From contig NZ_CVRB01000005.1 in assembly GCF_001048695.1 (NCBI RefSeq), forward strand, positions 248,001 to 312,000: a stretch of DNA of 64,000 nt, written 5' to 3'. The stretch comes from Neobacillus massiliamazoniensis. Its GTDB lineage: Bacteria > Bacillota > Bacilli > Bacillales > Cytobacillaceae. How positions within the stretch are numbered: the stretch's first letter is position 1; every line of letters begins with the position of its first letter. Of the stretch, positions 1 through 64,000 are shown one piece after another. The notes beneath the pieces are model-generated. The model had not been told where the DNA came from, searched no databases, and saw only the letters and a program-made list of their open reading frames with translations. Both the position numbers and the translations under genes were made by a program.

Positions 1-1
1 A

Positions 2-55
2 GTTGATGAAGATATGGTAACACTTTTTCCAATTATTTCAGATCAAGCTCAATAA
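2..55 (+). CDS. C-terminal end of an unidentified gene entering from the left
   Basis: The first 17 codons are open and end in TAA at 53-55, reading ...TLFPIISDQAQ. Too little is present to name the family. It could be a chance frame, so confidence is low. Confidence 0.3.
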   Translation, partial: VDEDMVTLFPIISDQAQ

Positions 56-322
56 CCTCATAGCAATGTTTCAGAAATAACTCTCCACTTTTTAAACTCT
101 TCTTATACAATACTGCCACCGTTAGTACATTCTTTCACAATCTCCAGCAATTTCAACATAAATATCCAATTTTTCCGGAATCCTTATTCCATTAAATGGC
201 CCTTTAATGGAATAAGGAATGATTATTTGTTCCCTTCCGATAGCTTTCTGTATAATGAAGCTCTAGTTACATTTGTATTTTTTCACAAATTTGATTTACA
301 GTCGATACCCCTTCTAGAACCT
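56..322. other. Intergenic spacer with a repeat tail and a long inverted repeat
   Basis: No gene is visible. The spacer holds one copy of the dispersed repeat tail (111-145) and a near-perfect inverted repeat at about 181-218 (arms CCTTATTCCATTAAA and its complement around a short TGGCC loop). It lies beyond the 3' end of the MFS gene and could act as its terminator, although no clear T-tract follows. Confidence 0.5.
111..145 (+). repeat. Dispersed intergenic repeat, tail copy
   Basis: Contains ACTGCCACCGTTAGTACATT followed by CTTTCACAA. This matches the tail of the repeat family seen throughout the window, in plus orientation. Confidence 0.55.
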
Positions 323-1636
323 TTAGTTTATATCCCCTCTATTTCTACGGGACCAGAAAATGACAGGGATTAGTAGTATTGAAAGAATGCCTCCAGCAAG
401 AGAAAGTGTTGCGTAACTCGATTGTGCTACAACCATCCCCGAAAGTGCTCCCCCAGATGCCCCACCCAAAGCGATTAGGACATCTACAGTCCCCTGGGTC
501 TTAGCACGCTTGGATGGATGAGATGAATCTACGATAAGCGCAGTTCCACTAATTAAACCAAAGTTCCAACCAAGACCAAGTAGAGAAAGGGCCGTGATCA
601 GCATCATCATGGAATTTGCAGGTGCAATTGCAGCCATTACACCAGCAACAAGTAGAGTGGCACCAGAAGCAATCGCAATTGCAGTACGTCCAATCTTATC
701 TACAAGGATACCAGTTACGAGTGAGGGCAGGTACATTGCTCCAATATGAAATCCTATTACCATACCTACCTCTTTCAGGCTATGTCCGTGATGCCTCATA
801 TGTACAGGTGTCATTGTCATAATAGCAACCATAACAATCTGAGTTAAAACCATAATTGTGGCTCCAACTACGACTCCTCGGTTATTAATTGCTAGTTTGC
901 TAGGATTCTCGTCTAATCGTTTACTTTCTTCTGTTCTCATTCTCGTCTCAACCGCAATTGCTCTCGCAACAATGAAAGGGTCAGGGCGTAGAAAAGCTAG
1001 AAGTACCAAACCAGCTAGGATATAGGCTAAGGCTGCTAGAATAAACGGGCCCGCTAGAGCAGGGACTCCGATTGCTAATGCGAATCGACCCATCATATCA
1101 ACCATGTTTGGACCTGCTACAGCGCCGAAAGTGGTTGATACCATTGCGATACTGACAGCTGTTGCTCGTTGTTTAGAAGTTGCTAGGTCTGTACCTGCAT
1201 AGCGTGCTTGTAAATTTGTAGCTGTTCCAGCACCATAGATTAATAGTGAAGCAAAAAGAAGAAAAATATTATTAGATAATGCTGAGATTACTACACCTAA
1301 TGCACCAATACCTCCGGCTAGGAATCCTGTGGCAAGCCCTAAACGTCTTCCGAATTGTTGGGAAAAACGCCCTACAAGTAGCGCTGCACCAGCAGAGCCC
1401 AAGGTCAACAATGCTGCTGGAACTCCTGCAAAACTATCTGTCCCTAACATGTTTTGTGCAAGAAGTGCTCCTACAGTTACACCTGCTGCAAGTCCGGCAC
1501 CTCCGAAAATTTGTGAAATGACAACGATCATTAATGTCCTTTTATATAACTGTCGTTGCTTTTCTGGGGAATCAATGTAACCTTGTAACCATGCTGGACT
1601 TGTTAAAATTTGTAAGTCAGCTTTACTAGACATCAT
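323..1636 (-). CDS. MFS transporter
   Basis: A 437-residue integral membrane protein with about 12 hydrophobic segments in two halves, joined by a charged cytoplasmic loop (around residues 225-250, ETRMRTEESKR). A GRFSQQFGRR stretch near residue 90 resembles the major facilitator motif A between helices 2 and 3, and IVDKIGR-like sequence recurs in the second half. The substrate cannot be told from sequence; drug or metabolite export is typical of such proteins. Start ATG at 1636 follows AAAGGCGG; a second ATG is the next codon. It stands alone, with the trxB terminator behind it. Confidence 0.85.
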   Translation of the reverse strand: MMSSKADLQILTSPAWLQGYIDSPEKQRQLYKRTLMIVVISQIFGGAGLAAGVTVGALLAQNMLGTDSFAGVPAALLTLGSAGAALLVGRFSQQFGRRLGLATGFLAGGIGALGVVISALSNNIFLLFASLLIYGAGTATNLQARYAGTDLATSKQRATAVSIAMVSTTFGAVAGPNMVDMMGRFALAIGVPALAGPFILAALAYILAGLVLLAFLRPDPFIVARAIAVETRMRTEESKRLDENPSKLAINNRGVVVGATIMVLTQIVMVAIMTMTPVHMRHHGHSLKEVGMVIGFHIGAMYLPSLVTGILVDKIGRTAIAIASGATLLVAGVMAAIAPANSMMMLITALSLLGLGWNFGLISGTALIVDSSHPSKRAKTQGTVDVLIALGGASGGALSGMVVAQSSYATLSLAGGILSILLIPVIFWSRRNRGDIN

Positions 1637-1807
1637 TTAGTCCGCCTTTCCAAGTAATTACTTGCATTTTGTTCTTTTTTTATTGGTGTTCTCTTATAAT
1701 TCCGAAATTTTGAAATAAACGGACGAAAAGTGTCCAATCAGATTATACTGCGAGTAAACACGAGTAACATCAGGAAATGAGATTTATAACTATAAGGAAA
1801 ATTTTAA

Positions 1808-1852
1808 ATAAAAAAGCCAAATTTCTCTTTACAACACTGAGATATTTGGCTT
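1808..1852 (-). terminator. Intrinsic terminator of the trxB operon
   Basis: Arms AAGCCAAATTTCTC (1814-1827) and GAGATATTTGGCTT (1839-1852) pair with one mismatch. On the minus strand the hairpin is followed by a T-rich run, about 65 bp past the trxB stop. Confidence 0.8.
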
Positions 1853-1917
1853 GAGTTTTTCCACTATCGCAACCATATATTTTAAGTGACCTAGACATTA
1901 CTTATCGGTTAATGTAA

Positions 1918-2901
<984 letters not shown>

Positions 2902-2910
2902 TTATTTACT

Positions 2911-3231
2911 TTAAAAAGTTACTGTCTTGTCAGCCCATTCTACCATTTCAACACAGTCATTCATGGTTGAAATCGGGCAAGCTGCGAATTCATCCATCAT
3001 TCTTGATTTCAGACAAGTACCACATGCTAATAAACCGCCATGTAATTCTTCAAATTTTTTCATTTCATCAACAACTTTATATTTAGGATGCTGAATATTT
3101 TCACACTCAACAGCTTCTCCCATTAAAAAGAACTTCACTTCATGTTTCTTTTTTAGAGCAGTGTTAGCAAAGCGGAATGCATTCCAAGCTTTTTCTGGTT
3201 CTTTGGTTTCTAATATAATTCCTAATTTCAT
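2911..3231 (-). CDS. DsrE/DsrF-like sulfur relay family protein
   Basis: A 106-residue cytoplasmic protein with the small alpha/beta DsrE fold pattern: MKLGIILETKEPEKAWNAFR at the start and a conserved ACGTCLKSR cysteine pair near residue 71, the position of the sulfur-handling cysteines in this family. DsrE-like proteins pass sulfane sulfur between partners. It lies between a rhodanese-domain regulator (20 bp upstream) and thioredoxin reductase (42 bp downstream), so a role in persulfide or thiol handling is likely. A third cysteine (AACPIS) could take part. Function beyond the family is inferred from context. Confidence 0.8.
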   Translation of the reverse strand: MKLGIILETKEPEKAWNAFRFANTALKKKHEVKFFLMGEAVECENIQHPKYKVVDEMKKFEELHGGLLACGTCLKSRMMDEFAACPISTMNDCVEMVEWADKTVTF

Positions 3232-3251
3232 CGTAACCCCCCATTCGATTT

Positions 3252-3911
3252 CTAACTTTCTTGGTTAATAAACTGCATCCAATCTTTAACACTCTTTTCT
3301 AATCGAAAAGCATTAATCCCTTTTGATTTTAATAATTCAACAGCATCTACAGAGATTAAGCAATAAGGACCTCTGCAATAAGCAACGACATCAATATTCG
3401 CTGGTAAAGAAGATAATTTTTCTTCTAATTCTTCAATTGGAATAGATACTGCATCAGGAATATGAGCCTCTTCATATTCCTCTCTAGGTCTAACATCTAA
3501 CAGTAAAACTTCTCCATTATCCATTCGTTTTTTTAGTTCTGGTAGCGACAATCCATCCATTTCAAAATTATTATTTAAAAATTCTTTTTTAATTTGTTGG
3601 ACTTGAACCAATTGTTTCTCAGATAAATTATGGAAAGTTGTCATAAAATCTGAAACAGTAGAATCAGCTAGTTCATAAAAAACAAAATTACCTTGTTTCT
3701 TGAAATTAACTAACCTCGCATTGTGGAGAGTTTGTAAATGTTGTGACACATTGGCTACAGTCATCCCAGTATTTTTAGCTATTCCCTCAACTGATTTTGG
3801 GCTTTGTGATAAAAGATCAAGTATTTCTAATCTTTTTGGACTTGAAAGACATTTACCAATACGAGCAAATTCCTGATATAGCACATCCTTTAATGCTCTT
3901 TCATCAGACAA
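3252..3911 (-). CDS. ArsR-type regulator fused to a rhodanese domain
   Basis: A 219-residue two-domain protein. Residues 1-100 form an ArsR winged helix (SPKRLEILDLLSQ, then MTVANVSQHLQTLHNARLV as recognition helix). Residues 120-219 form a rhodanese domain (LLLDVRPREEYEEAHIPDA, active-site loop AYCRGPYC near residue 180). Such fusions can sense sulfane sulfur or oxidants through the rhodanese cysteine. It is first in the operon with the DsrE-like and trxB genes. The start is TTG at 3911, supported by GAGGTGA about seven bases upstream. A perfect 10-bp inverted repeat lies 15 bp upstream of the start, which suggests autoregulation. Confidence 0.88.
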   Translation of the reverse strand: MSDERALKDVLYQEFARIGKCLSSPKRLEILDLLSQSPKSVEGIAKNTGMTVANVSQHLQTLHNARLVNFKKQGNFVFYELADSTVSDFMTTFHNLSEKQLVQVQQIKKEFLNNNFEMDGLSLPELKKRMDNGEVLLLDVRPREEYEEAHIPDAVSIPIEELEEKLSSLPANIDVVAYCRGPYCLISVDAVELLKSKGINAFRLEKSVKDWMQFINQES

Positions 3912-3925
3912 TTAACGTTCACCTC

Positions 3926-3953
3926 AACTATTCAATTGTTTTATTGAATAGTT
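3926..3953. promoter_or_regulatory. Probable operator of the ArsR-rhodanese/trxB operon
   Basis: Perfect inverted repeat: AACTATTCAA (3926-3935), eight bases, then TTGAATAGTT (3944-3953). Size and position, immediately upstream of an ArsR-family gene, fit a dimeric ArsR/SmtB-type site. Binding is inferred, not shown. Confidence 0.7.
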
Positions 3954-4494
3954 AAATTGTAAATCCTTTTTATCTAAAAGTCAATTAGTTTAACTTACCC
4001 CCAATGGTATTTAAATTCAAATACTTATTAACACATAAAAAACGCAAGGTGTATTGAATTGCCCCCCCTTTAGTTGGACTAATAAATCCAGCTTAGGGGG
4101 TTTTTTGTATGGTCAAGTTTTTAATGGCCCCCATCCATATAACACTCTCTTATCTATAGTTAAAACAATCGGATTAGCCAGAAAAATTATTTCATATTTG
4201 AATTGAAATTTCATTTTTGAAATTATAAATAACAAAAACAAGTGGACATATTATGATTTCAATTTTGAATTGTAATTTTAAAAATGAAATATTCACAATA
4301 TAAAATGAATTGGGAATATAAAGAGGACAAACAGTTTTAAATTTGGCACATTTATTGCAATAATATTTAGTAAAATAATATTATTTTTCAATTATTCATT
4401 CGAAAAATTATATTATAGTTCAAAATCAAAGGAGGAAGCTCAGTATTATAATTCGTCATGGAGCTGAAAAGACAATTTAAAGGAGTAATGAAAA
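3954..4494. other. Long spacer upstream of the lysine permease
   Basis: About 540 bp without a gene. It holds an orphan terminator-like hairpin (4062-4106) and, around 4195-4300, two A/T-rich stretches that are partly inverted copies of each other (TTTGAATTGAAATTTCA and ATTTCAATTTTGAATTG). No lysine riboswitch or T-box core was recognised. The permease promoter presumably lies in the last 150 bp. Confidence 0.5.
4062..4106 (+). terminator. Orphan terminator-like hairpin
   Basis: CCCCC...TTGGA pairs with TCCA...GGGGG, followed by TTTTTT. No plus-strand gene lies upstream. It could end a short untranslated RNA starting near the ArsR operator or act as an attenuator. Confidence 0.5.
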
Positions 4495-5982
4495 ATGCAA
4501 AGACAAACAGTAGAAGTAAGAAAAGATTATGACGATCCAACCATTTTTCCACACAATATTCCTGAAGCAGATCAATTAAAACGCAGTCTAAAATCACGTC
4601 ACCTTGCGATGATTTCTCTCGGCGGTACAATTGGTACAGGTCTTTTTCTAGCAAGCGGTGGTGCTATTCACACTGCAGGTCCAGGAGGAGCTCTTCTCTC
4701 CTATCTCCTAATAGGTGTTATGGTATTCTTCTTAATGACCAGTTTAGCGGAAATGGGTGCCTATATGCCCGTTGCGGGGAGTTTTAGTACGTATGCAACT
4801 AAATTTATCGATCCTTCCTTAGGCTTTGCCCTTGGCTGGAACTATTGGTATAACTGGGCCATTACTATTGCAGCTGAGTTATCTGCTGTAACCGTGATTA
4901 TGAAATTCTGGTTTCCTCATACCCCTTCCATTATTTGGAGCGCTTTATTTTTAGTAATTATGTTTTTATTAAATTTTCTATCTGTAAAAGGCTTTGGTGA
5001 AGCTGAATATTGGTTCTCCTTAATTAAAGTCGTAGCCGTTATTATTTTTATTATTACTGGTACTTTGATGATTTTTGGAATTTTGGGCGGTCAATATATT
5101 GGCTTTAAAAACTTCACCATTGGCGATGCTCCATTCCACGGCGGATTTATGTCCATGCTGGGTATCTTTATGGCAGCTGGATTCTCTTTCCAAGGAACGG
5201 AACTTTTAGGTGTCGCTGCTGGCGAGACCGATGATCCAGCAAAATCAATACCTCGTGCGATAAAATCAGTTTTTTGGCGGATACTTTTATTCTATATTTT
5301 AGCGATCCTTGTCATTGGGCTTCTAATCCCTTATACAAATCCTAATTTAGCAAGCGGTGATGTTACAGTAAGTCCTTTTACCCTTGTTTTCCAAAAAGCA
5401 GGAATTGCTTTTGCTGCTGCGGTTATGAATGCCGTTATTTTAACCGCTGTCCTTTCTGCGGGTAATTCTGGTATGTACGCATCAACAAGGATGCTTTGGG
5501 ACTTAGCTAGAGATGGAAAAGCACCTAAATTTCTTGGAAAATTAAACAAGCGCGGTGTTCCTGTTAATGCTCTTATAGTAACATCATTAGTTGGCACTCT
5601 TACTTTCCTTGCTTCATTATTTGGGGAAGGTACCGTTTATAACTGGCTGCTTAATGCTTCCGGAATGTCCGGATTCATCGCTTGGCTCGGAATTGCTGTT
5701 TGTCATTATCGTTTCCGTAAAGCCTATGTTGCCCAAGGAAAGGATCTAAACTTATTACCTTATAGATCAAAATTCTTTCCATTTGGTCCTATCTTTGCCT
5801 TTGTGGTTTGTGCATTTGTCGTTCTAGGTCAAAACTATTCAGCATTCACGGGATCTCATATTGATTGGTATGGCGCTTTAGTTGCCTACATCGGATTGCC
5901 ATTGTTCTTTATTTTATGGTTTGGCTATAAATTCATTAAAAAAACGAAAATTGTACCATTAGATAAATGTGATTTTAATTAA
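4495..5982 (+). CDS. lysP: Lysine-specific permease (LysP-like)
   Basis: An APC-superfamily amino acid permease of 495 residues with about 12 membrane helices. The N-terminal LKSRHLAMISLGGTIGTG motif of the AAT family is present near residue 31. Long stretches match the E. coli LysP pattern as I remember it (GFALGWNYWYNW, GFSFQGTELLGVAAGE, ILTAVLSAGNSGMYASTRML), which makes lysine the best substrate guess; related basic or neutral amino acids are possible. Start ATG at 4495 follows AAAGGAGTAATGAAA. Monocistronic, with its own terminator at 5993. Confidence 0.88.
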   Translation: MQRQTVEVRKDYDDPTIFPHNIPEADQLKRSLKSRHLAMISLGGTIGTGLFLASGGAIHTAGPGGALLSYLLIGVMVFFLMTSLAEMGAYMPVAGSFSTYATKFIDPSLGFALGWNYWYNWAITIAAELSAVTVIMKFWFPHTPSIIWSALFLVIMFLLNFLSVKGFGEAEYWFSLIKVVAVIIFIITGTLMIFGILGGQYIGFKNFTIGDAPFHGGFMSMLGIFMAAGFSFQGTELLGVAAGETDDPAKSIPRAIKSVFWRILLFYILAILVIGLLIPYTNPNLASGDVTVSPFTLVFQKAGIAFAAAVMNAVILTAVLSAGNSGMYASTRMLWDLARDGKAPKFLGKLNKRGVPVNALIVTSLVGTLTFLASLFGEGTVYNWLLNASGMSGFIAWLGIAVCHYRFRKAYVAQGKDLNLLPYRSKFFPFGPIFAFVVCAFVVLGQNYSAFTGSHIDWYGALVAYIGLPLFFILWFGYKFIKKTKIVPLDKCDFN

Positions 5983-5992
5983 TTTATAAGTT

Positions 5993-6031
5993 AAGAGGAT
6001 GTCCTAAAACAAAAGTGTCATCCTCTTTTTT
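5993..6031 (+). terminator. Intrinsic terminator of the lysine permease gene
   Basis: Arms AAGAGGATG (5993-6001) and CATCCTCTT (6019-6027) followed by a T run, 11 bp after the stop codon. Confidence 0.8.
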
Positions 6032-6077
6032 ATATTTTCCGCAAAAATTTTTTACATAAAATAGAGATAAAAATAAA

Positions 6078-6116
6078 AAAAAACACTACTCCATTAACTT
6101 TGAGTAGTGTTTTAAA
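6078..6116 (-). terminator. Terminator-like hairpin after the transposase remnant
   Basis: Arms AAAACACTACTC (6080-6091) and GAGTAGTGTTTT (6102-6113) pair perfectly. On the minus strand a long T run follows. It sits immediately after the stop of the minus-strand transposase remnant. Confidence 0.65.
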
Positions 6117-6118
6117 GT

Positions 6119-6268
6119 TTAACGATTAATTCCGTTCCTTCTTTTAGCTTCGTTTTCCTTTATATCCTCACGATAGGATTCAGGGAATCGATCGGAGTGC
6201 ATCTTCCAAAAGCCATCAAAATGGTCTTTCAATATTCGTTTAATAATTCCACTTCTAGGCTGATTCAT
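6119..6268 (-). pseudogene. N-terminal remnant of an IS91-like transposase
   Basis: A 49-codon minus-strand frame beginning MNQPRSGIIKRILKDHF and continuing FWKMHSDRFPESYREDIKEN. This resembles the N-terminus of IS91-group transposases that precedes the zinc-binding domain, but here it stops before any cysteine cluster. The rest of the element is absent; a terminator and a repeat copy flank it. Assignment to IS91 is from memory of the family pattern. Confidence 0.5.
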
Positions 6269-6349
6269 ACTCAAACTCCAATAGCAATATACGAACATTT
6301 TATCGAACAGTTATTCACACGTCTAGAAATTTATAATTTCCTAAATGAC

Positions 6350-6425
6350 AAGAAAAGAGCTGCCGCAGCAACTCCATCTTAAACTCTTGTAAACTTTACT
6401 TTAAGTACAATTCTTCACAATTCTA
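6350..6425 (+). repeat. Dispersed intergenic repeat element
   Basis: Purine-rich AAGAAAAGAGCTGCCGCAGC, then TTAAACTCTTGT and the conserved tail TTTAAGTACAATTCTTCACA. Plus orientation. Confidence 0.65.
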
Positions 6426-6570
6426 CAATTCACATAAATGTTATTTTTATGGAAGTTGAAGTTCAAACATTCCTAAAAAGATATATATCAAATCCAAGAG
6501 TTTCTCTTCCCCATTTTATGTACATTTCTCTCCAAGATCTTATTTCTTTTTAACAATTTTTTTTCTGAAC

Positions 6571-8043
6571 CTATCTTACTACAACTGCATATTTCAAAGC
6601 GTTATATGCTGTTTCAAAAGCACTTTGACTCACCCAATATTTATTGTTTGAACTTCTACTGTCTGGGTCAGCAACATAGTAACTACCAGTATTGTTATAA
6701 CCAATCAAAGTCATAACGTGCATATTGTCAACGATATTAACATCCCCCGCACTTCCCATATTATACTTTGCCCAAATTGGTTTAGCGAAATCTAATGTGA
6801 CATATACGACTACTGGGTTTCCTTTATCTAATTCTTGTTTTAATTGAGTAGTAGAATATCCTGTTGCGTTAGCAACATAACTACTATAGCTTTGACCAAA
6901 AGCTGTTAAAGGTCCTGGAAAAATTGATTGGAATATACCGTCTATAATTTGGTATGGTGATCCTGAAAATGCACTATATGGATTGTTTGGATCTTTAGGC
7001 ATCTTATCTAGAAAAGTTTTTAAACTTTCGTTTGTATAGCCTTTATATTTTAAACCCATTAACAAACTGGCTCCTTCACAACCCATTGGTGCATATGTTG
7101 GTGTTAATTGGCTTACATATGGCACATCTAGTGTTACTGTTGTCGGTTGTGTGGCTTTTGCTGTCTCTGTACTTGATGACGAAGTCTTGGAAGCTGTTGT
7201 TCCAGTTGGAGCACTTGCAGCAGCTTTTTGGGCTTCCTGTTCTTTTTGGGCTTCCTGTTCTTTTTGAGCTTCTTGGGCGATTTTATCAAGATATGGTTTT
7301 GAAACTTCGGCTAATTTGGCATTCAATGCCGTTTTAGCAGGCTCAACCGAAATGTTGGAGATAGCGGTTTTGATTTCGGTAATTTTCTTATCAATTTCTG
7401 TCTTTTCGCCTTGATTTGTAATAAAGGTATTAAGGCTGTCCAAATTTTTCTGAACAGCTACCAGATCTTTTGCAGTTTGAAGAACCGTAGAGCCATCCTT
7501 CAAGACATTTTCTTCAAAAGGCTTTTTCCAATCGGTAGGCAGTGACTTTTGAAGGTTGTCTTTTTCGGAAGAAGTTTTTTCAAATTCGCCTACTTTTACT
7601 TCTAAATCGGCAGAAAGAGGATTTTGGGTATAAAAAGCAACCAAATCTTTTTCCGCCTGATTAAATTCATTTCCCTTTTTTAACGCTGTGTCGATAGCGG
7701 AAGCATTGGATAACACCAATTGAACCGATTTTAATCGTTTATCCATTTTCTCTTTATCTTTTTTATCTTTGATGTTATTAACGGACTTTTTTGCTTTATC
7801 ATAAGCAGATTCAGTCTTAGTCACCAATTCTTGGTCAGGGATTGCAAAGGCTTTTTCTTTGTCCATTTTGAGCCGTTTTGTGTAGTCTATTTCATTTTTT
7901 AAAGATGAGGAAAGATTTTCTGCATTCTTTACCAATTTCTCTGTTTCATTATATGTATTCACCTGATTGGTCCAACCTATTATTATAGTAAAAAAGGTAA
8001 CTACTACAATAAGAATTAACCCTTTTTTTAAAATCTGCTTCAA
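6571..8043 (-). CDS. Membrane-anchored C39-like peptidase with a helical stalk
   Basis: 490 residues. A hydrophobic segment at residues 5-23 is a signal peptide or anchor. Residues 30-300 are highly charged and helix-rich (probable coiled coil), ending in a short tandem repeat EAQKEQ/EAQKEQ/EAQKAA near 258-275 and a Ser/Thr linker. Residues 310-490 match the C39_2-type papain-like peptidase domain: TYAPMGCEGASLLMGL holds the candidate catalytic Cys, DNMHVMTLIGY the His, and VADPDS the Asp. It probably acts outside the cell at the wall; the substrate is unknown. The 18-bp DNA tandem repeat at about 7225-7277 could vary in copy number. Confidence 0.8.
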   Translation of the reverse strand: MKQILKKGLILIVVVTFFTIIIGWTNQVNTYNETEKLVKNAENLSSSLKNEIDYTKRLKMDKEKAFAIPDQELVTKTESAYDKAKKSVNNIKDKKDKEKMDKRLKSVQLVLSNASAIDTALKKGNEFNQAEKDLVAFYTQNPLSADLEVKVGEFEKTSSEKDNLQKSLPTDWKKPFEENVLKDGSTVLQTAKDLVAVQKNLDSLNTFITNQGEKTEIDKKITEIKTAISNISVEPAKTALNAKLAEVSKPYLDKIAQEAQKEQEAQKEQEAQKAAASAPTGTTASKTSSSSTETAKATQPTTVTLDVPYVSQLTPTYAPMGCEGASLLMGLKYKGYTNESLKTFLDKMPKDPNNPYSAFSGSPYQIIDGIFQSIFPGPLTAFGQSYSSYVANATGYSTTQLKQELDKGNPVVVYVTLDFAKPIWAKYNMGSAGDVNIVDNMHVMTLIGYNNTGSYYVADPDSRSSNNKYWVSQSAFETAYNALKYAVVVR

Positions 8044-8258
8044 AAATATACCTCCTATTAATTTAATTTTCCCACAATAATATTACACTATTTTCCCATT
8101 ATAGGGGGAATAATTAAATTATTTTCAGTATTTATACACATACAAACTTTATTGCAAAAATGGTAAATACAGTAATTTTGTAATAAAACAATTTATTGCA
8201 ACATACATTATTAATCTTAAATTAATTATTGATATGTTGGCAGGTCTTATTCATATCT

Positions 8259-9275
8259 TCATTTCTGCAGGCTTTCTAATAAAGAAAATCCTATATTTTC
8301 ATCATCATTCATACCTAACCTATAATTAGCTAAAACTACAGCGGCGACTTTTTTGTCTTTATCAATCCCTAAAAATGAACTAAAGCATCCTGTTCCACCA
8401 CCATGCAAACTAACATTATTGTTTTTCTTTAAAAGCCACCATCCAAGACCCATATCATACTTCTTTTTTCCATTTCCATGTTTTTTTTGACAAAGAGACA
8501 AATATGGTTTATCTCCATAAATATTTATTTTTGCATATTTAAGTAAATCCTCAGCTGTTGAACTTATTGCACCAGATGGTGATATAAGATTATTTTTGTT
8601 CCATTCCCAGTTTCCACAATCATTATTTTTATTGTCATAACCATGTAAATTATTATTTGTTGTTCCTAAATATGTATCGTTTAATCCCAGGTCATTTTGT
8701 AGAAAGTCATTCATCGTATCCCAGTATCCTTTGCCTGATACAATTCCCAACCCATATCCAATCAGTGACAAACCAAAATTTGAATATTTCCATGAATAAT
8801 CCGCATCTTTCAATTTATTTTTTTCAATAAGCATTTTCATTTTATTAAAATCCATATTTAACGGATTATTCTTTTTCATATCACCGCCGCCGCTTATCAA
8901 ACCTAAAAATATCTTGAAATATTCCCGTTTATTAAATAGCAGACTTTCTGTATATCCAGAAGAGTGAGTAGCAAGACGGAGTATTGTAGGATAATACTGG
9001 TCTTCCCTAAGTTCTTCAATATATTTTTGTATTGAATCGTTTATTGACATCTTGTTTTCAAATACATATTTTGACAGCAAAGATGTGGTAAAGGTCTTTG
9101 TAATAGAGCCAATTTCATAATGGTATTTTTTAAATGAATCAAGTTCGCCGTTTTCATTATAAATTTTTATTGCAGAATCATTACCTGTTAAATAGCCAAC
9201 AGTTAATTTTAAATGCTTTTTTCCTTTACAAGTCTTTTTAATTAATCGTAATATTTTATCACTGATTTCAAACAT
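8259..9275 (-). CDS. Beta-lactamase-fold serine hydrolase
   Basis: 338 residues of the class C beta-lactamase/D-aminopeptidase family. The nucleophile motif SITK (SxxK) lies near residue 57, the YSN tyrosine motif near 163, and HGGGTG near 291 takes the place of the KTG box. No signal peptide is seen, so it is probably cytoplasmic or an esterase/peptidase rather than a resistance enzyme. It follows a MarR regulator on the same strand; two copies of a 16-bp motif that also precedes the MarR gene lie in its 279-bp upstream region, suggesting control by that regulator. Confidence 0.8.
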   Translation of the reverse strand: MFEISDKILRLIKKTCKGKKHLKLTVGYLTGNDSAIKIYNENGELDSFKKYHYEIGSITKTFTTSLLSKYVFENKMSINDSIQKYIEELREDQYYPTILRLATHSSGYTESLLFNKREYFKIFLGLISGGGDMKKNNPLNMDFNKMKMLIEKNKLKDADYSWKYSNFGLSLIGYGLGIVSGKGYWDTMNDFLQNDLGLNDTYLGTTNNNLHGYDNKNNDCGNWEWNKNNLISPSGAISSTAEDLLKYAKINIYGDKPYLSLCQKKHGNGKKKYDMGLGWWLLKKNNNVSLHGGGTGCFSSFLGIDKDKKVAAVVLANYRLGMNDDENIGFSLLESLQK

Positions 9276-9447
9276 AGTTATTACTCTCCTTTACAAATAG
9301 TCATTATATTGTCCATTAATATATTTTTTTACTCGCAAACTACTATTTTGCAATTAGCTGCGAGTAATAATTTTCTTCAGTAAGTTGTGGATTCGAAATA
9401 AAGTTTGACAATTTAGTTTCGCATGATGTTCTCGCCTTAATTTTGGC

Positions 9448-9463
9448 ATTATACTGTCTAAAT
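9448..9463 (+). promoter_or_regulatory. Repeated TGTCTAAAT motif, copy 1
   Basis: ATTATACTGTCTAAAT, upstream of the serine hydrolase. It matches copies at 9493 and 10178 almost base for base. A possible MarR-type binding site (inference). Confidence 0.4.
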
Positions 9464-9492
9464 GAATGATACTAAATTCTTTTTATATAATC

Positions 9493-9508
9493 AATATAAT
9501 GTCTAAAT
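9493..9508 (+). promoter_or_regulatory. Repeated TGTCTAAAT motif, copy 2
   Basis: AATATAATGTCTAAAT, 45 bp from copy 1, between the MarR gene and the serine hydrolase. Confidence 0.4.
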
Positions 9509-9554
9509 AATTTTCTAATTCTTTACATTACCGAAAAAAAACCATAATCATTAG

Positions 9555-10109
9555 TTATAACTCCTTTTTTAAATTTCTAAGCCTTTCAAATTCTTTTAAT
9601 ACTCTTTCCTGTACACCACTTAAATCTTCATCAGTTTCTAAAACTCCCTCTGCCTCAAAGCCATCTTGCTCTTCACCATCAAAACGATACAGCTTTTTTA
9701 GCAATCTCCATAGTGTTTCTATTTCACTTGAAGAGAATTCTTTAAAGAGATCAGCCAATAAATAAATTCCAATTTCACCGCACTTAATCATCACCTTAAT
9801 TCCTTCTTCTGTAACCCTAACATTCACAGCTCTTTTATCCTTAGGACTAGGTACAGTTTTTATATAACCTTTTTTCTCAATTATATTAATGAGCTGTTTT
9901 ACACTTTGCTTTGTTGTGCCTAGCTTTCTGGCAATATTATTTATAGTTCTTTCATCCTCTTCTAGATGTGCCATTGCTAGCATGGTCATATACTGCCTTA
10001 CGGTTAGTCCTTCAAAGTAATTATCGCCTGCAATTTGTACTTTATTAGTAAGTGAAAATAATGTTGCGTAGGCTTGCTGCATTAAAAACAGTTCTTTAAT
10101 AACATCCAT
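9555..10109 (-). CDS. MarR-family transcriptional regulator
   Basis: 184 residues, longer than the usual 140-150 because of a charged C-terminal extension (EGVLETDEDLSGVQERV). The winged helix-turn-helix is clear: EEDERTINNIARKLGTTKQ, SVKQLINIIEKKGYI as recognition helix, and the wing PSPKDKRAVNVRVT. The ligand is unknown. The serine hydrolase gene lies downstream on the same strand. A 16-bp motif in its own upstream region (10178-10193) recurs twice before the hydrolase, consistent with autoregulation plus control of the neighbour. Confidence 0.85.
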   Translation of the reverse strand: MDVIKELFLMQQAYATLFSLTNKVQIAGDNYFEGLTVRQYMTMLAMAHLEEDERTINNIARKLGTTKQSVKQLINIIEKKGYIKTVPSPKDKRAVNVRVTEEGIKVMIKCGEIGIYLLADLFKEFSSSEIETLWRLLKKLYRFDGEEQDGFEAEGVLETDEDLSGVQERVLKEFERLRNLKKEL

Positions 10110-10177
10110 TAAAATCGTCCTTTTTATTTTTTAATTTGATTTTTATCATAAAAATATCAAATAATTCACAAGTAATC

Positions 10178-10193
10178 AATATACTGTCTAAAT
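10178..10193 (+). promoter_or_regulatory. Repeated TGTCTAAAT motif, copy 3
   Basis: AATATACTGTCTAAAT, about 70 bp upstream of the MarR gene start. Confidence 0.4.
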
Positions 10194-10411
10194 TAAATTA
10201 ATAAAAGCTCCTTATTACGTAATTAATCTCCGCAAATTTCAAAATACACTTAAAATTATTCCTCTTCAAGTAAACTGAACTTTTACCCCATTGATAAAGG
10301 TATACAATAAAAAGGGGTTATTTGGATATTTTACCTGATTACATTCCTTGTAAAAACAAGAATAAGAAGAGGGGCAGAGTACAAACTATGCTAAAAAGGA
10401 GAGTGTATACC

Positions 10412-10579
10412 ATGGATGAAAAGGACTTAAAACAGAACGCAAATAACACTTTACATTCGAATAAACAGAAAACTTCAGATATAATCGCAAGTATTGATGA
10501 GATGAAAAAAGAGCATGAACCAGAGTATGTCTTTTTATATTGGGATGAATTAGATAAGAATCCTGAGAAGAGAAAATGA
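10412..10579 (+). CDS. Small hypothetical protein
   Basis: A 55-residue, highly charged protein (MDEKDLKQNANN...PEYVFLYWDELDKNPEKRK). The frame is open from 10322, but ATG at 10412 is preferred because AAAAGGAG lies about ten bases upstream. No family is recognised and no membrane segment or cysteine is present. A dispersed repeat follows directly. Confidence 0.55.
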   Translation: MDEKDLKQNANNTLHSNKQKTSDIIASIDEMKKEHEPEYVFLYWDELDKNPEKRK

Positions 10580-10593
10580 AATATTAAGAATAC

Positions 10594-10722
10594 CTTCTTC
10601 CGTTAAGTGGCCCTAAATATAAAGAAAGAGCACAATTCTTGTTGCAGAATCGTGCCCGATTATGGAAGATCTTATTGAAGATAAGCACCCGTTCTTATTT
10701 TAAATGCACTTCTTCACATTTC
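10594..10722 (+). repeat. Dispersed intergenic repeat with core hairpin
   Basis: CCGTTAAGTGGCCC at the front; hairpin arms GCACAATTCT (10630-10639) and AGAATCGTGC (10646-10655); then CACCCGTTCTTATTTTAAAT and CACTTCTTCACA. Nothing else is seen between the small ORF and 10896 except A/T-rich sequence. Confidence 0.6.
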
Positions 10723-10896
10723 AGTGTTATCACCATTTTTGTCTACAAATAAGAAAAGTCGCAAAATGTTTATAAACTTAATTTCGTATTTTCAAGCCTA
10801 TTTTCAAATAAGTTATTTACCTCCCCCTATCTAAGGAACAAGTAACAATTCTTTAAATGAAAAAAGCTACTTTTAGCAAAAAAAACCTTAACAAAA

Positions 10897-11340
10897 CTAG
10901 ATGGTCATTCCATATAACAATTCAGCGAGCCGATCAAAATTCTGTTCATTGCCTTCTATGCATATTGACTTTATTTTCTCGAACTCTGAAGCTTTCTTAA
11001 AGAGCTGACTGTATGTGACTCTTGTACTGCTGCCCAAGTCATCAAAAGTGGCAGTAACCAGAAATTCAGGTGACACATGATTGAAAACGATCCGCTTTAA
11101 AGGTAAAATTTCAACGAAAATACTTTGGTTAGGATAAGTAGCGCCATTTGGACCGTGCATATCAAATCTCCAATTACCACCTGGTCTTAAATCGAACTCA
11201 TGAAAAGTATTGGTGAATCCTTTAGGACCCCACCATCTAGCTAAAAATTCAGGATTTGTCCACGCCTGAAACACGATTTCAACCGGGGCTTCGAAAACAC
11301 GCGATGATATAATTTCATTTGCTCTTATACTCTCAGTCAT
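10897..11340 (-). CDS. SRPBCC (AHSA1-type) domain protein
   Basis: 147 residues of the START-like ligand-binding fold of the Aha1 C-terminal type: SRVFEAPVEIVFQAWTNPE, then LARWWGPKGF near residue 35 and DLRPGGNWRFDMHGPNG near 50. These cytoplasmic proteins bind small hydrophobic molecules; the ligand is unknown. A MerR N-terminal remnant ends 15 bp upstream on the same strand, so the pair once formed a regulator/effector operon. GGGAGG precedes the start. Confidence 0.85.
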   Translation of the reverse strand: MTESIRANEIISSRVFEAPVEIVFQAWTNPEFLARWWGPKGFTNTFHEFDLRPGGNWRFDMHGPNGATYPNQSIFVEILPLKRIVFNHVSPEFLVTATFDDLGSSTRVTYSQLFKKASEFEKIKSICIEGNEQNFDRLAELLYGMTI

Positions 11341-11355
11341 TATATATCCCTCCCA

Positions 11356-11466
11356 TTAGAATAACTTTCCTAATTCATCTAGCATAGCATTCGTTCCATA
11401 TTCTCGAGTTCGAATGGTGCCCCCCGATAACTTGGCGAGGTCCCCCACTTTCCAATTTCGTTTCAT
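11356..11466 (-). pseudogene. Truncated MerR-family regulator
   Basis: 36 codons with a strong ribosome site (AAAGGAG). MKRNWKVGDLAKLSGGTIRT is the start of a MerR helix-turn-helix, but it then runs into REYGTNAMLDELGKLF and stops. A normal MerR protein has over 100 residues, so most of the DNA-binding domain and the whole effector domain are missing, probably by internal deletion. Confidence 0.65.
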
Positions 11467-11589
11467 AACCAACTCCTTTATTTGTGCTAGCTATTTATTT
11501 ACCGGTAATTTAACTATAAAGCATGACGTTAGGTAACGTGCAAGTATGTAAATGTATTAATTCTATAAAGTAACGTTAAATCCTTTTTA

Positions 11590-11682
11590 AGATCGTCAGT
11601 TCAACAAAAAAATGAGCTGCTGTCCGCAACTCTTTGTTAAACTAAAGCAGCTGTTACTTTAAGTACAATCCTTCACAATTTT
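11590..11682 (+). repeat. Dispersed intergenic repeat element
   Basis: GAGCTGCTGTCCGCAACTC and AAGCAGCTGTTACTTTAAGT, then ACAATCCTTCACAATT. Plus orientation, between the MerR remnant and gerKC. Confidence 0.6.
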
Positions 11683-11703
11683 TGCTTATGTATAGAATCA
11701 ATT

Positions 11704-12870
11704 TTATTCAACAATACCAGCTCCATTTATTTTACAAGCCACATTTACTTTAAACTTGAGGTTAGGGTAAAAATTATCCCAATTCCTATGGTAAAAATTT
11801 TTTGAGTTGAATTTAAGACCTAATCCAATGGGGTCTAGTTTTGTTTTCTGTATATTATCTAAAAGTACATTGACCTCTTTTTTTATTTTCTTTTCAGTTT
11901 CATCCTGTATTTTTTTTATTTGATCATCTGAAAGATTATTTTGATTGTCCATTTTTTCTTCTACAATTGCATTCAATTTTATTAAAAAAAAGGCAGATAA
12001 CATGTGGTTTTTGTCCTCTTTAATTTTGAAGCTGGCATTTCCTTTTGAAATATTAATTGCATATGTACCATCTTTGGTCTTAATATTTGTAATTCCATCC
12101 TTAATCCCCACAGTCAGGAGTCTAAATAAGGCAGATTCTTTAGGATTAAGCTTAGTTTCCATTCTCTTTTTGCTAAAAAGGGCAATTGTATCAACTAGAA
12201 TTTTATTGTTTTGAACTTCAATTACAGGCATAGCGATGTTAATTCCCGTTTCTGTTTCCCTTCTATACGCATCAAATAGTGTTAACGCTTTAACAAATGG
12301 CGAATCAGAGCTGCTTTCTTCAAACATTGAAAATAAATAACTACCTGCAACTCGTTCTTCTTTTGGTTTGTACTGTAGTACCTGATATGCTGATGGAGTA
12401 GCAACACTTAAATACGCAGTCTTGTGTATTTCGGGTCTTCTTACGAAATAATCTAATAAAGGGCGAATATCCCCAATAGCAACTTTTTCTCCTATGAGAA
12501 TTGTTTTTGTATGACCGTAAAACAATTCTTTATCTGTCATCGACTTCATTCGTCTTAGAGCTTCAGAAATGGAATTGGCATCAAAGGATAGCAAAGTAAA
12601 ATCGGCTCCAATTGTAGCTGGGTCTCCCTTTGAAAGTGAAATTTTGAGGATCACTTTAAATTTTTTTCCCGATAATTCAGACTTATCAATACCAATTGAT
12701 GTAACAAATGAACGTTTATCAATATCCTTAAATGAGCACCCATTAACCAAAAAAGGAATTAACAATAATACCCAAAAAACAAATACTATTTTTACATTTG
12801 CCTTTTTGAAGCAAAAACTAAAATTAACATTAAAAATAGATCTAAAATAATTCGTGAAATAAAAAAACAA
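11704..12870 (-). CDS. gerKC: Ger(x)C-family spore germination lipoprotein (GerKC)
   Basis: C subunit of a germinant receptor, a lipoprotein on the spore inner membrane. A hydrophobic signal (IVFVFWVLLLIPFLVNGC) ends in a lipobox cysteine, followed by the typical SFKDIDKRSFVTSIGIDKS; the C-terminal domain ends IGLGLKFNSKNFYHRNWDNF. Third gene of gerKA-KB-KC, overlapping the gerKB end. The start is unresolved: no ATG or GTG lies in frame near the signal, and TTG at 12870 would give an oddly long N-terminus without a ribosome site. The ATG at the gerKB stop is out of frame, which hints at an indel. The mature protein region is intact. Confidence 0.8.
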   Translation of the reverse strand: MFFYFTNYFRSIFNVNFSFCFKKANVKIVFVFWVLLLIPFLVNGCSFKDIDKRSFVTSIGIDKSELSGKKFKVILKISLSKGDPATIGADFTLLSFDANSISEALRRMKSMTDKELFYGHTKTILIGEKVAIGDIRPLLDYFVRRPEIHKTAYLSVATPSAYQVLQYKPKEERVAGSYLFSMFEESSSDSPFVKALTLFDAYRRETETGINIAMPVIEVQNNKILVDTIALFSKKRMETKLNPKESALFRLLTVGIKDGITNIKTKDGTYAINISKGNASFKIKEDKNHMLSAFFLIKLNAIVEEKMDNQNNLSDDQIKKIQDETEKKIKKEVNVLLDNIQKTKLDPIGLGLKFNSKNFYHRNWDNFYPNLKFKVNVACKINGAGIVE

Positions 12871-13856
12871 TTGAAAAGTATTAACAACTTGAATTCGTCT
12901 GTAAAATGCTGAGTAATTAAAGCTGATATCACTACGACAAATATGCCGACCCATTTTGAACGTCCTCCAACATTTTTTGCCATTAACTGAAGATATTGCA
13001 GTGACGAGTGATAGGATAATATTATATACATCAACGTTATGCCAATTTGGACTAAAATAAAAATTGTTAGCATTCTTTCTAAAAAAAAGTAATCAAAGTG
13101 CATACTGTCAACTGTAGTTACCCAGACATAGCTTTCCTTTCCTACACCATTAAGTCCAAAGTATCCAATTGGTACGAAATATGAAGAAAAAAGTACGAAA
13201 CAAATAATTCCTAAAGCAATTAATAATTGTTTCTTACCAATAGGAAGAATATGTTCACCATAAATAAAAAAATTTGTGAATCCTGTAAAAACGAATAATC
13301 CAGAAGCAATCGAATTCATTTTTGGAAAATGCATTAGGTAAGTCCAAGATTGTTTGATGAAATCAATCATTACTAAATGATCTGTAAAAAACCTCAGCAT
13401 TATAAAAAGATAGAATGGCGTAGCTAATAACACAATAATTTCTAGCATAAACAATATGGAATTTGTTTGATTCATTATTGAAAATACGATTAACAAGAGA
13501 AAAGTATAAAATACGATAATTGAGTTCGGGGTTAAAAAATGGCTTACAATTTGTGTGTTTGAGATAAGAAATAAAGTTCCTGCAAAAATTTGTAGAGTGA
13601 AATTAAAAAACAGAAAAGTCTTCTGAAACCATTTTGGAAAAATCCTATCCATAATTTGAGTAATATTTTGTCCTGGGAATTTTTTTATTTGAGCTTGAAA
13701 TAAAAAAATAAGAAACGTTCCTATTAGGGTTGATAGAGCTAAACTAAATAAGCTCCCGTTAAATCGATTTTTGTAAAGGATTTGTGGGATAAAAGCAGTT
13801 ACGTTCACCAGTGCATTGATATAAAATAAATAAACGTAATAACGCTGTCCTAGCAT
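12792..13856 (-). CDS. gerKB: GerAB/ArcD/ProY-family germination permease (GerKB)
   Basis: B subunit of the germinant receptor, an APC-like membrane protein with about ten helices and the subunit thought to bind germinant. The N-terminus reads MLGQRYYVYLFYINALVNV; a conserved SIMNQTNSILFMLEI-like segment lies mid-protein. The frame opens with TTG at 13871, directly after the gerKA stop, but ATG at 13856, preceded by GGGTGG, is the better start (354 residues). It overlaps gerKC, indicating translational coupling. Confidence 0.85.
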   Translation of the reverse strand: MLGQRYYVYLFYINALVNVTAFIPQILYKNRFNGSLFSLALSTLIGTFLIFLFQAQIKKFPGQNITQIMDRIFPKWFQKTFLFFNFTLQIFAGTLFLISNTQIVSHFLTPNSIIVFYTFLLLIVFSIMNQTNSILFMLEIIVLLATPFYLFIMLRFFTDHLVMIDFIKQSWTYLMHFPKMNSIASGLFVFTGFTNFFIYGEHILPIGKKQLLIALGIICFVLFSSYFVPIGYFGLNGVGKESYVWVTTVDSMHFDYFFLERMLTIFILVQIGITLMYIILSYHSSLQYLQLMAKNVGGRSKWVGIFVVVISALITQHFTDEFKLLILFNCFFISRIILDLFLMLILVFASKRQM

Positions 13857-13871
13857 AAAATCCACCCACAA

Positions 13872-15161
13872 TCAGTTTTTAGCAAATAGCTGCATATACG
13901 GTTTACCTAGGCTACGTAGACTACATAGATATGCGATAAGAGCAAAAGCTCCTATTAATACACCTATAGTACCAAATAAACTTCCAAGTACAATTAAGGG
14001 ATATCGTATAAGTCGGATAGCTTGATGCATGGCATTAACTGGAATAACAAAAATAGAAATGGCAACAGCAGAAATGACAATAATCATAACATTGCCTATT
14101 AGTCCTGCTTGGGATGCTGTCTGACCGAGGATTAAGCCACCCACAGTTGTTGCGGATGGGCTAATTGTTCTTGGTAAACGAATACTAGCTTCACATAAAA
14201 ATTCTACCATCAGCATCATAAAGATAATTTCAATGTAGGAAGGAAAAGGAACAGCTATTCTGCTACCTGCAATTAGAAGAGCAAATTGTACTTTTAAAAT
14301 TTCTGGAGAATAAGAAATTACGGCGACGTATAAAGCGGGAAGAAAAAGAGAAATCATAAGTGCTATGTATCGAATAAAAATAAGAAATTTTCCTACGATG
14401 GCTAATTCAACATGATCATCCATAGATTTAAAAAAATCAAAGAAATTAGCTGGTCCTAGTAAAACCCATGAAGATCCTTCAATAAGAAATACAATTTTCC
14501 CTTGAGACAGATTTGTTACAACTCTGTCAGGTCGCTCTGTTGTCATATATAAAGGAAAAGGACACCATTTATCCTCCACCAATAATTTTTGCAACTGACC
14601 TGCAGATTGTAATAAATCAACTTTTAAACCTTTTAGTTTATTATTCAAGTGTTGTAGAGCTTTTTTATCACAGAGCTTTTCATCGTACAGTAAAATAATA
14701 TTCGTCTTGGAATTTTGTCCTAATATGTGGTTTTTAGCCCTTAAAGTTTCTTTTCGATATCGATTGCGAATAATGTTTAATGATATACTTATTTTTTCAT
14801 TTAAGCTGTCTTTAGGACCTTGCAAAATACTTTCTTCTGTTGATTCATATACAGGGCGTGATTCAAAATTGTCCAGTTTAACAGAGTACATTTTATTTTT
14901 TTGTAAAATTATAATGCATCCGCTAAAAATTTTTTCCACAGCTTCTTTTTCCTCTATAATCATTGACCATTCTTCAAAGGAGCGTATATATTCTTCAAAC
15001 TCAAGGATTTCATCTGTATCATAAAAAGGTGAGATTACATTACAAGTAATTTTTTCTTCGTCACATAGTGACTTCAAATAAAAAAGAGTAATTTTTAGAT
15101 TTCCCTTTTTAACTTCACGGTGAATAAAATCATGATTATCTTTCAAGTCCTTAAGATACAT
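13872..15161 (-). CDS. gerKA: Spore germination protein A subunit (GerKA)
   Basis: A subunit of the receptor: a hydrophilic N-terminal domain (residues 1-240) and a membrane domain of four to five helices. The family signatures SQGKIVFLIEGSSWVLLGPA and RLPRTISPSATTVGGLILGQ are both present. At about 429 residues it is at the short end for the family, which often reaches 480-520; the N-terminal domain is shorter. ATG at 15161 is chosen because GAGGTG lies six bases upstream. First gene of the operon. Transcription is probably by the forespore sigma factor, though no promoter was identified. Confidence 0.9.
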   Translation of the reverse strand: MYLKDLKDNHDFIHREVKKGNLKITLFYLKSLCDEEKITCNVISPFYDTDEILEFEEYIRSFEEWSMIIEEKEAVEKIFSGCIIILQKNKMYSVKLDNFESRPVYESTEESILQGPKDSLNEKISISLNIIRNRYRKETLRAKNHILGQNSKTNIILLYDEKLCDKKALQHLNNKLKGLKVDLLQSAGQLQKLLVEDKWCPFPLYMTTERPDRVVTNLSQGKIVFLIEGSSWVLLGPANFFDFFKSMDDHVELAIVGKFLIFIRYIALMISLFLPALYVAVISYSPEILKVQFALLIAGSRIAVPFPSYIEIIFMMLMVEFLCEASIRLPRTISPSATTVGGLILGQTASQAGLIGNVMIIVISAVAISIFVIPVNAMHQAIRLIRYPLIVLGSLFGTIGVLIGAFALIAYLCSLRSLGKPYMQLFAKN

Positions 15162-15672
15162 TAAAGTCACCTCAGAGAAATTATCCCCTAAAATACAAAT
15201 TTATACACTCCAAACCAGAGTGCGTTCCCTTTAATTGATCAATCGCTCCGTTAGCTAAAGTAGAAATGGTTTAAAGTCAATGATACCAGAACCAAAAAAA
15301 CCTTCCTTTTTCTTAACTTTTAATCGTTGCCCAGAAAGTAAAAATATTAGTCCTGGAGATAAGCTAACCTGAACCACTATTACAATATGAAGAGGGGAAT
15401 TGCAACAGCAACCCCCTCTTTAACATAAGCACCTGATTATTGAATAAAAAGGCAGTATAAGAACTAGCTTTAATAGGTATCTAATTGCATATTAACGTTC
15501 CTTTTAATTTACCTTCTATACAGAATTACAACAAAACGGGCATTTCTCCTTCTTAAAGAAAAGCTCCCGATTTTGGAAGATCATTATGTTGTCTTATTGA
15601 AGATAAGCACTCATTCTGGGTTTTGTAAAATGGAAGGAGTATCCTCTCTCCCTTCGATTGCTACATATCCAC
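15162..15672. other. Repeat-filled spacer between gerK operon and P450
   Basis: No gene is visible in about 510 bp. It contains pieces of the dispersed repeat family, including AGAGGGGAATTGCAACAGC with its complement near 15390-15420 and a hairpin copy at 15538-15620. The gerK promoter should lie in the first 150 bp, but no consensus was clear enough to call. Confidence 0.5.
15538..15620 (+). repeat. Dispersed intergenic repeat with core hairpin
   Basis: GGGCATTTCT pairs imperfectly with AGAAAAGCTCCC; then CGATTTTGGAAGATCATTAT and TCTTATTGAAGATAAGCAC, a block shared with the copy at 10650-10690. Confidence 0.55.
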
Positions 15673-16863
15673 TTATTCTACTATGACTGGTAGACTTTTC
15701 AAACCGTTCATAAAACTACTTTCAATTGGGTCAATTTGATAGCCTTCTTTAATTGAGATCGTCGAATAACGTTTGATCAACTCAGATAAGGCGATTTTTG
15801 CTTCGAGTCGCGCTAACGGAGCACCCAAGCAAAAATGGATTCCTTTTCCAAAGGTTAGATGGTCATTAGGGTTCCGTTTAAGATCAAAATATTCCGGATT
15901 ACTAAATTTGTTTTCATCTCGGTTAGCGGACCCAATCCAAGCAAATACCAGTTGCCCCGATGTTAGTTTGTACCCACTAATTTCCGTATCCATTTTTACT
16001 CTTCGAGGTAATACTTGTACTGGTGAGCGATAGCGTAAGGTCTCTTCCACGGCATTTGGAATGAGGGTTGGGTCTTGTTTTAACGTTTCCCAAACAGTTT
16101 TATTTTCCACAAAAGAATACACGGCATTACTAATGAGGTTGGTTGTCGTTTCATTTCCAGCAACTAATAACACAATGCAGAAACTTAAAAGTTCTTCTGC
16201 CGACAGTTTCCCTTCATTTTCTTCTGCTTGGATTAAAACGGAAATGATATCCTCTAATGATTTTTTTCGTTTTTCTTGAATAATATGAGAAAAATACTCT
16301 TTCAACTCCGAAGTTGCTTTGTTCTTTTGATTGATCGTTTCTTGAATGTCTTCTGTTGAAGATGGCCCGGCTACAAGCGAGTTTGACCACTCTTTAAATT
16401 GGTTTCTGTCACTAGTAGGAATACCTAATAACTCAGCAATAACCATCACTGGTAGAGGATAAGCCAAATCTTCTACAATATCGATTGTATTTTTTTTACT
16501 AATCTGGTCTAAGAGCCCCTTGGTAAAATCTTGAATCCTTGGTTCCCAATTAGCAACAATTTTAGGAGTAAAGGCTTTGCTAACAAGGGAGCGTAAACGC
16601 GTATGGTCTGGAGGATCTATGTTAGTAATATTCTGTAATGGTAGCTCCTTAGACTTTTTGCTAGAGAAAGCATCTTTATCTGATATAACTCTTTTTGCAT
16701 CTTCATATAAAAATACATTCCACACCCCTTGTTTGGAGTCATAATAGACAGGATGCTTCTCTCTCATATTTTTGTACCAAGGAAATGGGTTGTATTTTTC
16801 CTCCTTGGTATGGAGCCCTGAAAATTCATTAGTTACAACCCTTAAAATATCACGTTGATCCAT
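15673..16863 (-). CDS. Cytochrome P450 (bacterial class I type)
   Basis: A soluble heme monooxygenase of 396 residues. The heme-binding loop FGKGIHFCLGAPLARLEAK lies near residue 340, the I-helix oxygen motif AGNETTTN near 238, and the K-helix ExxR as EETLRYR near 280. It resembles CYP107/CYP109-like Bacillus enzymes that hydroxylate fatty acids, steroids or secondary metabolites; the substrate is not predictable. No ferredoxin or reductase gene adjoins, so it must use partners encoded elsewhere. Start ATG 16863 follows AAGGAGG; the frame is open farther upstream, to 16944. Confidence 0.9.
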   Translation of the reverse strand: MDQRDILRVVTNEFSGLHTKEEKYNPFPWYKNMREKHPVYYDSKQGVWNVFLYEDAKRVISDKDAFSSKKSKELPLQNITNIDPPDHTRLRSLVSKAFTPKIVANWEPRIQDFTKGLLDQISKKNTIDIVEDLAYPLPVMVIAELLGIPTSDRNQFKEWSNSLVAGPSSTEDIQETINQKNKATSELKEYFSHIIQEKRKKSLEDIISVLIQAEENEGKLSAEELLSFCIVLLVAGNETTTNLISNAVYSFVENKTVWETLKQDPTLIPNAVEETLRYRSPVQVLPRRVKMDTEISGYKLTSGQLVFAWIGSANRDENKFSNPEYFDLKRNPNDHLTFGKGIHFCLGAPLARLEAKIALSELIKRYSTISIKEGYQIDPIESSFMNGLKSLPVIVE

Positions 16864-17033
16864 TAAAATTACCTCCTTATACCCATTCGTGATATTGTCT
16901 AATATTACTAGCGTATGTTTTTTCTTAAAATGTTGGCAATCCACCTTTTTTGTAGAAAATTATTAGGCTAATCGAAGTTCTCTAGGAGAATTTACTATAA
17001 AGTCCCATTCCGTTTAGCGGACTGAGGCTTTTT
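16864..17033. other. Spacer upstream of the P450 gene
   Basis: 170 bp with no gene. It presumably holds the P450 promoter. A short repeat-like CCGTTTAGCGGACTGAGGC lies near 17010-17028. Confidence 0.4.
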
Positions 17034-17177
17034 TTATTCAGGAGGAACAGTATGTCGGTGTCCAGCCTTAGCTGTTACTTCTACGCTTGTATTACACGTT
17101 TCAATAATTAAATCTTTCTTTTGAGTCCTAGAAATATATGCCTCATAATCTGTAAACTTTCCATCTTTTAGTGCCAC
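17034..17177 (-). pseudogene. Unidentified 3' gene fragment abutting a repeat
   Basis: A 47-codon minus-strand frame (LKDGKFTDYEAYISRTQKKD ... AGHRHTVPPE) with protein-like composition, but no ribosome site and no upstream continuation. Its 5' edge coincides with the tail of a dispersed repeat (17171-17206). It may be the end of a gene cut off when the repeat formed. No family recognised. Confidence 0.35.
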
Positions 17178-17206
17178 GTTAGTTTAAGTACATTCTTTCA
17201 CAATTT
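17171..17206 (+). repeat. Dispersed intergenic repeat, tail copy
   Basis: GTGCCACGTTAGTTTAAGTA followed by CATTCTTTCACAATT. Plus orientation. Confidence 0.6.
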
Positions 17207-17414
17207 ACATCCTTGAATAAACATTTTGGCGAATATGTTTATTCCACCAAAAAGGATCGTTAAAAGACTTCCGGGCAGTGGCCTATTTTTGTATAGGAGC
17301 CTCACCTAACAAGGCAGCGTTATTACAATAAAAAGGGGATCGCCTCTGGACCCCCCATTAATAAACAAAATCAACCGTTCGTTGAAGATTTTATTGTACG
17401 AATATTTGTGCCAT
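17207..17414. other. Spacer between gene fragment and PDT-like gene
   Basis: About 200 bp of A/T-rich and short repeat sequence (TTCCGGGCAGTGGCC, GGCAGCGTTATTACAATAAA). No gene or clear terminator was found. Confidence 0.35.
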
Positions 17415-17948
17415 CTAATAACCTATTACATAAAACGTCGTGACATCATTGTTATTTTCAATGTTTTCCGCTAGTATTTCTAAACCATAAAGATTAGCAG
17501 CTTGCTTAGAAGCAATCGCTGCCGATTTTAATAAATTATTCTCTGCAACGTGCTTTGCACTTGCTGCTGTATTAAAAAACTCTTGCAATGAGACATTTAA
17601 CTTTCTTAGATATAGTTCACACTCTTGAAGTGCCTTTGGATGAGAATAGACTGTTTTAATACTAATTAATTTTTCACCTTTTAAAGCCATTAGACAATGA
17701 TGAGTATTAAGGTCAATTTTTTGCTTTACTATCCAATTATCAGTGGATAGCAAGTCATTCACCTCTGAAACATATCCAGAATTTGATGTTTTCACGGGTA
17801 ATACAGCATATTCTGACCGTTGGTTTTTAACGGAATCTAAAGCACTTTGAAAACTATTAAAGTACACTAGTGATATTCCTTCCCCCAACACTTCGACTGC
17901 TGCCGTTTCAGCGTAGCAGCCTTTTATACCACAAATAGAAACAATCAT
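17415..17948 (-). CDS. Prephenate dehydratase-like protein with altered TRF motif
   Basis: 177 residues matching the catalytic domain of prephenate dehydratase (phenylalanine synthesis), without the C-terminal ACT regulatory domain that makes normal enzymes about 280 residues. GIKGCYAETAA stands where GxxGTYSExAA is expected, and VYSHPKALQECELYLRKL and SAAIASKQAANLYGLEILAE match the family well. The catalytic TRF motif reads TTF (NNDVTTFYVIG near residue 168), so the arginine used by known enzymes is missing. It may be inactive, or a divergent binding protein. AAGGAGG precedes the ATG. Confidence 0.75.
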   Translation of the reverse strand: MIVSICGIKGCYAETAAVEVLGEGISLVYFNSFQSALDSVKNQRSEYAVLPVKTSNSGYVSEVNDLLSTDNWIVKQKIDLNTHHCLMALKGEKLISIKTVYSHPKALQECELYLRKLNVSLQEFFNTAASAKHVAENNLLKSAAIASKQAANLYGLEILAENIENNNDVTTFYVIGY

Positions 17949-18002
17949 TTTTTCCTCCTTTCGTCGTTATTTACCCTTCATTAATTGCCCATACCTTCTT
18001 GA

Positions 18003-18082
18003 ACTGAACCGTTACTTGAAGAAAAAAGAAGCGATCTTCATTATGGAAGGATCGCTCCCGTTTAAGTGTATTTCTTTACAAT
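18003..18082 (+). repeat. Dispersed intergenic repeat with core hairpin
   Basis: CCGTTACTTGAAG front, hairpin GCGATC...GGATCGC (18031-18055), then TCCCGTTTAAGTGTATTTC and TTTACAAT. A nearly complete copy. Confidence 0.65.
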
Positions 18083-18107
18083 ATAAAAATTATAGCGTTT
18101 TAAATTA

Positions 18108-18530
18108 TCATTCCTTTGCACTCGTATTACTTTTCTCAATTCCTACGCACTTTGCCCAAAATTCTAACCTCTGCCCCTCGTAAAACTCTAAGAAAAAGTA
18201 TCCTTTTTCTCCTAAAAATTCTTTTAACTCACCATCAATTTCCACTTTTCCACGATATACATTATCAATTGTTAGGATTTTTGAATCACTTACATTAAAA
18301 AAATCAAATCCTTTTACTTCAACGTCAGTAAATATTAAGCTTAGACTTTTCCCGTTTGCTTCTTGTTTAAAGTTTATGAATAAAACATTATCTTTTAATG
18401 ATACACTTTCACAATCAAAGTCATTGTGCAAATCGTAATAGTGATAGTCAAATTTATACTTGCAAAGATTCTCAAGAAATTCTATTGATTTTGCTAATGA
18501 CAGGACTATCATCTCCTTTTGAAATATCAT
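18108..18530 (-). CDS. Hypothetical protein
   Basis: 140 residues, soluble, rich in beta-strand-like and aromatic residues (FDYHYYDLHNDFDCESVSL, GEKGYFFLEFYEGQRLEFWA). It resembles small Bacillus proteins of unknown role found among immunity-type genes, but no family is recognised. AAAAGGAG lies only just before the second ATG (18512), leaving the start uncertain between 18530 and a site slightly inside. Confidence 0.55.
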   Translation of the reverse strand: MIFQKEMIVLSLAKSIEFLENLCKYKFDYHYYDLHNDFDCESVSLKDNVLFINFKQEANGKSLSLIFTDVEVKGFDFFNVSDSKILTIDNVYRGKVEIDGELKEFLGEKGYFFLEFYEGQRLEFWAKCVGIEKSNTSAKE

Positions 18531-18606
18531 TCTTATTTCTTGTTAAGTTATAAGGATAATTAAACCATTTCTTATTAAACTATTCTGCCAGTTACTATAA
18601 TTTAGA

Positions 18607-18653
18607 AAATGGCATTACCCCATTATTGAAGTCATCCCTCGTTAGCTTAATAA
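18607..18653 (+). repeat. Dispersed intergenic repeat, hairpin half
   Basis: AAATGGCATTACCCCATTAT followed by TGAAGTCATCCCTCGTTAG. Same loop as the copies at 22605 and 33752, but with a decayed right arm. Confidence 0.5.
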
Positions 18654-18775
18654 TTGAAAGAATAAATAAAATAAATTGAGGTACATCATTTTCGCTAACA
18701 AATAGACTACTGCCGTTCATAATTCTAATCTTGAATAATAGTATACTATTGAATTTATTGAAAGGAGGTGATTAT

Positions 18776-19561
18776 GTGTCTGATTTACAAGAACACCATC
18801 ACCACGACTGTTTTCAATATACCGCTCTTGGAAATTCTATTGCAGCAGGAATTGGTGCTTCATTTGTAGTCGATCCTCCTAAAAGATACGGATACGTGTA
18901 TTACTTTCGTGACTTCTTGGCGACAATATTCCCATGTGTGAATTTAACTAATCGCGCTACTCCTGCTTTTACGAGCACTCTTTTACTTCAGCAGTTGCAA
19001 ACCGATGCAGTCACACGAGAAGCAGTCAAAAAAGCGGATTTAATTACCATTAGCAGTGGTGGCGCCGATTTATTTAATTGCTTACTTCATCCAACACCTA
19101 ACTGTTTGCCAAATGCCGTCGCTACTTTTGCCCAAAACTGGCCCCTGATTATGAAGGAAATTCGAAAAAGTATTCGTTCCCATGCTGAAATTTTTGTAAT
19201 GACCGTTTACAACCCTTTCAAAGGCAATGACCCAAATTTCAATACGGCAGAGTTATTTATTCAGCAAATAAATAATGTAATTAAAACAAACCGTTTCAAG
19301 TTTCATTATAAAGTGGTTGATGTTCATGCGGATTTTCTTGGACAGTTTACTAACACCACTCAGTGGAAGGTTTGTACGTGGACACATTTCTGTGAAGTGC
19401 CACCTGATGTACATCCTACCGACGCAGGTCATTTAGAGATTGCTTGCTTGCATGAATTAAAATTCCTTAAAAATCATCCGGACAAGCTATGCCTTGTAGA
19501 TGATGATGACCAATGCAATGACGAAAGCAACAACGAGTTCTGCGATGAAAGTAGTGACTAA
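18776..19561 (+). CDS. SGNH/GDSL-type hydrolase
   Basis: A 261-residue esterase/lipase-like protein. Block I reads ALGNSIAAGIGAS (GNS in place of GDS, nucleophile Ser near residue 21), block III has SSGGADLFN, and block V has DVHPTDAGH with the catalytic Asp-His. Related spore-former proteins act on lipids or acyl groups. The C-terminus is an acidic Asp/Asn/Glu tail with cysteines (DDDDQCNDESNNEFCDESSD). GTG at 18776 is chosen because AAAGGAGGTGATTAT precedes it; the frame opens at a TTG at 18731 that lacks such a site. No signal peptide. Own terminator follows. Confidence 0.82.
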   Translation: MSDLQEHHHHDCFQYTALGNSIAAGIGASFVVDPPKRYGYVYYFRDFLATIFPCVNLTNRATPAFTSTLLLQQLQTDAVTREAVKKADLITISSGGADLFNCLLHPTPNCLPNAVATFAQNWPLIMKEIRKSIRSHAEIFVMTVYNPFKGNDPNFNTAELFIQQINNVIKTNRFKFHYKVVDVHADFLGQFTNTTQWKVCTWTHFCEVPPDVHPTDAGHLEIACLHELKFLKNHPDKLCLVDDDDQCNDESNNEFCDESSD

Positions 19562-19584
19562 AGGTTTAAATGATTAGCATTATA

Positions 19585-19613
19585 AGACCGTCCCTTATTC
19601 TATGGGACGGTCT
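19585..19613 (+). terminator. Intrinsic terminator of the SGNH hydrolase gene
   Basis: Perfect arms AGACCGTCCC and GGGACGGTCT around a nine-base loop, 24 bp after the stop. Confidence 0.75.
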
Positions 19614-20006
19614 CTCTATAGATAGGTATACCCTAAGCCACCCCTTCGTAAAAGCGGATAAGCAATCCACCTTGGGAAACTCACACATGGACATCAATTG
19701 ATTAATATCATTAATAATTCAAATATATGTAAAGTATATCTTTCTTTTTAAAATTTCCTCTAGTTGTATAGTTATTACCTAGAATTACAGACTCCTACTT
19801 CTTCAACTATACTGCCATTTAGTTTATTAGAGGGATTGCTACGACAACCCCATTGTTCAACTCACTCCCCGTCCTTAAGTGTAATACTTCACAAAGTTAG
19901 TAAAGAACAATAAAATAAAAACATTCCAACATTACTATTAATGGCATTTTTTGGGTGATATACTAGAAGTGAATTACTATCTAATAATGAAGGGAGTTTT
20001 ACGCGT
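19614..20006. other. Spacer with one repeat element
   Basis: About 390 bp without a gene. It holds a dispersed repeat at 19804-19898, and the DUF3224 gene promoter must lie in its last 100 bp. Confidence 0.45.
19804..19898 (+). repeat. Dispersed intergenic repeat element
   Basis: AACTATACTGCCATTTAG front, GGGATTGCTACGACAACCCC hairpin half, then CCGTCCTTAAGTGTAATAC and TTCACAAAG. Nearly the same element recurs at 34228. Confidence 0.6.
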
Positions 20007-20402
20007 ATGGAGGTAACATTTACAGTAAGCAAATGGGCTGAAAAGCCAGTTGATGACAGTAGAAAAGATTTCCCTATTAATATTGCCCATGTCGAATATG
20101 ATATTGAGGGTGAATTAAATGGAAAAGCTTTTGTTGAATATTTATTATATTATGTAGAGTCAAGCGTTGATGATGGTCACTTGGCCACTTCTAAAATTTC
20201 CGGATTTCTACATTTCGAAGGTACTTATAAGGGAAAAAAAGGGACATTTACAGCAATAGAGCAAGGAATATTTGATAAAGGAAATCTAGATTCTCCCGGA
20301 ACAATCATTAAAGCTACCGGTGACTTGGAAAGCTTAAAAGGGTCCTATTATTATAAATTTACAGGTCAAACCAGTAAGATGATTCTAGATTTTAATTTCT
20401 AA
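20007..20402 (+). CDS. DUF3224 domain protein
   Basis: 131 residues forming the small beta-barrel pattern of DUF3224 (allene-oxide-cyclase-like). Family features include FTVSKWAEKPVDDS at the start, ISGFLHFEGTYKGKKGTFT near residue 70 and GTIIKATGDLESLKGSYYYK near 100. Cytoplasmic, no cofactor motif; the role is not known. GAAGGGAG lies upstream of the ATG. Stands alone; a GGGGTATGTTA/TAACATACCCC hairpin follows 66 bp downstream. Confidence 0.8.
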   Translation: MEVTFTVSKWAEKPVDDSRKDFPINIAHVEYDIEGELNGKAFVEYLLYYVESSVDDGHLATSKISGFLHFEGTYKGKKGTFTAIEQGIFDKGNLDSPGTIIKATGDLESLKGSYYYKFTGQTSKMILDFNF

Positions 20403-20467
20403 CAAAATACCCCTGTTGAGTAAAAAGGGCATACAGAAATACCAGGAATGTCCTTTTCCCTGGATTC

Positions 20468-20498
20468 GGGGTATGTTATTAACGAAGTAACATACCCC
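20468..20498. terminator. Hairpin downstream of DUF3224 gene
   Basis: Perfect 11-bp arms GGGGTATGTTA and TAACATACCCC with a nine-base loop. No T run, so termination is only probable. Confidence 0.45.
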
Positions 20499-20529
20499 AA
20501 CCTTTAACGGTAAATTCATTCTTGTAAAG

Positions 20530-20585
20530 GTGCGACTGCCCGTCGCACAAAAGCGATTACCCTTTGTTCAGTAATCGCCCCTGCT
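20530..20585 (+). repeat. Double hairpin of the dispersed repeat family
   Basis: GTGCGAC/GTCGCAC (20530-20548) followed by GCGATTAC (20553-20560)/GTAATCGC (20571-20578), both perfect, then CCCCTG. The second is the core hairpin of the family with its own arm sequence. Confidence 0.6.
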
Positions 20586-20588
20586 TTT

Positions 20589-21056
20589 CTATTCAATATA
20601 ATTTACGTTATTTTCCTGACACCATTCAATCGCAATTTGTTTAAATTGCTCATCTCGGTATGAATACCATTGTTCTTCCAATTCTAAATCGATAATTTTA
20701 TCCTTAAATCTTCTAAAGGCACCCTTTCCCTTAATTGCCCTTAATAAGGACTCTTGCTTTCGTTGATCACTTACTGTAAGACAGAAGTTTTCCATAATTT
20801 CATATTCATTCACTTCATATATAGTTGGTAACTCAATATAATTTTCAAAGTTTTCAACCACATCCATTGCGATCATTCTATTTTCCTGTTCCCATTCAGG
20901 TAAATGATCAAATGGTTTTTCGTCTTCAGCAGCTCTCAGGTCCTCCGATGTTACTAACACGATTTCACCAGTTATAATATTTAGTAACGAACGTGACTCT
21001 TCAAACTGTATTTCCATTTCCTCAATGATATCTTTCAGTTTAACTTGTATACTCAT
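20589..21056 (-). CDS. UPF0158 family protein
   Basis: 155 residues matching UPF0158: VKLKDIIEEMEIQFEESRSL at the start, FDHLPEWEQENRMIAMDVVE in the middle, and the conserved AIKGKGAFRRFKDKI...LEEQWYSYRDE near the end. Cytoplasmic and acidic; the function is unknown, and such genes often sit among immunity-type genes. ATG at 21056 is preferred because AAAAGGTGATC precedes it; the frame is open to 21104, which would overlap the promoter region. It follows the broken DUF7832/Imm1-like gene on the same strand. Confidence 0.8.
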   Translation of the reverse strand: MSIQVKLKDIIEEMEIQFEESRSLLNIITGEIVLVTSEDLRAAEDEKPFDHLPEWEQENRMIAMDVVENFENYIELPTIYEVNEYEIMENFCLTVSDQRKQESLLRAIKGKGAFRRFKDKIIDLELEEQWYSYRDEQFKQIAIEWCQENNVNYIE

Positions 21057-21106
21057 TATTTGATCACCTTTTGATATTTTTACAAATTCACCCTTTAGTT
21101 GCATAA

Positions 21107-21997
21107 CTACCCCTGCTTATCAATTAAATGACGTAGTATATAGCCATTAGGGATTTTTCCAGGTTGATAAAAAGACTTAAAAGTTTTAATTGCATCAATA
21201 ATAGTTAAAACTTCGTTTCTTTGAATAGTAATTGGTCCTCAACTATAATTTATTGAAATTATTTCCTTATTCTCTTTTTCTAAACCCAATATCGAAATAA
21301 TGTTCGAATGCTTATATTCTATGGTAAGTCTTGATTTCGCACCAGCACATTGAATAAAGTCACCTGATTCATTAGTGAGGATGAAAAATGACTTAATACG
21401 AGGATTGATTTCGTTTAGGTTTTCCAAAATCATTTCAAGAGTTGGATTTTCAAGTTTCTTTGATTCATTATTAAATTCGTATTCAAAGATAATACTTCTC
21501 TTCCCTGAACCAAACTTTGGTCGTTGATTAACCCATTCCAAATATCTTTTATCAATTACGTTTTTAATTTTATTGTAGTTCTCCCACGTGTCTTCCACAT
21601 GATAAATTGTTTCTATTTCAGGAAATGTTTCTTCATAATCCTGTAGAAATAATCCAGTATCAAAATCAAAATAATTTTTTGCAAACTCATTTCCTTCATC
21701 ATTTAACATATCACTAGCTAAAACACCATCCCAATTCATATATATTTGAGTACCAGTTAGTTCTCTATGTTTAAACCTTTTTATCACCATTATAGTTTCT
21801 TCTTCAAACTCTTTACTGAATAAATTATTATCAATTATCCACCCTAAGAACATTCCTGTATGTACAAATGCTTAATTAATTGATAATTTTTTTGGGAAAT
21901 CACCTTCATAGTGGTATTTTGCTTTATCATAAGCAATTACTTTTAACAATAAATCCCACTCCTTTTCTGTGGTTTTTTGGTAATTTTCACTTTACAT
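21107..21997 (-). pseudogene. DUF7832/Imm1-like gene with three in-frame stop codons
   Basis: One continuous frame of 296 codons broken by TAA at codon 2 (21992-21994), TAA at codon 42 (21872-21874) and TGA at codon 253 (21239-21241), with no indel. Residues 15-130 fit a DUF7832-type domain: YDKAKYHYEGDFP, then after the second stop AFVHTGMFLGWII, and VEDTWENYNKIKNVIDKRYL. Residues 135-296 resemble an Imm1-type immunity domain, ending after the TGA with VLTIIDAIKTFKSFYQPGKI and P. The match continues across each stop, so the gene was recently whole. Longest intact piece is 21239-21853. Domain names are from memory. Confidence 0.65.
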
Positions 21998-22144
21998 TCT
22001 TGCCTTATTATTTCAATAAACAAAGACTACTCACCTTCTTTAATTATCATCCTCATTAGCTTTATAAGAAAAATATAAGAAAAAGACTACCATTTTTGGC
22101 AGTCATATATTCTTGTAAAGCACCTGTCTATTGAATAACCGGCT

Positions 22145-22501
22145 TTAAAAGTTAATTAGTTTTTCCTTAAATTCTCTTAAAATTTTCTTCCGTTTTTCAT
22201 AGTCTTTGGTATCAGCCTCTTCCCAAAGCTCAAGGTCTGCACCACGTTCAATTAAGTCTATAGCTGTTTTACGCACTTGTTCTTGAAGGCATTTTTTCTT
22301 CATTTGTATGGATGAAAGACCGATATAAACTAAAGACATTACCTCCAAATCATCTTCGGGATCAAACTAGTCCAAATATTCCTCTAAGATTAACTGCGTA
22401 GCTTCTTCAGGTGTATTTCCTTCATCCAAGTAGTCAATAAAACTATCTCTCACATCACAAGTCGTATCATCATCAAATAATCCTGTTCCCCAAGCACCCA
22501 C
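22145..22501 (-). pseudogene. DUF4259 gene interrupted by an in-frame TAG
   Basis: 119 codons from GTG at 22501 (AAGGAG seven bases upstream). The N-terminus GAWGTGLFDDDTCDVRDSF and PEEATQLILEEYLD is the hallmark of DUF4259. TAG at 22367-22369 (codon 45) follows, and the same frame resumes with FDPEDDLEVMSLVYIGLS and ends ADLELWEEADTKDYEKRKK plus REFKEKL, the normal C-terminus of the family. No indel. The function of the family is unknown. Confidence 0.75.
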
Positions 22502-22797
22502 ACTAACACTCCTTAATTTTCAAATTTACTTTTTATAATAATTCAATAAAAAGATTGGAATTTCCTTTTTCCATTGACCTGATCCGTTATTTAAAAAAGA
22601 AAATGGCATTACCTCCTTGTTGAAGTAATGCCCCCCGTTCGTACATTAAGTGAATTTATTCACACACATTTTATAATTTTAAGGCTATGTAAATGAAACT
22701 GTAGATTTTGATAAAAAACAAAAAACTTAATGGAACAATACTTTAAATTTCAATGTAAATGGGGTTTGAAATTTAAGATTATAAACCCTATTAAAAA
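22502..22797. other. Spacer; first copy of a large duplicated segment
   Basis: About 300 bp without a gene. From 22522 it begins a segment repeated at 26818 and includes a dispersed repeat element (22560-22665). Confidence 0.6.
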
Positions 22798-22890
22798 TTA
22801 TAAATTTAATTTCTTTTCAATTTCTTCCAATCTATTTTTTAGAGACTCGATTTCTTCTTCCACAGCTTTTTGTTTAGAGCCTTTCATATC
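22522..22890 (+). repeat. Direct repeat A1 (duplicate of 26818-27150)
   Basis: Shares TTTTTATAATAATTCAATAA, then TTGGAATT..., GTGAATTTATTCACACAC, ACTTTAAATTTCAATGTAAA and the C-terminal coding part of the small membrane gene with the copy at 26818-27150, in the same orientation. It is somewhat longer here because the core hairpin is intact. Confidence 0.75.
22560..22665 (+). repeat. Dispersed intergenic repeat with core hairpin
   Basis: Hairpin arms GGCATTAC (22605-22612) and GTAATGCC (22625-22632), perfect; then CCCGTTCGTACATTAAGTG and AATTTATTCACACA as tail. Confidence 0.65.
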
Positions 22891-23001
22891 TTGGTAAATT
22901 GAATATCCTCCTTTAATTCCACGAAATATCATCCAAATAGCCAATATGAGTAATAATAAAACTACTAAAACCAAAAAGAACACTGCTATATCCAAATGCA
23001 T
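22798..23001 (-). CDS. Small membrane protein with C-terminal coiled coil
   Basis: 67 residues: one hydrophobic helix (IAVFFLVLVVLLLLILAIW, residues 5-23) followed by a charged heptad-like helix (VEEEIESLKNRLEEIEKKL). AAAGGTGG precedes the ATG. Its C-terminal part recurs as a fragment at about 27060-27150. Function unknown; the shape suggests a membrane-tethered oligomer. Confidence 0.65.
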   Translation of the reverse strand: MHLDIAVFFLVLVVLLLLILAIWMIFRGIKGGYSIYQDMKGSKQKAVEEEIESLKNRLEEIEKKLNL

Positions 23002-23067
23002 CCACCACCTTTAGGACCCCCATAGTTAAGAAATCCCCCGTTCGTAGTTTAATAAACAACACATTCG

Positions 23068-23562
23068 TTACTTTTTCCGAGGAATAGTTAGTGTGTTCCA
23101 ATTACTTGATTTTAAATTTTTCGCTATATAAACGATTTGACCAACATGATAGGAATAATGGTACATTTGGCGTTCAATCGCTTCTATAACTGTATGGAGT
23201 TCATTTCGGATGATAATTGTTTTTAAGAGATCGTCTTCGTGAATATCTTTCAATGCAGTTAAAAAAGTTTCCCACCCCAGCTCCCACAATTCCATAACTT
23301 GTTCTTTGGTTTGTATATCTCCCCCAAATTCATCATCCCGATTTCGAAATAGTTTTTCGCCATCTGTAGTGAAGAAATCTGTCCAGCGAGAGACCATATT
23401 ACCACTCATGTGTTTTACAATAATAGCGACACTATTGGATTCTTCATTCGGAGACCAAAATAATTCACTTTCGGTTAATTGTTGTATTGCCTTTTCAGCT
23501 GTTATTTTTGTTTCTCTAAACCGTTGGATAACTGTTTTCAAGTACTCTCCACCTATGTTCAT
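23068..23562 (-). CDS. DUF1572 (DinB-like) family protein
   Basis: 164 residues of the DinB four-helix fold: YLKTVIQRFRETKITAEKAI, SNSVAIIVKHMSGNMVSRW with a first metal-type His near residue 50, and MYHYSYHVGQIVYIAK near 135 with the later His residues. Members may be metal-dependent thiol transferases, but the substrate is unknown. The ATG at 23562 lacks a good ribosome site; TTG at 23541, five bases after GGTGGAG, is an alternative start. Stands alone. Confidence 0.8.
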   Translation of the reverse strand: MNIGGEYLKTVIQRFRETKITAEKAIQQLTESELFWSPNEESNSVAIIVKHMSGNMVSRWTDFFTTDGEKLFRNRDDEFGGDIQTKEQVMELWELGWETFLTALKDIHEDDLLKTIIIRNELHTVIEAIERQMYHYSYHVGQIVYIAKNLKSSNWNTLTIPRKK

Positions 23563-23708
23563 TCAATTCAGCTCATCATAAAGTATTTTTTATTTATTTC
23601 TTTAGATTATTAGTGAATCCCTTTATTTCAGATATTTGTTTAACTTTCTTGAACCGTTAGCGTAAAAAGAGTTTTTTTAATTCTGCAATATTATCCTATT
23701 AAACAATA

Positions 23709-23953
23709 GGCTGTGTTAAACTTGTCTGTTGATTTGCGCTCCAGGCGCTTCGCTTTCCGCGGGCGTTCCGGGGAGCCTCCTCGGCGCTTTAGCGCCTGTG
23801 GGGTCTCCCCTGCCCCGTACTCCCGCAGGACGTTGAATCAGCATCCTTGAATCAACACCTCACGAAGGAAATGCGATAGCATTTTCGAGGATCTCGCGCC
23901 TTCCGCTCCAATCAACATAGTTTCAAAAATCAACAATGACCTTTAACACAGCC
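23709..23953. mobile_element. MITE-like GC-rich element with terminal inverted repeats
   Basis: A 245-bp element flanked by inverted GGCTGTGTTAAA (23709-23720) and TTTAACACAGCC (23942-23953); pairing extends inward imperfectly to TGTTGATTT. The interior is strikingly G/C-rich against its surroundings (CGCTTCGCTTTCCGCGGGCG, GGGGTCTCCCC) with internal palindromes such as GGCGCTTTAGCGCC. Closely similar intergenic elements are, to my knowledge, common in Bacillaceae. No ORF inside, so any movement would need a transposase elsewhere. Confidence 0.75.
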
Positions 23954-24021
23954 AAACAATAAAAAAGGAGTTGTATGACAACCCCTATTTAACCAATTTA
24001 AAACACTCGTTACTAATCAAA

Positions 24022-24283
24022 TTACGCAATAGCTGAATTTATTTTATTCATAATAGAAATATAATTTGTCGTGAACAAGATGTAGTTGATCGTTTTCGTT
24101 TTAATAAAAACTCTGTCAGTAGTCCCAAATGGAGTACCGATTCTTATAGCTTCCTTATCTCTTCCACCATATGTATCATCTAAAGTTACTTCTAGAATAT
24201 CAGAAATAGGAATTTCAACCTTAGCTAATTGTTATTTAATAACGATATTTTCATTTAATCTTTCTACATTTATTTCCCAACAT
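24022..24283 (-). pseudogene. SunI-like immunity protein gene, broken
   Basis: About 87 codons resembling the SunI/YnzG family (PH-like membrane-associated bacteriocin immunity proteins): QLAKVEIPISDILEVTLDDT, AIRIGTPFGTTDRVFIKTKT and NYILFTTN are clear. Two lesions: an extra A near 24270, in the GGGAAATAAAT stretch after the start MLG, shifts the frame, and TAA at 24232-24234 interrupts it where a tryptophan codon would be expected. Not functional unless repaired. The surrounding 23954-24360 holds nothing else. Confidence 0.65.
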
Positions 24284-24360
24284 CACTTTTCTCTCCTCAA
24301 TCAATAAAATCGCATGAATTTTTCACTTAAGATTATCCAAATTTGATCTTTTTTTAATCT

Positions 24361-26568
24361 TTATACTCGTGCTGTTACTTTCTCCTCTTGACTGGTTTGT
24401 TCAGACGCAGGTTCTTTGTCTAAAACATATCCAAAAGCTTTAACTTTGCCATCTTCTTGTTCTTCAAGGTAAACGCCTTGAATTTCAGGAGAGAAACCAG
24501 GGAAATTATTAATTCCTTCTTCTAAAGCTAAGAAATATTGTTGTACTGTCTCATTCCATCTTTCACCAGGAACAACACAGAAGATTCCTGGAGGATAAGG
24601 TAGGGCACCTTCTAAAGCTACCTTTCCTACAATGTCAGTTAATGGCACCAATTTAGAGTTGTTGCGGATTAACTCATATCTAGCTTGTTGAGGGAGCATT
24701 GCTGATTCTGGTAATGTAGCTTTACTAAATAATTGTCTTTGATATTTTTTAACATTTCTAGTTTTATAGAAGTCATGCATTTCTTGACATAGCATTCCAA
24801 TCGTATAGCCTTTATAACGATCTCTATTCTTGTTATAAATTTTTGGAAGTACAACAATTAAAGGTGCATCTTCCCTTACATATTGTTCAAAACGGACAAA
24901 TTGTGATACTAGGTTTTGCATTTTTGTTTCAGTTGAAGCAGGAGTTAGTAAGAATACAATGGAATTCAAATCATTTTTCTCAGGAATAATTCCATTTTCT
25001 CTTAAGAAGTTGCAAAGAATAGTAGCTGGGATACCAGAATCTTCATATTCACCTGTTTCAGCATTGATACCAGGAGTAGTTAACAACAATTTATTTGGGT
25101 CAACAAAATATTGGTTCTCGCCATAGCCTTCAAATGAATGCCATTTTTCACCTGGATGGAATTTGAAGAATTCTAGATTATTAGCAATTTCTTCTGTGTC
25201 ATGTTCTTCCCATTTCTTACCGTTAATTACTTGTGGAAAAAATGGTTTAATTAAAGAACAATTTTTTAATACTGATTTTCTTGTTTCAACGCCAAGCTTA
25301 ACGCAGTCTGCCCATATCTTAATTCCTGCCTCGCCATCGTGCATTCTAGCGTTTACATCCATACTTGCATACAATGGATATAACGGACTTGTTGAAGCAT
25401 ACATCATAAAGGAATTGTTGAAACGTTTATGATCTACATAACGTTTTTGTCCTTTAATATGACTATCTTTTTTATGAATTTGTGATGCTTGTGACAATGC
25501 AGCTAGTTGTTTGTGAACAGACTGTGTAACAAAAATTCCAGGGTCATTTTCATTAAGTTCTAACAATAGTGGTGAACAGTCTTTCATCATTGGAATAAAT
25601 TGTTCATAACCAACCCATGCAGAGTCAAATAAGATATAATCGCAAAGATGTCCAATTCGATCGACAACTTGACGTGCGTTATAAATGGTACCATCGTAAG
25701 TTCCTAATTGAATAACGGCTAACCTAAATGGTCTTTTTGCGTCTACTTTGTCTTGTGCAACATTAGCAATTTGTAATCTTAAATAATCTTCATCGAAGCA
25801 GTGGTCATTAATCCCGCCGATAAATCCAAATGGGTTGCGGGCAGTTTCTAAATAAACAGGAATACCACCTGCTTGCACTAAAGCGCTATTATAAACTGAT
25901 TTATGGTTGTTTCTGTCAAACAATACTAAATCGCCAGGTGCTACGACAGCATTCGCCACAACGGCATTTGCAGTACTAGTACCATTCATAACGAAGTATG
26001 TTTTATCAGCATTAAACACCTTTGCAGCATGTTGTTCAGCATCCACTGGAGGACCTTCATGAATTAATAAATCTCCTAATGCCACATCGGAGCAGCAAAG
26101 ATCTGAACGGAATAGGTTTTCTCCATAATATTCATAGAAAGCTCGTCCAGTAGGGTGTTTACGGAAAAATTGTCCACCTTGGTGTCCTGGGGTGGCAAAT
26201 TGAACATTTCCTTGATCCACATAACTTGTTAATGATTTAAAAAATGGTGGCAGTAAATTTGCTTCATACTGGGATGCTGCTTCTTCAATTTGTCTGCTAT
26301 AAAGGTTTGTGTCAAAATGATTGCCATCCATAATGCGGTAAACTTTACCAACGAGGTCATCTGCAAGTTTAGTTAAACTTGATTTAATCACAAATACTGG
26401 AATACCAAATTTTGTGCTATCTACTTCATTAATGAAGCTTGTTTCTTCATCAGTTACAACCACTGCAGCTACATCTGTATAATCAGTGCATCCTAATCCA
26501 ATAGTTTCTCGAGTTGTTGAAAAGAAATTCATTGATTCAGGGTTGCAAGCAATCTTTAATTGTTTCAT
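24361..26568 (-). CDS. Ornithine/lysine/arginine decarboxylase (full-length, PLP-dependent)
   Basis: A 735-residue fold-type I decarboxylase with an N-terminal wing domain, large PLP domain and C-terminal domain, the length of the inducible acid-stress and polyamine enzymes (CadA, AdiA, SpeC/SpeF) rather than the 480-residue Bacillus SpeA type. PLP lysine lies in TQSVHKQLAALSQASQIH, with the Asp in FDSAWVGYEQF. HPGEKWHSFEGYG and the ending PYPPGIFCVVPGERW are conserved. Substrate choice is not readable. ATG at 26568 follows AAAGGGG; the open frame upstream is a duplicated fragment of this gene. No antiporter gene adjoins. Confidence 0.88.
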   Translation of the reverse strand: MKQLKIACNPESMNFFSTTRETIGLGCTDYTDVAAVVVTDEETSFINEVDSTKFGIPVFVIKSSLTKLADDLVGKVYRIMDGNHFDTNLYSRQIEEAASQYEANLLPPFFKSLTSYVDQGNVQFATPGHQGGQFFRKHPTGRAFYEYYGENLFRSDLCCSDVALGDLLIHEGPPVDAEQHAAKVFNADKTYFVMNGTSTANAVVANAVVAPGDLVLFDRNNHKSVYNSALVQAGGIPVYLETARNPFGFIGGINDHCFDEDYLRLQIANVAQDKVDAKRPFRLAVIQLGTYDGTIYNARQVVDRIGHLCDYILFDSAWVGYEQFIPMMKDCSPLLLELNENDPGIFVTQSVHKQLAALSQASQIHKKDSHIKGQKRYVDHKRFNNSFMMYASTSPLYPLYASMDVNARMHDGEAGIKIWADCVKLGVETRKSVLKNCSLIKPFFPQVINGKKWEEHDTEEIANNLEFFKFHPGEKWHSFEGYGENQYFVDPNKLLLTTPGINAETGEYEDSGIPATILCNFLRENGIIPEKNDLNSIVFLLTPASTETKMQNLVSQFVRFEQYVREDAPLIVVLPKIYNKNRDRYKGYTIGMLCQEMHDFYKTRNVKKYQRQLFSKATLPESAMLPQQARYELIRNNSKLVPLTDIVGKVALEGALPYPPGIFCVVPGERWNETVQQYFLALEEGINNFPGFSPEIQGVYLEEQEDGKVKAFGYVLDKEPASEQTSQEEKVTARV

Positions 26569-26589
26569 AATTTTTCCCCTTTCTTTCTG

Positions 26590-26813
26590 TGGAGTAGTTA
26601 ACAAGAGTTTTTTTGGGTCAACAAAATATTGATTCTCGCCATAGCCTTCAAATGAATGCCATTTTCACCTGGATGGAACTTGAAGAATTCTAGTTTATTA
26701 GCAATTTCCACTGTATCGAACTCTTCCATTTTGTTTCCGTTAACCATTGGAGGAATAAATGGTTTAATTAAAAAACAATTTTTCCATAATGATTTTTTAG
26801 CTTCGATACTCAT
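26590..26813 (-). pseudogene. Internal fragment of a second decarboxylase copy
   Basis: Matches 25072-25290 of the downstream decarboxylase with scattered substitutions (KNCFLIKPFIPPMVNG against KNCSLIKPFFPQVING). A lost T near 26664 (CCATTTTCACC against CCATTTTTCACC) shifts its frame. It runs directly into the ribosome site of the intact gene and adjoins direct repeat A2, so a second decarboxylase gene was probably collapsed here by deletion. Confidence 0.8.
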
Positions 26814-26817
26814 TTTG

Positions 26818-27150
26818 AAATTTGATTTTTATAATAATTCAATAAAAAGATTGGAATTCCTTCTTCCTGATCAGTTATTTGAAAAAGAAAATGGCATTTC
26901 TTTAAGTGAATTTATTCACACACTTTTTATATTTTTAACGCAATGTTAATGATACTGTTGATTTTGATAAAAAAACAAAAACCTTAATGGGTCCATACTT
27001 TAAATTTCAATGTAAATAGGGTTTGAAATTTAATGATTTCAAACCCTATTTAAGATAATAAATTTAATTTCTTTTCAATTTCTATAAATCTAGTTTTTAG
27101 AGACTCGATTTCTTCTTCCATAGCTTTTTGTTTAGATCCTATCTTAGCTG
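26818..27150 (+). repeat. Direct repeat A2 (duplicate of 22522-22890)
   Basis: Carries the same spacer as A1, with the core hairpin shortened (GAAAATGGCATTTCTTTAAG), and ends in a C-terminal fragment of the 67-residue membrane protein (ESLKTRFIEIEKKLNL on the minus strand). The N-terminal half of that gene is missing. Confidence 0.75.
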
Positions 27151-27413
27151 GGTCTACTTTAGCATTATCATTTTTAGATTTTCACTGTTTTGTACTTCCA
27201 TGGTAGTTTAAGTGAAAATTCTCACAATTCGATTTAAATAGAAAACAACTAGGGAATCATCACTCTTTAATTTAGTGTTAATTTTAAGAGTCATAGTACG
27301 GGGAATATTTAAAAACTATAGGATGACAACAGTTCGATGGTGGGAGGGAATAAATCTGCCCACTGTAACAATAGACAAATTACCAGTATAAAATAGGTCA
27401 GGAGGGATTTTAT
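27151..27413. other. Spacer upstream of the 27.4-kb gene
   Basis: Contains a repeat tail (27195-27231) and A/T-rich DNA; no gene. A plus-strand promoter for the following gene must lie here. Confidence 0.4.
27195..27231 (+). repeat. Dispersed intergenic repeat, tail copy
   Basis: CTTCCATGGTAGTTTAAGTG then AAAATTCTCACAATTC. Plus orientation. Confidence 0.5.
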
Positions 27414-27968
27414 ATGGATTATAGACTTAGCGGTTTTTATCGTCAACATCCCAGTATTCATCCAATTTTAGATCAAATTTTGGAGAGTTGGACTGGGGAA
27501 CCAAAAAATACAGTTTATTTGTTAATCAATAAATATGGTTTACCTAATGAAGCAAGTTCAAGAAGAATTATCTGGTATAACAATGGTCCTTGGAAGCGTA
27601 CGATTGTTCACCTTGATACAGTACCTCATAACTCTCCAACACCCCATCTTGATTATTTAGAACAAACCATTGATTATAAAGTTCCTGTTCAATTTTTTGA
27701 TGAATTAGCAGAGTTTGATGGTAGTTTATATCCAGACCGAACGGCTGGTGAAGCTACAGCTAAATGCGATCAAGAAGCGGCGAATTTTATGGCTTTAAAC
27801 TTGATGAACGAAATTGTTACTGGTAAGCGAACCGTAGAAGATGCACGACGTGCTGCGGTTGAAATTGAAAAAGCTTTTCGATTAAAAGGTCAATCGTCAC
27901 CCTACACCACAGGATTCCTATTCCCAAAACAATCTCATACTGCTGATCCAGATGTCGCCGCTTTTTAA
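27414..27968 (+). CDS. Conserved-looking protein of unknown function
   Basis: 184 residues, soluble, no signal or membrane segment. The sequence looks well constrained (INKYGLPNEASSRRIIWYNN, GPWKRTIVHLDTVPHNSPTP, SLYPDRTAGEATAKCDQEAA), with an alanine-rich helical C-terminal third. I do not recognise the family. AGGAGGGATTTTAT gives a strong ribosome site. The YjcZ-type gene starts 21 bp after its stop, so the two probably share a transcript and a sporulation context. Confidence 0.7.
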   Translation: MDYRLSGFYRQHPSIHPILDQILESWTGEPKNTVYLLINKYGLPNEASSRRIIWYNNGPWKRTIVHLDTVPHNSPTPHLDYLEQTIDYKVPVQFFDELAEFDGSLYPDRTAGEATAKCDQEAANFMALNLMNEIVTGKRTVEDARRAAVEIEKAFRLKGQSSPYTTGFLFPKQSHTADPDVAAF

Positions 27969-27988
27969 GGCAAACTAAAACGGCAGCT

Positions 27989-28132
27989 ATGATGTTTTGG
28001 GGATACCTTGGATTTTGGGGATGGGGTGACTGCGGCTTTGGCTACGGCGGCGTTTTCTATGGCGGTAGCGCTTTCGTTTTGATTGTTGTGTTATTTATCC
28101 TGCTTATCATTGTAGGAACACCTTGGTATTAA
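27989..28132 (+). CDS. YjcZ-family sporulation miniprotein
   Basis: 47 residues: a Gly/Trp/Tyr-rich start (MMFWGYLGFWGWGDCGFGYG) and a hydrophobic end FVLIVVLFILLIIVGTPWY. This matches the YjcZ/YtzC-type spore miniproteins, whose hallmark is FALIVVLFILLIIVG. It probably associates with the forming spore envelope. No strong ribosome site of its own, so it may be coupled to the gene 21 bp upstream. Confidence 0.8.
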   Translation: MMFWGYLGFWGWGDCGFGYGGVFYGGSAFVLIVVLFILLIIVGTPWY

Positions 28133-28690
28133 ATAATTCACACAAATTTTTACGAAAAAAAGACTTTCATAGGCTTTTTCTTTTTATATAGGATACTTCC
28201 TTATTTTTACTAAAAGTAAAGAATGCCCATGCCAAAAAATAAGGCAAGCCATATGTTATTGTGAAGCCATATTATGCAGTTACACATAACCTCCAGAAAA
28301 GAAGGGACCGCCCAACCTTCTTTTTCTTTTTGAAAACTAAACATTTGTTTCTTGCCTCCAAAATAGAAAAAGCTTAATGATAAAAGAAAAATGTAAAAAA
28401 TAGCCTAAACCAGCGGAAAACGCTACTGAATCATCGGCTAAATAAGAAAGCTGCATAAGAAAAAAGCTGCCGCATTCGCAAGCTAGTTATTTAAGAAAAG
28501 TACCCGTTACTTTAAGTACACTTCTTCACAATCCCATAAAAATTCAGATTAGTTCATTGTTGAAATAATGCACTCATCTATAAGATCCTTCATATCCATT
28601 TATATTTATTATTGCTCCTCGTTAGTGAAATACAGAAATAGGGTTAAATGCTGCTTCCCAATTCCTCTATCATAGAAACTCTACGGTTTT
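28133..28690. other. Long spacer with one repeat element
   Basis: About 560 bp with no supported gene. A dispersed repeat lies at 28440-28536. The rest is A/T-rich, with weak inverted sequences near 28290-28330 (GAAGGG...CCTTCTTT). Confidence 0.45.
28440..28536 (+). repeat. Dispersed intergenic repeat element
   Basis: AAGCTGCCGCATTCGCAAGC, AAGAAAAGTACCCGTTAC, then TTTAAGTACACTTCTTCACA. Plus orientation. Confidence 0.65.
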
Positions 28691-28926
28691 TCAGATTAAT
28701 TCTAGTGTTGGCACCAATTTATTTAATCCATGAACACCAGGACCATCAATCACATCACCTTCATAAGTATAACGGGAACCATGGCATGGGTAATCCCATG
28801 ACTTTTCAGCTTCATTCCATAGACATTCACAACCACAGTGGGTACAGGTTGTATCTACAATATATAGGTTGCCAATCTCATCCTTGTATGCACCTGCTGT
28901 TTTCCCTTTATACTTAACGATTGAAC
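28691..28926 (-). pseudogene. Rieske domain remnant of an FAD oxidoreductase (YhfW-like)
   Basis: About 77 codons on the minus strand with both Rieske 2Fe-2S ligand motifs: DTTCTHCGCECLWN (CTHxGC) and WDYPCHGSRYTYEGDVIDGP (CHG). This is the C-terminal domain of the Bacillus FAD/Rieske oxidoreductases of the YhfW type. The FAD domain (about 400 residues) is absent: the coding sequence begins exactly at the tail of a dispersed repeat (28926-28958). Confidence 0.7.
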
Positions 28927-29010
28927 CTTAAGGGTGTATTTCAATTCTTCACAATTTGCTTCGTTAGTCGAACTAGAAAAAGGCGTCGCCTTATTTAAGC
29001 ATCGCCCCCT
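28926..29010 (+). repeat. Dispersed intergenic repeat at a gene truncation
   Basis: CTTAAGGGTGTATTTCAATT then CTTCACAATT, followed by AAAAAGGCGTCGCC and CATCGCCCCC. It marks the 5' edge of the Rieske remnant. Confidence 0.55.
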
Positions 29011-29158
29011 TTAGTTCAAAAAGAATTATATGACAATTATGGCAATAATATTTACCCAACGCTTTTCTAATAATAAAGAGACGCCATAAATATGTTAAGG
29101 TAATCGGGCTTCCCTATTAAATCAAGACTTTTCCGCTATTACAATCTCCAAAGTGGAG

Positions 29159-29932
29159 TTATGTTATAATTCCCTCTTCTAAGTTTCTCCATAGGTGATG
29201 GGCTTCTCTGGCAAGATGCTCTAATAAATCTGGCGGTGCAGTTGTAATAGCGGCACACTGCTTGATTAGAGTGTCTAATTCTAATTTAAATGCTTCTAAA
29301 TCCTTAGCTTCGCGAATAATCATTTGCCTAAAAGCATTTAAAACTGGTAGCATCTCAGTACGTGGTTTTCGTACTATTGTTCTAAGTGCATTTGCTTGGA
29401 GTAAAAATCGTTCAAACTTTTGTGTCATTCTTCTAACCCTATCTTGTAGTTCATAATTTGATGTATCTAAATAATGCTGAACAAAAGCAAGATGATCAGC
29501 CATTTGTCTTAACCAAAACGTACTTTCATGTATGACCGCATCCGCTACGAAAACTTGACTGCCACTTTGTATTAAATTAAATACTTTCTGTGACTCCTCG
29601 GCTTCTCTTATCATATGATCCATAAGTGCTACTTGCGTCGAAACAATCAATTCACAGTGTAATGCCTTATTCATTCCACCTATAAGGAAATTACGAAATT
29701 CGCTTATAGCTTGCGAAGATTCATTAATTAAAATACCAAGATCCCCCTGTTTCGCTTCCGCCCTCTGCCATATCCCTCCCAAACTCTGAACCATACTCTG
29801 GTTTGCACGGGCTAATTCCAGTTCATGATGACTTATTTCCCTGTCAAAAAATTGACCATGCTCTAAATTATTTCGCAACCAAAAGGCTACTATCCCATAG
29901 GCATCCCTTTCGTATTTATCCGTATACCCCAT
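29159..29932 (-). CDS. DUF2935 domain protein
   Basis: 257 residues, all-helical, with two DUF2935 repeats, each a four-helix bundle with conserved His/Glu residues resembling ferritin-like di-metal sites: FWLRNNLEHGQFFDREISHH near residue 15 and DAVIHESTFWLRQMADHLAF near 135. A bound metal is likely but not proven; function unknown. ATG at 29932 is chosen for the GAAAGGGG site; the frame is open to 30055. A second, broken DUF2935 gene of different base composition lies at 35.4-36.3 kb. Confidence 0.82.
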   Translation of the reverse strand: MGYTDKYERDAYGIVAFWLRNNLEHGQFFDREISHHELELARANQSMVQSLGGIWQRAEAKQGDLGILINESSQAISEFRNFLIGGMNKALHCELIVSTQVALMDHMIREAEESQKVFNLIQSGSQVFVADAVIHESTFWLRQMADHLAFVQHYLDTSNYELQDRVRRMTQKFERFLLQANALRTIVRKPRTEMLPVLNAFRQMIIREAKDLEAFKLELDTLIKQCAAITTAPPDLLEHLAREAHHLWRNLEEGIIT

Positions 29933-30156
29933 AATTACACCCCTTTCGATTATTCTCACCAAGATAAATATATTATTTAGATAATTTGAATATGACAAGT
30001 GTTGAAATGAAGATAATGCAATTAAGAAAAAAAAGACTCTAAATTTAAGGTCCAATTACTTTTCAAAAATACTTTTAATTCATTTTCATAGTCCAACTTT
30101 AATATCTACTTGGTAGGAAATCCTTTATAGGAATATCAACGAATAATAAATAGGCT

Positions 30157-30984
30157 TTATAAAAAGAAATCTTTAAGTACCTGAGCTACCTGATCCGGTG
30201 CATGAATATCTGGTGCATTATGGTCGAGACCTTGTAGGGTCAAGGTGTTTAGATTCGGAATGACGGATTCCAATGCTTGAGTGGCCATCTTATTGAAAAA
30301 AATAAAGCCTTCGGTACCCAAGGTGCCAGTCAACATTAACGTTTCAGCCTCAATTCCTTTGTATTTCTCGAAAGTAGAGTCTACTCGATGAGCCTCTTTG
30401 AATTCATTTGCAATTGTTGGCATAAGCATGACGGTTTCTTCCCATTCAGGGCTTTGGGACATCGCTTGAATAATTTCCTCTAACTGTTCATCAGGAATAT
30501 CTACTCCCATAGCTTTAAGAAATATCTTATGAGCTTCACAGTAATTTTTTTGTACAAGCGCGTCCTCGTAATCAGATATCCAAATGATTGGAAGTGAGTC
30601 ATTGATAGAAACACCCGGTTCATAGATGGCAAGCTTCATAAGAGGATACTCAAGGGCGACATCAAGTGCTACCAATCCACCGTAGCTGTGTCCAAAAAGA
30701 AAAGTAGCTTCTGCCTTTTTTAGAACGGCAGCAACATCTTCCTGCTCCTTTTTCAAACTGTAGTTCGTACTTTGCGGTCCACTATTTCCCCGGCCTCGAC
30801 GATCTATAATATATACGGTAAATTGATCAGCAAGACTTTCAGCAAGTCGGATGTAATGTGCGGAAGTTCGGGCAGTGCCAGGAACAATGACGAGGGATGG
30901 CCCCATACCGATTCTACGAAAACCGAGCATGGTTCCATCATTAGAGGTTATATTCCCTATTGAAAAAATTTTTTGTGACGACAT
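30157..30984 (-). CDS. Alpha/beta hydrolase
   Basis: 275 residues. The oxyanion region SLVIVPGTART, nucleophile elbow GHSYGG near residue 100 (Ser), acid in MLTGTLGTEG and His in LQGLDHNAPDI near 255 form the expected order. YIIDRRGRGNSG is the classical strand-4 loop. Cytoplasmic esterase or peroxidase-like hydrolase; substrate unknown. AGGAGG upstream of the ATG. It lies downstream of the molybdenum hydroxylase subunit on the same strand with about 145 bp between. Confidence 0.85.
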   Translation of the reverse strand: MSSQKIFSIGNITSNDGTMLGFRRIGMGPSLVIVPGTARTSAHYIRLAESLADQFTVYIIDRRGRGNSGPQSTNYSLKKEQEDVAAVLKKAEATFLFGHSYGGLVALDVALEYPLMKLAIYEPGVSINDSLPIIWISDYEDALVQKNYCEAHKIFLKAMGVDIPDEQLEEIIQAMSQSPEWEETVMLMPTIANEFKEAHRVDSTFEKYKGIEAETLMLTGTLGTEGFIFFNKMATQALESVIPNLNTLTLQGLDHNAPDIHAPDQVAQVLKDFFL

Positions 30985-31129
30985 AGTACCCTCCTATTTT
31001 CTGGTTTAACCTTTTTAGATATAAAATTACACTATATTTCTGAACTTACCTGAACCTTAGCTCAAGAAGAAAAAAAGCAATTGCTTAATTCTACAATCAC
31101 ACCCGTTATTCCTTTCTACCAGATATCCT

Positions 31130-33445
31130 TTATTGCCTCTCCTTTGCTCTCCAAATTAATTCTGGAATTAAGGGAAGATTATGAAGCGAAACACCAGCGG
31201 CCACGGACAATGCATTTCCGAGAGCCCCAGGCATTCCCATTAACCCTAGTTCTCCTATTCCACGGGCTCCGTATGGTGCATCAATCTGTGGATTTTCAAC
31301 AAAACCAACCAAGTAATTAGGATTCTCCCCATAGTGGAGCGGGCGATACGTCCGAAGCTGCGGATTCAAAACCCTCCCTAAATCATCAAAATAAAATGTT
31401 TCTCTCCCTGCGAATGCTAACCCCATACTCATTGCCCCCATAACTTGACCTAATGCTGTTTTTTCATTCATCACCCTGCCTGCATCCACCACGCATGCAG
31501 CATTAACAAGTCGATAAGTATAATTTCTGCGATCGAATTCTACCTCTACTCCATATGCCGCAACAGACCACTCTGGACCAGGCTTCCCAGCTCCTGTTTC
31601 AGGATCCAAATTCGTTATATGACGTAATATATAATTTCCTCTGCCAATGATTTGACCCCCAATAGCGTTACCATTTGGATACTTATAACCATATCCAATA
31701 TCTTTAAAATCAAGCCCAATGGATGGATCATCCCTCAAAAATACCCGACTATTTGCCACTTCAAGATCTTCCTTTGGTGCTCTTAACACACATGATGCCA
31801 CTTCTTTTAATTGGGTAATGACATCTTCAGCGGCATTTAAGGTAGCCCTACCTGCCATAAACGTTCCCCGGCTTGCAACGGTTTTCCAATGTTCTGGCGT
31901 GGTCTGGGTATCGACTTCCATTCGTACATGAATTTTATCGACGTCCATTTTAAGTCTCTCGGCGAGAATTTGAGCTAGCACAGTCTTAGTCCCAGTTCCA
32001 ATTTCGATAAGACCTGACATTAAATTGATACTTCCATCCCGATTAAATGTTAAAATAACGCCTGAGGGTGAGTTGGCATCAATCGTTGACGTTTTCCAGC
32101 TACAGCTTACGCCTTTTACTCTAACAAAGCGTTCATTTATCTCTTTAATCGCCCCTTCGTCCCATTTGATTAAATGTCTTACTTTCTCAATACAATGTGG
32201 TAAGTCTCCTAAATTGCTTTTATTTAAAGGAACCCTTGTCGGTGTTGTATTTCCTAGTCTGATGGCATTTATATAACGGAGTTGAAGGGGATCCATTTGC
32301 AGTTTTTGTGATAGTAAGTCCAATGTCCTTTCAATCACAAAGGAAAGCTCAGAATGAGAAAATCCTCTAAATGGGGATGCATACGGATGATTGGTATACA
32401 TACAGTATGAATCACACCAGACATTCTCAACATTATAGGGACCTGTACAGTCGACTGCCCCTGATCTTGTTACATCAATGGCTTTATCGGAATAGGCACC
32501 CCCATCCCACAAATAAAGGATTTCCATCACTTTAATTTTTCCGTTACGATCGGCCCCAATTTTAACTGTTGCATCCAAACCAATGTGACATGGAGATGTA
32601 ATGATATCCTCTTCACGTGTATTGAAAACCCTTACAAGTCGGCCGCCAACAGCCTTTGATGCCAAGTAGGCAAGTATTTCAAGCTGAACGGGTGCCTTTC
32701 CACCGTAGCCTCCTCCAACAAACGGCGTGTGAACAACAATTTTCCCAATATCCTCACCAAAGTAATTACCTATAAGTGTTTTGACCATAAAAGGCGCCTG
32801 AGACGAGGTCGTTATATTGATTGTTCCATCTGGTAAAATCTCACACGATGAACATCTTGTTTCCATTGCGGCATGGTCCGAAGGTGCAAAGGAATAACTA
32901 GCTTCTACTGTTACCTCACTGTCAGACCATCCTTTTTCCATATTGCCCTTGCGAATTTTCGTAAGGGTTGCAATGTTTGTTCCCGGAACCGGGTGTGAAT
33001 CTTTCTCCTTTTTGTATTCGTCTAACCTTTCATGGACGAGGGGAGCATTCTTTTGGAACGCTTGTGTAGGTGAATTTACTACTGGCAATAGTTCATAGTG
33101 GACATGAACCAGGTTAGCTGCTTTCTTAGCCTGTGCTGGAGTATCAGCGACAACTAATGCAACTACTTCTCCATGATAACGGACCTTATCTACAGCAATC
33201 GGCGGTCGGTCGCGGATGGACTCACCTGTGAGTGGAAAATGTTCTCCCGCGATAATCGCCCTAACTCCTGGAATTTTTAGCGCCTCTGTCGTGTCAATCG
33301 CAGTGATCCTGGCATGCCCATAAGGACTGATGACCTTAATGCAAGAAAGCATCCCGACTGATTGGTAATCATCTGTGTATTTCGCCCTGCCTGTCACTTT
33401 ATCCCACGCGTCTTTACGAATGACACTTTTTCCGATTACATCCAA
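31130..33445 (-). CDS. Xanthine dehydrogenase family molybdenum-binding subunit
   Basis: 771 residues, the molybdopterin cytosine dinucleotide-binding large subunit of the xanthine oxidase family (like PucD/XdhA). It carries VTGRAKYTDDYQ at the start, FVGGGYGGKAPVQLE near residue 240, the YASPFRGFSHSE loop, and GARGIGELGLMG with the catalytic glutamate near 735. It normally works with an iron-sulfur subunit and an FAD subunit; neither is nearby, so it is an orphan. TTG at 33445 is preferred because AGGAG lies eight bases upstream; the frame is open to 33547. Substrate (purine, aldehyde, nicotinate or other) cannot be read. Confidence 0.87.
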   Translation of the reverse strand: MDVIGKSVIRKDAWDKVTGRAKYTDDYQSVGMLSCIKVISPYGHARITAIDTTEALKIPGVRAIIAGEHFPLTGESIRDRPPIAVDKVRYHGEVVALVVADTPAQAKKAANLVHVHYELLPVVNSPTQAFQKNAPLVHERLDEYKKEKDSHPVPGTNIATLTKIRKGNMEKGWSDSEVTVEASYSFAPSDHAAMETRCSSCEILPDGTINITTSSQAPFMVKTLIGNYFGEDIGKIVVHTPFVGGGYGGKAPVQLEILAYLASKAVGGRLVRVFNTREEDIITSPCHIGLDATVKIGADRNGKIKVMEILYLWDGGAYSDKAIDVTRSGAVDCTGPYNVENVWCDSYCMYTNHPYASPFRGFSHSELSFVIERTLDLLSQKLQMDPLQLRYINAIRLGNTTPTRVPLNKSNLGDLPHCIEKVRHLIKWDEGAIKEINERFVRVKGVSCSWKTSTIDANSPSGVILTFNRDGSINLMSGLIEIGTGTKTVLAQILAERLKMDVDKIHVRMEVDTQTTPEHWKTVASRGTFMAGRATLNAAEDVITQLKEVASCVLRAPKEDLEVANSRVFLRDDPSIGLDFKDIGYGYKYPNGNAIGGQIIGRGNYILRHITNLDPETGAGKPGPEWSVAAYGVEVEFDRRNYTYRLVNAACVVDAGRVMNEKTALGQVMGAMSMGLAFAGRETFYFDDLGRVLNPQLRTYRPLHYGENPNYLVGFVENPQIDAPYGARGIGELGLMGMPGALGNALSVAAGVSLHNLPLIPELIWRAKERQ

Positions 33446-33872
33446 GTCGTTCACTCCTAACTCTCGGTTTTCATATAACCTTTCGATTCCCAGTATATTA
33501 ATATTCGTGTACATAAAGATAAATACAGCTACGTAGAAATAAAACAAATGAATAATTATGTAGATGAAGTTTGCAAGATTGGCTCGTACCTTATAAAAAT
33601 GGGGTTGTTGAGAATTGTTGTAAAATGACTATGGACAACCACATTGTCATCTCCAGCAATCATTCGCTTTTGTCTGCCTGGCTACTAAATTCTTTATATC
33701 AATTGCTAATCCTTGATTCACTGAACTAAGACATTACTATAATACGAAAATGGCATTACTCCATTATTGAAGTAATGCCCTCGTAAAAAAGAAAAGCTGC
33801 CTCAATGGCAGCTGAATCTCCAATATTAGCATCCGTTAGCCATCCACCTTTTAAGAACTTTCAAGTATATAA
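33446..33872. other. Spacer upstream of the orphan molybdenum subunit
   Basis: No gene found and no trace of FAD or iron-sulfur subunit coding. Contains the hairpin repeat at 33747-33800 and AAGCTGCC...GGCAGCT near 33792-33812. Confidence 0.45.
33747..33812 (+). repeat. Dispersed intergenic repeat with two hairpins
   Basis: Perfect arms GGCATTACT (33752-33760) and AGTAATGCC (33771-33779) with loop CCATTATTGA, then CCTCGTAAAAAAG and a second hairpin AGCTGCC TCAAT GGCAGCT. Confidence 0.65.
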
Positions 33873-34043
33873 CTAATGATGTTCAAGGAATTTAATTGCT
33901 GTCCGAATAGACCTAACAAGACTTGGTCCAACTAATTCTGCTATATCCAAAAAGATATCAAGGATGTCCCACCATTTGGATTCCTTCCCTTCCTCTTTTC
34001 TCTTTTCTCTTCGGGCTTTTCTTTTCTCTTTAAATGTATTCAT
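33873..34043 (-). CDS. Small basic/amphipathic protein
   Basis: 56 residues with a strong ribosome site (GGGGGTGA). The N-terminal third is very basic (MNTFKEKRKARREKRKEEG), followed by WWDILDIFLDIAELVG and IRTAIKFLEHH. This could bind nucleic acid or membrane. No family recognised. It is absent from longer-ORF searches because of its size; codon use and the site support it. Confidence 0.55.
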   Translation of the reverse strand: MNTFKEKRKARREKRKEEGKESKWWDILDIFLDIAELVGPSLVRSIRTAIKFLEHH

Positions 34044-34433
34044 AAACTCACCCCCGTCTCTTCTTTATAGTACCGCGTCTCCACTTATTGTAGAAAAGCC
34101 CACATTACTTAAGTGAAAGCATTCACAACTTCACTTTATTAGATAAAATTATTTAAAGTAATTTTTATTATCAATAAATCCCCAGTATTTCTTATTTACT
34201 TCTCCAACAAAAAAAGGAAATCCTTCTTCAACTGCCAGTTAGTTTAATAAATAAAGGGATTGCTACGGCAACCCCATTGTTCAACTCATGCCCCAAATAC
34301 TATAAGTGTAATGTTTTACAATTTACAATCACTTTTAGTATCATTTTTTAGGAAATCTTGGTATTTAATTCATGAATAAAGCCCCTAATCTAAAAGGAAA
34401 ATATAAAAGCATTAGAAAAAGGAGGATTAGTGA
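34044..34433. other. Spacer with two repeat pieces
   Basis: 390 bp with no gene: a degenerate tail at 34100-34130 (TTACTTAAGTGAAAGCATTC) and an element at 34228-34327. Confidence 0.45.
34228..34327 (+). repeat. Dispersed intergenic repeat element
   Basis: AACTGCCAGTTAGTTTAATA, GGGATTGCTACGGCAACCCC, then ACTATAAGTGTAATG and TTTTACAATT. Nearly the same as the copy at 19804. Confidence 0.6.
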
Positions 34434-35183
34434 ATGTTTAAATTATATACCGTTTATGCATTTCTTTTTGCTCTTTTGCTGATAAACATTTCTGGTTGTA
34501 ACAGAAGTTTAAACAAATTAAATAAAATTGATATCTCGAATGTTACCAAGATAAGTGCAGTTACTTTAACGCCCTATCCTACGTCGATAGCAGTTGTGGT
34601 GAATAAGAAATATTATATGCCTGTTAACTATGTACCAAAAGATTTAGTCTATCCTAATGTCCCTTTTTTATTTAAAGAAAAAATTGAAAAACGTGAAATG
34701 AGAATGGAAGCGGCACAAGCATTAGAAAAACTATTCGCCGCTGCTAAAAACGATGGAATTTATTTAAGCGGAGTTTCTGCCTATCGATCCTATGCTACAC
34801 AAGAAGCTTTATTTAACCAATATGTAAAACGAGACGGTTTTGCAAAAGCGAGAACCTATAGTGCGATTCCCGGTACCAGTGAACATCAGACAGGCTTAGC
34901 AATTGATGTTAGCGGAATAAACGGAATATGTGCTGCTGAATCTTGTTTTGCCAATTCGAAAGAGGCTGCTTGGTTAAAGAAAAATGCTTCCAACTACGGC
35001 TTTATCGTTCGCTATCCGTTAGGAAAAGAAAACATTACAGGTTATAAATATGAACCGTGGCATATACGTTATGTTGGTAGTAGTGATTCGAAAGCCATTC
35101 AAAGTCGTGGGATAACGCTAGAAGAATACTTACACGTTGTTCCTGTTTCCGACGTATCAAAATACAAAAAAGATTTTCATTAA
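34434..35183 (+). CDS. LdcB/DacB-type D-Ala-D-Ala carboxypeptidase lipoprotein
   Basis: 249 residues. The N-terminal signal ends in the lipobox ISGC (Cys near residue 23), so it is a lipoprotein acting outside the membrane. The M15B (VanY-like) domain covers residues 85-235: SAYRSYATQEALFNQYV, zinc ligands in GTSEHQTGLAIDVSG (His and Asp), and EPWHIRYVG (second His). It trims D-Ala or a similar residue from peptidoglycan stem peptides. AAAGGAGGATTAGTG is the ribosome site. Stands alone. Confidence 0.88.
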   Translation: MFKLYTVYAFLFALLLINISGCNRSLNKLNKIDISNVTKISAVTLTPYPTSIAVVVNKKYYMPVNYVPKDLVYPNVPFLFKEKIEKREMRMEAAQALEKLFAAAKNDGIYLSGVSAYRSYATQEALFNQYVKRDGFAKARTYSAIPGTSEHQTGLAIDVSGINGICAAESCFANSKEAAWLKKNASNYGFIVRYPLGKENITGYKYEPWHIRYVGSSDSKAIQSRGITLEEYLHVVPVSDVSKYKKDFH

Positions 35184-35189
35184 CCTTTT

Positions 35190-35440
35190 GCGTCAAAAGC
35201 GTTTACCATATTCAGAACGACAACAGAGCCGACTGGAGAAATGGATGGACCGCTTCAACGGGGAAGCAACTAAGTATTTGGAGCATTTCCTGGCGTGGTT
35301 CAGCTATATCGACAGCAAGGACTATGAGAACACAACGTTGAATAAAAAAACATGTTGGTGTCTTCAGGCCTGTTTTCTGTGAAGGATACGAATGCTAGAC
35401 TTCGACGGATGGCGTATTGTTGAACTATCGGGAAGCATAG
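35190..35440 (+). pseudogene. C-terminal transposase remnant (IS1595-like)
   Basis: About 80 codons fused in frame behind the carboxypeptidase region but out of its frame: RLPYSERQQSRLEKWMDRFN then ATKYLEHFLAWFSYIDSK. The pattern (RFxGxATKYLxxxLxW) fits the end of IS1595/ISXO2-type transposases. One frameshift near the AATAAAAAAAC run (35342-35350) separates the last 30 codons (SVKDTNARLRRMAY). No inverted repeats identified. More G/C-rich than its left neighbour. Confidence 0.5.
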
Positions 35441-35445
35441 TTAAA

Positions 35446-36255
35446 TTAGTAACCGGCTCTAGGTTTGGTAGGGTCGCAATTAGGGCAGGGCACGCCTGCA
35501 GCAGCTTGAGAGAGTTTGGTCAAATAATAGCACTCTTCCCGGTACATATGATCGAGAATCAGCTGTGAAAACGTTGCCTGCAATTCTTTACCGGCAAAGA
35601 GCTCCTCTACTTCGGACAGAAATTTCATGAAGAGGAGCAAAATGGTATTAACTTCTTGATTAAACCGTCTCAAAGCAGGGAACTCCGCCAATTGAGTACG
35701 CATATATCCCGCAAGCCCGACAGCTTTGATATAAAAGGTCTGAAAATACCATTCGAATTCCGAGCTCTTATTTTTCCAGCTCTTCTCTACCAGATCAAAT
35801 TCGTCTGTTAAGCCGGCTGCATGGCCGTATGCGGTTTGAAGCCATAATAAATGCTGGTGAATCGTTGGTCCCGGGGAAGGCAGTTGGCTACTTGTGAGTG
35901 CAGCAAAAACGCGCATCGCTTCCTCGGTCTCATTGACCATATGATTAAAAAACGTCGGGGTCAAGATAATATCCTCCGTTAGCGACCGTTGCAGCAAATG
36001 AAGCGTATAGGTGCGCAATTGTGAAGTCCAAGGATTTACAGATTGAAGCAAGGCAGCGATGCTCTCGTCATCCAAGTCCAGCCGTGCTGATTACAACAAT
36101 TTGTCAAAGGCTTGAATGAACTGCTCTGCTCTGGATATTTCCGCTGCCTCTCCTGGAGCAATGTCATCCCGAATTAACATCGCATGATCGCCCAAAATCT
36201 GCAGCCAAAATCGGAGCTCAAAGAGCGCGCCTTCCTCAAAGCTAATTCCCACCAT
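35446..36255 (-). pseudogene. Second DUF2935 gene, interrupted by an in-frame TAA
   Basis: 270 codons from ATG 36253-36255: FELRFWLQILGDHAMLIRDD is the first DUF2935 motif; TAA at codon 55 (36091-36093) follows FIQAFDKLL, and the same frame resumes SARLDLDDESIAALLQ and runs to the end (LILDHMYREECYYLTKLSQ as second motif). No indel. Base composition is clearly more G/C-rich than most of the window, and a transposase remnant adjoins, so the gene probably arrived by transfer. The 3' part could be translated from TTG at 36075, but it lacks a ribosome site. Confidence 0.75.
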
Positions 36256-36441
36256 TTTACACAGCTCCCTTTTCAGATGACATCCGATTCTTTTATCACT
36301 ATATGTGGGTGTCGCCTTCTCAGATGCCTATCTAATGCACGGCGTCCTTTCTCGGATCGATAAAAAACGTTCCGTCGCTCCGATGTTTATTTGTCGTACG
36401 ATGGAAAAGCCAGGCATTTAAGCCCAAAAAAAATACTCCTG
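36256..36441. other. Spacer between broken DUF2935 and VC0807-type genes
   Basis: About 185 bp, more G/C-rich than average. A short minus-strand frame (MPGFSIVRQINIGATERFLS) after AGGAG is possible but too short to support. Confidence 0.3.
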
Positions 36442-37194
36442 CTATCGCTTATGGGTGCTAAAATAAAAGTATGCCCGTTCAAAATGATAGGAAGTCCTGT
36501 ATGATGATTTAGACTGCAATTTTCTTCTTGGCTTTGCTATAGCATTTATTTTTACGGTAGTTATTTCGTTTACTGCCTGATGGATTAAAAAGAAGATTGC
36601 CAATGAGATTCCCGATAAAACAATATCAAGGGACTTATCCAGTATAATATCAAGACGGTATGCCTCTACTCCGTATTTCATGATCCATCTTGATAAACAC
36701 ACAATATATATAAGTTCATTTGCACAGTAAATTAGCGTTATCAGTTGAAAAAACTTGTATGTCTTCTTTTCAAAAAACAACTCTTTTGTTATTTTTCTGT
36801 CGTATCTGTCCATCGCCATCAGATCCAATGTAAAGTATAAATAAAGCGGCTTTTTGGCTGCAACGCTTAAAGAATATATAAATAATAAGGCGGCTGAGTA
36901 AAAAACATTATTCCATAACAGCTGCAAGGCAGACCCAGACAAAAAATCCACTAATAATCCAGCAGTTAAATTTAGGATGATCCATATTCCTGTATAATTA
37001 AGACTTGCATTATTTTTGAATCGGTAAAAGCTATAAATGATCCCCGGTATAGTGGTGAGAATCATGGCGGGATAGTCACCTACAACCTCCCGACACAGCT
37101 CCCAAAATACCAAAGGGAAGATAAAAAACAGTACAAAATCTACTATCAGCATTAAGGTTGGACTCAAATTTTTCACCGTACTTTCTTCAATCAT
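36442..37194 (-). CDS. VC0807-type integral membrane protein
   Basis: 250 residues with six to seven hydrophobic segments. LMLIVDFVLFFIFPLVFWEL, TTIPGIIYSFYRFKNN and FLSGSALQLLWNNVFYSAAL resemble the VC0807 family, whose function is unknown (possibly intracellular septation-like transporters). The C-terminal tail is basic (PRRKLQSKSSYRTSYHFERA). Stands alone; the assignment rests on overall pattern. Confidence 0.65.
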   Translation of the reverse strand: MIEESTVKNLSPTLMLIVDFVLFFIFPLVFWELCREVVGDYPAMILTTIPGIIYSFYRFKNNASLNYTGIWIILNLTAGLLVDFLSGSALQLLWNNVFYSAALLFIYSLSVAAKKPLYLYFTLDLMAMDRYDRKITKELFFEKKTYKFFQLITLIYCANELIYIVCLSRWIMKYGVEAYRLDIILDKSLDIVLSGISLAIFFLIHQAVNEITTVKINAIAKPRRKLQSKSSYRTSYHFERAYFYFSTHKR

Positions 37195-37482
37195 TCAATA
37201 TATATGGCCCAACCTGAATAAAAAGAACAACCTTACAACCCTCTGCAACGTCATGTGCGTCCGGTTCTTATGCGAACTAATCGCTATGACAAAACTTCCA
37301 ACATTTCATTAAGATTGGCATTAGAAGTACTTGTCCATAGTGGTATGTATCTTATTTGGCTATCGCTTCGGCAGGATTCCCCCCAGCCTCCTTTCCTCTA
37401 TTCAACACTCCTGCTTGCATATATTACCTAAATTTTGTAATTAAAATGTGATATTCTACCAAATATAGCGAACTCAATAGAA
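37195..37482. other. Spacer, mixed composition
   Basis: 288 bp without a gene or recognised repeat. Its left part (GTGCGTCCGGTTCTTATGCG) is more G/C-rich than the flanks and may be debris of an imported segment. Confidence 0.3.
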
Positions 37483-38592
37483 TCAAAGAACAGCTAAACC
37501 TTGCGATCCGAAATAAGGAAAGTTGGTCCAAGCAGCAACCTGCAATCTAACCAGAATACCATCATCTTGGATGTTAAACACTGAGACTGTGCCCTGATTT
37601 CCGTTAAGGGTGTAAAAATGCCGTCCATCTTTACTAACTCCAACATCCATCGGCAAACCTGGTGCTGTACCTGGCGGTGTACTGGTAATATGTCTTACCA
37701 CTGATAGTGCTCCATTGGGATCAATTCGGTAGGTGGAGATGGTGCCGCTTAAAGTATTGGTAACGTATGCAAACCGTTCATCCCTCGTTGGTATAACCCA
37801 ACAAGCTGTCTTATATCCGTTTGGTATAGAACCGCTGATCACGTGAAGGATCCCGTCATTGCTCATTGAATAGGATGACAGTGCATTTGATTCTGCTTCA
37901 GTAACTAGGAGGATTCCAGTGGATAGAAAATAAACACCCAATGGGCTTTTGCCATAAGAATTATTAACGATTGGTTCTGTAACCGTACCATTTTGATTTA
38001 CATGGAATACACTGAGATGATTTGAAGTAAGCTCGGATACAAGGATTTTACTACCATCACGAGTGAAAAGAACCTGAGCGGGCTGAGCATTGAAAGTGCT
38101 GAGAGAACGGGAGGATCCAGGAATAAGAGTAAGGCGTCCGTTATCATCGATGTGAAAACCAGTGATATTGGATGAAAAATTGTTTGCGGCATTTCCTACA
38201 TTGCAGACATAAACAAGATTACCAAACATATCGATACTATTGGGCTGAGTACCTTCTGATGGCTTTACATCCACGAAAACAGGTACTCCGCTGTCGGTAA
38301 TGATAAAACTACTGATACTATGGCTGCCTGCGTTCACTGCAAGAAGGAAACGTCCATCACGGGAAATAGTTAGGGCTCCTTGTGACGTAAGGGGATCGAC
38401 ACCATCGTTTGCCGTTGCCGTGGAGACTTCCTTTGTACCAGTACCTATACCATAAGTTGGGTAGGAACCGACAAAGGTGAGCATTCCATTCATGTCCCTA
38501 TTAAAGGCAACGACTTGATTCATTAAATCATTGTTGGTCATAATGTAAACCATACTCGTACGCGCACGAAAATATTTGTTCATTATCTGCAT
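37483..38592 (-). CDS. Beta-propeller (lactonase-like) protein
   Basis: 369 residues made of repeated 45-50-residue blades, as in 6-phosphogluconolactonase/Pgl-type seven-bladed propellers: SRDGRFLLAVNAGSHSISSF, TRDGSKILVSELTSNHLSVF, TRDERFAYVTNTLSGTISTY, SKDGRHFYTLNGNQGTVSVF. No signal peptide is evident, and the N-terminal 20 residues vary in such proteins, so the start (38592, behind AGGAGG) could be a later ATG. Enzymatic activity is uncertain; many members are structural or redox-linked. Confidence 0.78.
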   Translation of the reverse strand: MQIMNKYFRARTSMVYIMTNNDLMNQVVAFNRDMNGMLTFVGSYPTYGIGTGTKEVSTATANDGVDPLTSQGALTISRDGRFLLAVNAGSHSISSFIITDSGVPVFVDVKPSEGTQPNSIDMFGNLVYVCNVGNAANNFSSNITGFHIDDNGRLTLIPGSSRSLSTFNAQPAQVLFTRDGSKILVSELTSNHLSVFHVNQNGTVTEPIVNNSYGKSPLGVYFLSTGILLVTEAESNALSSYSMSNDGILHVISGSIPNGYKTACWVIPTRDERFAYVTNTLSGTISTYRIDPNGALSVVRHITSTPPGTAPGLPMDVGVSKDGRHFYTLNGNQGTVSVFNIQDDGILVRLQVAAWTNFPYFGSQGLAVL

Positions 38593-38945
38593 TTTATGAC
38601 TCTCCTCCTTTCATAATTTTATATGGTGCTTTTGTCAATTCAATTCCCCAAATTGATGTAAGATGATTTAAAAGAAAGATGGATTTTCATCCACTTATCT
38701 CACTAACCTTTCGTAAGTTAAATAGCGATAATGAAAAAGGACTGTCGAAACAGTCCGTACGTTCATCATTTCACAAGATTGCTTTTGAAACAGAAAAAGG
38801 AGCAATAAGGACAGATATTAAAAATTCCTACTAAAGAATGATTTGTTTTTTATAAAATTAACTAACAAGTAAATAAGGGCAATGGCTAAATAGCGATGCA
38901 GTTCTCTCTTGACCCCATAATGTTGTTCAGAAATAAAATCAACGA
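38593..38945. other. Spacer with a degenerate repeat
   Basis: About 350 bp without a gene. Near 38735-38780 a stretch with AAAAAGGACTGTCGAAACAG and TCCGTACGTTCATCATTTCA resembles the dispersed family in decayed form. Confidence 0.4.
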
Positions 38946-39311
38946 TTAAAAATGATTATTAATGAGTTCCAAAATACGATTGTATGCACTTATATAAAGA
39001 TTAGGGTCAGGATCTTTACCATTTATCTTTGGTACATCAAAGTCAGAAAGTACAAAATGATATTTGGGCTGAACTTCATGTCTAGCTAAAGAACTTTTGC
39101 AACAGGATAAGGGACAACCATCAATTGCAATAATCTCTCTTCCTGATTTTGCTGTTCTGACAAGTGATTTGACATCACCTCCAACACCAGCGATACAGGA
39201 CATTTCAGCTAATTTTTCTCGATCCATTTTTATAGCAATCATGTTAGCAGTTTGTGCAGCTGATGAACATCCAGAGCATGAATATACAATAGGTAAGTCA
39301 TTTTTTTTCAC
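38946..39311 (-). CDS. DGC-domain putative zinc-binding protein
   Basis: 121 residues rich in paired cysteines: IVYSCSGCSSAAQTANM near residue 11, MSCIAGVGGDVKSLVRTAKS near 40, and DGCPLSCCKSSL near 65. This is the DGC domain (named for the Asp-Gly-Cys motif), proposed to bind zinc or an iron-sulfur centre. Redox or metal-sensing is plausible but unproven. Stands alone. Confidence 0.8.
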   Translation of the reverse strand: MKKNDLPIVYSCSGCSSAAQTANMIAIKMDREKLAEMSCIAGVGGDVKSLVRTAKSGREIIAIDGCPLSCCKSSLARHEVQPKYHFVLSDFDVPKINGKDPDPNLYISAYNRILELINNHF

Positions 39312-39694
39312 CGTTCTATCCCCCTATTCTTCTTTTGATTAACTAAAATATGTGTTTATATTGAAACAGCCTAAGCTGAATAACTAAAATTCATTTTAAT
39401 TTAATTGTTATTTAAATTCCGTGAATAATGTCACTTTTCTATTAATTTAAAAAATAGGAAAGGAAAAGAATTTCCCTTCTCCTTTGATCAATTCTTTATT
39501 CTATTAACCTACCCGGTTTAGCGCAATAAAAAAGCGTTTCTTCTTTTACGGAAACGCCTCCTTTGAAGAAGAATATTTATAAGAAACCTATTGTTTAAAA
39601 ACAAGCGTTGAATACATTTTGATTCTATATATTTAGATAACAATTACGGTTTTCTTAAACTTTTTTATTTGACTACTAAATTAGTTGTCTAGGG
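39312..39694. other. Spacer with a terminator
   Basis: No gene in 380 bp. A minus-strand terminator lies at 39527-39557; the remainder is A/T-rich. Confidence 0.45.
39527..39557 (-). terminator. Intrinsic terminator, minus strand
   Basis: GCGTTTC (39534-39540) pairs with GAAACGC (39550-39556), followed on the minus strand by TTTTTT. It would end transcripts from the 39.7-40.2 kb genes. Confidence 0.65.
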
Positions 39695-39765
39695 TTAAAT
39701 AATTCTTTCCAAAACTTTAGCAACGCCATCATTATCGTTTGTATCTGTTACCTCATTAGCTATGT
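39695..39765 (-). pseudogene. C-terminal remnant of a Cof-type HAD hydrolase
   Basis: DIANEVTDTNDNDGVAKVLE followed by RII and a stop is the typical end of Cof/YidA-type HAD phosphatases (...VTxSNxEDGVAxxLE). Only about 22 codons remain, overlapping the end of the next gene in another frame. Confidence 0.45.
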
Positions 39766-40251
39766 CTTGTTTTTTTCTTTCGTATCTGTGTTTAATAAAT
39801 CTCCAATTATAATATATGAAATCGACAACATTATCAAAGCAAAAATATTCGGGATCAAAGTGTAGATATGGTTAAAAACAGATTCATAATGATTTAATGG
39901 TGTAATATAAAAAGCGATTGCAAAAGATAGAACCAACCCTATAATTGATAATTTTGATTTTCTATTTGAAATCATAAATAAATAGTAATAAATCGCACTA
40001 AGCATCCAAAATTGGACAACTAACCAGGCGTGAGATAAACGGATATAATACTTTGTCTTTAAGTAAGTCACGATTAGAATCCCAATCACTACGATGGCAA
40101 GAAAAGGAGCTAATCTCACAAACTTTAAAATTCGGTCTAATCGCTTTTTCCCTCTGACATCACGAAAAGATACGTTTTTTATTACATCGTTTTTTATTGC
40201 AATTAACAAACTCATTAAAACAAGACCGCAAACTAATATGATTATAGACAT
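39760..40251 (-). CDS. Hypothetical membrane protein
   Basis: 163 residues with four to five hydrophobic helices (IIILVCGLVLMSLLIAI, FLAIVVIGILIVTYL, IIGLVLSFAIAFYI, IFALIMLSISYIIIGDLL) and a basic first loop (DVRGKKRLDRILKF). No family recognised. GGAGAAGGAAATATGTC-type site upstream. Its 3' end overlaps a HAD remnant, so the downstream DNA was rearranged. Confidence 0.6.
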   Translation of the reverse strand: MSIIILVCGLVLMSLLIAIKNDVIKNVSFRDVRGKKRLDRILKFVRLAPFLAIVVIGILIVTYLKTKYYIRLSHAWLVVQFWMLSAIYYYLFMISNRKSKLSIIGLVLSFAIAFYITPLNHYESVFNHIYTLIPNIFALIMLSISYIIIGDLLNTDTKEKNKT

Positions 40252-40744
40252 ATTTCCTTCTCCTTCATTGATTTATGTAAAGCAATTTAATGAATGGTTG
40301 ACCAATCAAAAACGTCTAACCCTCCCAAACCTACTTTTACCGTAATTTTGGTTCCTTTACACGTTCCATTTTCATTGCTCTTCCTTCTCGTTGGTAACAA
40401 CTACAACATTCATTTTTATTCCTTTTCATTGTACGGTTTTAGAAGGTTAAGATTTTAGTAAGCATTGTCACAAATATCAGGTGACAAAAGTAATATTTTC
40501 ATAATCCAATTATGGTGCCTGACACTTGATTTGTGTATATTCCGACAACCTCATTTTTCCATTAAAACAACTTAGTAATAGTTACAACACCATCAGGAAT
40601 ATTATGTAAATTCCCTCACAAATTTTGAAAATTATGTATATTTACTTATTTCTTAAGTTATTTTCCAATTATTTCTTGTATAATAGATATACGACTAATT
40701 TTTTTCTTTTACAAAAGATGTTGTTTTATAAAGGGGATGTTTAT
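40252..40744. other. Spacer before the M50 peptidase
   Basis: About 490 bp without a gene. Contains TGGTGCCTGACACTTGAT near 40511-40530, a short sequence I have seen repeated in Bacillus spacers, and a degenerate repeat tail near 40598-40622 (TATGTAAATTCCCTCACAA). Confidence 0.4.
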
Positions 40745-41857
40745 TTGGAAAAAAAGATAATAGAGGGTGGCAAGAAGACCTCCTGGGGAGTATTAGGTGC
40801 AATTGGATTGGTATTAATTGGTAAATTAAAATATGTTTTAGTAGTTTTTAAATTCCTTAAACTTCATACACTTTTAAGCATGTTTATTTTTCTAGCAACC
40901 TATGCCTCTATTTTTGGATGGAAGTTTGCAGTAGCTCTAGTCTATCTATTGTTTGTACACGAAATGGGACATACGTATGCTGCTAAAAGGATTAAACTGC
41001 CTGTTGGCCCTGCTATATTTATTCCTTTTGTTGGTGCGGTTATTGGCCTTAAAGAAATGCCTAAAAGTGCAAAAGATGAGGGATTTGTAGCATATATGGG
41101 TCCCTTATTTGGATTGTTATCCTTTTTGCCTGCCTTTCCACTGTATCTATATACACATGAACCATTCTGGGCACTTCTGATTATTTTGGGCGGGATGATT
41201 AATTTATTTAATTTAATTCCAATTACTCCATTAGATGGTGGAAGAATTGCAGCAGGGATCAGTACTAAGCTATGGGGGTTAGGGATTGTATTATTGTTTG
41301 CGTATTCTGTAATAAAACTTAGTTTTATAGGTTTTTTAATTGTCATCCTAGGTTCAAATGAATGGTACAAATTGTTTAAAAAACAAAAAAGATTAAATGA
41401 TGATAAAATGGAAATCAAAGAACTTGAACACTTGATATTAAAATTAAAACAAGAATCACCTGATTTAGATTCAGTTCAAGAAATGACTAGAAAGGCAAAA
41501 TGGGAAATCACAAACCGAGAAATAACTGAAATATTAAATACACTGAATTCGGAAATTGAAAAAATGAAAAAAGATCTTTATCTTCAGCAATTATCAGGTG
41601 GCCATACATTGAGTGAAGAAGATAAGAATAACCATCAAAAAGTTATTGCAGGTATTCTCAACAATTTAGATGAAAAACTATCAGATTTAAAAAAAGAAGT
41701 ACAGACAACGGAAACCTACTATAAAACGGATAGAAATACGAAAGTGCAATTATTTTTAATTTATATTGGCCTAGTCATTGCACTATCAATTAGTTATTAT
41801 TATGGCAATGAAATTCTCATGAACCATCCAGAAATACAAAAAGTCATGAATAGATAA
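40745..41857 (+). CDS. Site-2 protease family (M50) membrane metallopeptidase
   Basis: 370 residues. The zinc motif HEMGH (LFVHEMGHTYAAKR, near residue 72) and the second metal motif PLDGGRIAAG near residue 160 lie in membrane segments. Residues 215-335 form a cytoplasmic coiled coil (EIKELEHLILKLKQESPDL, MKKDLYLQQLSGGHTLSEED), and a final helix near 350 closes the protein. Such YydH/YdfJ-type proteases cut membrane substrates. TTG at 40745 is preferred because AAAGGGG lies eight bases upstream; the frame opens at 40625. Confidence 0.82.
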   Translation: MEKKIIEGGKKTSWGVLGAIGLVLIGKLKYVLVVFKFLKLHTLLSMFIFLATYASIFGWKFAVALVYLLFVHEMGHTYAAKRIKLPVGPAIFIPFVGAVIGLKEMPKSAKDEGFVAYMGPLFGLLSFLPAFPLYLYTHEPFWALLIILGGMINLFNLIPITPLDGGRIAAGISTKLWGLGIVLLFAYSVIKLSFIGFLIVILGSNEWYKLFKKQKRLNDDKMEIKELEHLILKLKQESPDLDSVQEMTRKAKWEITNREITEILNTLNSEIEKMKKDLYLQQLSGGHTLSEEDKNNHQKVIAGILNNLDEKLSDLKKEVQTTETYYKTDRNTKVQLFLIYIGLVIALSISYYYGNEILMNHPEIQKVMNR

Positions 41858-41933
41858 AAACATAACCTAATCATTGTTTTTCCTAGGTAACAGAGGATTT
41901 TTATAGAACTATAGACAACAAATAATAAGTAAA

Positions 41934-41970
41934 AACCTCCTATTTCATGTCGAACATGGAATAGGAGGTT
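41934..41970. terminator. Bidirectional terminator
   Basis: AACCTCCTATTTCATGT (41934-41950) pairs with ACATGGAATAGGAGGTT (41954-41970) with one mismatch, between convergent genes. Confidence 0.8.
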
Positions 41971-41983
41971 TATTCTACACCCC

Positions 41984-42397
41984 TTAGTTTTTGTTCCAAT
42001 CAGATGGCATCTGCCGAACTGTAATCAGGTCAAAGCGGTTACCATACAAATCTTCGAATACGACCTCTCGTCCATATGGCATATCCTTCGGTTCGCCGTA
42101 AAATACGACACCTTTTTCTTTCATGGTCTTGTAATCGCGGTCAACATCGTCGGTTTCAAGTGTAATGAAAACGTGATCTGCGACTTGGGAACCTACACGA
42201 TTTCGTTTGTTTTCCGTATCGGCTTTAACAAATACGATGCCTATATCAGGTTGACTCGAAAGTGCGACCGTTACCCAGCGGAAGTCCCCAAACTGATTGT
42301 CTGCAGTAAGCTCAAATCCCAGTTTTTCCGTGTAAAATTTAATGGCTGCGTCCTGGTCCTCTACCAGAATCGTGATATTTCCCATTTTTCGTATCAT
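41984..42397 (-). CDS. VOC (glyoxalase/bleomycin resistance) family protein
   Basis: 137 residues with two beta-alpha-beta-beta-beta modules: GNITILVEDQDAAIKFYTEK, LGFELTADNQFGDFRWVTVA, then ADHVFITLETDDVDRDYKTM and YGREVVFEDLYGNRFDLI. Glu and His positions suit a metal site. A lyase, dioxygenase or resistance role is possible; substrate unknown. AGGAGG upstream of the ATG. Confidence 0.85.
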   Translation of the reverse strand: MIRKMGNITILVEDQDAAIKFYTEKLGFELTADNQFGDFRWVTVALSSQPDIGIVFVKADTENKRNRVGSQVADHVFITLETDDVDRDYKTMKEKGVVFYGEPKDMPYGREVVFEDLYGNRFDLITVRQMPSDWNKN

Positions 42398-42413
42398 ACA
42401 AGTATTCCTCCTG

Positions 42414-42623
42414 TTATTCTATTTGAAAATTATACAATTCTTTATTCGGTTTGTCTGTATCCATGAATTTACCTAAAAACGAAGTACTATTCATTATCGG
42501 CTTCCAATGAGCAGACAACTTGGATTCCCAGAATTGTTCAAAAAAAGAATCCATAGTTGTAGTTCGTTCAGTTGAAAAAGAAAAAAATAAGAGAATCTGC
42601 CCACTCATTCTTTTTGAATTCAA
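42414..42623 (-). CDS. Short hypothetical ORF, possible gene remnant
   Basis: 69 codons starting at TTG without a good ribosome site. The last 45 residues look protein-like (MDSFFEQFWESKLSAHWKPI, SFLGKFMDTDKPNKELYNF), so this may be the 3' end of a lost gene whose upstream part is gone. The first 20 codons (low complexity FFSFSTERTTT) look non-coding. No family recognised. Confidence 0.35.
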   Translation of the reverse strand: MNSKRMSGQILLFFSFSTERTTTMDSFFEQFWESKLSAHWKPIMNSTSFLGKFMDTDKPNKELYNFQIE

Positions 42624-42866
42624 TTTTCATTGAACAACTAACGCAAGAAAATATTTAATTGTTTGGTTTTACCGATAAATATCAAAAGGTAAGAAAAGAA
42701 TAATTGTGATGTTATGTGGCATATAAATAATCTGGTTGACCTAACGAAAAGGAACAAGAAACCCATATCAGTAATATTTGCACGATAGAAGAAAACACAC
42801 AAGTGTTATAGATATAGGTCAAAACGTTTATTTCTGAATAATCATTGTTAAAAAGGAGATTAGTGA

Positions 42867-43283
42867 ATGAGGTTGAATCATTTAAATCTATTTGTTGATG
42901 ATTTATCAGAAGCTAGACATTTTTTTGAAACATATTTTGATTTTCAATTTTTGGAACAAAAAGGAAAAGCTCTTGTAGTGCTGAGTGATGAGAATGGATT
43001 TATTCTCGTGTTAAGTGATCCAAAAGCATTTAAGGGAAAAAAGGATATTAGATATCCTGAAGCTTTTCATATTGGTTTTTTGGTGGAAACTTCAAGTGAG
43101 GTTGATCAAGCATATGATCGTTTAGTAGCTGGTGGCATTGAAATAGACAAGGAACCTTATACATTGAGAGGTAATAGTTATGGTTTTTATTTCACAGTAT
43201 TTAATGGTTTATTAATTGAAGTTTCTTGCATTGACTATAGAGATGGTAAAAAAGTTTCAAAACTCAATGACACTCATCTTTAG
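42867..43283 (+). CDS. VOC family protein
   Basis: 138 residues: RLNHLNLFVDDLSEARHFFE, HIGFLVETSSEVDQAYDRLV and FTVFNGLLIEVSCIDY give the two VOC modules. A second such gene lies 470 bp away on the other strand, but the sequences differ too much for a recent duplication. Substrate unknown. AAAAGGAGATTAGTG ribosome site. Confidence 0.85.
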   Translation: MRLNHLNLFVDDLSEARHFFETYFDFQFLEQKGKALVVLSDENGFILVLSDPKAFKGKKDIRYPEAFHIGFLVETSSEVDQAYDRLVAGGIEIDKEPYTLRGNSYGFYFTVFNGLLIEVSCIDYRDGKKVSKLNDTHL

Positions 43284-43323
43284 TAATTGCTACAAGATAC
43301 AATAATCCCCGTTATCGGGAATA

Positions 43324-43356
43324 AAAAAAGGATCTTCAATTGAAGATCCTTTTTTG
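43324..43356. terminator. Bidirectional terminator
   Basis: Perfect palindrome AAAAAGGATCTTC-AATT-GAAGATCCTTTTT between convergent VOC and MOSC genes. Confidence 0.85.
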
Positions 43357-43366
43357 CTTCTTATGT

Positions 43367-43406
43367 AACTAACGCACTCTATAGTTTAAATACGTTTATT
43401 CACAAA
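43367..43406 (+). repeat. Dispersed intergenic repeat, tail copy
   Basis: CGCACTCTATAGTTTAAATA then CGTTTATTCACAAAC. Diverged tail in plus orientation. Confidence 0.45.
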
Positions 43407-43443
43407 CAAGATTGCTAAAGGTACAAATTCGCATCCAGCTAGT

Positions 43444-44010
43444 TTAAACACGTTCAAGCTTTTTAAATGGTCTGTGAGGTAATTCAGTACGGATGGTATC
43501 ACCTGGTTTCACTTCTCCACTCTGCAATATAACTCCCATTATTCCTGCTTTTCTTATTAGATTTCCATCCGAATCCTTATCCAAAACAGCCTTTAAAAGA
43601 CCCGGTTTAAAATTATCAATTTGAGTACAAGGATTTCGTAAGCCTGTTACTTTAATAATTGCAGACTCACCTATAGATAATATCGTGTCAGTTGGTAATT
43701 CAAGAAGATTTATTCCGACAGTTGTAATATTTTCACCCAATTGTCCAGGTTTAATGTTAAAACGGTCTGTTAACTCTTCGAATAACTCATTTTGAATTAA
43801 ATGCACTTGTCTTAGGTTCGGTTGGTTTGGATTTTGTGCCACTCTGGAGCGATGTTTAACCGTTGAACCAAAGTGTGCATCGCCTTCGACCCCTAAACCC
43901 TTCACTAATTTTATAGTCTCTTGATTTTCCTTACTAAACGTATGCTTCTTACTTAAACTAACTGCTATAACTGTCCCTAAAATTAAACTCTCTTTTTTTT
44001 CATCAAACAT
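43444..44010 (-). CDS. MOSC domain protein
   Basis: 188 residues; the MOSC domain covers residues 30-175 with VKGLGVEGDAHFGSTVKHRS, LRQVHLIQNELFEEL, KPGQLGENITTVGINLLELP and LRNPCTQIDNFKPGL, which holds the conserved cysteine near residue 132. Such proteins resemble the Moco sulfurase C-terminal domain and YiiM, handling sulfur or molybdenum cofactor, or reducing N-hydroxylated compounds. Stands alone; an orphan molybdenum subunit lies 10 kb away, and any link is speculation. Confidence 0.87.
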   Translation of the reverse strand: MFDEKKESLILGTVIAVSLSKKHTFSKENQETIKLVKGLGVEGDAHFGSTVKHRSRVAQNPNQPNLRQVHLIQNELFEELTDRFNIKPGQLGENITTVGINLLELPTDTILSIGESAIIKVTGLRNPCTQIDNFKPGLLKAVLDKDSDGNLIRKAGIMGVILQSGEVKPGDTIRTELPHRPFKKLERV

Positions 44011-44184
44011 TCAATCCTCACAGCCTTCCTTTTTTAACTCCCTGTTTGTTCATATTCAATCAAGGATTAATTATTCCTTCCTCCACTCCCCGTTAGCACA
44101 ATAAAAATCCGCCAGAAACCGCGACGATATAAGAGAATCAGCATACCATTTCCATTTGGTGATTGTGAATCCGATAAAGTTGAC

Positions 44185-44796
44185 TTATCCTTTTACATTG
44201 AATAACTGATTTATACGGGACCTATCATAATCCAAAATCCAATCATTAAAAAAGTGATTAATCTCTTCTATAGATTCTTTATTAGTTGCTACTAAATCAC
44301 AGCCTCGACCATCGTAAATACTAAAAATTGTTTCCTTTTTTATATTAATAAAATAGAGGCGAGGCATATCGCTATAAAAAAATGCCCGGATTATTTTTGT
44401 AAGATTGATGTCAGCTACCTCACATTTTAATAATAACCTTTGAGTTCTCCACTCATTTACTTCATCCTCTTCGGGGTCACGAAACGGAAATAGGTGATGT
44501 TTTATTTGGTACTTGATATTTTTCCTAGTTAGGAATGGAGTAAAAACATTTAATTACTTAAATGGTTTTCGATGGAGTTGATCAAAAAAGCATACAATAA
44601 AAATTTCATCACCTTTTTTATGCAAAGTATGTAAAAGAGTTTTACCTCTTTTTAAAACGCGATCCATATATATTTCATCATTTTCCTCATTGGGATCCCC
44701 TAACTCGAAACGAATTCCAATATTCCAGTTATAAAATAATGGAGGCTCAAGAGATAAACTAGGAAAGTTTTTCATCATATATTCATCAATATTCAA
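44185..44796 (-). pseudogene. DUF3885 gene interrupted by an in-frame TAA
   Basis: 203 codons plus stop. The N-terminal part MNIDEYMMKNFPSLSLEPPL...NWNIGIRFELG and the C-terminal FINIKKETIFSIYDGRGCDL...NDWILDYDRSRI are the two ends of DUF3885. TAA at 44554-44556 (codon 81) breaks the frame after HRKPFK; the frame then continues LNVFTPFLTRKNIKYQIKHH and on without indel. DUF3885 is of unknown function and often sits in polymorphic-toxin or immunity neighbourhoods. Confidence 0.78.
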
Positions 44797-45246
44797 TAGT
44801 AAGTACCTAACTCTCTTTATTTTTCTTCAAATTCTCTAAACAACATTCTTTTGCTGAATGGGAAAAACGAGCTAACTGAGTTATCCATTATTGAACTCTA
44901 GCACCCGTTCGTTTAAGTACAATTCTTCACAATTCTTGACTTTACTCGAGTCCATTTAATTGTGATAAGTGATGTGTAAAATGATAGAACGGTAAGGATA
45001 CATGCCGTTGGTAACGAACGAAATCCTCCCATTTCGTGTTTTCTCTTGGATTGTAGTGGCTATCAGTTCTCTATTAATCGTATCTTTCTCTTTTGGTTGT
45101 TCCGTTTGACTTGGCTACTCGCCCAAAAAGCCCATTTCTATAAAAATATGTGAATGACCATTATGCTTGTCCATTCTTTAACTTGTACAAAGAATACTTT
45201 AATAAAGTAAAACCTAAAAAAATAATAATGAAATGAGGTGTTTTTA
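44797..45246. other. Spacer with one repeat and an unexplained short frame
   Basis: About 450 bp. A dispersed repeat lies at 44865-44940. A plus-strand frame 45002-45109 (hydrophobic FSWIVVAISSLLIVSFSFG) could be a gene remnant but has no ribosome site. The following gene uses ATGAGGTG near 45233 as ribosome site. Confidence 0.4.
44865..44940 (+). repeat. Dispersed intergenic repeat element
   Basis: ACGAGCTAACTGAGTTATCC, ATTATTGAACTCTAGCACCC, then GTTCGTTTAAGTACAATTC and TTCACAATT. Plus orientation. Confidence 0.65.
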
Positions 45247-46050
45247 ATGGGATGTAATGATAATCTTCAACCCAATCAAGCAAGTCAATCCGACCCCCCA
45301 GGTCCTTGTCCAGTAACACCAACACCACTGAGTTCATTTACGAGTGCAAATACCGCAACAGTAGCTGGACCACTTGTTAATAGGATTAAAGTTCCTGTTG
45401 TCCTAGCAGAGCCAACGATCCAAATTCCTATAGAGACAACAATTACGCTTGGAGCTTTAGCAACTGAAATTAAACGAGTGAAAAAAAATGTATTTTTGGA
45501 TCAAGTGAAACTTGTTCCGGTTGCACCATTTACGCGTGTTGACGGCACTGACTTTTTTACCTTTTCAAGAGCTAAATTATTTATAGCAGGGCATATTCGC
45601 AAAAATATTGAATATACTTCGGCTGGGTCTTCGATTGTGGGATGTACTGTATCGCTTATAGATCAAGTTGTCGATATTCCATTCACTGGATTTACAGAAC
45701 TTAGTACAACGGCTGGAACGCTTATTAATTTACCAATCCTCGGTATCAATGAAACTTCCGAGTCTAGTTTCCATAGTGATACAAACAACTTAAATGCTCG
45801 CTTGGATAAATTCTTCTTCAACAATCTTGTCAAATTCAATGAACAGCCATTTGGTGAGTTAGTAGCAGCAAACTTCTTTGAACTTGATTTTGCGTCACCG
45901 GAACCAGCACCTGAGGCAACTTTTACTTTTTCCACGTTTACTGAAAAAATCGTCTTGGAACTTACAGTGAAAGTATTACAAACTCAGCAACTTGCAATTG
46001 CTGCAACTTCAGTAGTTCCTGTGCTTCCTGGTCTTACTCCTCCACTTTAA
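45247..46050 (+). CDS. CsxC-like spore coat/exosporium protein (SPOCS domain)
   Basis: 267 residues with no signal peptide. Residues 40-150 match the CsxC-type arrangement around a DUF3794/SPOCS domain: RIKVPVVLAEPTIQIPIET, LATEIKRVKKNVFLDQVKLV, and AKLFIAGHIRKNIEY. A second, variable half follows (residues 150-267). Expected to be made in the mother cell and deposited on the spore coat or exosporium. ATG at 45247 follows ATGAGGTG; the frame opens at GTG 45238. A weak terminator follows at 46081. Confidence 0.78.
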   Translation: MGCNDNLQPNQASQSDPPGPCPVTPTPLSSFTSANTATVAGPLVNRIKVPVVLAEPTIQIPIETTITLGALATEIKRVKKNVFLDQVKLVPVAPFTRVDGTDFFTFSRAKLFIAGHIRKNIEYTSAGSSIVGCTVSLIDQVVDIPFTGFTELSTTAGTLINLPILGINETSESSFHSDTNNLNARLDKFFFNNLVKFNEQPFGELVAANFFELDFASPEPAPEATFTFSTFTEKIVLELTVKVLQTQQLAIAATSVVPVLPGLTPPL

Positions 46051-46080
46051 TGGATGTTCTTCAGCATATATAAGAAAAAG

Positions 46081-46105
46081 GGTTCTGTTTCTTGTAAACA
46101 GAGCC
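46081..46105 (+). terminator. Hairpin downstream of the CsxC-like gene
   Basis: GGTTCTGTTT pairs with AAACAGAGCC. The T run is weak. Confidence 0.5.
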
Positions 46106-46131
46106 GTTCCTCCAATTCAATCCTTGTATAA

Positions 46132-46362
46132 CACTCAAATAGTCCTAAAGATGCACAGGATAAAGAAGAAATCATAATCGAATTAAATTTTTCTGAAGAA
46201 GGTAAAACGCTTCAACAAGTTGAAGAAATATTTTTTAAAAATGGGATAAAAATATTAGGTTCAATTCAAACAAAAGACAGTATTCCTTTTCAGTTAATCT
46301 GTTTTGATTATGAAACAAATCCAAACGGTGATTTTATTTATAGAGATGTTCGTTTTATTTAA
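46132..46362 (+). pseudogene. 3' gene fragment without a start codon
   Basis: 76 open codons ending in TAA (46360-46362): DKEEIIIELNFSEEGKTLQQ, EEIFFKNGIKILGSIQTKDS, FQLICFDYETNPNGDF. The composition is clearly coding-like, but no ATG, GTG or TTG with a ribosome site opens it, so the 5' end was lost. A good terminator follows. Family not recognised; it could be part of an immunity-type protein. Confidence 0.45.
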
Positions 46363-46379
46363 ATGATATTCTTACGCAC

Positions 46380-46411
46380 AAAAAGCTAGGGGATTAAATC
46401 TTAGCTTTTTT
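46380..46411 (+). terminator. Intrinsic terminator
   Basis: AAAAAGCTA pairs with TAGCTTTTT, followed by TT, 18 bp after the fragment's stop. Confidence 0.65.
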
Positions 46412-46436
46412 TAGTCCATAAAAATAGTCCTTCTTC

Positions 46437-46500
46437 AACCTGAACCTTTAGTTGAACAAGGAAAAGGCGATCCTTCGTTATTGAAGAATCGCACATGTTA
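46437..46500 (+). repeat. Dispersed intergenic repeat with core hairpin
   Basis: GAACCTTTAGTTGAACAAGG front and hairpin GCGATCCTTC (46467-46476)/GAAGAATCGC (46483-46492), one mismatch, loop GTTATT; then ACATGTTAG. The usual tail is lost. Confidence 0.6.
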
Positions 46501-46507
46501 GAGAATA

Positions 46508-47100
46508 AGGTACATAAAAAAAGACCGTCAATCCTTTCTGGATTTACGCCATCTTTTGTTTAAATGATAATTTCACATTAACCAAGAGACCTCACTGCTA
46601 CTTAACCAAGCACGTCTCCCCTTTTTCATCAAACGCGTGCTTAAAATCAAACACAAAAGGCGTGGGTCCATTCTGAATATAATAGCTGTATCTCTTGAAA
46701 GCCTCCTCCCATGAGACATCCTTCAACTTCTCTGTCCACCACACTATATAGGAAAGGTGTTCTCTTGATAATGCTCTATCCATTTGCTCCTATCTCTTAA
46801 CACTTGCCTATGCTGACCTGAATATGTAAAACGATATAAGGATTGAAAGGCTTTTCCATACCGTTAGTGTAAGAATAGGGAAACCATCCCCTTTTAGGGC
46901 TTCTTCAGAAAAAGGGACTCCATCAGGTGAAAACGCCTCTATAAGTTGTCCTAATATATTTGCCTGACGATATACTTCATTTCCAACTTTAAAAAATTCA
47001 CGAGAGGCAGGGTGGTCATAAGGGTGATTTAACCTACCAACCGTATAGATTGAAACTAAAGCCATAAACAGCCCTCCATCCATAATTTTTTACCTAGTTA
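46508..47100. repeat. Duplicated DUF3291 segment, copy 1
   Basis: Highly similar to 56518-57110 in the same orientation over about 590 bp, including the 3' flank (GGTACATAAAAAAAG, CGCCATCTTTTGTTTAAATG) and the 5' flank (AGCCCTCCAT). This copy carries the frameshifts. Confidence 0.85.
46598..47065 (-). pseudogene. DUF3291 gene, frameshifted duplicate
   Basis: Corresponds to the intact gene at 56608-57075. Relative to that copy it has an extra A near 46849 (GATTGAAAGGCTTTT against GATTGAAGGCTTTT) and one base fewer near 46760 (GGTGTTCTCTTG against GGTGTTTCTCTTG). The two nearly offset each other, but the residues between are scrambled. The ribosome site GGAGGGCTGTTT is still present. Confidence 0.85.
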
Positions 47101-47179
47101 TATTCAAGTAAGTTTCGATATCATAACTTTAATAATAAAAAACAGGATGCTCTTCAATAATAAAGACATCCTTTCTTAA

Positions 47180-47611
47180 TTATTCACTATCAATGATTTT
47201 TTTCATAATCACTTTCCAAATCTCTTCGTTTTTGGATCCAACCTCTTCAAAAATCGGATTCAATTTACCTCGTTGAACGCCACTTAATTGCCTTTCAAGA
47301 TTTTGGCCTTTTTCTGTTAAATACAATTCCCGGACACGGCGATCGTATTCCGCAGGTTTACTAATAATAAATCCCATTTCAATCAATTGCCGCATCGGAA
47401 CATTTATAGCCTGCTTAGTTACTTCTAAACTTGTCAAAAGTTCGTTAACACTTAAACCCGGTTTTCGTGCAATGAAAAATAATATCCGATGATGAACGCG
47501 CTGAATACCATGTTTTTCAAGAATACGATCAGGTTCTTTTATGAACGCACGGTAAGCAAAATAAAAAAGGACGTGTATATCATTTAATTGTTCTTCACGC
47601 TTTTTATCCAT
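47180..47611 (-). CDS. MarR-family transcriptional regulator
   Basis: 143 residues. The winged helix is complete: RVHHRILFFIARKPGLSVNE, LLTSLEVTKQAINVPMRQLI as recognition helix, and KPAEYDRRVRELYLTEKGQN as wing. It is divergent from the decarboxylase gene, with two 19-bp palindromes between, one nearer its own start, fitting a repressor of both genes. The ligand may be an aromatic or branched keto acid (inference from the neighbour). Confidence 0.87.
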   Translation of the reverse strand: MDKKREEQLNDIHVLFYFAYRAFIKEPDRILEKHGIQRVHHRILFFIARKPGLSVNELLTSLEVTKQAINVPMRQLIEMGFIISKPAEYDRRVRELYLTEKGQNLERQLSGVQRGKLNPIFEEVGSKNEEIWKVIMKKIIDSE

Positions 47612-47685
47612 TTGGTTTATGACCCCCTAATAAAAGAATATCAAAGTATCAGCATTTTTAAAATCAGTAGTAAAAAATTAAAAAT

Positions 47686-47704
47686 AGGTAAACTATATTG
47701 ACCT
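47686..47704. promoter_or_regulatory. Probable MarR operator, copy 1
   Basis: AGGTAAACTATATTGACCT; the dyad extends to AAAATAGGT (47681-47689) and ACCTATTTT (47701-47709). It lies 75 bp from the MarR start. Confidence 0.65.
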
Positions 47705-47734
47705 ATTTTATTATTTGGTGTTATATATTAATAA

Positions 47735-47753
47735 AGGTCAAGTTTATTGACCT
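47735..47753. promoter_or_regulatory. Probable MarR operator, copy 2
   Basis: AGGTCAAGTTTATTGACCT: perfect 7-bp arms AGGTCAA and TTGACCT around GTTTA. It lies 25 bp before the decarboxylase start, where binding would block transcription or initiation. Confidence 0.7.
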
Positions 47754-47777
47754 AATATTTTTAAGGAGTGTTACATC

Positions 47778-49451
47778 ATGAATTCAACAACATGTACAGT
47801 TGGTGATTACTTACTTTTACGCCTAAAAGAAATGGGTGTTAAACATATTTTCGGTGTACCTGGTGATTTTAACCTTGGATTTCTAGATCAAATCGAAGCA
47901 ATGGATCAATTGGAATGGATAGGTAACTGTAACGAATTAAATGCCGCATATGCAGCAGATGGTTATGCACGTATCAATGGTATTGCGGCATTGGTAACGA
48001 CTTTTGGTGTTGGAGAATTAAGTGCAATTAATGGGATTGCAGGTTCTTATGCAGAACAATTACCTGTTATCAAAATTACTGGTTCGCCAGCAACAAGTGT
48101 TGCCAATTCAGGTGCTTATGTTCACCATACGCTTGGTGATGGCGACTTTGAACATTTTAGTAGAATATTTAAAGAAGTAACTGTGGCTCAAACAACCTTA
48201 ACAGAAGAGAATGCAGCTGATGAAATTGATCGCGTGCTTAAAGAATGTTGGCTATATAAAAGGCCGGTTTACATCAATCTTCCTTCTGATATAAGCTACA
48301 AAGAAATTAAAGCTCCAAAAAGCCCAATACAATTGCCTGAGTTTAAAAGTGAAATCAATCAATTGAACACATTTCTCAACCATACATTAAAGAAAATAAA
48401 TCAAGCAAAGTTTCCTGTTATTTTAGCAGATTACGAGGTTAATCGTTATCACCTAAATGAAAAGTTGGGAAATCTTGTTAATAAATCCGGATTCCCTATT
48501 GCTTCCTTAAGCATGGGAAAAGGTGTAATAGATGAGACTCATCCTCAATTTATTGGTGTTTATACTGGTTCATTGAGTGATCCATATGTTAAAAGTCGGA
48601 TTGAAGAGGCGGACTGTATATTAAGTATCGGGGTAAAGCTAACTGATTCTATTACGGGAGGCTTTAGTCATCATCTAGATGAAAGTAAGTTAATTGAGAT
48701 TCATTCTTCTTATGCAAAAATAAATCAAGAAACCTATAATACGGTTTCTATGAGTGATATATTGGAACTATTAAGTGAAAGTGTTGAACATCGAGACAAT
48801 GAAACACAGAACATTAAACCTTTCTATAAAAGAAAAGAAGATATAAATTTGGTTCCAACGACTCAAGCGCTTAGCCAGGAACGATTTTGGAAGCAAATTA
48901 ACTGTTTTTTAAATCAAGAGGATGTCCTTATAGTAGAACAAGGAACTTCCTTCTTCGGCGCATCTAATATGCTTCTTCCTGAAAAGACAACTTTTGTAGG
49001 ACAACCATTATGGGGGTCAATCGGTTATACATTACCATCTCTACTTGGGACGCAAATCGCGAATCCAAATCGTCGTAATGTTTTAATTATCGGTGATGGG
49101 TCATTTCAACTAACTGCACAAGAACTATCAACCATACTAAAAAATAAATTAAAACCAATCATTATTCTTATTAACAATGATGGTTATTCTGTAGAACGTG
49201 CTATTCATGGACCAAATGAGGAATATAATGATATTAACATGTGGAAATATAGTCAATTACCTAAAGTTCTTGATATGGAAGAAAACAGCATAAGCATAGT
49301 AGCTACAAATGAAAAGGAATTAGATGATGCATTCAATCTAGCTAATAGTCAAGATAAGCTTATTTTTATTGAAGTGATAATGGATCGGTTAGATGTTCCA
49401 GAATTACTTGGTGCCCTTGGAAAAATATTTGCTAAACAAAACGCTTATTAA
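47778..49451 (+). CDS. Indolepyruvate/phenylpyruvate-type decarboxylase (TPP-dependent)
   Basis: 557 residues of the pyruvate decarboxylase-like family, converting 2-keto acids such as indolepyruvate or branched keto acids to aldehydes. The catalytic Glu lies in GNCNELNAAYAADGYAR near residue 52, the tandem His in YVHHTLGDGDF near 113, and the TPP/Mg motif runs from GDGSFQLTAQELSTI near 434 to INNDGYSVE near 465. Substrate range cannot be fixed from sequence; IpdC, KivD and PDC are close relatives. A TAAGGAGTG site precedes ATG. Controlled with the divergent MarR gene by two operators, and ended by a strong terminator. Confidence 0.9.
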   Translation: MNSTTCTVGDYLLLRLKEMGVKHIFGVPGDFNLGFLDQIEAMDQLEWIGNCNELNAAYAADGYARINGIAALVTTFGVGELSAINGIAGSYAEQLPVIKITGSPATSVANSGAYVHHTLGDGDFEHFSRIFKEVTVAQTTLTEENAADEIDRVLKECWLYKRPVYINLPSDISYKEIKAPKSPIQLPEFKSEINQLNTFLNHTLKKINQAKFPVILADYEVNRYHLNEKLGNLVNKSGFPIASLSMGKGVIDETHPQFIGVYTGSLSDPYVKSRIEEADCILSIGVKLTDSITGGFSHHLDESKLIEIHSSYAKINQETYNTVSMSDILELLSESVEHRDNETQNIKPFYKRKEDINLVPTTQALSQERFWKQINCFLNQEDVLIVEQGTSFFGASNMLLPEKTTFVGQPLWGSIGYTLPSLLGTQIANPNRRNVLIIGDGSFQLTAQELSTILKNKLKPIIILINNDGYSVERAIHGPNEEYNDINMWKYSQLPKVLDMEENSISIVATNEKELDDAFNLANSQDKLIFIEVIMDRLDVPELLGALGKIFAKQNAY

Positions 49452-49456
49452 TAAAT

Positions 49457-49484
49457 AAAAAGGTTGCCTTCGTGGCAACCTTTT
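49457..49484 (+). terminator. Intrinsic terminator of the decarboxylase gene
   Basis: AAAAGGTTGCC-TTCG-TGGCAACCTTTT, six bases after the stop. Confidence 0.85.
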
Positions 49485-49639
49485 AGTCTTTCTATCTTCT
49501 AGTCGCACAAAGAGGGTGACACATTAGTAAACAAACTATTTATATTTTGCAACACATATACAAAAAGAAATGAGGAGCTGTTCCGAATTGAAACTTGCTC
49601 CCTCAGTATTATCCCACAATTGATTTAATTTTTAATAGG

Positions 49640-50032
49640 CGTTTGATCAGTTTCTCCAAGTCAAGCTCCCTGCACACTTCCTATCTTCTTCCGATTACTT
49701 ATAAGCTTCGTGCGATTTCACGGGGTGTCTGGACAGATGAGGATAAATGACCATTGCATTTAGGGAAGTGGAGTGTTCCTGTAAACATTATTTCCTTATT
49801 ATGGATCGTCTTTTTTGATATTTTGATTGTACTCGATGTTACATTTGGTAGCTATACGATGCACTATACAACAGGAAAAGCTTTTTTAGTGATTATTGCA
49901 GCTGTTGCCCTGCTGTATTATACGTTCGCAAAACGTGCCTATAAGGGACCATATTTAGGTAGCTATGCTGAGGTTAACTACCGCCTTAATAAAAGAGAAG
50001 ATGCTCAATCACAGGTAGAAGAAATGGTATAA
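49640..50032 (+). pseudogene. C-terminal fragment of an amino acid permease with an in-frame TGA
   Basis: An open stretch resembling the last helices of an APC permease: SYLLPITYKLRAISRGVWTD, EDK, TGA at 49748-49750, then PLHLGKWSVPVNIISLLWIV and ending RAYKGPYLGSYAEV. Permeases of this type read ...GPFHLGKWS at this point, so a glycine codon (GGA) probably became TGA. The first 350 or so residues are missing, so the gene is dead regardless. The last 93 codons can start at TTG 49754. Confidence 0.7.
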
Positions 50033-50043
50033 GAGAAGAAAAT

Positions 50044-50071
50044 AAAAAAAAGGGAGCTATGCTCCCTTTTT
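50044..50071. terminator. Bidirectional terminator overlapping the LtaS stop codon
   Basis: AAAAGGGAGC (50048-50057) and GCTCCCTTTT (50061-50070). The minus-strand stop codon of the LTA synthase gene lies in the loop, so the last codons are part of the stem. Confidence 0.8.
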
Positions 50072-51979
50072 CTTTGTCGGACCTAAATATTGATAATCAC
50101 TTGGATTGATTGGTTTAAAACCATTTGGATGATAAAAGCGAAGCAGATCTTGGTTCACGACCGTATCAGACATCTGCAGGTCATTTTTCACTTTATTACT
50201 TAAGTTATTGCAAGCCTTTTGATCAGTAGCGAGATTCCTTGTAGTGACGCTATAGCATTTGCCACTGGACATAATCAAATCAGTTGAAACGTAATCTCCA
50301 TTCCTAAATGCAACCCAATTCCGATGCTGTGGCGATAAAAGATCGGAACCAAATTCAATGTAATCTTTTGTATCAATTCCAAGAAGATGAAGAAGAGTAG
50401 GACGAACGTCAACTTCCCCGCCGACTTGATGCTCTACTCCGCCTTTAACGCCCGGAACATGGATGAACAATGGTACCTGCTGAAGATTTGAGTCCATTAC
50501 AGGAGTAATTTGTTTCACTCCCAGCATTTTTGCCATTGCAGGATAATTGTTACTGGAAAGTCCGTAATGATCACCATAAAGAATAATCACCGATTTGTCG
50601 TACAATCCATCCTTTTTAAGGGAATCAAAGAATTGTTGCAGTGCCTCATCCATATAGTGGGCAGATTGCATATACTGATCGACAGCCCAGTCTCCAGTAT
50701 TTCCTTTTGGAAAATTTGTATCGCCTTGATCTATCTCAAATGGAAAATGGTTAGATAGGGTGATGAATTTCGTATAAAAAGGTTGTTTTAAATTTTCGAG
50801 CATTGGCATACTTTCAGCAAAAAACGGCTTATCCTTCATTCCAAAGTTCTTTATATTTGGTGGCGTCAGGTTGTAATACGAAGCGTCAAAAAACTGGTCG
50901 TAGCCCAATGACTTGTACATAACATTCCGGTTCCAAAAAGTCTTATAGTTTCCGTGGAAAACAGCCGAATTGTAACCATATCCTTTTAAAATCCCAGGAG
51001 TTGCTTGATAGGTGTTTTGAGCTTTGCTGATGAACACAGATCCTTGATTTAAGGGATAAAGCGAATTTTCCATTAAAAACTCCGCATCTGACGTTTTGCC
51101 TTGTCCGGTTTGATGATAAAAATGATCAAAATAAAAGGTGTCGCCATCATGTGCCAATGAATCCAAAAAAGGTGTAACAAGTTCTCCGTTCGGCATTTTT
51201 AAATCAATCATGAAGTTTTGGAATGATTCCATTGAGACAAATATGACGTTCATCCCCTTCGCTTTTCCAAAAAGAACTGGATCAGGAGTGGTATAGGTTG
51301 CTTTTCGGTAATTCTCTACTTTTGTAAGATTGTTGCTGGACGCGAAGGCACGCTCACTTGATGATTGAATACTTTGAATAATGTCAAAGATAGTAAAATT
51401 GTAAACGCCCAAATATTTAACAATATAGCTCCTGTCAAAGTTGAGGGATAAAAGGTTAGGCCTGTCTTTTTCCGCTAGACTTAAATTCATTAAAAAAATA
51501 ATGATTGAAATCAAAAAAACAAATTTATATAATTTCCAGGTTTTGACAGTTGCCTGTTTAAATAAGGTACAAGCAAGAACAATCAAGATGATCGTGTCCG
51601 TAAAATAAAAAATATCAGAAAAAGCCATCAAACCTACAACACTATCCCCTAATCCTCCAGCATTGGATTTTGCCTGAAGCAAATCAGGAACAGTAATAAA
51701 ATCGTTGAAGAAACGGTAATAAACAATATTGGCATACAATAAAAATGACAAGATAAAGTGGATACCGATTAATACACGCTTAAAATACTTTTTCGAAAGG
51801 AGAGCAAACCCTAAAAAGAAAAGAGCGGAGCTCAATGGATTAATAAATAATAAAAACCTTTGAAGATTATTGTCTGTTCCCAATCTAAAATCTAGGTGAT
51901 AAGCGATATACGTTTTGAACCAAAACAATAACACAGCAATGACAAAAAAAACAAAATGGTTGTAAGCATTTTTTTTCAT
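50057..51979 (-). CDS. LTA synthase family protein (LtaS-type sulfatase-fold transferase)
   Basis: 640 residues. Five N-terminal membrane helices (residues 5-185), then an extracellular sulfatase-like domain. The catalytic Thr is expected in HQTGQGKTSDAEFLMENSLY near residue 320; metal ligands include ESF (VSMESFQNF near 255), YGDHYG near 470 and a His near 420. It polymerises glycerol phosphate from phosphatidylglycerol into lipoteichoic acid, or acts as a primase or stress paralogue (YflE, YfnI, YqgS, YvgJ). ATG at 51979 follows AAGGAG; the frame opens at 52018. A divergent glycosyltransferase gene lies beyond 52446. Confidence 0.9.
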   Translation of the reverse strand: MKKNAYNHFVFFVIAVLLFWFKTYIAYHLDFRLGTDNNLQRFLLFINPLSSALFFLGFALLSKKYFKRVLIGIHFILSFLLYANIVYYRFFNDFITVPDLLQAKSNAGGLGDSVVGLMAFSDIFYFTDTIILIVLACTLFKQATVKTWKLYKFVFLISIIIFLMNLSLAEKDRPNLLSLNFDRSYIVKYLGVYNFTIFDIIQSIQSSSERAFASSNNLTKVENYRKATYTTPDPVLFGKAKGMNVIFVSMESFQNFMIDLKMPNGELVTPFLDSLAHDGDTFYFDHFYHQTGQGKTSDAEFLMENSLYPLNQGSVFISKAQNTYQATPGILKGYGYNSAVFHGNYKTFWNRNVMYKSLGYDQFFDASYYNLTPPNIKNFGMKDKPFFAESMPMLENLKQPFYTKFITLSNHFPFEIDQGDTNFPKGNTGDWAVDQYMQSAHYMDEALQQFFDSLKKDGLYDKSVIILYGDHYGLSSNNYPAMAKMLGVKQITPVMDSNLQQVPLFIHVPGVKGGVEHQVGGEVDVRPTLLHLLGIDTKDYIEFGSDLLSPQHRNWVAFRNGDYVSTDLIMSSGKCYSVTTRNLATDQKACNNLSNKVKNDLQMSDTVVNQDLLRFYHPNGFKPINPSDYQYLGPTKKKGA

Positions 51980-52446
51980 ATTATTCTCCTTACAAGCCGA
52001 ACACAATAAATATATCATGATGGTTTTTATAAGAAAATACTCGACTTATCACTTTTGACTAATAAGCTAATCTATATTTATTAAAAAAAAACAGGATTTC
52101 TTTGATTCAGTAGCCGGCTTTGTGGATGTAATCACCAAACTTCGCCCCTCTTCATTTATTGTTGCAAACGAAGTTTTTTTTTTTTCTAATGCATTTGCTG
52201 TAATTTGGTATAAAAATTTATATTGGCTTAACTAAATCTTAATAAATTATTTAGATATTATTTATATAATTAATTATTAGAGACTTAAACTGAAGTCTTT
52301 ATCTATTTGATAGGCCAAAGGGAGGCAAGATTTACTTCTTTTGAGGTTATAGTATAGGCAATATATCATAAACTGACTCATGCAGGTTATGTGAAAGCTG
52401 TGGAAGAATGTGATCCAAAAATTGATAAAATCGTAGGGGTGTCAGC
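51980..52446. other. Divergent spacer between LtaS and glycosyltransferase genes
   Basis: About 465 bp. No complete gene. At 52340-52452 a plus-strand frame (KLTHAGYVKAVEECDPKIDK, IVGVSAWT, stop) looks coding-like and overlaps the glycosyltransferase start in another frame; it may be a gene remnant of unknown kind. Promoters for both divergent genes should lie here. Confidence 0.4.
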
Positions 52447-53751
52447 GTGGACTTAACCATATCAACTTTTATTAATGATTTTAATATTTTCTTATTTATA
52501 TTTCTTGCATTAATGTATTCGTATCAGATTGTATACATATTTGTTGCATTTAAGGCAAAAAAGAACAATATGCAAGATATGAAGATCGTTCACCCTCGCA
52601 AATACGCAGTGATAATCGCAGCTAGAAATGAAGAACTCGTAATCGAAAAATTAATCAAAAGTATAAAAAACCAGAAGTATCCCCAGGGATTGATTGATAT
52701 TTTTGTTGTAGCGGATAATTGTACTGACAATACAGCTCGGGTTGCGGGGGAAGCGGGCGCTATTGTGAGGGAGCGCATCAATAAGACTCAAATTGGAAAA
52801 GGGTATGCTCTCGATTTTATGTTAAAAATCATTCAAAAGGAATATTCATCAAGAAATTATGAAGGATATTTTATTTTTGATGCCGACAATCTCCTTGATG
52901 AGAATTATTTATTGGAGATGAATAAAACATTCAATCAAGGATACAGGATTATTACGGGTTATAGAAACTCAAAGAACTACGACCAAAATTGGATTTCTGC
53001 AGGTTATGGACTTTGGTTCCTTCATGAAGCTGAATTTCTTAACTTACCAAGAATGTTCCTTCATTCTAGTTGTGCCATTTCTGGAACAGGATTTTTGGTA
53101 CATGCTGATTTAATCAAAAAAAATGGGGGGTGGATCCATCATCTCCTTACAGAAGACATAGAGTTTTCCGTTTCTAATATCATTAATGGCGAAAAGATCG
53201 GATACTGCCGAAGCGCGATGTTCTATGACGAGCAGCCAGTCACCTTCAACCAGTCTTGGCATCAGAGATTACGTTGGGCGAAGGGATTTTATCAAGTGTT
53301 CGCTAAATATGGTTGGGAATTGATTAAAGGTTTTCTCCATGGAAAACGTAACAAGTTTTCCTGCTATGATATGACAATGACGATCATGCCAGTCATGCTC
53401 GTTTCAGTAATGAGTATTATGGTAAATGTATTATTTTATTTAGCGGGTTTATTTGAAACAAATTATGGGAAAGTTACTTTTTATGCAATAACGATGACAT
53501 TGTTAAAATCCTTTGGTTGGAATTATAGTGTACTATTTATTCGTGGCTTGATTACAACCTTGACGGAGTGGAAAAAAATTCATTGCTCTGGCTGGAAAAA
53601 AATCTTATATACACTTACTTTTCCGTTGTTTATGATTACCTATATACCTATTTCTGTCGTAGCCCTATTTAAGAATGTTGAATGGAAACCAATTACTCAT
53701 ACAGTGGCGAAGTCGATTGACGATTTTCGATTCGACAATGATATAACTTGA
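52447..53751 (+). CDS. Processive family 2 glycosyltransferase
   Basis: 434 residues. A membrane helix at the N-terminus, a GT-A domain (VIIAARNEELVIEKLIKSIK, DxD-type FDADNLLDENYL near 140, TEDIEFS near 240) and the QxxRW motif in WHQRLRWAKGFYQV near 280, typical of BcsA/IcaA-type processive enzymes, then three to four C-terminal helices. It probably polymerises or transfers a sugar across the membrane; the sugar is unknown. Start is GTG at 52447 after GTAGGGGTG. Divergent from LtaS, so an envelope polymer role is likely. Confidence 0.87.
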   Translation: MDLTISTFINDFNIFLFIFLALMYSYQIVYIFVAFKAKKNNMQDMKIVHPRKYAVIIAARNEELVIEKLIKSIKNQKYPQGLIDIFVVADNCTDNTARVAGEAGAIVRERINKTQIGKGYALDFMLKIIQKEYSSRNYEGYFIFDADNLLDENYLLEMNKTFNQGYRIITGYRNSKNYDQNWISAGYGLWFLHEAEFLNLPRMFLHSSCAISGTGFLVHADLIKKNGGWIHHLLTEDIEFSVSNIINGEKIGYCRSAMFYDEQPVTFNQSWHQRLRWAKGFYQVFAKYGWELIKGFLHGKRNKFSCYDMTMTIMPVMLVSVMSIMVNVLFYLAGLFETNYGKVTFYAITMTLLKSFGWNYSVLFIRGLITTLTEWKKIHCSGWKKILYTLTFPLFMITYIPISVVALFKNVEWKPITHTVAKSIDDFRFDNDIT

Positions 53752-53766
53752 AAACTTAAATAGGCA

Positions 53767-53793
53767 GGGCAGTCCCTTTTTGGGACTGCCCTT
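53767..53793 (+). terminator. Intrinsic terminator of the glycosyltransferase gene
   Basis: GGGCAGTCCC-TTTTT-GGGACTGCCC followed by TTA, 16 bp after the stop. Confidence 0.8.
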
Positions 53794-53922
53794 ACGTTTG
53801 CTTTTAATGAAACTTCAGAAATAAGGGTATCCTTTTTAATTCCTGCCATCATCCCGATGTATCGAAATGTTGCCAGGATTCGAACCTCTCATTTTTCAAA
53901 TTAAACAATTTAAACATAGCAA

Positions 53923-54340
53923 TTATAATAGTCTTATGATTAATTCATCATTTCCAGACGACATCATCATCAATTCTTGTTCAGATTTTGTGTAGTGATC
54001 AAATAATGGCGAAAGAATATTGATTCCTATGCTTGCTGTTTGATTTCCATAATTCTTTTCATCCATTTTTTGATTATAGGAAAATGAATAAACATTGGAA
54101 TAGCGATATTTCTTTTCATCATGAAGATCTTGGAAAATATAATTTGCAAGCTCTCTTTTTATTAAATCTTCATCAATATTGATTGCTTTTATTTCTCGAT
54201 TAATGTCTTGTTCATCATCTGTAAGGAAGATAAAGTAATCTCCATTTTTTTTGTACAAGGGTTTGGGAACTTAGTTTTCTTAAAGACACTTTAATTTCTT
54301 CTTTCAGCTCTAATTTATCTTCATCAATATTTGTTACCAT
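53923..54340 (-). pseudogene. brxC-like remnant (BREX defence P-loop protein)
   Basis: About 139 codons with one frameshift near 54262-54275, at CCAAACCC and an A8 run. The first part is VTNIDEDKLELKEEIKVSLR; the main part reads KNGDYFIFLTDDEQDINREI, YRYSNVYSFSYNQKMDEKNY, IGINILSPLFDHYTKSEQEL. This closely resembles an internal region of BrxC, the ATPase of BREX phage defence (LTxEEQDINREI, SxGFNQxxD). BrxC has over 1100 residues, so nearly all of it and the other BREX genes are gone. Identification is from memory of the family. Confidence 0.55.
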
Positions 54341-54825
54341 GAACTATCTTTCTGCCATCATTATAATGGAAAAAAGGGAATGTACACACTTTACCAAAAT
54401 GACTTTAAACTAACATTAATTACAAAATTAAGGACTTTCCATACAGCCTTTACCAAAAATAAAGAGAATGAAGAACTTCCCTCTCCTTCGAATCTTAGAT
54501 ATGCTCTTTCTCTCTCAATGCTGAGCAACTGATGCAGCAAATCCCTGGCTTAAGATCAAAAGTGACAACACGCTAATTACACCAACAGTAATAATAAAAA
54601 TACCCTTACTTACTAACCTAACCGTTCGTAGTACATAAGGGTATAAAAATGCAAATATGTCTCCTCAATCTAAATGTAGAATTCTGTTCATACTTTCTAC
54701 AAAACACGGTATTTCTTTTGTGATAACATAATATTTATCTGTATCACGGTAATAAATAGAATTACGTATTTATTAAGTCCCTGATTCTATGATATTATTA
54801 AAAAAAAACAGAAGAGGTTATTAAA
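54341..54825. other. Spacer upstream of the ECF S component
   Basis: About 485 bp with no gene. ACCTAACCGTTCGTAGTACA near 54606 is a decayed repeat piece. I looked for preQ1, riboflavin or thiamine riboswitch cores ahead of the S-component gene and saw none. TTGTGATAACATAATATT (54718-54735) may hold the promoter. Confidence 0.45.
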
Positions 54826-55350
54826 TTGAATTCAACATTCTCATCCACAACAGAAACAACTAAAACAAGATCCATAGTCATCAATGCACTTTTTATCGCA
54901 TTAACCTTCGTAGCCACGATGTTCATCAACATAAGGCTCCCAATAATGGGTAACGGAGGTCTAATCCATCTGGGTAACGTTCCTCTTTTTATAGCAGCCT
55001 TGGTTTACGGCAAAAAAACAGGGGCAATAGCAGGTGCCTTCGGAATGGGCTTATTCGATCTTATCTCTGGCTGGGCAGTATGGGCACCGTTTACATTTAT
55101 CATCGTAGGTACAATGGGCTTTGTAGTGGGACTTATTGCGGAAAAAGTACCCGGTAATAGATACCTTGTTAACTCTCTAGCAATTGCAACTGCACTAATA
55201 ATAAAAGTTGTTGGCTACTATTTTGCCGAAGTGATCCTTTACGGTAACTGGATACAGCCATTCGGCTCCATCCCCGGAAACATTTTACAGGTAGTTATAG
55301 CAGGTATAATTGTAGTACCTCTTGTAGGACGTTTACAGAAAAGAGTTTGA
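54826..55350 (+). CDS. ECF transporter S component
   Basis: 174 residues with six hydrophobic helices. The start TKTRSIVINALFIALTFVAT and the block GGLIHLGNVPLFIAALVYGK near residue 48 (N/H-LGN-P) are hallmarks of vitamin-binding S components of energy-coupling factor transporters; GAIAGAFGMGLFDLISGWAV is also conserved. Hydroxymethylpyrimidine, queuosine precursor, pantothenate or riboflavin are candidate ligands, and none can be chosen. The A and T subunits are not in the window, so it must share a central module. TTG start after AGAGG; terminator follows. Confidence 0.82.
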   Translation: MNSTFSSTTETTKTRSIVINALFIALTFVATMFINIRLPIMGNGGLIHLGNVPLFIAALVYGKKTGAIAGAFGMGLFDLISGWAVWAPFTFIIVGTMGFVVGLIAEKVPGNRYLVNSLAIATALIIKVVGYYFAEVILYGNWIQPFGSIPGNILQVVIAGIIVVPLVGRLQKRV

Positions 55351-55422
55351 TAGATAAAAATAAAAAGTGATTTTTTATTATAAAAATATTAAGAGAAGTT
55401 TCTATTCAAGATAAATCACGAA

Positions 55423-55448
55423 GAGAGGATATTTCCTCTCTTTTTTTC
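55423..55448 (+). terminator. Intrinsic terminator of the ECF S gene
   Basis: GAGAGGA-TATT-TCCTCTC followed by TTTTTTT. Confidence 0.8.
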
Positions 55449-55636
55449 ATTTATGGAGATAAAAGAGTTATCTCTTATTGACCCTTTCTTCAAGAGGAAA
55501 TTGCATTTTTCCGTCTAAAGACGCCTATTCAACAACAACCAGGTCTAAAAGTATTACCCTTTTTCTAGTAATGCCCATTCAGTTAAATAGCACACTAAAA
55601 ATTTGTATTGGCAAGTCTAACTTCCTTTTGCTCCTA

Positions 55637-56104
55637 CTAAAGCTGATGGTAAACAAACGAAATAACGAGTGTAATAAGTGGGAAAGCAATACTTATTTTG
55701 ATGCTTGTCCAGTAAATTTTATTGAGCTTATTATACTTCTCTGTGTAGACCGCATATGCCAATTTGACCTTTTCATAAGCTTCTGTTTCAGTTTCATCAT
55801 AACTTTTGTCTTCACTTTCATTTATAAACTGCTCAAGTTTGGGAAAAAGCACTTTGTTTATCTTTCGAGAATTCGAAAATTGCCAAATTCCTTGATAGAG
55901 CCCAAATCCCAAATTCCATGCGAAGAACAAACTTAATAAAGCGCTAAAAAAATCTGAAGTTAGTTTTCTTCCGAATTCGTTAACCGAACCAATAATTGTC
56001 AAGAAGATGAAAGTAATTACAATTAAAACCATAACCGCAGTTATCGGCTTAATTCGATAGAGTTTTTATATCTCTTCCAAAATTTCTTTTTTGCTCTTCG
56101 TCAT
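55637..56104 (-). pseudogene. Small membrane protein gene with an in-frame TAA near its start
   Basis: 156 codons from ATG 56102-56104, preceded by GGAGAGGGAA. MTKSKKEILEEI, TAA at codon 13 (56066-56068), then the same frame gives KLYRIKPITAVMVLIVITFI and runs to the end. Three hydrophobic helices and a charged middle (FINESEDKSYDETETEAYEK). An internal ATG at 56032, without a good ribosome site, could still produce the membrane part. Family not recognised. Confidence 0.6.
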
Positions 56105-56517
56105 TTCCCTCTCCTTTGCTATTGGATTACCTCACTCGTTAGTTAAAGTCGAATTTAACGCTATCTTTTATTGAACTAGGTTAATAGCATTCAAGGAGAT
56201 AAGCTATTATCTTGGAATTAATTTACCCTTGTGGTGCACTTACATATAAAAAGACACAATTAAATAAAAGGTAACTATATATGTTAAAGGGATTAAAATT
56301 ATATGGGCAATAAATATCCACCAAGTATACTTGTTATTCCTTTTTAATTTTAGTGAACCCCTTCTATATACACTCCTCCTTTTACAATTTTAATAGGATG
56401 AATTTCCAAGCTATTTTATTCCAAATTCATTTCTTATTTTAAATACGATTAATGATGCACAAAGTTCCAATTTTTCACAAATCTTTTTTCAATTACCCTG
56501 CCCCTTTAGAGCTTAAT
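56105..56517. other. Spacer without recognised genes
   Basis: About 410 bp, A/T-rich. A minus-strand stretch near 56260-56380 is rich in hydrophobic codons but lacks a supported frame. A repeat piece (CACTCGTTAGTTAAAG) lies near 56130. Confidence 0.35.
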
Positions 56518-57110
56518 AAGGTACATAAAAAAAGCCGTCAATCCTTCATGGATCAACGCCATCTTTTGTTTAAATGATAATTTCACAATACCCAAGAGAC
56601 CTCACTGCTACTTAACCAAGCACGTCTCCCCTATTTCATCAAACGCGTGCTTAAAATCAAACGCAAAAGGCGTGGGTCCATACTGAATATAATATCTGTA
56701 TCTCTTGAAAGCCTCCTCCCATGAAACATCCTTCAGCTTCTCAGTCCACCATACTACATATGAAAGGTGTTTCTCTTGATAAGGCTCTATCCATTTACTC
56801 CTATCTCTTAACGCTTGCATATGCTGACCTGAATACGTAAAACGATATAAGGATTGAAGGCTTTTCCATACCGTTAGTGTAAGAATAGGAAAACCATCCC
56901 CCTTTATGGCTTCTTCAGGAAAAGGGACTCCATCAGGTGAAAACGCCTCTATAAGTTGTCCTGATTTAGTTGCTTGCCGATATACTTCATTTCCAACTTT
57001 AAAAAAATCACGAGAGGCAGGGTGGTCATAGGGGTGATTTAGCCTACCAACCGTATAGATTGAAACTAAAGCCATAAACAGCCCTCCATTTATAGTTTTT
57101 ACCTATTTAT
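56518..57110. repeat. Duplicated DUF3291 segment, copy 2
   Basis: The intact partner of 46508-47100, same orientation; see that entry for shared flanks. Confidence 0.85.
56608..57075 (-). CDS. DUF3291 domain protein
   Basis: 155 residues: MALVSIYTVGRLNHPYDHPA at the start, ILTLTVWKSLQSLYRFTYSG near 75, and EKHLSYVVWWTEKLKDVSWE near 105. DUF3291 proteins have a dimeric alpha/beta-barrel pattern like small heme or quinone-modifying monooxygenases, but no activity is established. GGAGGGCTGTTT precedes the ATG. A frameshifted duplicate lies 10 kb away. Confidence 0.85.
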   Translation of the reverse strand: MALVSIYTVGRLNHPYDHPASRDFFKVGNEVYRQATKSGQLIEAFSPDGVPFPEEAIKGDGFPILTLTVWKSLQSLYRFTYSGQHMQALRDRSKWIEPYQEKHLSYVVWWTEKLKDVSWEEAFKRYRYYIQYGPTPFAFDFKHAFDEIGETCLVK

Positions 57111-57226
57111 ATTCAAGTAAGATGGGTTCTCATAACTAATCTTGGTCAAGCAATTGTTACAAAGTATTTGCATATACTTATCTTACAGCTTTGAAGAAAC
57201 GCACCTTTTTACGGAACACTAAATCT

Positions 57227-57610
57227 CTAAAATTCTATATAAAATGGTTGGGTGTCTTCATCCAAACTGTATTCGATTCTTTGTCTGAAATTCATAAAAG
57301 TTACCATTTCCAAGACTTGCTCAATCGGATAGAATCCTACTTCCAAACTCTCTGGTGAAGTTGTTAATTTGCCTCCAACTGGCTTAGCTAGGAACAACGT
57401 ATTACATATTGAATTGTTCACATTTTGGAATATTCCACAAAACTTTATTACCTCAATATCTATACCTGTTTCCTCTTTAGTTTCCCTTATCGCAGCATCT
57501 TTTAAGGATTCTCCTTCTTCAACTTGTCCACCAGGCATTTCCCAACCTCTGGTTCACAGTTATTTTTCCAATTGAAAAATAGGATACAATCTATTTAACT
57601 CCTTTGTAGA
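57227..57610 (-). pseudogene. NUDIX hydrolase lacking an intact N-terminus
   Basis: The Nudix box is complete (GGQVEEGESLKDAAIRETKE then ETGIDI, matching GX5EX7REUXEEXGU), and the C-terminal part (SLEVGFYPIEQVLEMV) is normal. Upstream of MPGG the frame reads RGWE and then meets TGA (57557-57559), while a neighbouring frame continues protein-like (KNNCEPEVG), so the N-terminal strand region is lost or frameshifted. The intact-looking 103 codons start at ATG 57538 without a ribosome site. Confidence 0.65.
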
Positions 57611-57666
57611 AAATACCTAATTTTATTATAAATGGAAGTGGATACTGATACTATCCCGTATTAAGC

Positions 57667-57740
57667 TAAACTGCCACGTTCAATAAGAAAGGAGATCGCC
57701 GCAGCGTCCCCATCTTTAACTCTTGCACCCGTTCGTTAAA
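57667..57740 (+). repeat. Dispersed intergenic repeat element
   Basis: AACTGCCACGTTCAATAAGA, GGAGATCGCCGCAGCGTCCC, CTCTTGCACCCGTTCGTTAA; the tail is decayed into the end of the next gene. Confidence 0.65.
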
Positions 57741-57747
57741 GACGAAA

Positions 57748-58287
57748 TTATAATATTTTATATTTTGGATTGTTTATTATTTCATTTAACACATGAGGAA
57801 TATCATGAGTTGTATTTTTACTTATATCCAAAAAATGCTTTTCATCTAATTTTGATTCCTTAAACTCATTGACTAAGATTAAACATCTTTCTCCCATTCT
57901 ATACTCAGGCTTTCTCATATTATCTCTTTTAATTAATGTTTCATTATCAGTCCATAGAACCGCATAAATAACTTCTATATTTAATTCATTTAGTTTTTCA
58001 CTAAACCATTTTGCTTCTTGTGGGAAGGTTATATAATCCACAACAACATCACTGCCATACTTAAGGAAATTCTTTGTAAGACTTAAAATATTATCCCAAA
58101 TCAAAGCCACTTCCTCCCTGCTTTCCCAAGGTTTTTTTCTTCCATTAATATGCATATGACTTATATAGTCACCAGAAATATAAGCACTTTGAGGTAATAT
58201 ATTGACAAGTTCTTTTGAAATTGTTGATTTACCAACTCCTGCTGGACCCGATAATATATAAACCTTATTCTCTTCATAATTTTTCAT
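57748..58287 (-). CDS. P-loop kinase-like ATPase (AAA_33/zeta-like)
   Basis: 179 residues with a Walker A GPAGVGKST near residue 14 and a layout like small-molecule kinases: SGDYISHMHINGRKKPWES, VVVDYITFPQEAKWFSEKLN and AVLWTDNETLIKRDNMRK (lid arginines). It may phosphorylate a sugar, nucleotide or antibiotic; the substrate is unknown. No toxin-antitoxin partner adjoins. The start ATG lies behind GGAGGATCTACAAA. Confidence 0.75.
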   Translation of the reverse strand: MKNYEENKVYILSGPAGVGKSTISKELVNILPQSAYISGDYISHMHINGRKKPWESREEVALIWDNILSLTKNFLKYGSDVVVDYITFPQEAKWFSEKLNELNIEVIYAVLWTDNETLIKRDNMRKPEYRMGERCLILVNEFKESKLDEKHFLDISKNTTHDIPHVLNEIINNPKYKIL

Positions 58288-58386
58288 TTTGTAGATCCTC
58301 CAGAAAATAAGTACCTATAATTAATTCAATGTATTGGTGATAAATCCTCCTTACACTAATCTGATCCGTTAGCTGAAGAAGGACTG

Positions 58387-58803
58387 TTATAAAGTTCGTT
58401 TTATGATAAATCGTGGTGGTGCTCCGTATTCTTGTTCAGCTTGGAAATAGGCTAATTTTCCATTTATGCAAGAAATAATTGAAGACAAACCATAACCATA
58501 TACTTGATCTATGGCTGTCTTTAAAGCCATCTCTTTACCATCGATATCTTCATTTATCGACATGACATAGCAAATATTACCAGCACCTTTCTCAGTTAAT
58601 AATCTTTCGATTTCATTCCGATCTAAGTTTGACTTGGGTATTTGAATCATAAATTCCTTACGGAGCATCATTGAATAATTATGATTTAATCGACACAAAG
58701 CATCCCTTCTTTTTTGGGGCGAAAAAAGCTCAAATAAAACCCTTTGTTGTTTATTTTTATTAAAAAAGGATTTAACAATAGCTTCTTCAATTTCTTTGTT
58801 CAT
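58387..58803 (-). CDS. Hypothetical protein
   Basis: 138 residues, soluble, mixed alpha/beta: FSPQKRRDALCRLNHNYSMM, NEIERLLTEKGAGNICYVMS, GLSSIISCINGKLAYFQAEQ, EYGAPPRFIIKRTL. It looks complete and constrained, and similar small proteins occur in Bacillus, but I cannot assign a family. AGGAGGGGTTGGG ribosome site. Confidence 0.65.
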   Translation of the reverse strand: MNKEIEEAIVKSFFNKNKQQRVLFELFSPQKRRDALCRLNHNYSMMLRKEFMIQIPKSNLDRNEIERLLTEKGAGNICYVMSINEDIDGKEMALKTAIDQVYGYGLSSIISCINGKLAYFQAEQEYGAPPRFIIKRTL

Positions 58804-58861
58804 CCCAACCCCTCCTATACCTTAACTTTACCAAAGGAAACATATTTTGGGGGAATCCTTG

Positions 58862-58968
58862 TTAAACAAAACTGCCACGTTAGCTCAACAAGAAAAAGTA
58901 TCGCGGCAGCCATACCAATCTTAAACTCTTGCACCCGTTACTTTAAGTACATTAGTTCACAAACTTTT
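58862..58968 (+). repeat. Dispersed intergenic repeat element (near-complete)
   Basis: AACTGCCACGTTAGCTCAAC, AAGAAAAAGTATCGCGGCAG, CTTAAACTCTTGCACCCGTT, then ACTTTAAGTACATTAGTTCA and CAAAC. One of the fullest copies. Confidence 0.7.
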
Positions 58969-59177
58969 ATAAAAAATTAATTACTGATTTATTACTAAAA
59001 ACACTGCTCAATATATTGGAAATAGTTTACAATATATATATCAAATATGAGGAGGTAATTACATGAAAAACATGACAAATAAAACCACAAAAACATATAA
59101 GGGTGGAATAGAGTTATAAAATAACCAGTGTCGCCCTTGTATGTGTTTATTTAAATAACACAATAAAGGGGTAAATC
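58969..59177. promoter_or_regulatory. Leader region of the ABC exporter gene
   Basis: Contains a promoter-like TTTACA...TATATA-type stretch near 59030, an 18-codon leader ORF (59063-59119) and a hairpin at about 59090-59147 (ACATATAAGGG against CCCTTGTATGTGT) that overlaps the leader stop codon. Confidence 0.5.
59063..59119 (+). CDS. Possible 18-residue leader peptide
   Basis: MKNMTNKTTKTYKGGIEL, preceded by the strong site GAGGAGGTAATTAC. It is rich in Lys and Thr. Its stop lies between the arms of a hairpin 60 bp before the exporter start. It could be a regulatory leader or a small secreted or toxic peptide handled by the exporter; the sequence alone does not tell. Confidence 0.45.
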   Translation: MKNMTNKTTKTYKGGIEL

Positions 59178-60920
59178 ATGAGTTTCTCATTTAAAAAATT
59201 TCTATCCTATTATAAACCGTATTTAGGATTGTTTGTTTCGATATTGGCATGCGCTTTAATCGCATCAATGATATCTTTGGTGTATCCGTTACTTGTTCGG
59301 TACATTACAAAAGATATTCTTATTGATGACTTGTCCAATGCGCTTACTGAAGTATATTGGATTGGTGGGCTAATGCTCGTTTTAGTCGCTATCCAGAATA
59401 TAGGGAACTTTTATGCCGACTACAAAGGGCATGAACTTGGCGCTCGAATGGAAAGTGATTTGCGAAGAGATCTGTTTATGCATATACAAAAGCTTTCTTT
59501 TAGCTTTTTCGATAAGGAAAAGACAGGTCAACTCATGTCAAGATTAACAACCGATCTACTTTGGCTTTCTGAACTGTACCATCACGGGCCTGAAGACCTT
59601 ATCAAACATTTCGTTCGCATAATTGGGGCATTTATCATTTTGTTCTTTATTAATGCACCGTTAACAAATACAGTATTTTGCTTTGTACCACTCTTGGCTG
59701 TTTTCGGGTTGTATTTTAACCAGGTATTGAATAAAGCTTATACAAGAAACAAAGAGAGAATTGCGGACGTAAACGGACAAATAGAGGATAATCTATCAGG
59801 AATCCGAGTAGTAAAATCATTTGCAAATGAATCGGTAGAGATCGAGAAGTTTAACAGCGAAAATGATCGTTTCTTTGAAAGCAGAAAGAAAACATATAAA
59901 GCTGAAGCATACTTTTATAATAGTCTAGAAACCATTATCCAATTGATTACAATCACCGTAATCATCTTCGGTAGTGCTAGCATCGCAGGTAACAAATTAG
60001 ATTTAGCAGATTTAATAACTTTTTTATTGTATATCAACCATTTGATCGAACCAATTCAAAAACTGATTCAAGTGAGCACGATGTATCAAGACGGATTCAC
60101 GGGATTCCAGCGTTTTATTGAAATCATGAATGTGAAACCTGCAATTGAAAACTAACCAAACGCCGTGACCTTACAAGAGATACATGGAGAACTAGAGTTC
60201 AAGCATGTCTCTTTTCGTTATGAAGAGCATTCGAAAGATGTATTTACAAACTTATCGCTTCGAGTAGAACCAGGTAAGTACATTGCCCTAATTGGTCCGT
60301 CCGGTGTCGGAAAAACTTCATTATGTTCGCTAATCCCTCGCTTTTATGATGTAACAGAGGGGGAATTGTTAATTGACGGCATCAATGTACGGGATATCGA
60401 TCTTCAGTCATTAAGAAAAGCGATTGGGATTGTCCAGCAAGATGTTTACCTTTTTGCAGGCACCGTGATGGAAAATATCCGCTACGGATACCTAAGTGCA
60501 AGTGATGAAGAAATTATTGCTGCAGCTAAGCATGCAAACGCGCATGAGTTTATCATGAGTTTGCCAAACGGCTATCATTCAGAAATTGGGCAACGAGGTG
60601 TCAGACTATCGGGTGGGCAAAAGCAAAGACTAAGTATCGCACGTGTATTTTTGAAGAATCCACCAATTCTCATTCTAGATGAAGCAACAAGCTCATTAGA
60701 TAACGAGAGTGAAAGTATTGTGAAGGAGTCAATAGAAATGTTAGCTAAAAGACGAACAACCATCGTCATTGCCCATCGCCTTTCTACAATCCGCAATGCT
60801 GAGAGAATACTCGTTTTAACAGAGAATGGTATTGTAGAACAAGGAACACACGATACTCTACTTAAACACGCCGGAACATATGCTAAACTGTATGCGAAAC
60901 AGTTTGATTTACAAGTATAA
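59178..60920 (+). pseudogene. ABC exporter (fused TMD-NBD) split by an in-frame TAA
   Basis: One frame of 580 codons: an ABC transmembrane domain (residues 1-320, six helices, SRLTTDLLWLSELYHHGPED) and a nucleotide-binding domain (Walker A GPSGVGKTS, Q-loop IVQQDVYLF, signature LSGGQKQR, Walker B ILILDEATSS, H-loop IVIAHRLSTI). TAA at 60153-60155 (codon 326), after VKPAIEN, separates them; PNAVTLQEIHGELEFKHVSF then continues without an indel. Related exporters (YfiB/YfiC, MsbA-like) have an ordinary residue there. Both halves are otherwise intact; the second could restart at GTG 60165, but no ribosome site is seen. Confidence 0.8.
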
Positions 60921-60936
60921 ACACTATAAATGAAAA

Positions 60937-60969
60937 TCGGCCCCCTCCTAAAGGTGGAGCCGTTTTTTT
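60937..60969 (+). terminator. Intrinsic terminator of the ABC exporter gene
   Basis: CGGCCCCCTCC pairs with GGTGGAGCCG (one bulge), followed by TTTTTTT. Confidence 0.75.
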
Positions 60970-61021
60970 ATTTCTTCCGTGACTATCCTATAATCCATAA
61001 TATTTTATATTTACTATTTCA

Positions 61022-61116
61022 CTGTTGAACTAAACTGTAACAAAAAAGCCACCAATTATGGCAGCTGGATCTTCAAGTAACGCCACCCGATAGTTTAAGT
61101 GGAATCCTTCACAGTC
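61022..61116 (+). repeat. Dispersed intergenic repeat element
   Basis: TGTTGAACTAAACTGTAAC, AAAAGCCACCAATTATGGC, AACGCCACCCGATAGTTTAA, then GTGGAATCCTTCACAG. Plus orientation. Confidence 0.6.
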
Positions 61117-61179
61117 TTTTCTACACCTTAATATTACTCCAATCCCTAATAAGTGTTGTTCCAGAATCCTGTACAATAC

Positions 61180-61225
61180 AAAAAGACGCCTTCTTATTCA
61201 AGAAAAGCGCCCGATTCTTGAATAA
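61180..61225 (+). repeat. Core hairpin of the dispersed repeat family
   Basis: GACGCCTTCTT-ATTC-AAGAAAAGCGCC, then CGATTCTTGAATAAGC, like the block at 15545-15600. The rest of the 60.9-61.3 kb spacer holds nothing else. Confidence 0.55.
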
Positions 61226-61306
61226 GCTACTGAACAATTGCTTATTTCACCTTGTCAAAAATCTATCATACAAAGTCGAAATGTTAAGGATAGCTTTACA
61301 TTTATC

Positions 61307-62926
61307 CTATTCTCTACGTTTTTCATGCATGAACTTCATCCATTTTTTCAGTTTATAACTACAAATAAAATACCCAATAAAAGTGACGACTGTTACTCCA
61401 ACTGACAGGGTCGAAATGAGTGATTGAGAGGTATAGATACCTGCTGCTATTCCTATAAATCCAAGTAGTGTTAATTGAAATAACTGCTTTTTAGTATTTT
61501 CATAAATCATAAATTGAAATTGTCTTCTTTGTTCGATTTCCTTTAAATGTTCTATTTTTTGTGGTGCATTTAAAAATTCTGTAACAGAATGAATGATCTT
61601 AAAGACAGGTTGTGATTGAATCCATTGCCACACGAATGACCATTTATTTCCTTGTTTGCTCAACCACTCCATGAAAACTGGTTTTCCTAAGTCCACGAGT
61701 TCCCACTCTGGAGCCAGATTGCGGATATTCCCTTCCATTGTTACGATAGAACGGGCTAAAAAGACAAATCTTGTTGGGACCTGAATGGGTAGGGCTCGAA
61801 TCATATCATTCATTTCCACTTTTAATGCAATCAAATCCATTTCCTTTAATTGAGTAGGTTGGAATAACATGTATTCAGCTAACAGCCGTTCAATCGTTCT
61901 TGACTCAGCTTCAGGGAGCAAAAATCCTAAATGAGACATGCAATCAACGGCTTTAGCATAATTTTTAGAAAGAAAGCTTTCAATTAACCCTTGAATATAA
62001 GCTGAATCTTTTTTGGTGATTTCCCCTATCATTCCGAAATCAAGTAAAATGATTTTTCCTTCCTTTGATATAAGAACGTTTCCTGGATGCGGGTCAGCAT
62101 GGAACATACCAGGCTCAATCCATTGGGGAAGGAACACTTTGAAAAGCCTTTGAGCCAGCTCCTGCCGACTCACTGCTAACTGATCTAATGCCTCCATATT
62201 AGTGAGCCGTATTCCTTCTACCCACTCCATCACCAGTACATTTGAAGTACTAAGTTCAGAATACACAGAAGGAATTTGTACGACATCCATATCTCTAAAT
62301 CGATCTCTAAAAAAAAGTATGGTATTTAGTTCCTTTGAATAGTCAAGTTCTCGTTCAATCACTTGTTTTAGTTCCTTAAATAGGACTTTAAAATTAATAA
62401 ACCCTTTAGGAATAGGAACTAGGTGATCAGCAAACCAAATAATGATACTTAAAATACGGAAATCCGTTTGTACAATCGAATCAATATTAGGACGCTTTAC
62501 TTTAATCGCAACCTCTGTTCCATCTTGCATCACACCTTTATATACTTCACCAATAGATGCGGAAGCAATTGCGGTTTTTTCAATAGATAGAAAGTGTTGA
62601 TGAAGAGACTTTCCCCATTCAGTTTCAAGAATTTCCTGTATCTCATTCCAGTTAGAAGGGGGAACTTTATCTGTAAGATCTTCGATTTGACGTATAAACG
62701 CATTAGGCAGCAAATCGGCACGAGTGCTCAGAATCTGTCCGATTTTGATTAGCAAACCTTCTAATTCAAACAGTGTTTTTCGAAACCGATCTCCTATTTC
62801 CTCCCAAAGTTTTTCCCACTCAGCTTTAGGTTTCCTTCGAATTTTATACCAATAAATTTGAAGGAAAATAATAAAGAACACAGAAAGCACCTTTGACATT
62901 CGAACCAGCTTATTTTTTATTTTCAT
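61307..62926 (-). CDS. ABC1/AarF/UbiB-family atypical kinase
   Basis: 539 residues of the UbiB (ADCK) family. The signature KxGQ appears as LLIKIGQILSTRADLLP near residue 60, followed by the atypical kinase lobe: EVAIKVKRPNI with the catalytic Lys near 142, MEWVEGIRLTNME, and MFHADPHPGNVLISKEGKII with the HADPHPGN loop near 280 and DFGMIGEI. Two membrane helices close the protein (residues 490-525). UbiB proteins support isoprenoid-quinone lipid homeostasis; a menaquinone-related role is likely here. ATG at 62926 follows GAGAGG. Confidence 0.9.
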   Translation of the reverse strand: MKIKNKLVRMSKVLSVFFIIFLQIYWYKIRRKPKAEWEKLWEEIGDRFRKTLFELEGLLIKIGQILSTRADLLPNAFIRQIEDLTDKVPPSNWNEIQEILETEWGKSLHQHFLSIEKTAIASASIGEVYKGVMQDGTEVAIKVKRPNIDSIVQTDFRILSIIIWFADHLVPIPKGFINFKVLFKELKQVIERELDYSKELNTILFFRDRFRDMDVVQIPSVYSELSTSNVLVMEWVEGIRLTNMEALDQLAVSRQELAQRLFKVFLPQWIEPGMFHADPHPGNVLISKEGKIILLDFGMIGEITKKDSAYIQGLIESFLSKNYAKAVDCMSHLGFLLPEAESRTIERLLAEYMLFQPTQLKEMDLIALKVEMNDMIRALPIQVPTRFVFLARSIVTMEGNIRNLAPEWELVDLGKPVFMEWLSKQGNKWSFVWQWIQSQPVFKIIHSVTEFLNAPQKIEHLKEIEQRRQFQFMIYENTKKQLFQLTLLGFIGIAAGIYTSQSLISTLSVGVTVVTFIGYFICSYKLKKWMKFMHEKRRE

Positions 62927-63566
62927 TATTAATCCTCTCATTTTTTTAACTATTCTGCTATCGTTAATTCAAAAATACAAAGTTTCCTTTCTCGCTTCAG
63001 TTTTTTCAACAGTCAAACATAAAAAAATGAACATGAAAGTAGGATTGCATTTGATGCCTCATATATGTTTTCCAAAAAGCTAATCAAAAGTTCATCTCCC
63101 TTCTTAGCGTTAATACCAATTATTTCAAATTAACTTTATTCGTGCAATAAGTTATTCCGTTAAATGGCCTGATTGTTAAAAAAAACTAATGACGATTATT
63201 CAATTAAACTGCCACGTTACTTTAAGTACAAATTTTCACAAGCTCAAATTTATATTCAAATAAGGTCCTAAATCTTACTGATAGCTCAATTTAAACCAAA
63301 TATTTTGTATTCAACTAGGTGTTTAATTCAAACCGTATCCACTTGTCCTTTTTGTCAAGAAGTGTTCAAATCTTTTTGACTTGTTTATGAACAGATTCAT
63401 AAAGAACTCCAAATTTAAAATTAATGAATTTATAATAACAATGTAAATTAGTTGATTATATTGTTAATTGCTTATGATACTTATTCAATAATTCACATTA
63501 AATAAGAGAAAGTGTTTATTGTAGAAAAATTAGAAATCAAAAATCATTCACTGGAGGAAATTATAA
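62927..63566. other. Divergent spacer between UbiB and hcp genes
   Basis: About 640 bp. A dispersed repeat lies at 63150-63243. From 63340 it contains TTTTTGTCAAGAAGTGTTCA and TTTTTGACTTGTTTATGAAC, an imperfect repeat of TTTTTGnC and TGTTnATGAAC. No perfect FNR, NsrR or Rex site was recognised, although the hcp gene is usually under such control. Confidence 0.45.
63150..63243 (+). repeat. Dispersed intergenic repeat element
   Basis: TTCCGTTAAATGGCCTGATT, ATTAAACTGCCACGTTACTT, then TAAGTACAAATTTTCACAAG. Plus orientation. Confidence 0.65.
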
Positions 63567-64000
63567 ATGAGTATGTTTTGTTTTCAATGTCAAGAAACCT
63601 CAAAAGGAACAGGATGTACTGTTGTTGGAGTATGTGGAAAAAAAGATGATTTAGCAAATATGCAAGATTTATTGATTTACACGATTAAGGGAGTAGCGAT
63701 TGTGAATACAATGGCTCGTGAAATCGGGATTAATCAAAAGAAAACAGATCAGTTTATCATAAATGGTCTTTTTATGACGATTACAAATGCAAATTGGGAT
63801 AAAAATGAATTTTTTAATACAGTAAGAGAAGGATTAAAGCTCCGGGAAGAAATTAAAGCGGCAATCAGAAATGCAGGGTACACTTTAGACAACAATAGCG
63901 ATTTTGTCACTTGGTATGGTGAAACAAATAATCAGCTTGAAATGAAATCTGCTTCTCAAGAAGTTAGTATTTTAGCTACAAGAGATGAAGATATTCGTTC
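63567..64000 (+). CDS. hcp: Hydroxylamine reductase / hybrid cluster protein (Hcp), 5' part
   Basis: The first 144 residues of Hcp; the gene runs off the window (full proteins have 420-550 residues). The N-terminal iron-sulfur cysteine motif is intact: FCFQCQETSKGTGCTVVGVC, followed by GKKDDLANMQDLLIYTIKG. Hcp reduces hydroxylamine and acts as an NO reductase under nitrosative stress, mostly without oxygen. GGAGGAAATTATAA gives a strong ribosome site for ATG 63567. Confidence 0.92.
   Translation, partial: MSMFCFQCQETSKGTGCTVVGVCGKKDDLANMQDLLIYTIKGVAIVNTMAREIGINQKKTDQFIINGLFMTITNANWDKNEFFNTVREGLKLREEIKAAIRNAGYTLDNNSDFVTWYGETNNQLEMKSASQEVSILATRDEDIR

Follow-up and report, generated by a model that had tools for sequence, protein, structure and literature searches.

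The described systems closest to the regulator studied here include SqrR and BigR, which are likewise repressors of the ArsR type, act on sulfur genes and switch by means of two cysteines; their cysteine pairs (Cys41/Cys107 in SqrR, Cys42/Cys108 in BigR) are placed inside the ArsR domain in the sections of PMC9774590 on which we draw. The combination of an ArsR domain with a rhodanese has been annotated before, given that LSA0217 of Lactobacillus sakei is listed as a putative thiosulfate sulfurtransferase of the rhodanese family with an ArsR-HTH domain; it appears in one line of an expression table, and that line gives no mechanism (PMC3146418). A further candidate precedent for the fusion was set aside, as ArsR and rhodanese are separate genes in the relevant part of PMC9912610. 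We found no paper on the mechanism of ArsR-rhodanese fusions in the open-access literature, a scope outside which most subscription journals fall. The closest solved ArsR domain, both by sequence (E 1.1e-13) and by fold, is that of Mb0332, an ArsR protein of mycobacteria (structures 2kko and 3gw2, of fragment 1-100); the ArsR-rhodanese protein Rv0324 is presumably its counterpart. Rv0324 is described as an ArsR regulator linked to tolerance of bedaquiline, and the portion of PMC9480834 that treats it names no sulfur signal.

We analysed a stretch of 64,000 nucleotides (the window) from Neobacillus massiliamazoniensis, whose genome measures 5.6 Mb. It seems rather probable to us that three of its genes, for an ArsR-rhodanese regulator, a DsrE-type protein and a thioredoxin reductase (regulator-dsrE-trxB), form an autoregulated, derepressible operon for sulfur or thiol stress, and we infer that sulfane sulfur could be the signal. 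The features of the locus are as follows:

3956..3984, minus strand: sigma-A-like promoter TTGACT-17-TACAAT, by consensus match only
3926..3953, no strand assigned: candidate operator, a perfect 11-6-11 palindrome that starts 2 bases past the -10 box and is conserved before related regulators
3252..3911, minus strand: ArsR-rhodanese fusion regulator, 219 aa, TTG start, from the ORF and domain profiles
3360..3377 (codons 179-184), minus strand: rhodanese loop CRGPYC with Cys179 and Cys184, the proposed sensor; both cysteines in 53/53 fusions
2911..3231, minus strand: DsrE/YchN-fold protein, 106 aa, by Pfam DsrE and fold match
1918..2868, minus strand: thioredoxin reductase TrxB (CAVC), second copy of the genome, by TIGR01292
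1814..1852, minus strand: predicted terminator, stem-loop and U run in the trxB/MFS interval, spotted by eye and then folded
323..1636, minus strand: MFS transporter gene behind the terminator, the usual neighbour of the regulator in close relatives

The sequence-only reading had proposed a regulator with its own rhodanese domain followed by a DsrE-type gene and trxB, and the open reading frames, the domain profiles and the short same-strand gaps (20 bases between regulator and dsrE, 42 between dsrE and trxB) all agree with it. The promoter matches 10/12 consensus letters and is the top of 24 hits in 100-4500, where shuffles expect 16.7. The predicted terminator, with a folding energy of -14.7 kcal/mol (z -3.8), is absent from the pattern-scan output because its loop is too long for the pattern, and it separates the MFS gene from regulator-dsrE-trxB; no operator of its own was found for the MFS gene. 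Inheritance of the terminator together with the housekeeping trxB was rejected, since the sequence behind the housekeeping copy differs. No Rfam match to an RNA element was found in 1500-4500. Elsewhere in the window, an AT-rich imperfect inverted repeat (4188-4291; two 41-nt arms, 76%, 22-nt spacer) lies upstream of an amino acid permease gene, and a serine beta-lactamase-family protein (8259-9275, Pfam PF00144) adjoins a C39-like peptidase gene (6571-8043).

The regulator consists of an ArsR HTH at residues 24-69 (E 1.2e-14) and a rhodanese domain at residues 124-212 (E 3.2e-16), and it exceeds the cut-offs of both family profiles (PF01022 for ArsR/SmtB, 54.3 bits, cut-off 22; PF00581 for rhodanese, 60.1 bits, cut-off 22.2), with the active-site Cys179 invariant. 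The AlphaFold model contains two confident domains (mean pLDDT 88.0, pTM 0.76); fold matches of the ArsR domain include SmtB, CadC, CzrA and SqrR, and those of the second domain include CoA-persulfide and NADH-persulfide reductases. Cys179 and Cys184 are invariant in 43/43 aligned fusions, and no other alignment column has Cys in at least 30% of the 43 rows: Cys21 is variable and the ArsR domain holds no conserved cysteine. Ten additional fusions carry both loop cysteines, bringing the total to 53/53 (the listing held 12 fusions, of which two were already counted among the 43, and the survey was given 39 loci, with no row for L031, L043, L044, L046, L050 and L055). By comparison, Cys stands at the sixth loop position in 0/27 other rhodanese loops, most of which read CRSGNRS or similar. 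A separate fusion alignment of 29 rows was also made. The motif AYCRGPYC, to which the reading had pointed, is indeed present, codons 179-184 lying at 3360-3377. Because the cysteine pair occurs in 53/53 fusions and the ArsR domain lacks a conserved cysteine, the rhodanese loop is likely the sensor. The proposal that sensor and sulfur-handling domain are one protein is supported as far as the site is concerned, judged by sequence; its other half, sulfane sulfur as the signal, is our inference.

As BigR the regulator was rejected (NF040642, 31.5 bits, cut-off 155), and so was a SqrR/BigR type by cysteine position, as no ArsR-domain column has Cys in at least 30% of the 43 rows. The metalloregulator subfamily model NF033788 was passed (73.9 bits, cut-off 55), which together with the ArsR/SmtB annotation raises the possibility of a soft-metal or metalloid sensor, in which As(III), Cd or Hg would bind the two loop cysteines and derepress export or thiol repair. 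An arsenic resistance gene before the regulator in Hydrogenophaga and merA at ~4 kb from it in Janthinobacterium would fit; however, the ArsR domain offers no conserved cysteine and most partners are neither exporters nor reductases of metals, and we regard metal sensing as improbable.

The closest named relatives of the regulator are found in Lederbergia citrisecunda (86%), L. lenta (80%), two Bacillus (74 and 72%) and Robertmurraya yapensis (70%), with partial matches in Peribacillus. The regulator is sporadic in its own genus, since full-length fusions at E<=1e-50 occur in 3/60 sampled genomes, own included, the other two being 49 and 40% identical. In a sample of the order it occurs at E<=1e-40 in 42/397 genomes, and the fusions examined span Bacillota, Deinococcota, Pseudomonadota, Actinomycetota and Rhodothermota.

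How might such a protein act as a switch? In the operon that we favour, a dimer of the ArsR-rhodanese protein would occupy the palindrome, at the predicted start of transcription, and so keep regulator-dsrE-trxB from being transcribed. Sulfane sulfur, in the form of a persulfide, a polysulfide or perhaps thiosulfate, would load Cys179 of the rhodanese loop, and Cys184 would attack the loaded Cys179, so that the two become joined by a disulfide or polysulfide bridge. From the loop, this change could then reach the winged-helix domain, upon which the DNA would be released. DsrE may carry or buffer sulfane sulfur, while TrxB, via thioredoxin, might reduce protein persulfides and reset the regulator, which would amount to negative feedback.

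The palindrome had been described as a perfect 10-8-10 inverted repeat; the same 28 bases can be read with longer arms, as a perfect 11-6-11 repeat with arms at 3926-3936 and 3943-3953. It is the single match in the window, where 0 are expected by chance. A search for the palindrome elsewhere in the genome, which the reading had suggested, yielded no convincing second site: at <=3 mismatches there is 1 place in the whole genome and also 1 with the reversed-letter control, and the 16-letter core at <=2 mismatches falls at 21 places against 14 in the control, all except its own with 2 mismatches. On these counts, the regulon of the source genome may be the regulator-dsrE-trxB operon alone.

Relatives were more informative. 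Using half-sites that are the window's own letters and allowing any spacing from 2 to 12, we found ACTATTCAA-N8-TTGAATAGT upstream of 36/40 related regulator genes at p<=0.01, all 36 with a spacing of 8, although many of the 40 rows are close relatives and the 36 are not independent events. For the window's own regulator, none of 200 shuffles of the upstream region reached the motif score (p 0.005). The motif is absent in four of the 40 regions (L017, L137, L139, L140); left out of the set were L078 (the L036 gene), L102, L040 and L041 (degenerate or partial) and L141, which was tested with the plasmid set. With the spacing fixed at 8 and the spacing search dropped, 4/11 further plasmid loci pass, among them two of Proteobacteria (L190, L191) and one of an actinomycete (L185), the fourth being L188; the motif is missing at that spacing from the other seven (L141, L182, L183, L184, L186, L187, L189). 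Over 181 loci (900,033 bases in all, some of them overlapping or repeating the window), sites of >=15/18 fall almost only at ArsR-rhodanese genes, with one unrelated place (L054) and 1 in the control. By comparison with relatives, the palindrome is therefore well supported as a credible operator, in line with the earlier proposal. At one locus of Peribacillus simplex (L040, 5001-5489), the regulator looks degenerate, with a longest ORF that starts late, and the upstream palindrome has drifted.

Further sites in the relatives suggest a regulon. At L081, where the gene order is trxB-regulator-OsmC, a second site lies 35 bases before trxB. Second sites precede trxA in Priestia (L137) and Paenibacillus (L139), the former with an additional site pair ~260 bases before an SDR gene. 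In Lactiplantibacillus (L142) and Weissella (L188) the second site stands before a thioredoxin-family gene heading a run with trxB, dsbA and trxA, and in Ligilactobacillus (L189) a perfect second site precedes dsbA. Other sites were found before MBL-MFS-regulator in Deinococcus (L141) and, as second sites, before the MFS gene in L094, L095, L099, L101 and L102. The thioredoxins, trxB and dsbA among these targets, and the OsmC-family gene after the regulator in L081, could equally be expected of a general disulfide or oxidant switch, in which the CRGxxC pair, on thiol oxidation or exposure to electrophiles, would simply close into a disulfide and derepress thioredoxin genes, with no sulfur transfer in the signal. 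We think such a switch unlikely, as the sulfurtransferase fold is kept, the first loop cysteine is invariant, and the DsrE and ETHE1-like MBL partners are sulfur-specific by family.

Thioredoxin, DsrE or MBL-fold genes adjoin many of the related regulators; the more distant ones, of 45-52% identity, often precede an MBL-fold gene and a different MFS gene. Homologues on plasmids have MBL and MFS neighbours in Cytobacillus, Deinococcus, Hydrogenophaga and Rhodococcus, and an MBL neighbour in Thiothrix. In Janthinobacterium the regulator lies opposite DsrE-MBL-MFS, the DsrE there being 27% identical to that of the window. The Rubrobacter regulator has an MFS neighbour only, and in Allomeiothermus and Roseibium no annotated thiol or MBL neighbour lies within 4 kb of the regulator. 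In Robertmurraya the regulator and MFS gene are found behind a CsoR-family/DsrE/rhodanese/MBL-rhodanese/TauE cluster. In Bacillus sp. N13C7 (L048, 1318-7975), an MFS homologue (64%) lies before a CsoR-family/DsrE/rhodanese/MBL/TusA/TauE cluster. The MBL protein of L090 is closest to 3r2u, which we take to be CstB, and to 3tp9, then to 4ysb, presumably a persulfide dioxygenase; human ETHE1 (4chl) follows at E 9e-15. As a Blh equivalog it was rejected (62 bits, cut-off 625). The link to sulfur and persulfide that the reading had drawn is thus borne out to the extent that relatives adjoin thioredoxin, DsrE and MBL genes, and that the solved structures nearest to one MBL group are of ETHE1-type and MBL-rhodanese proteins; general thiol stress would account for the same neighbours just as well.

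The second gene of the window's operon is a DsrE by profile (PF02635, 46.1 bits, cut-off 22.7, E 6.7e-12) and by fold, with YchN (1jx7) at TM 0.84 and DsrE structures next. The model has low pLDDT at residues 71-90; Cys70, Cys73, Cys85 and Cys93 are conserved in 8/8 aligned homologues. Searched by sequence against solved structures, the protein gave one meaningless match, and its identification as the selenium-metabolism protein YedF was rejected (20.6 bits against a cut-off of 110, over residues 49-105 only). Homologues of dsrE at E<=1e-15 occur in 7/397 genomes of the order.

In all seven close named loci (L035-L041, of which L040 and L041 hold degenerate or partial regulators) the MFS gene follows the regulator and no intact DsrE or TrxB is found at E<=1e-5. 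Among the MFS matches listed in the 397-genome order sample, an MFS gene lies within 3 kb at 16/43 regulator loci. Comparing the regulator genomes with the MFS genome table by eye, we found that ten of the 11 closest regulator loci, own included, have the MFS gene in the same order and strand, the eleventh being L081. Families recurring beside 30 MFS loci (L107-L136, window's included) gave no lead to the MFS substrate. DsrE-like remnants were detected in 5/13 regulator-MFS gaps at p 0.002, the smallest value that the test could return (L035, L080, L086, L087, and L037 by chaining only), three more gaps reached p 0.04-0.05 by chaining only (L085, L040, L082), and five held none; the gaps of L040 and L041 in this set sit behind degenerate or partial regulators. 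The decayed DsrE in the gaps of L035, L037, L080, L086 and L087 is evidence for repeated loss of dsrE in the operon. Owing to these remnants, the order regulator-dsrE-MFS looks ancestral; the window retains an intact dsrE.

The product of the third gene, TrxB, exceeds the cut-off of TIGR01292 (392.2 bits, cut-off 343.45), contains CAVC, and is 88% identical to the housekeeping copy in protein and 77% in DNA. In a tree of this one gene, in which nine of 25 forks are open, it groups with support among sequences of its own genus (98/97) and has a longer end branch (0.12 vs 0.036); by this placement it is a within-genus duplicate. The trxB beside the regulator in L081 (G399) clusters with G153 (96/82) and that of Priestia with a third G399 copy (100/98), the branch of the Lactiplantibacillus trxB being too long for placement, which suggests that trxB was recruited more than once to ArsR-rhodanese loci. 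The order regulator-dsrE-trxB was not met elsewhere among the loci examined. The view of the three genes as a self-contained unit is not supported, considering that 7/7 close named loci are regulator-MFS without intact DsrE or TrxB and that trxB is a within-genus duplicate. One might go further and suppose that the regulator acts on its own gene and, in relatives, on the MFS gene, with dsrE and trxB as bystanders in between. The close relatives without dsrE and trxB and the separate origin of trxB would agree with this, but we hold it to be very improbable: the remnants point to an older regulator-dsrE-MFS operon, dsrE directly precedes the MFS gene in two genomes without the regulator (G242 and G253; L072, L076), trxB of other origin stands at other ArsR-rhodanese loci, and the trxB of L081 is preceded by an operator.

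Selenium is a further lead. The SelD of the source genome (G000 contig C3, 679595-680521, L143) has an in-frame TGA within GUGCKI, and the organism therefore probably makes selenoproteins; the presence of SelD alone says little, since it is found in 219/397 genomes of the order. At least two SelD matches occur in 5/7 dsrE-bearing genomes, such doubles being found in only 7 genomes among the matches listed. In L071, L072, L074, L076 and L077, dsrE is preceded by a SelD-like gene (profile-checked for L074 only), and TsoY follows dsrE in L073 and L074. As read, the SelD-like genes before dsrE start without the usual Sec/Cys motif. The thioredoxin system and Se-binding proteins are named as possible Se donors to SelD in the consulted part of a review, which also tabulates Tso selenoproteins (PMC13188914). 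In the window, 31130-33547 encodes a xanthine dehydrogenase-type molybdenum hydroxylase subunit, for which selenium dependence could be asked given the SelD of the genome. It would be a long shot that the ArsR-rhodanese fusions form a chalcogen-sensor class of their own (five phyla here) with the CRGxxC-remodelled active site itself as the switch and selenium among the chalcogens in this lineage, the rhodanese sensing perselenide or selenite-derived species, DsrE carrying and TrxB reducing them.

Finally, how does the operon that we favour compare with known systems? With the TsoR model (NF045707) the ArsR domain shares 56.3 bits, and TsoY stands beside DsrE homologues in L073 and L074; the regulator was nonetheless rejected as TsoR (cut-off 115), a model only 99 positions long and therefore without a rhodanese. 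Clusters of DsrE, rhodanese, MBL-rhodanese and TauE genes with a CsoR-family repressor are presumably CsoR/CstR-type persulfide operons (cst). They share these partners with the fusions, and one such cluster adjoins the Robertmurraya regulator, yet they have a CsoR-family repressor (PF02583) in place of an ArsR one. The conserved operator makes the regulon predictable in relatives, and small plasmids of food lactobacilli, which unite regulator, operator and thioredoxin genes, could be a convenient test case; the recurrent candidate operator and the cysteine pair make a little-studied type of sulfur sensor directly testable. Among the rhodaneses examined, the altered loop CRGxxC is confined to the fusions. 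SqrR and BigR carry their cysteine pair in the ArsR domain, whereas that of the fusion lies in the rhodanese loop: the described ArsR repressors of reactive sulfur sense via cysteines of the DNA-binding domain, and the fusion appears to sense via the active site of a sulfurtransferase.
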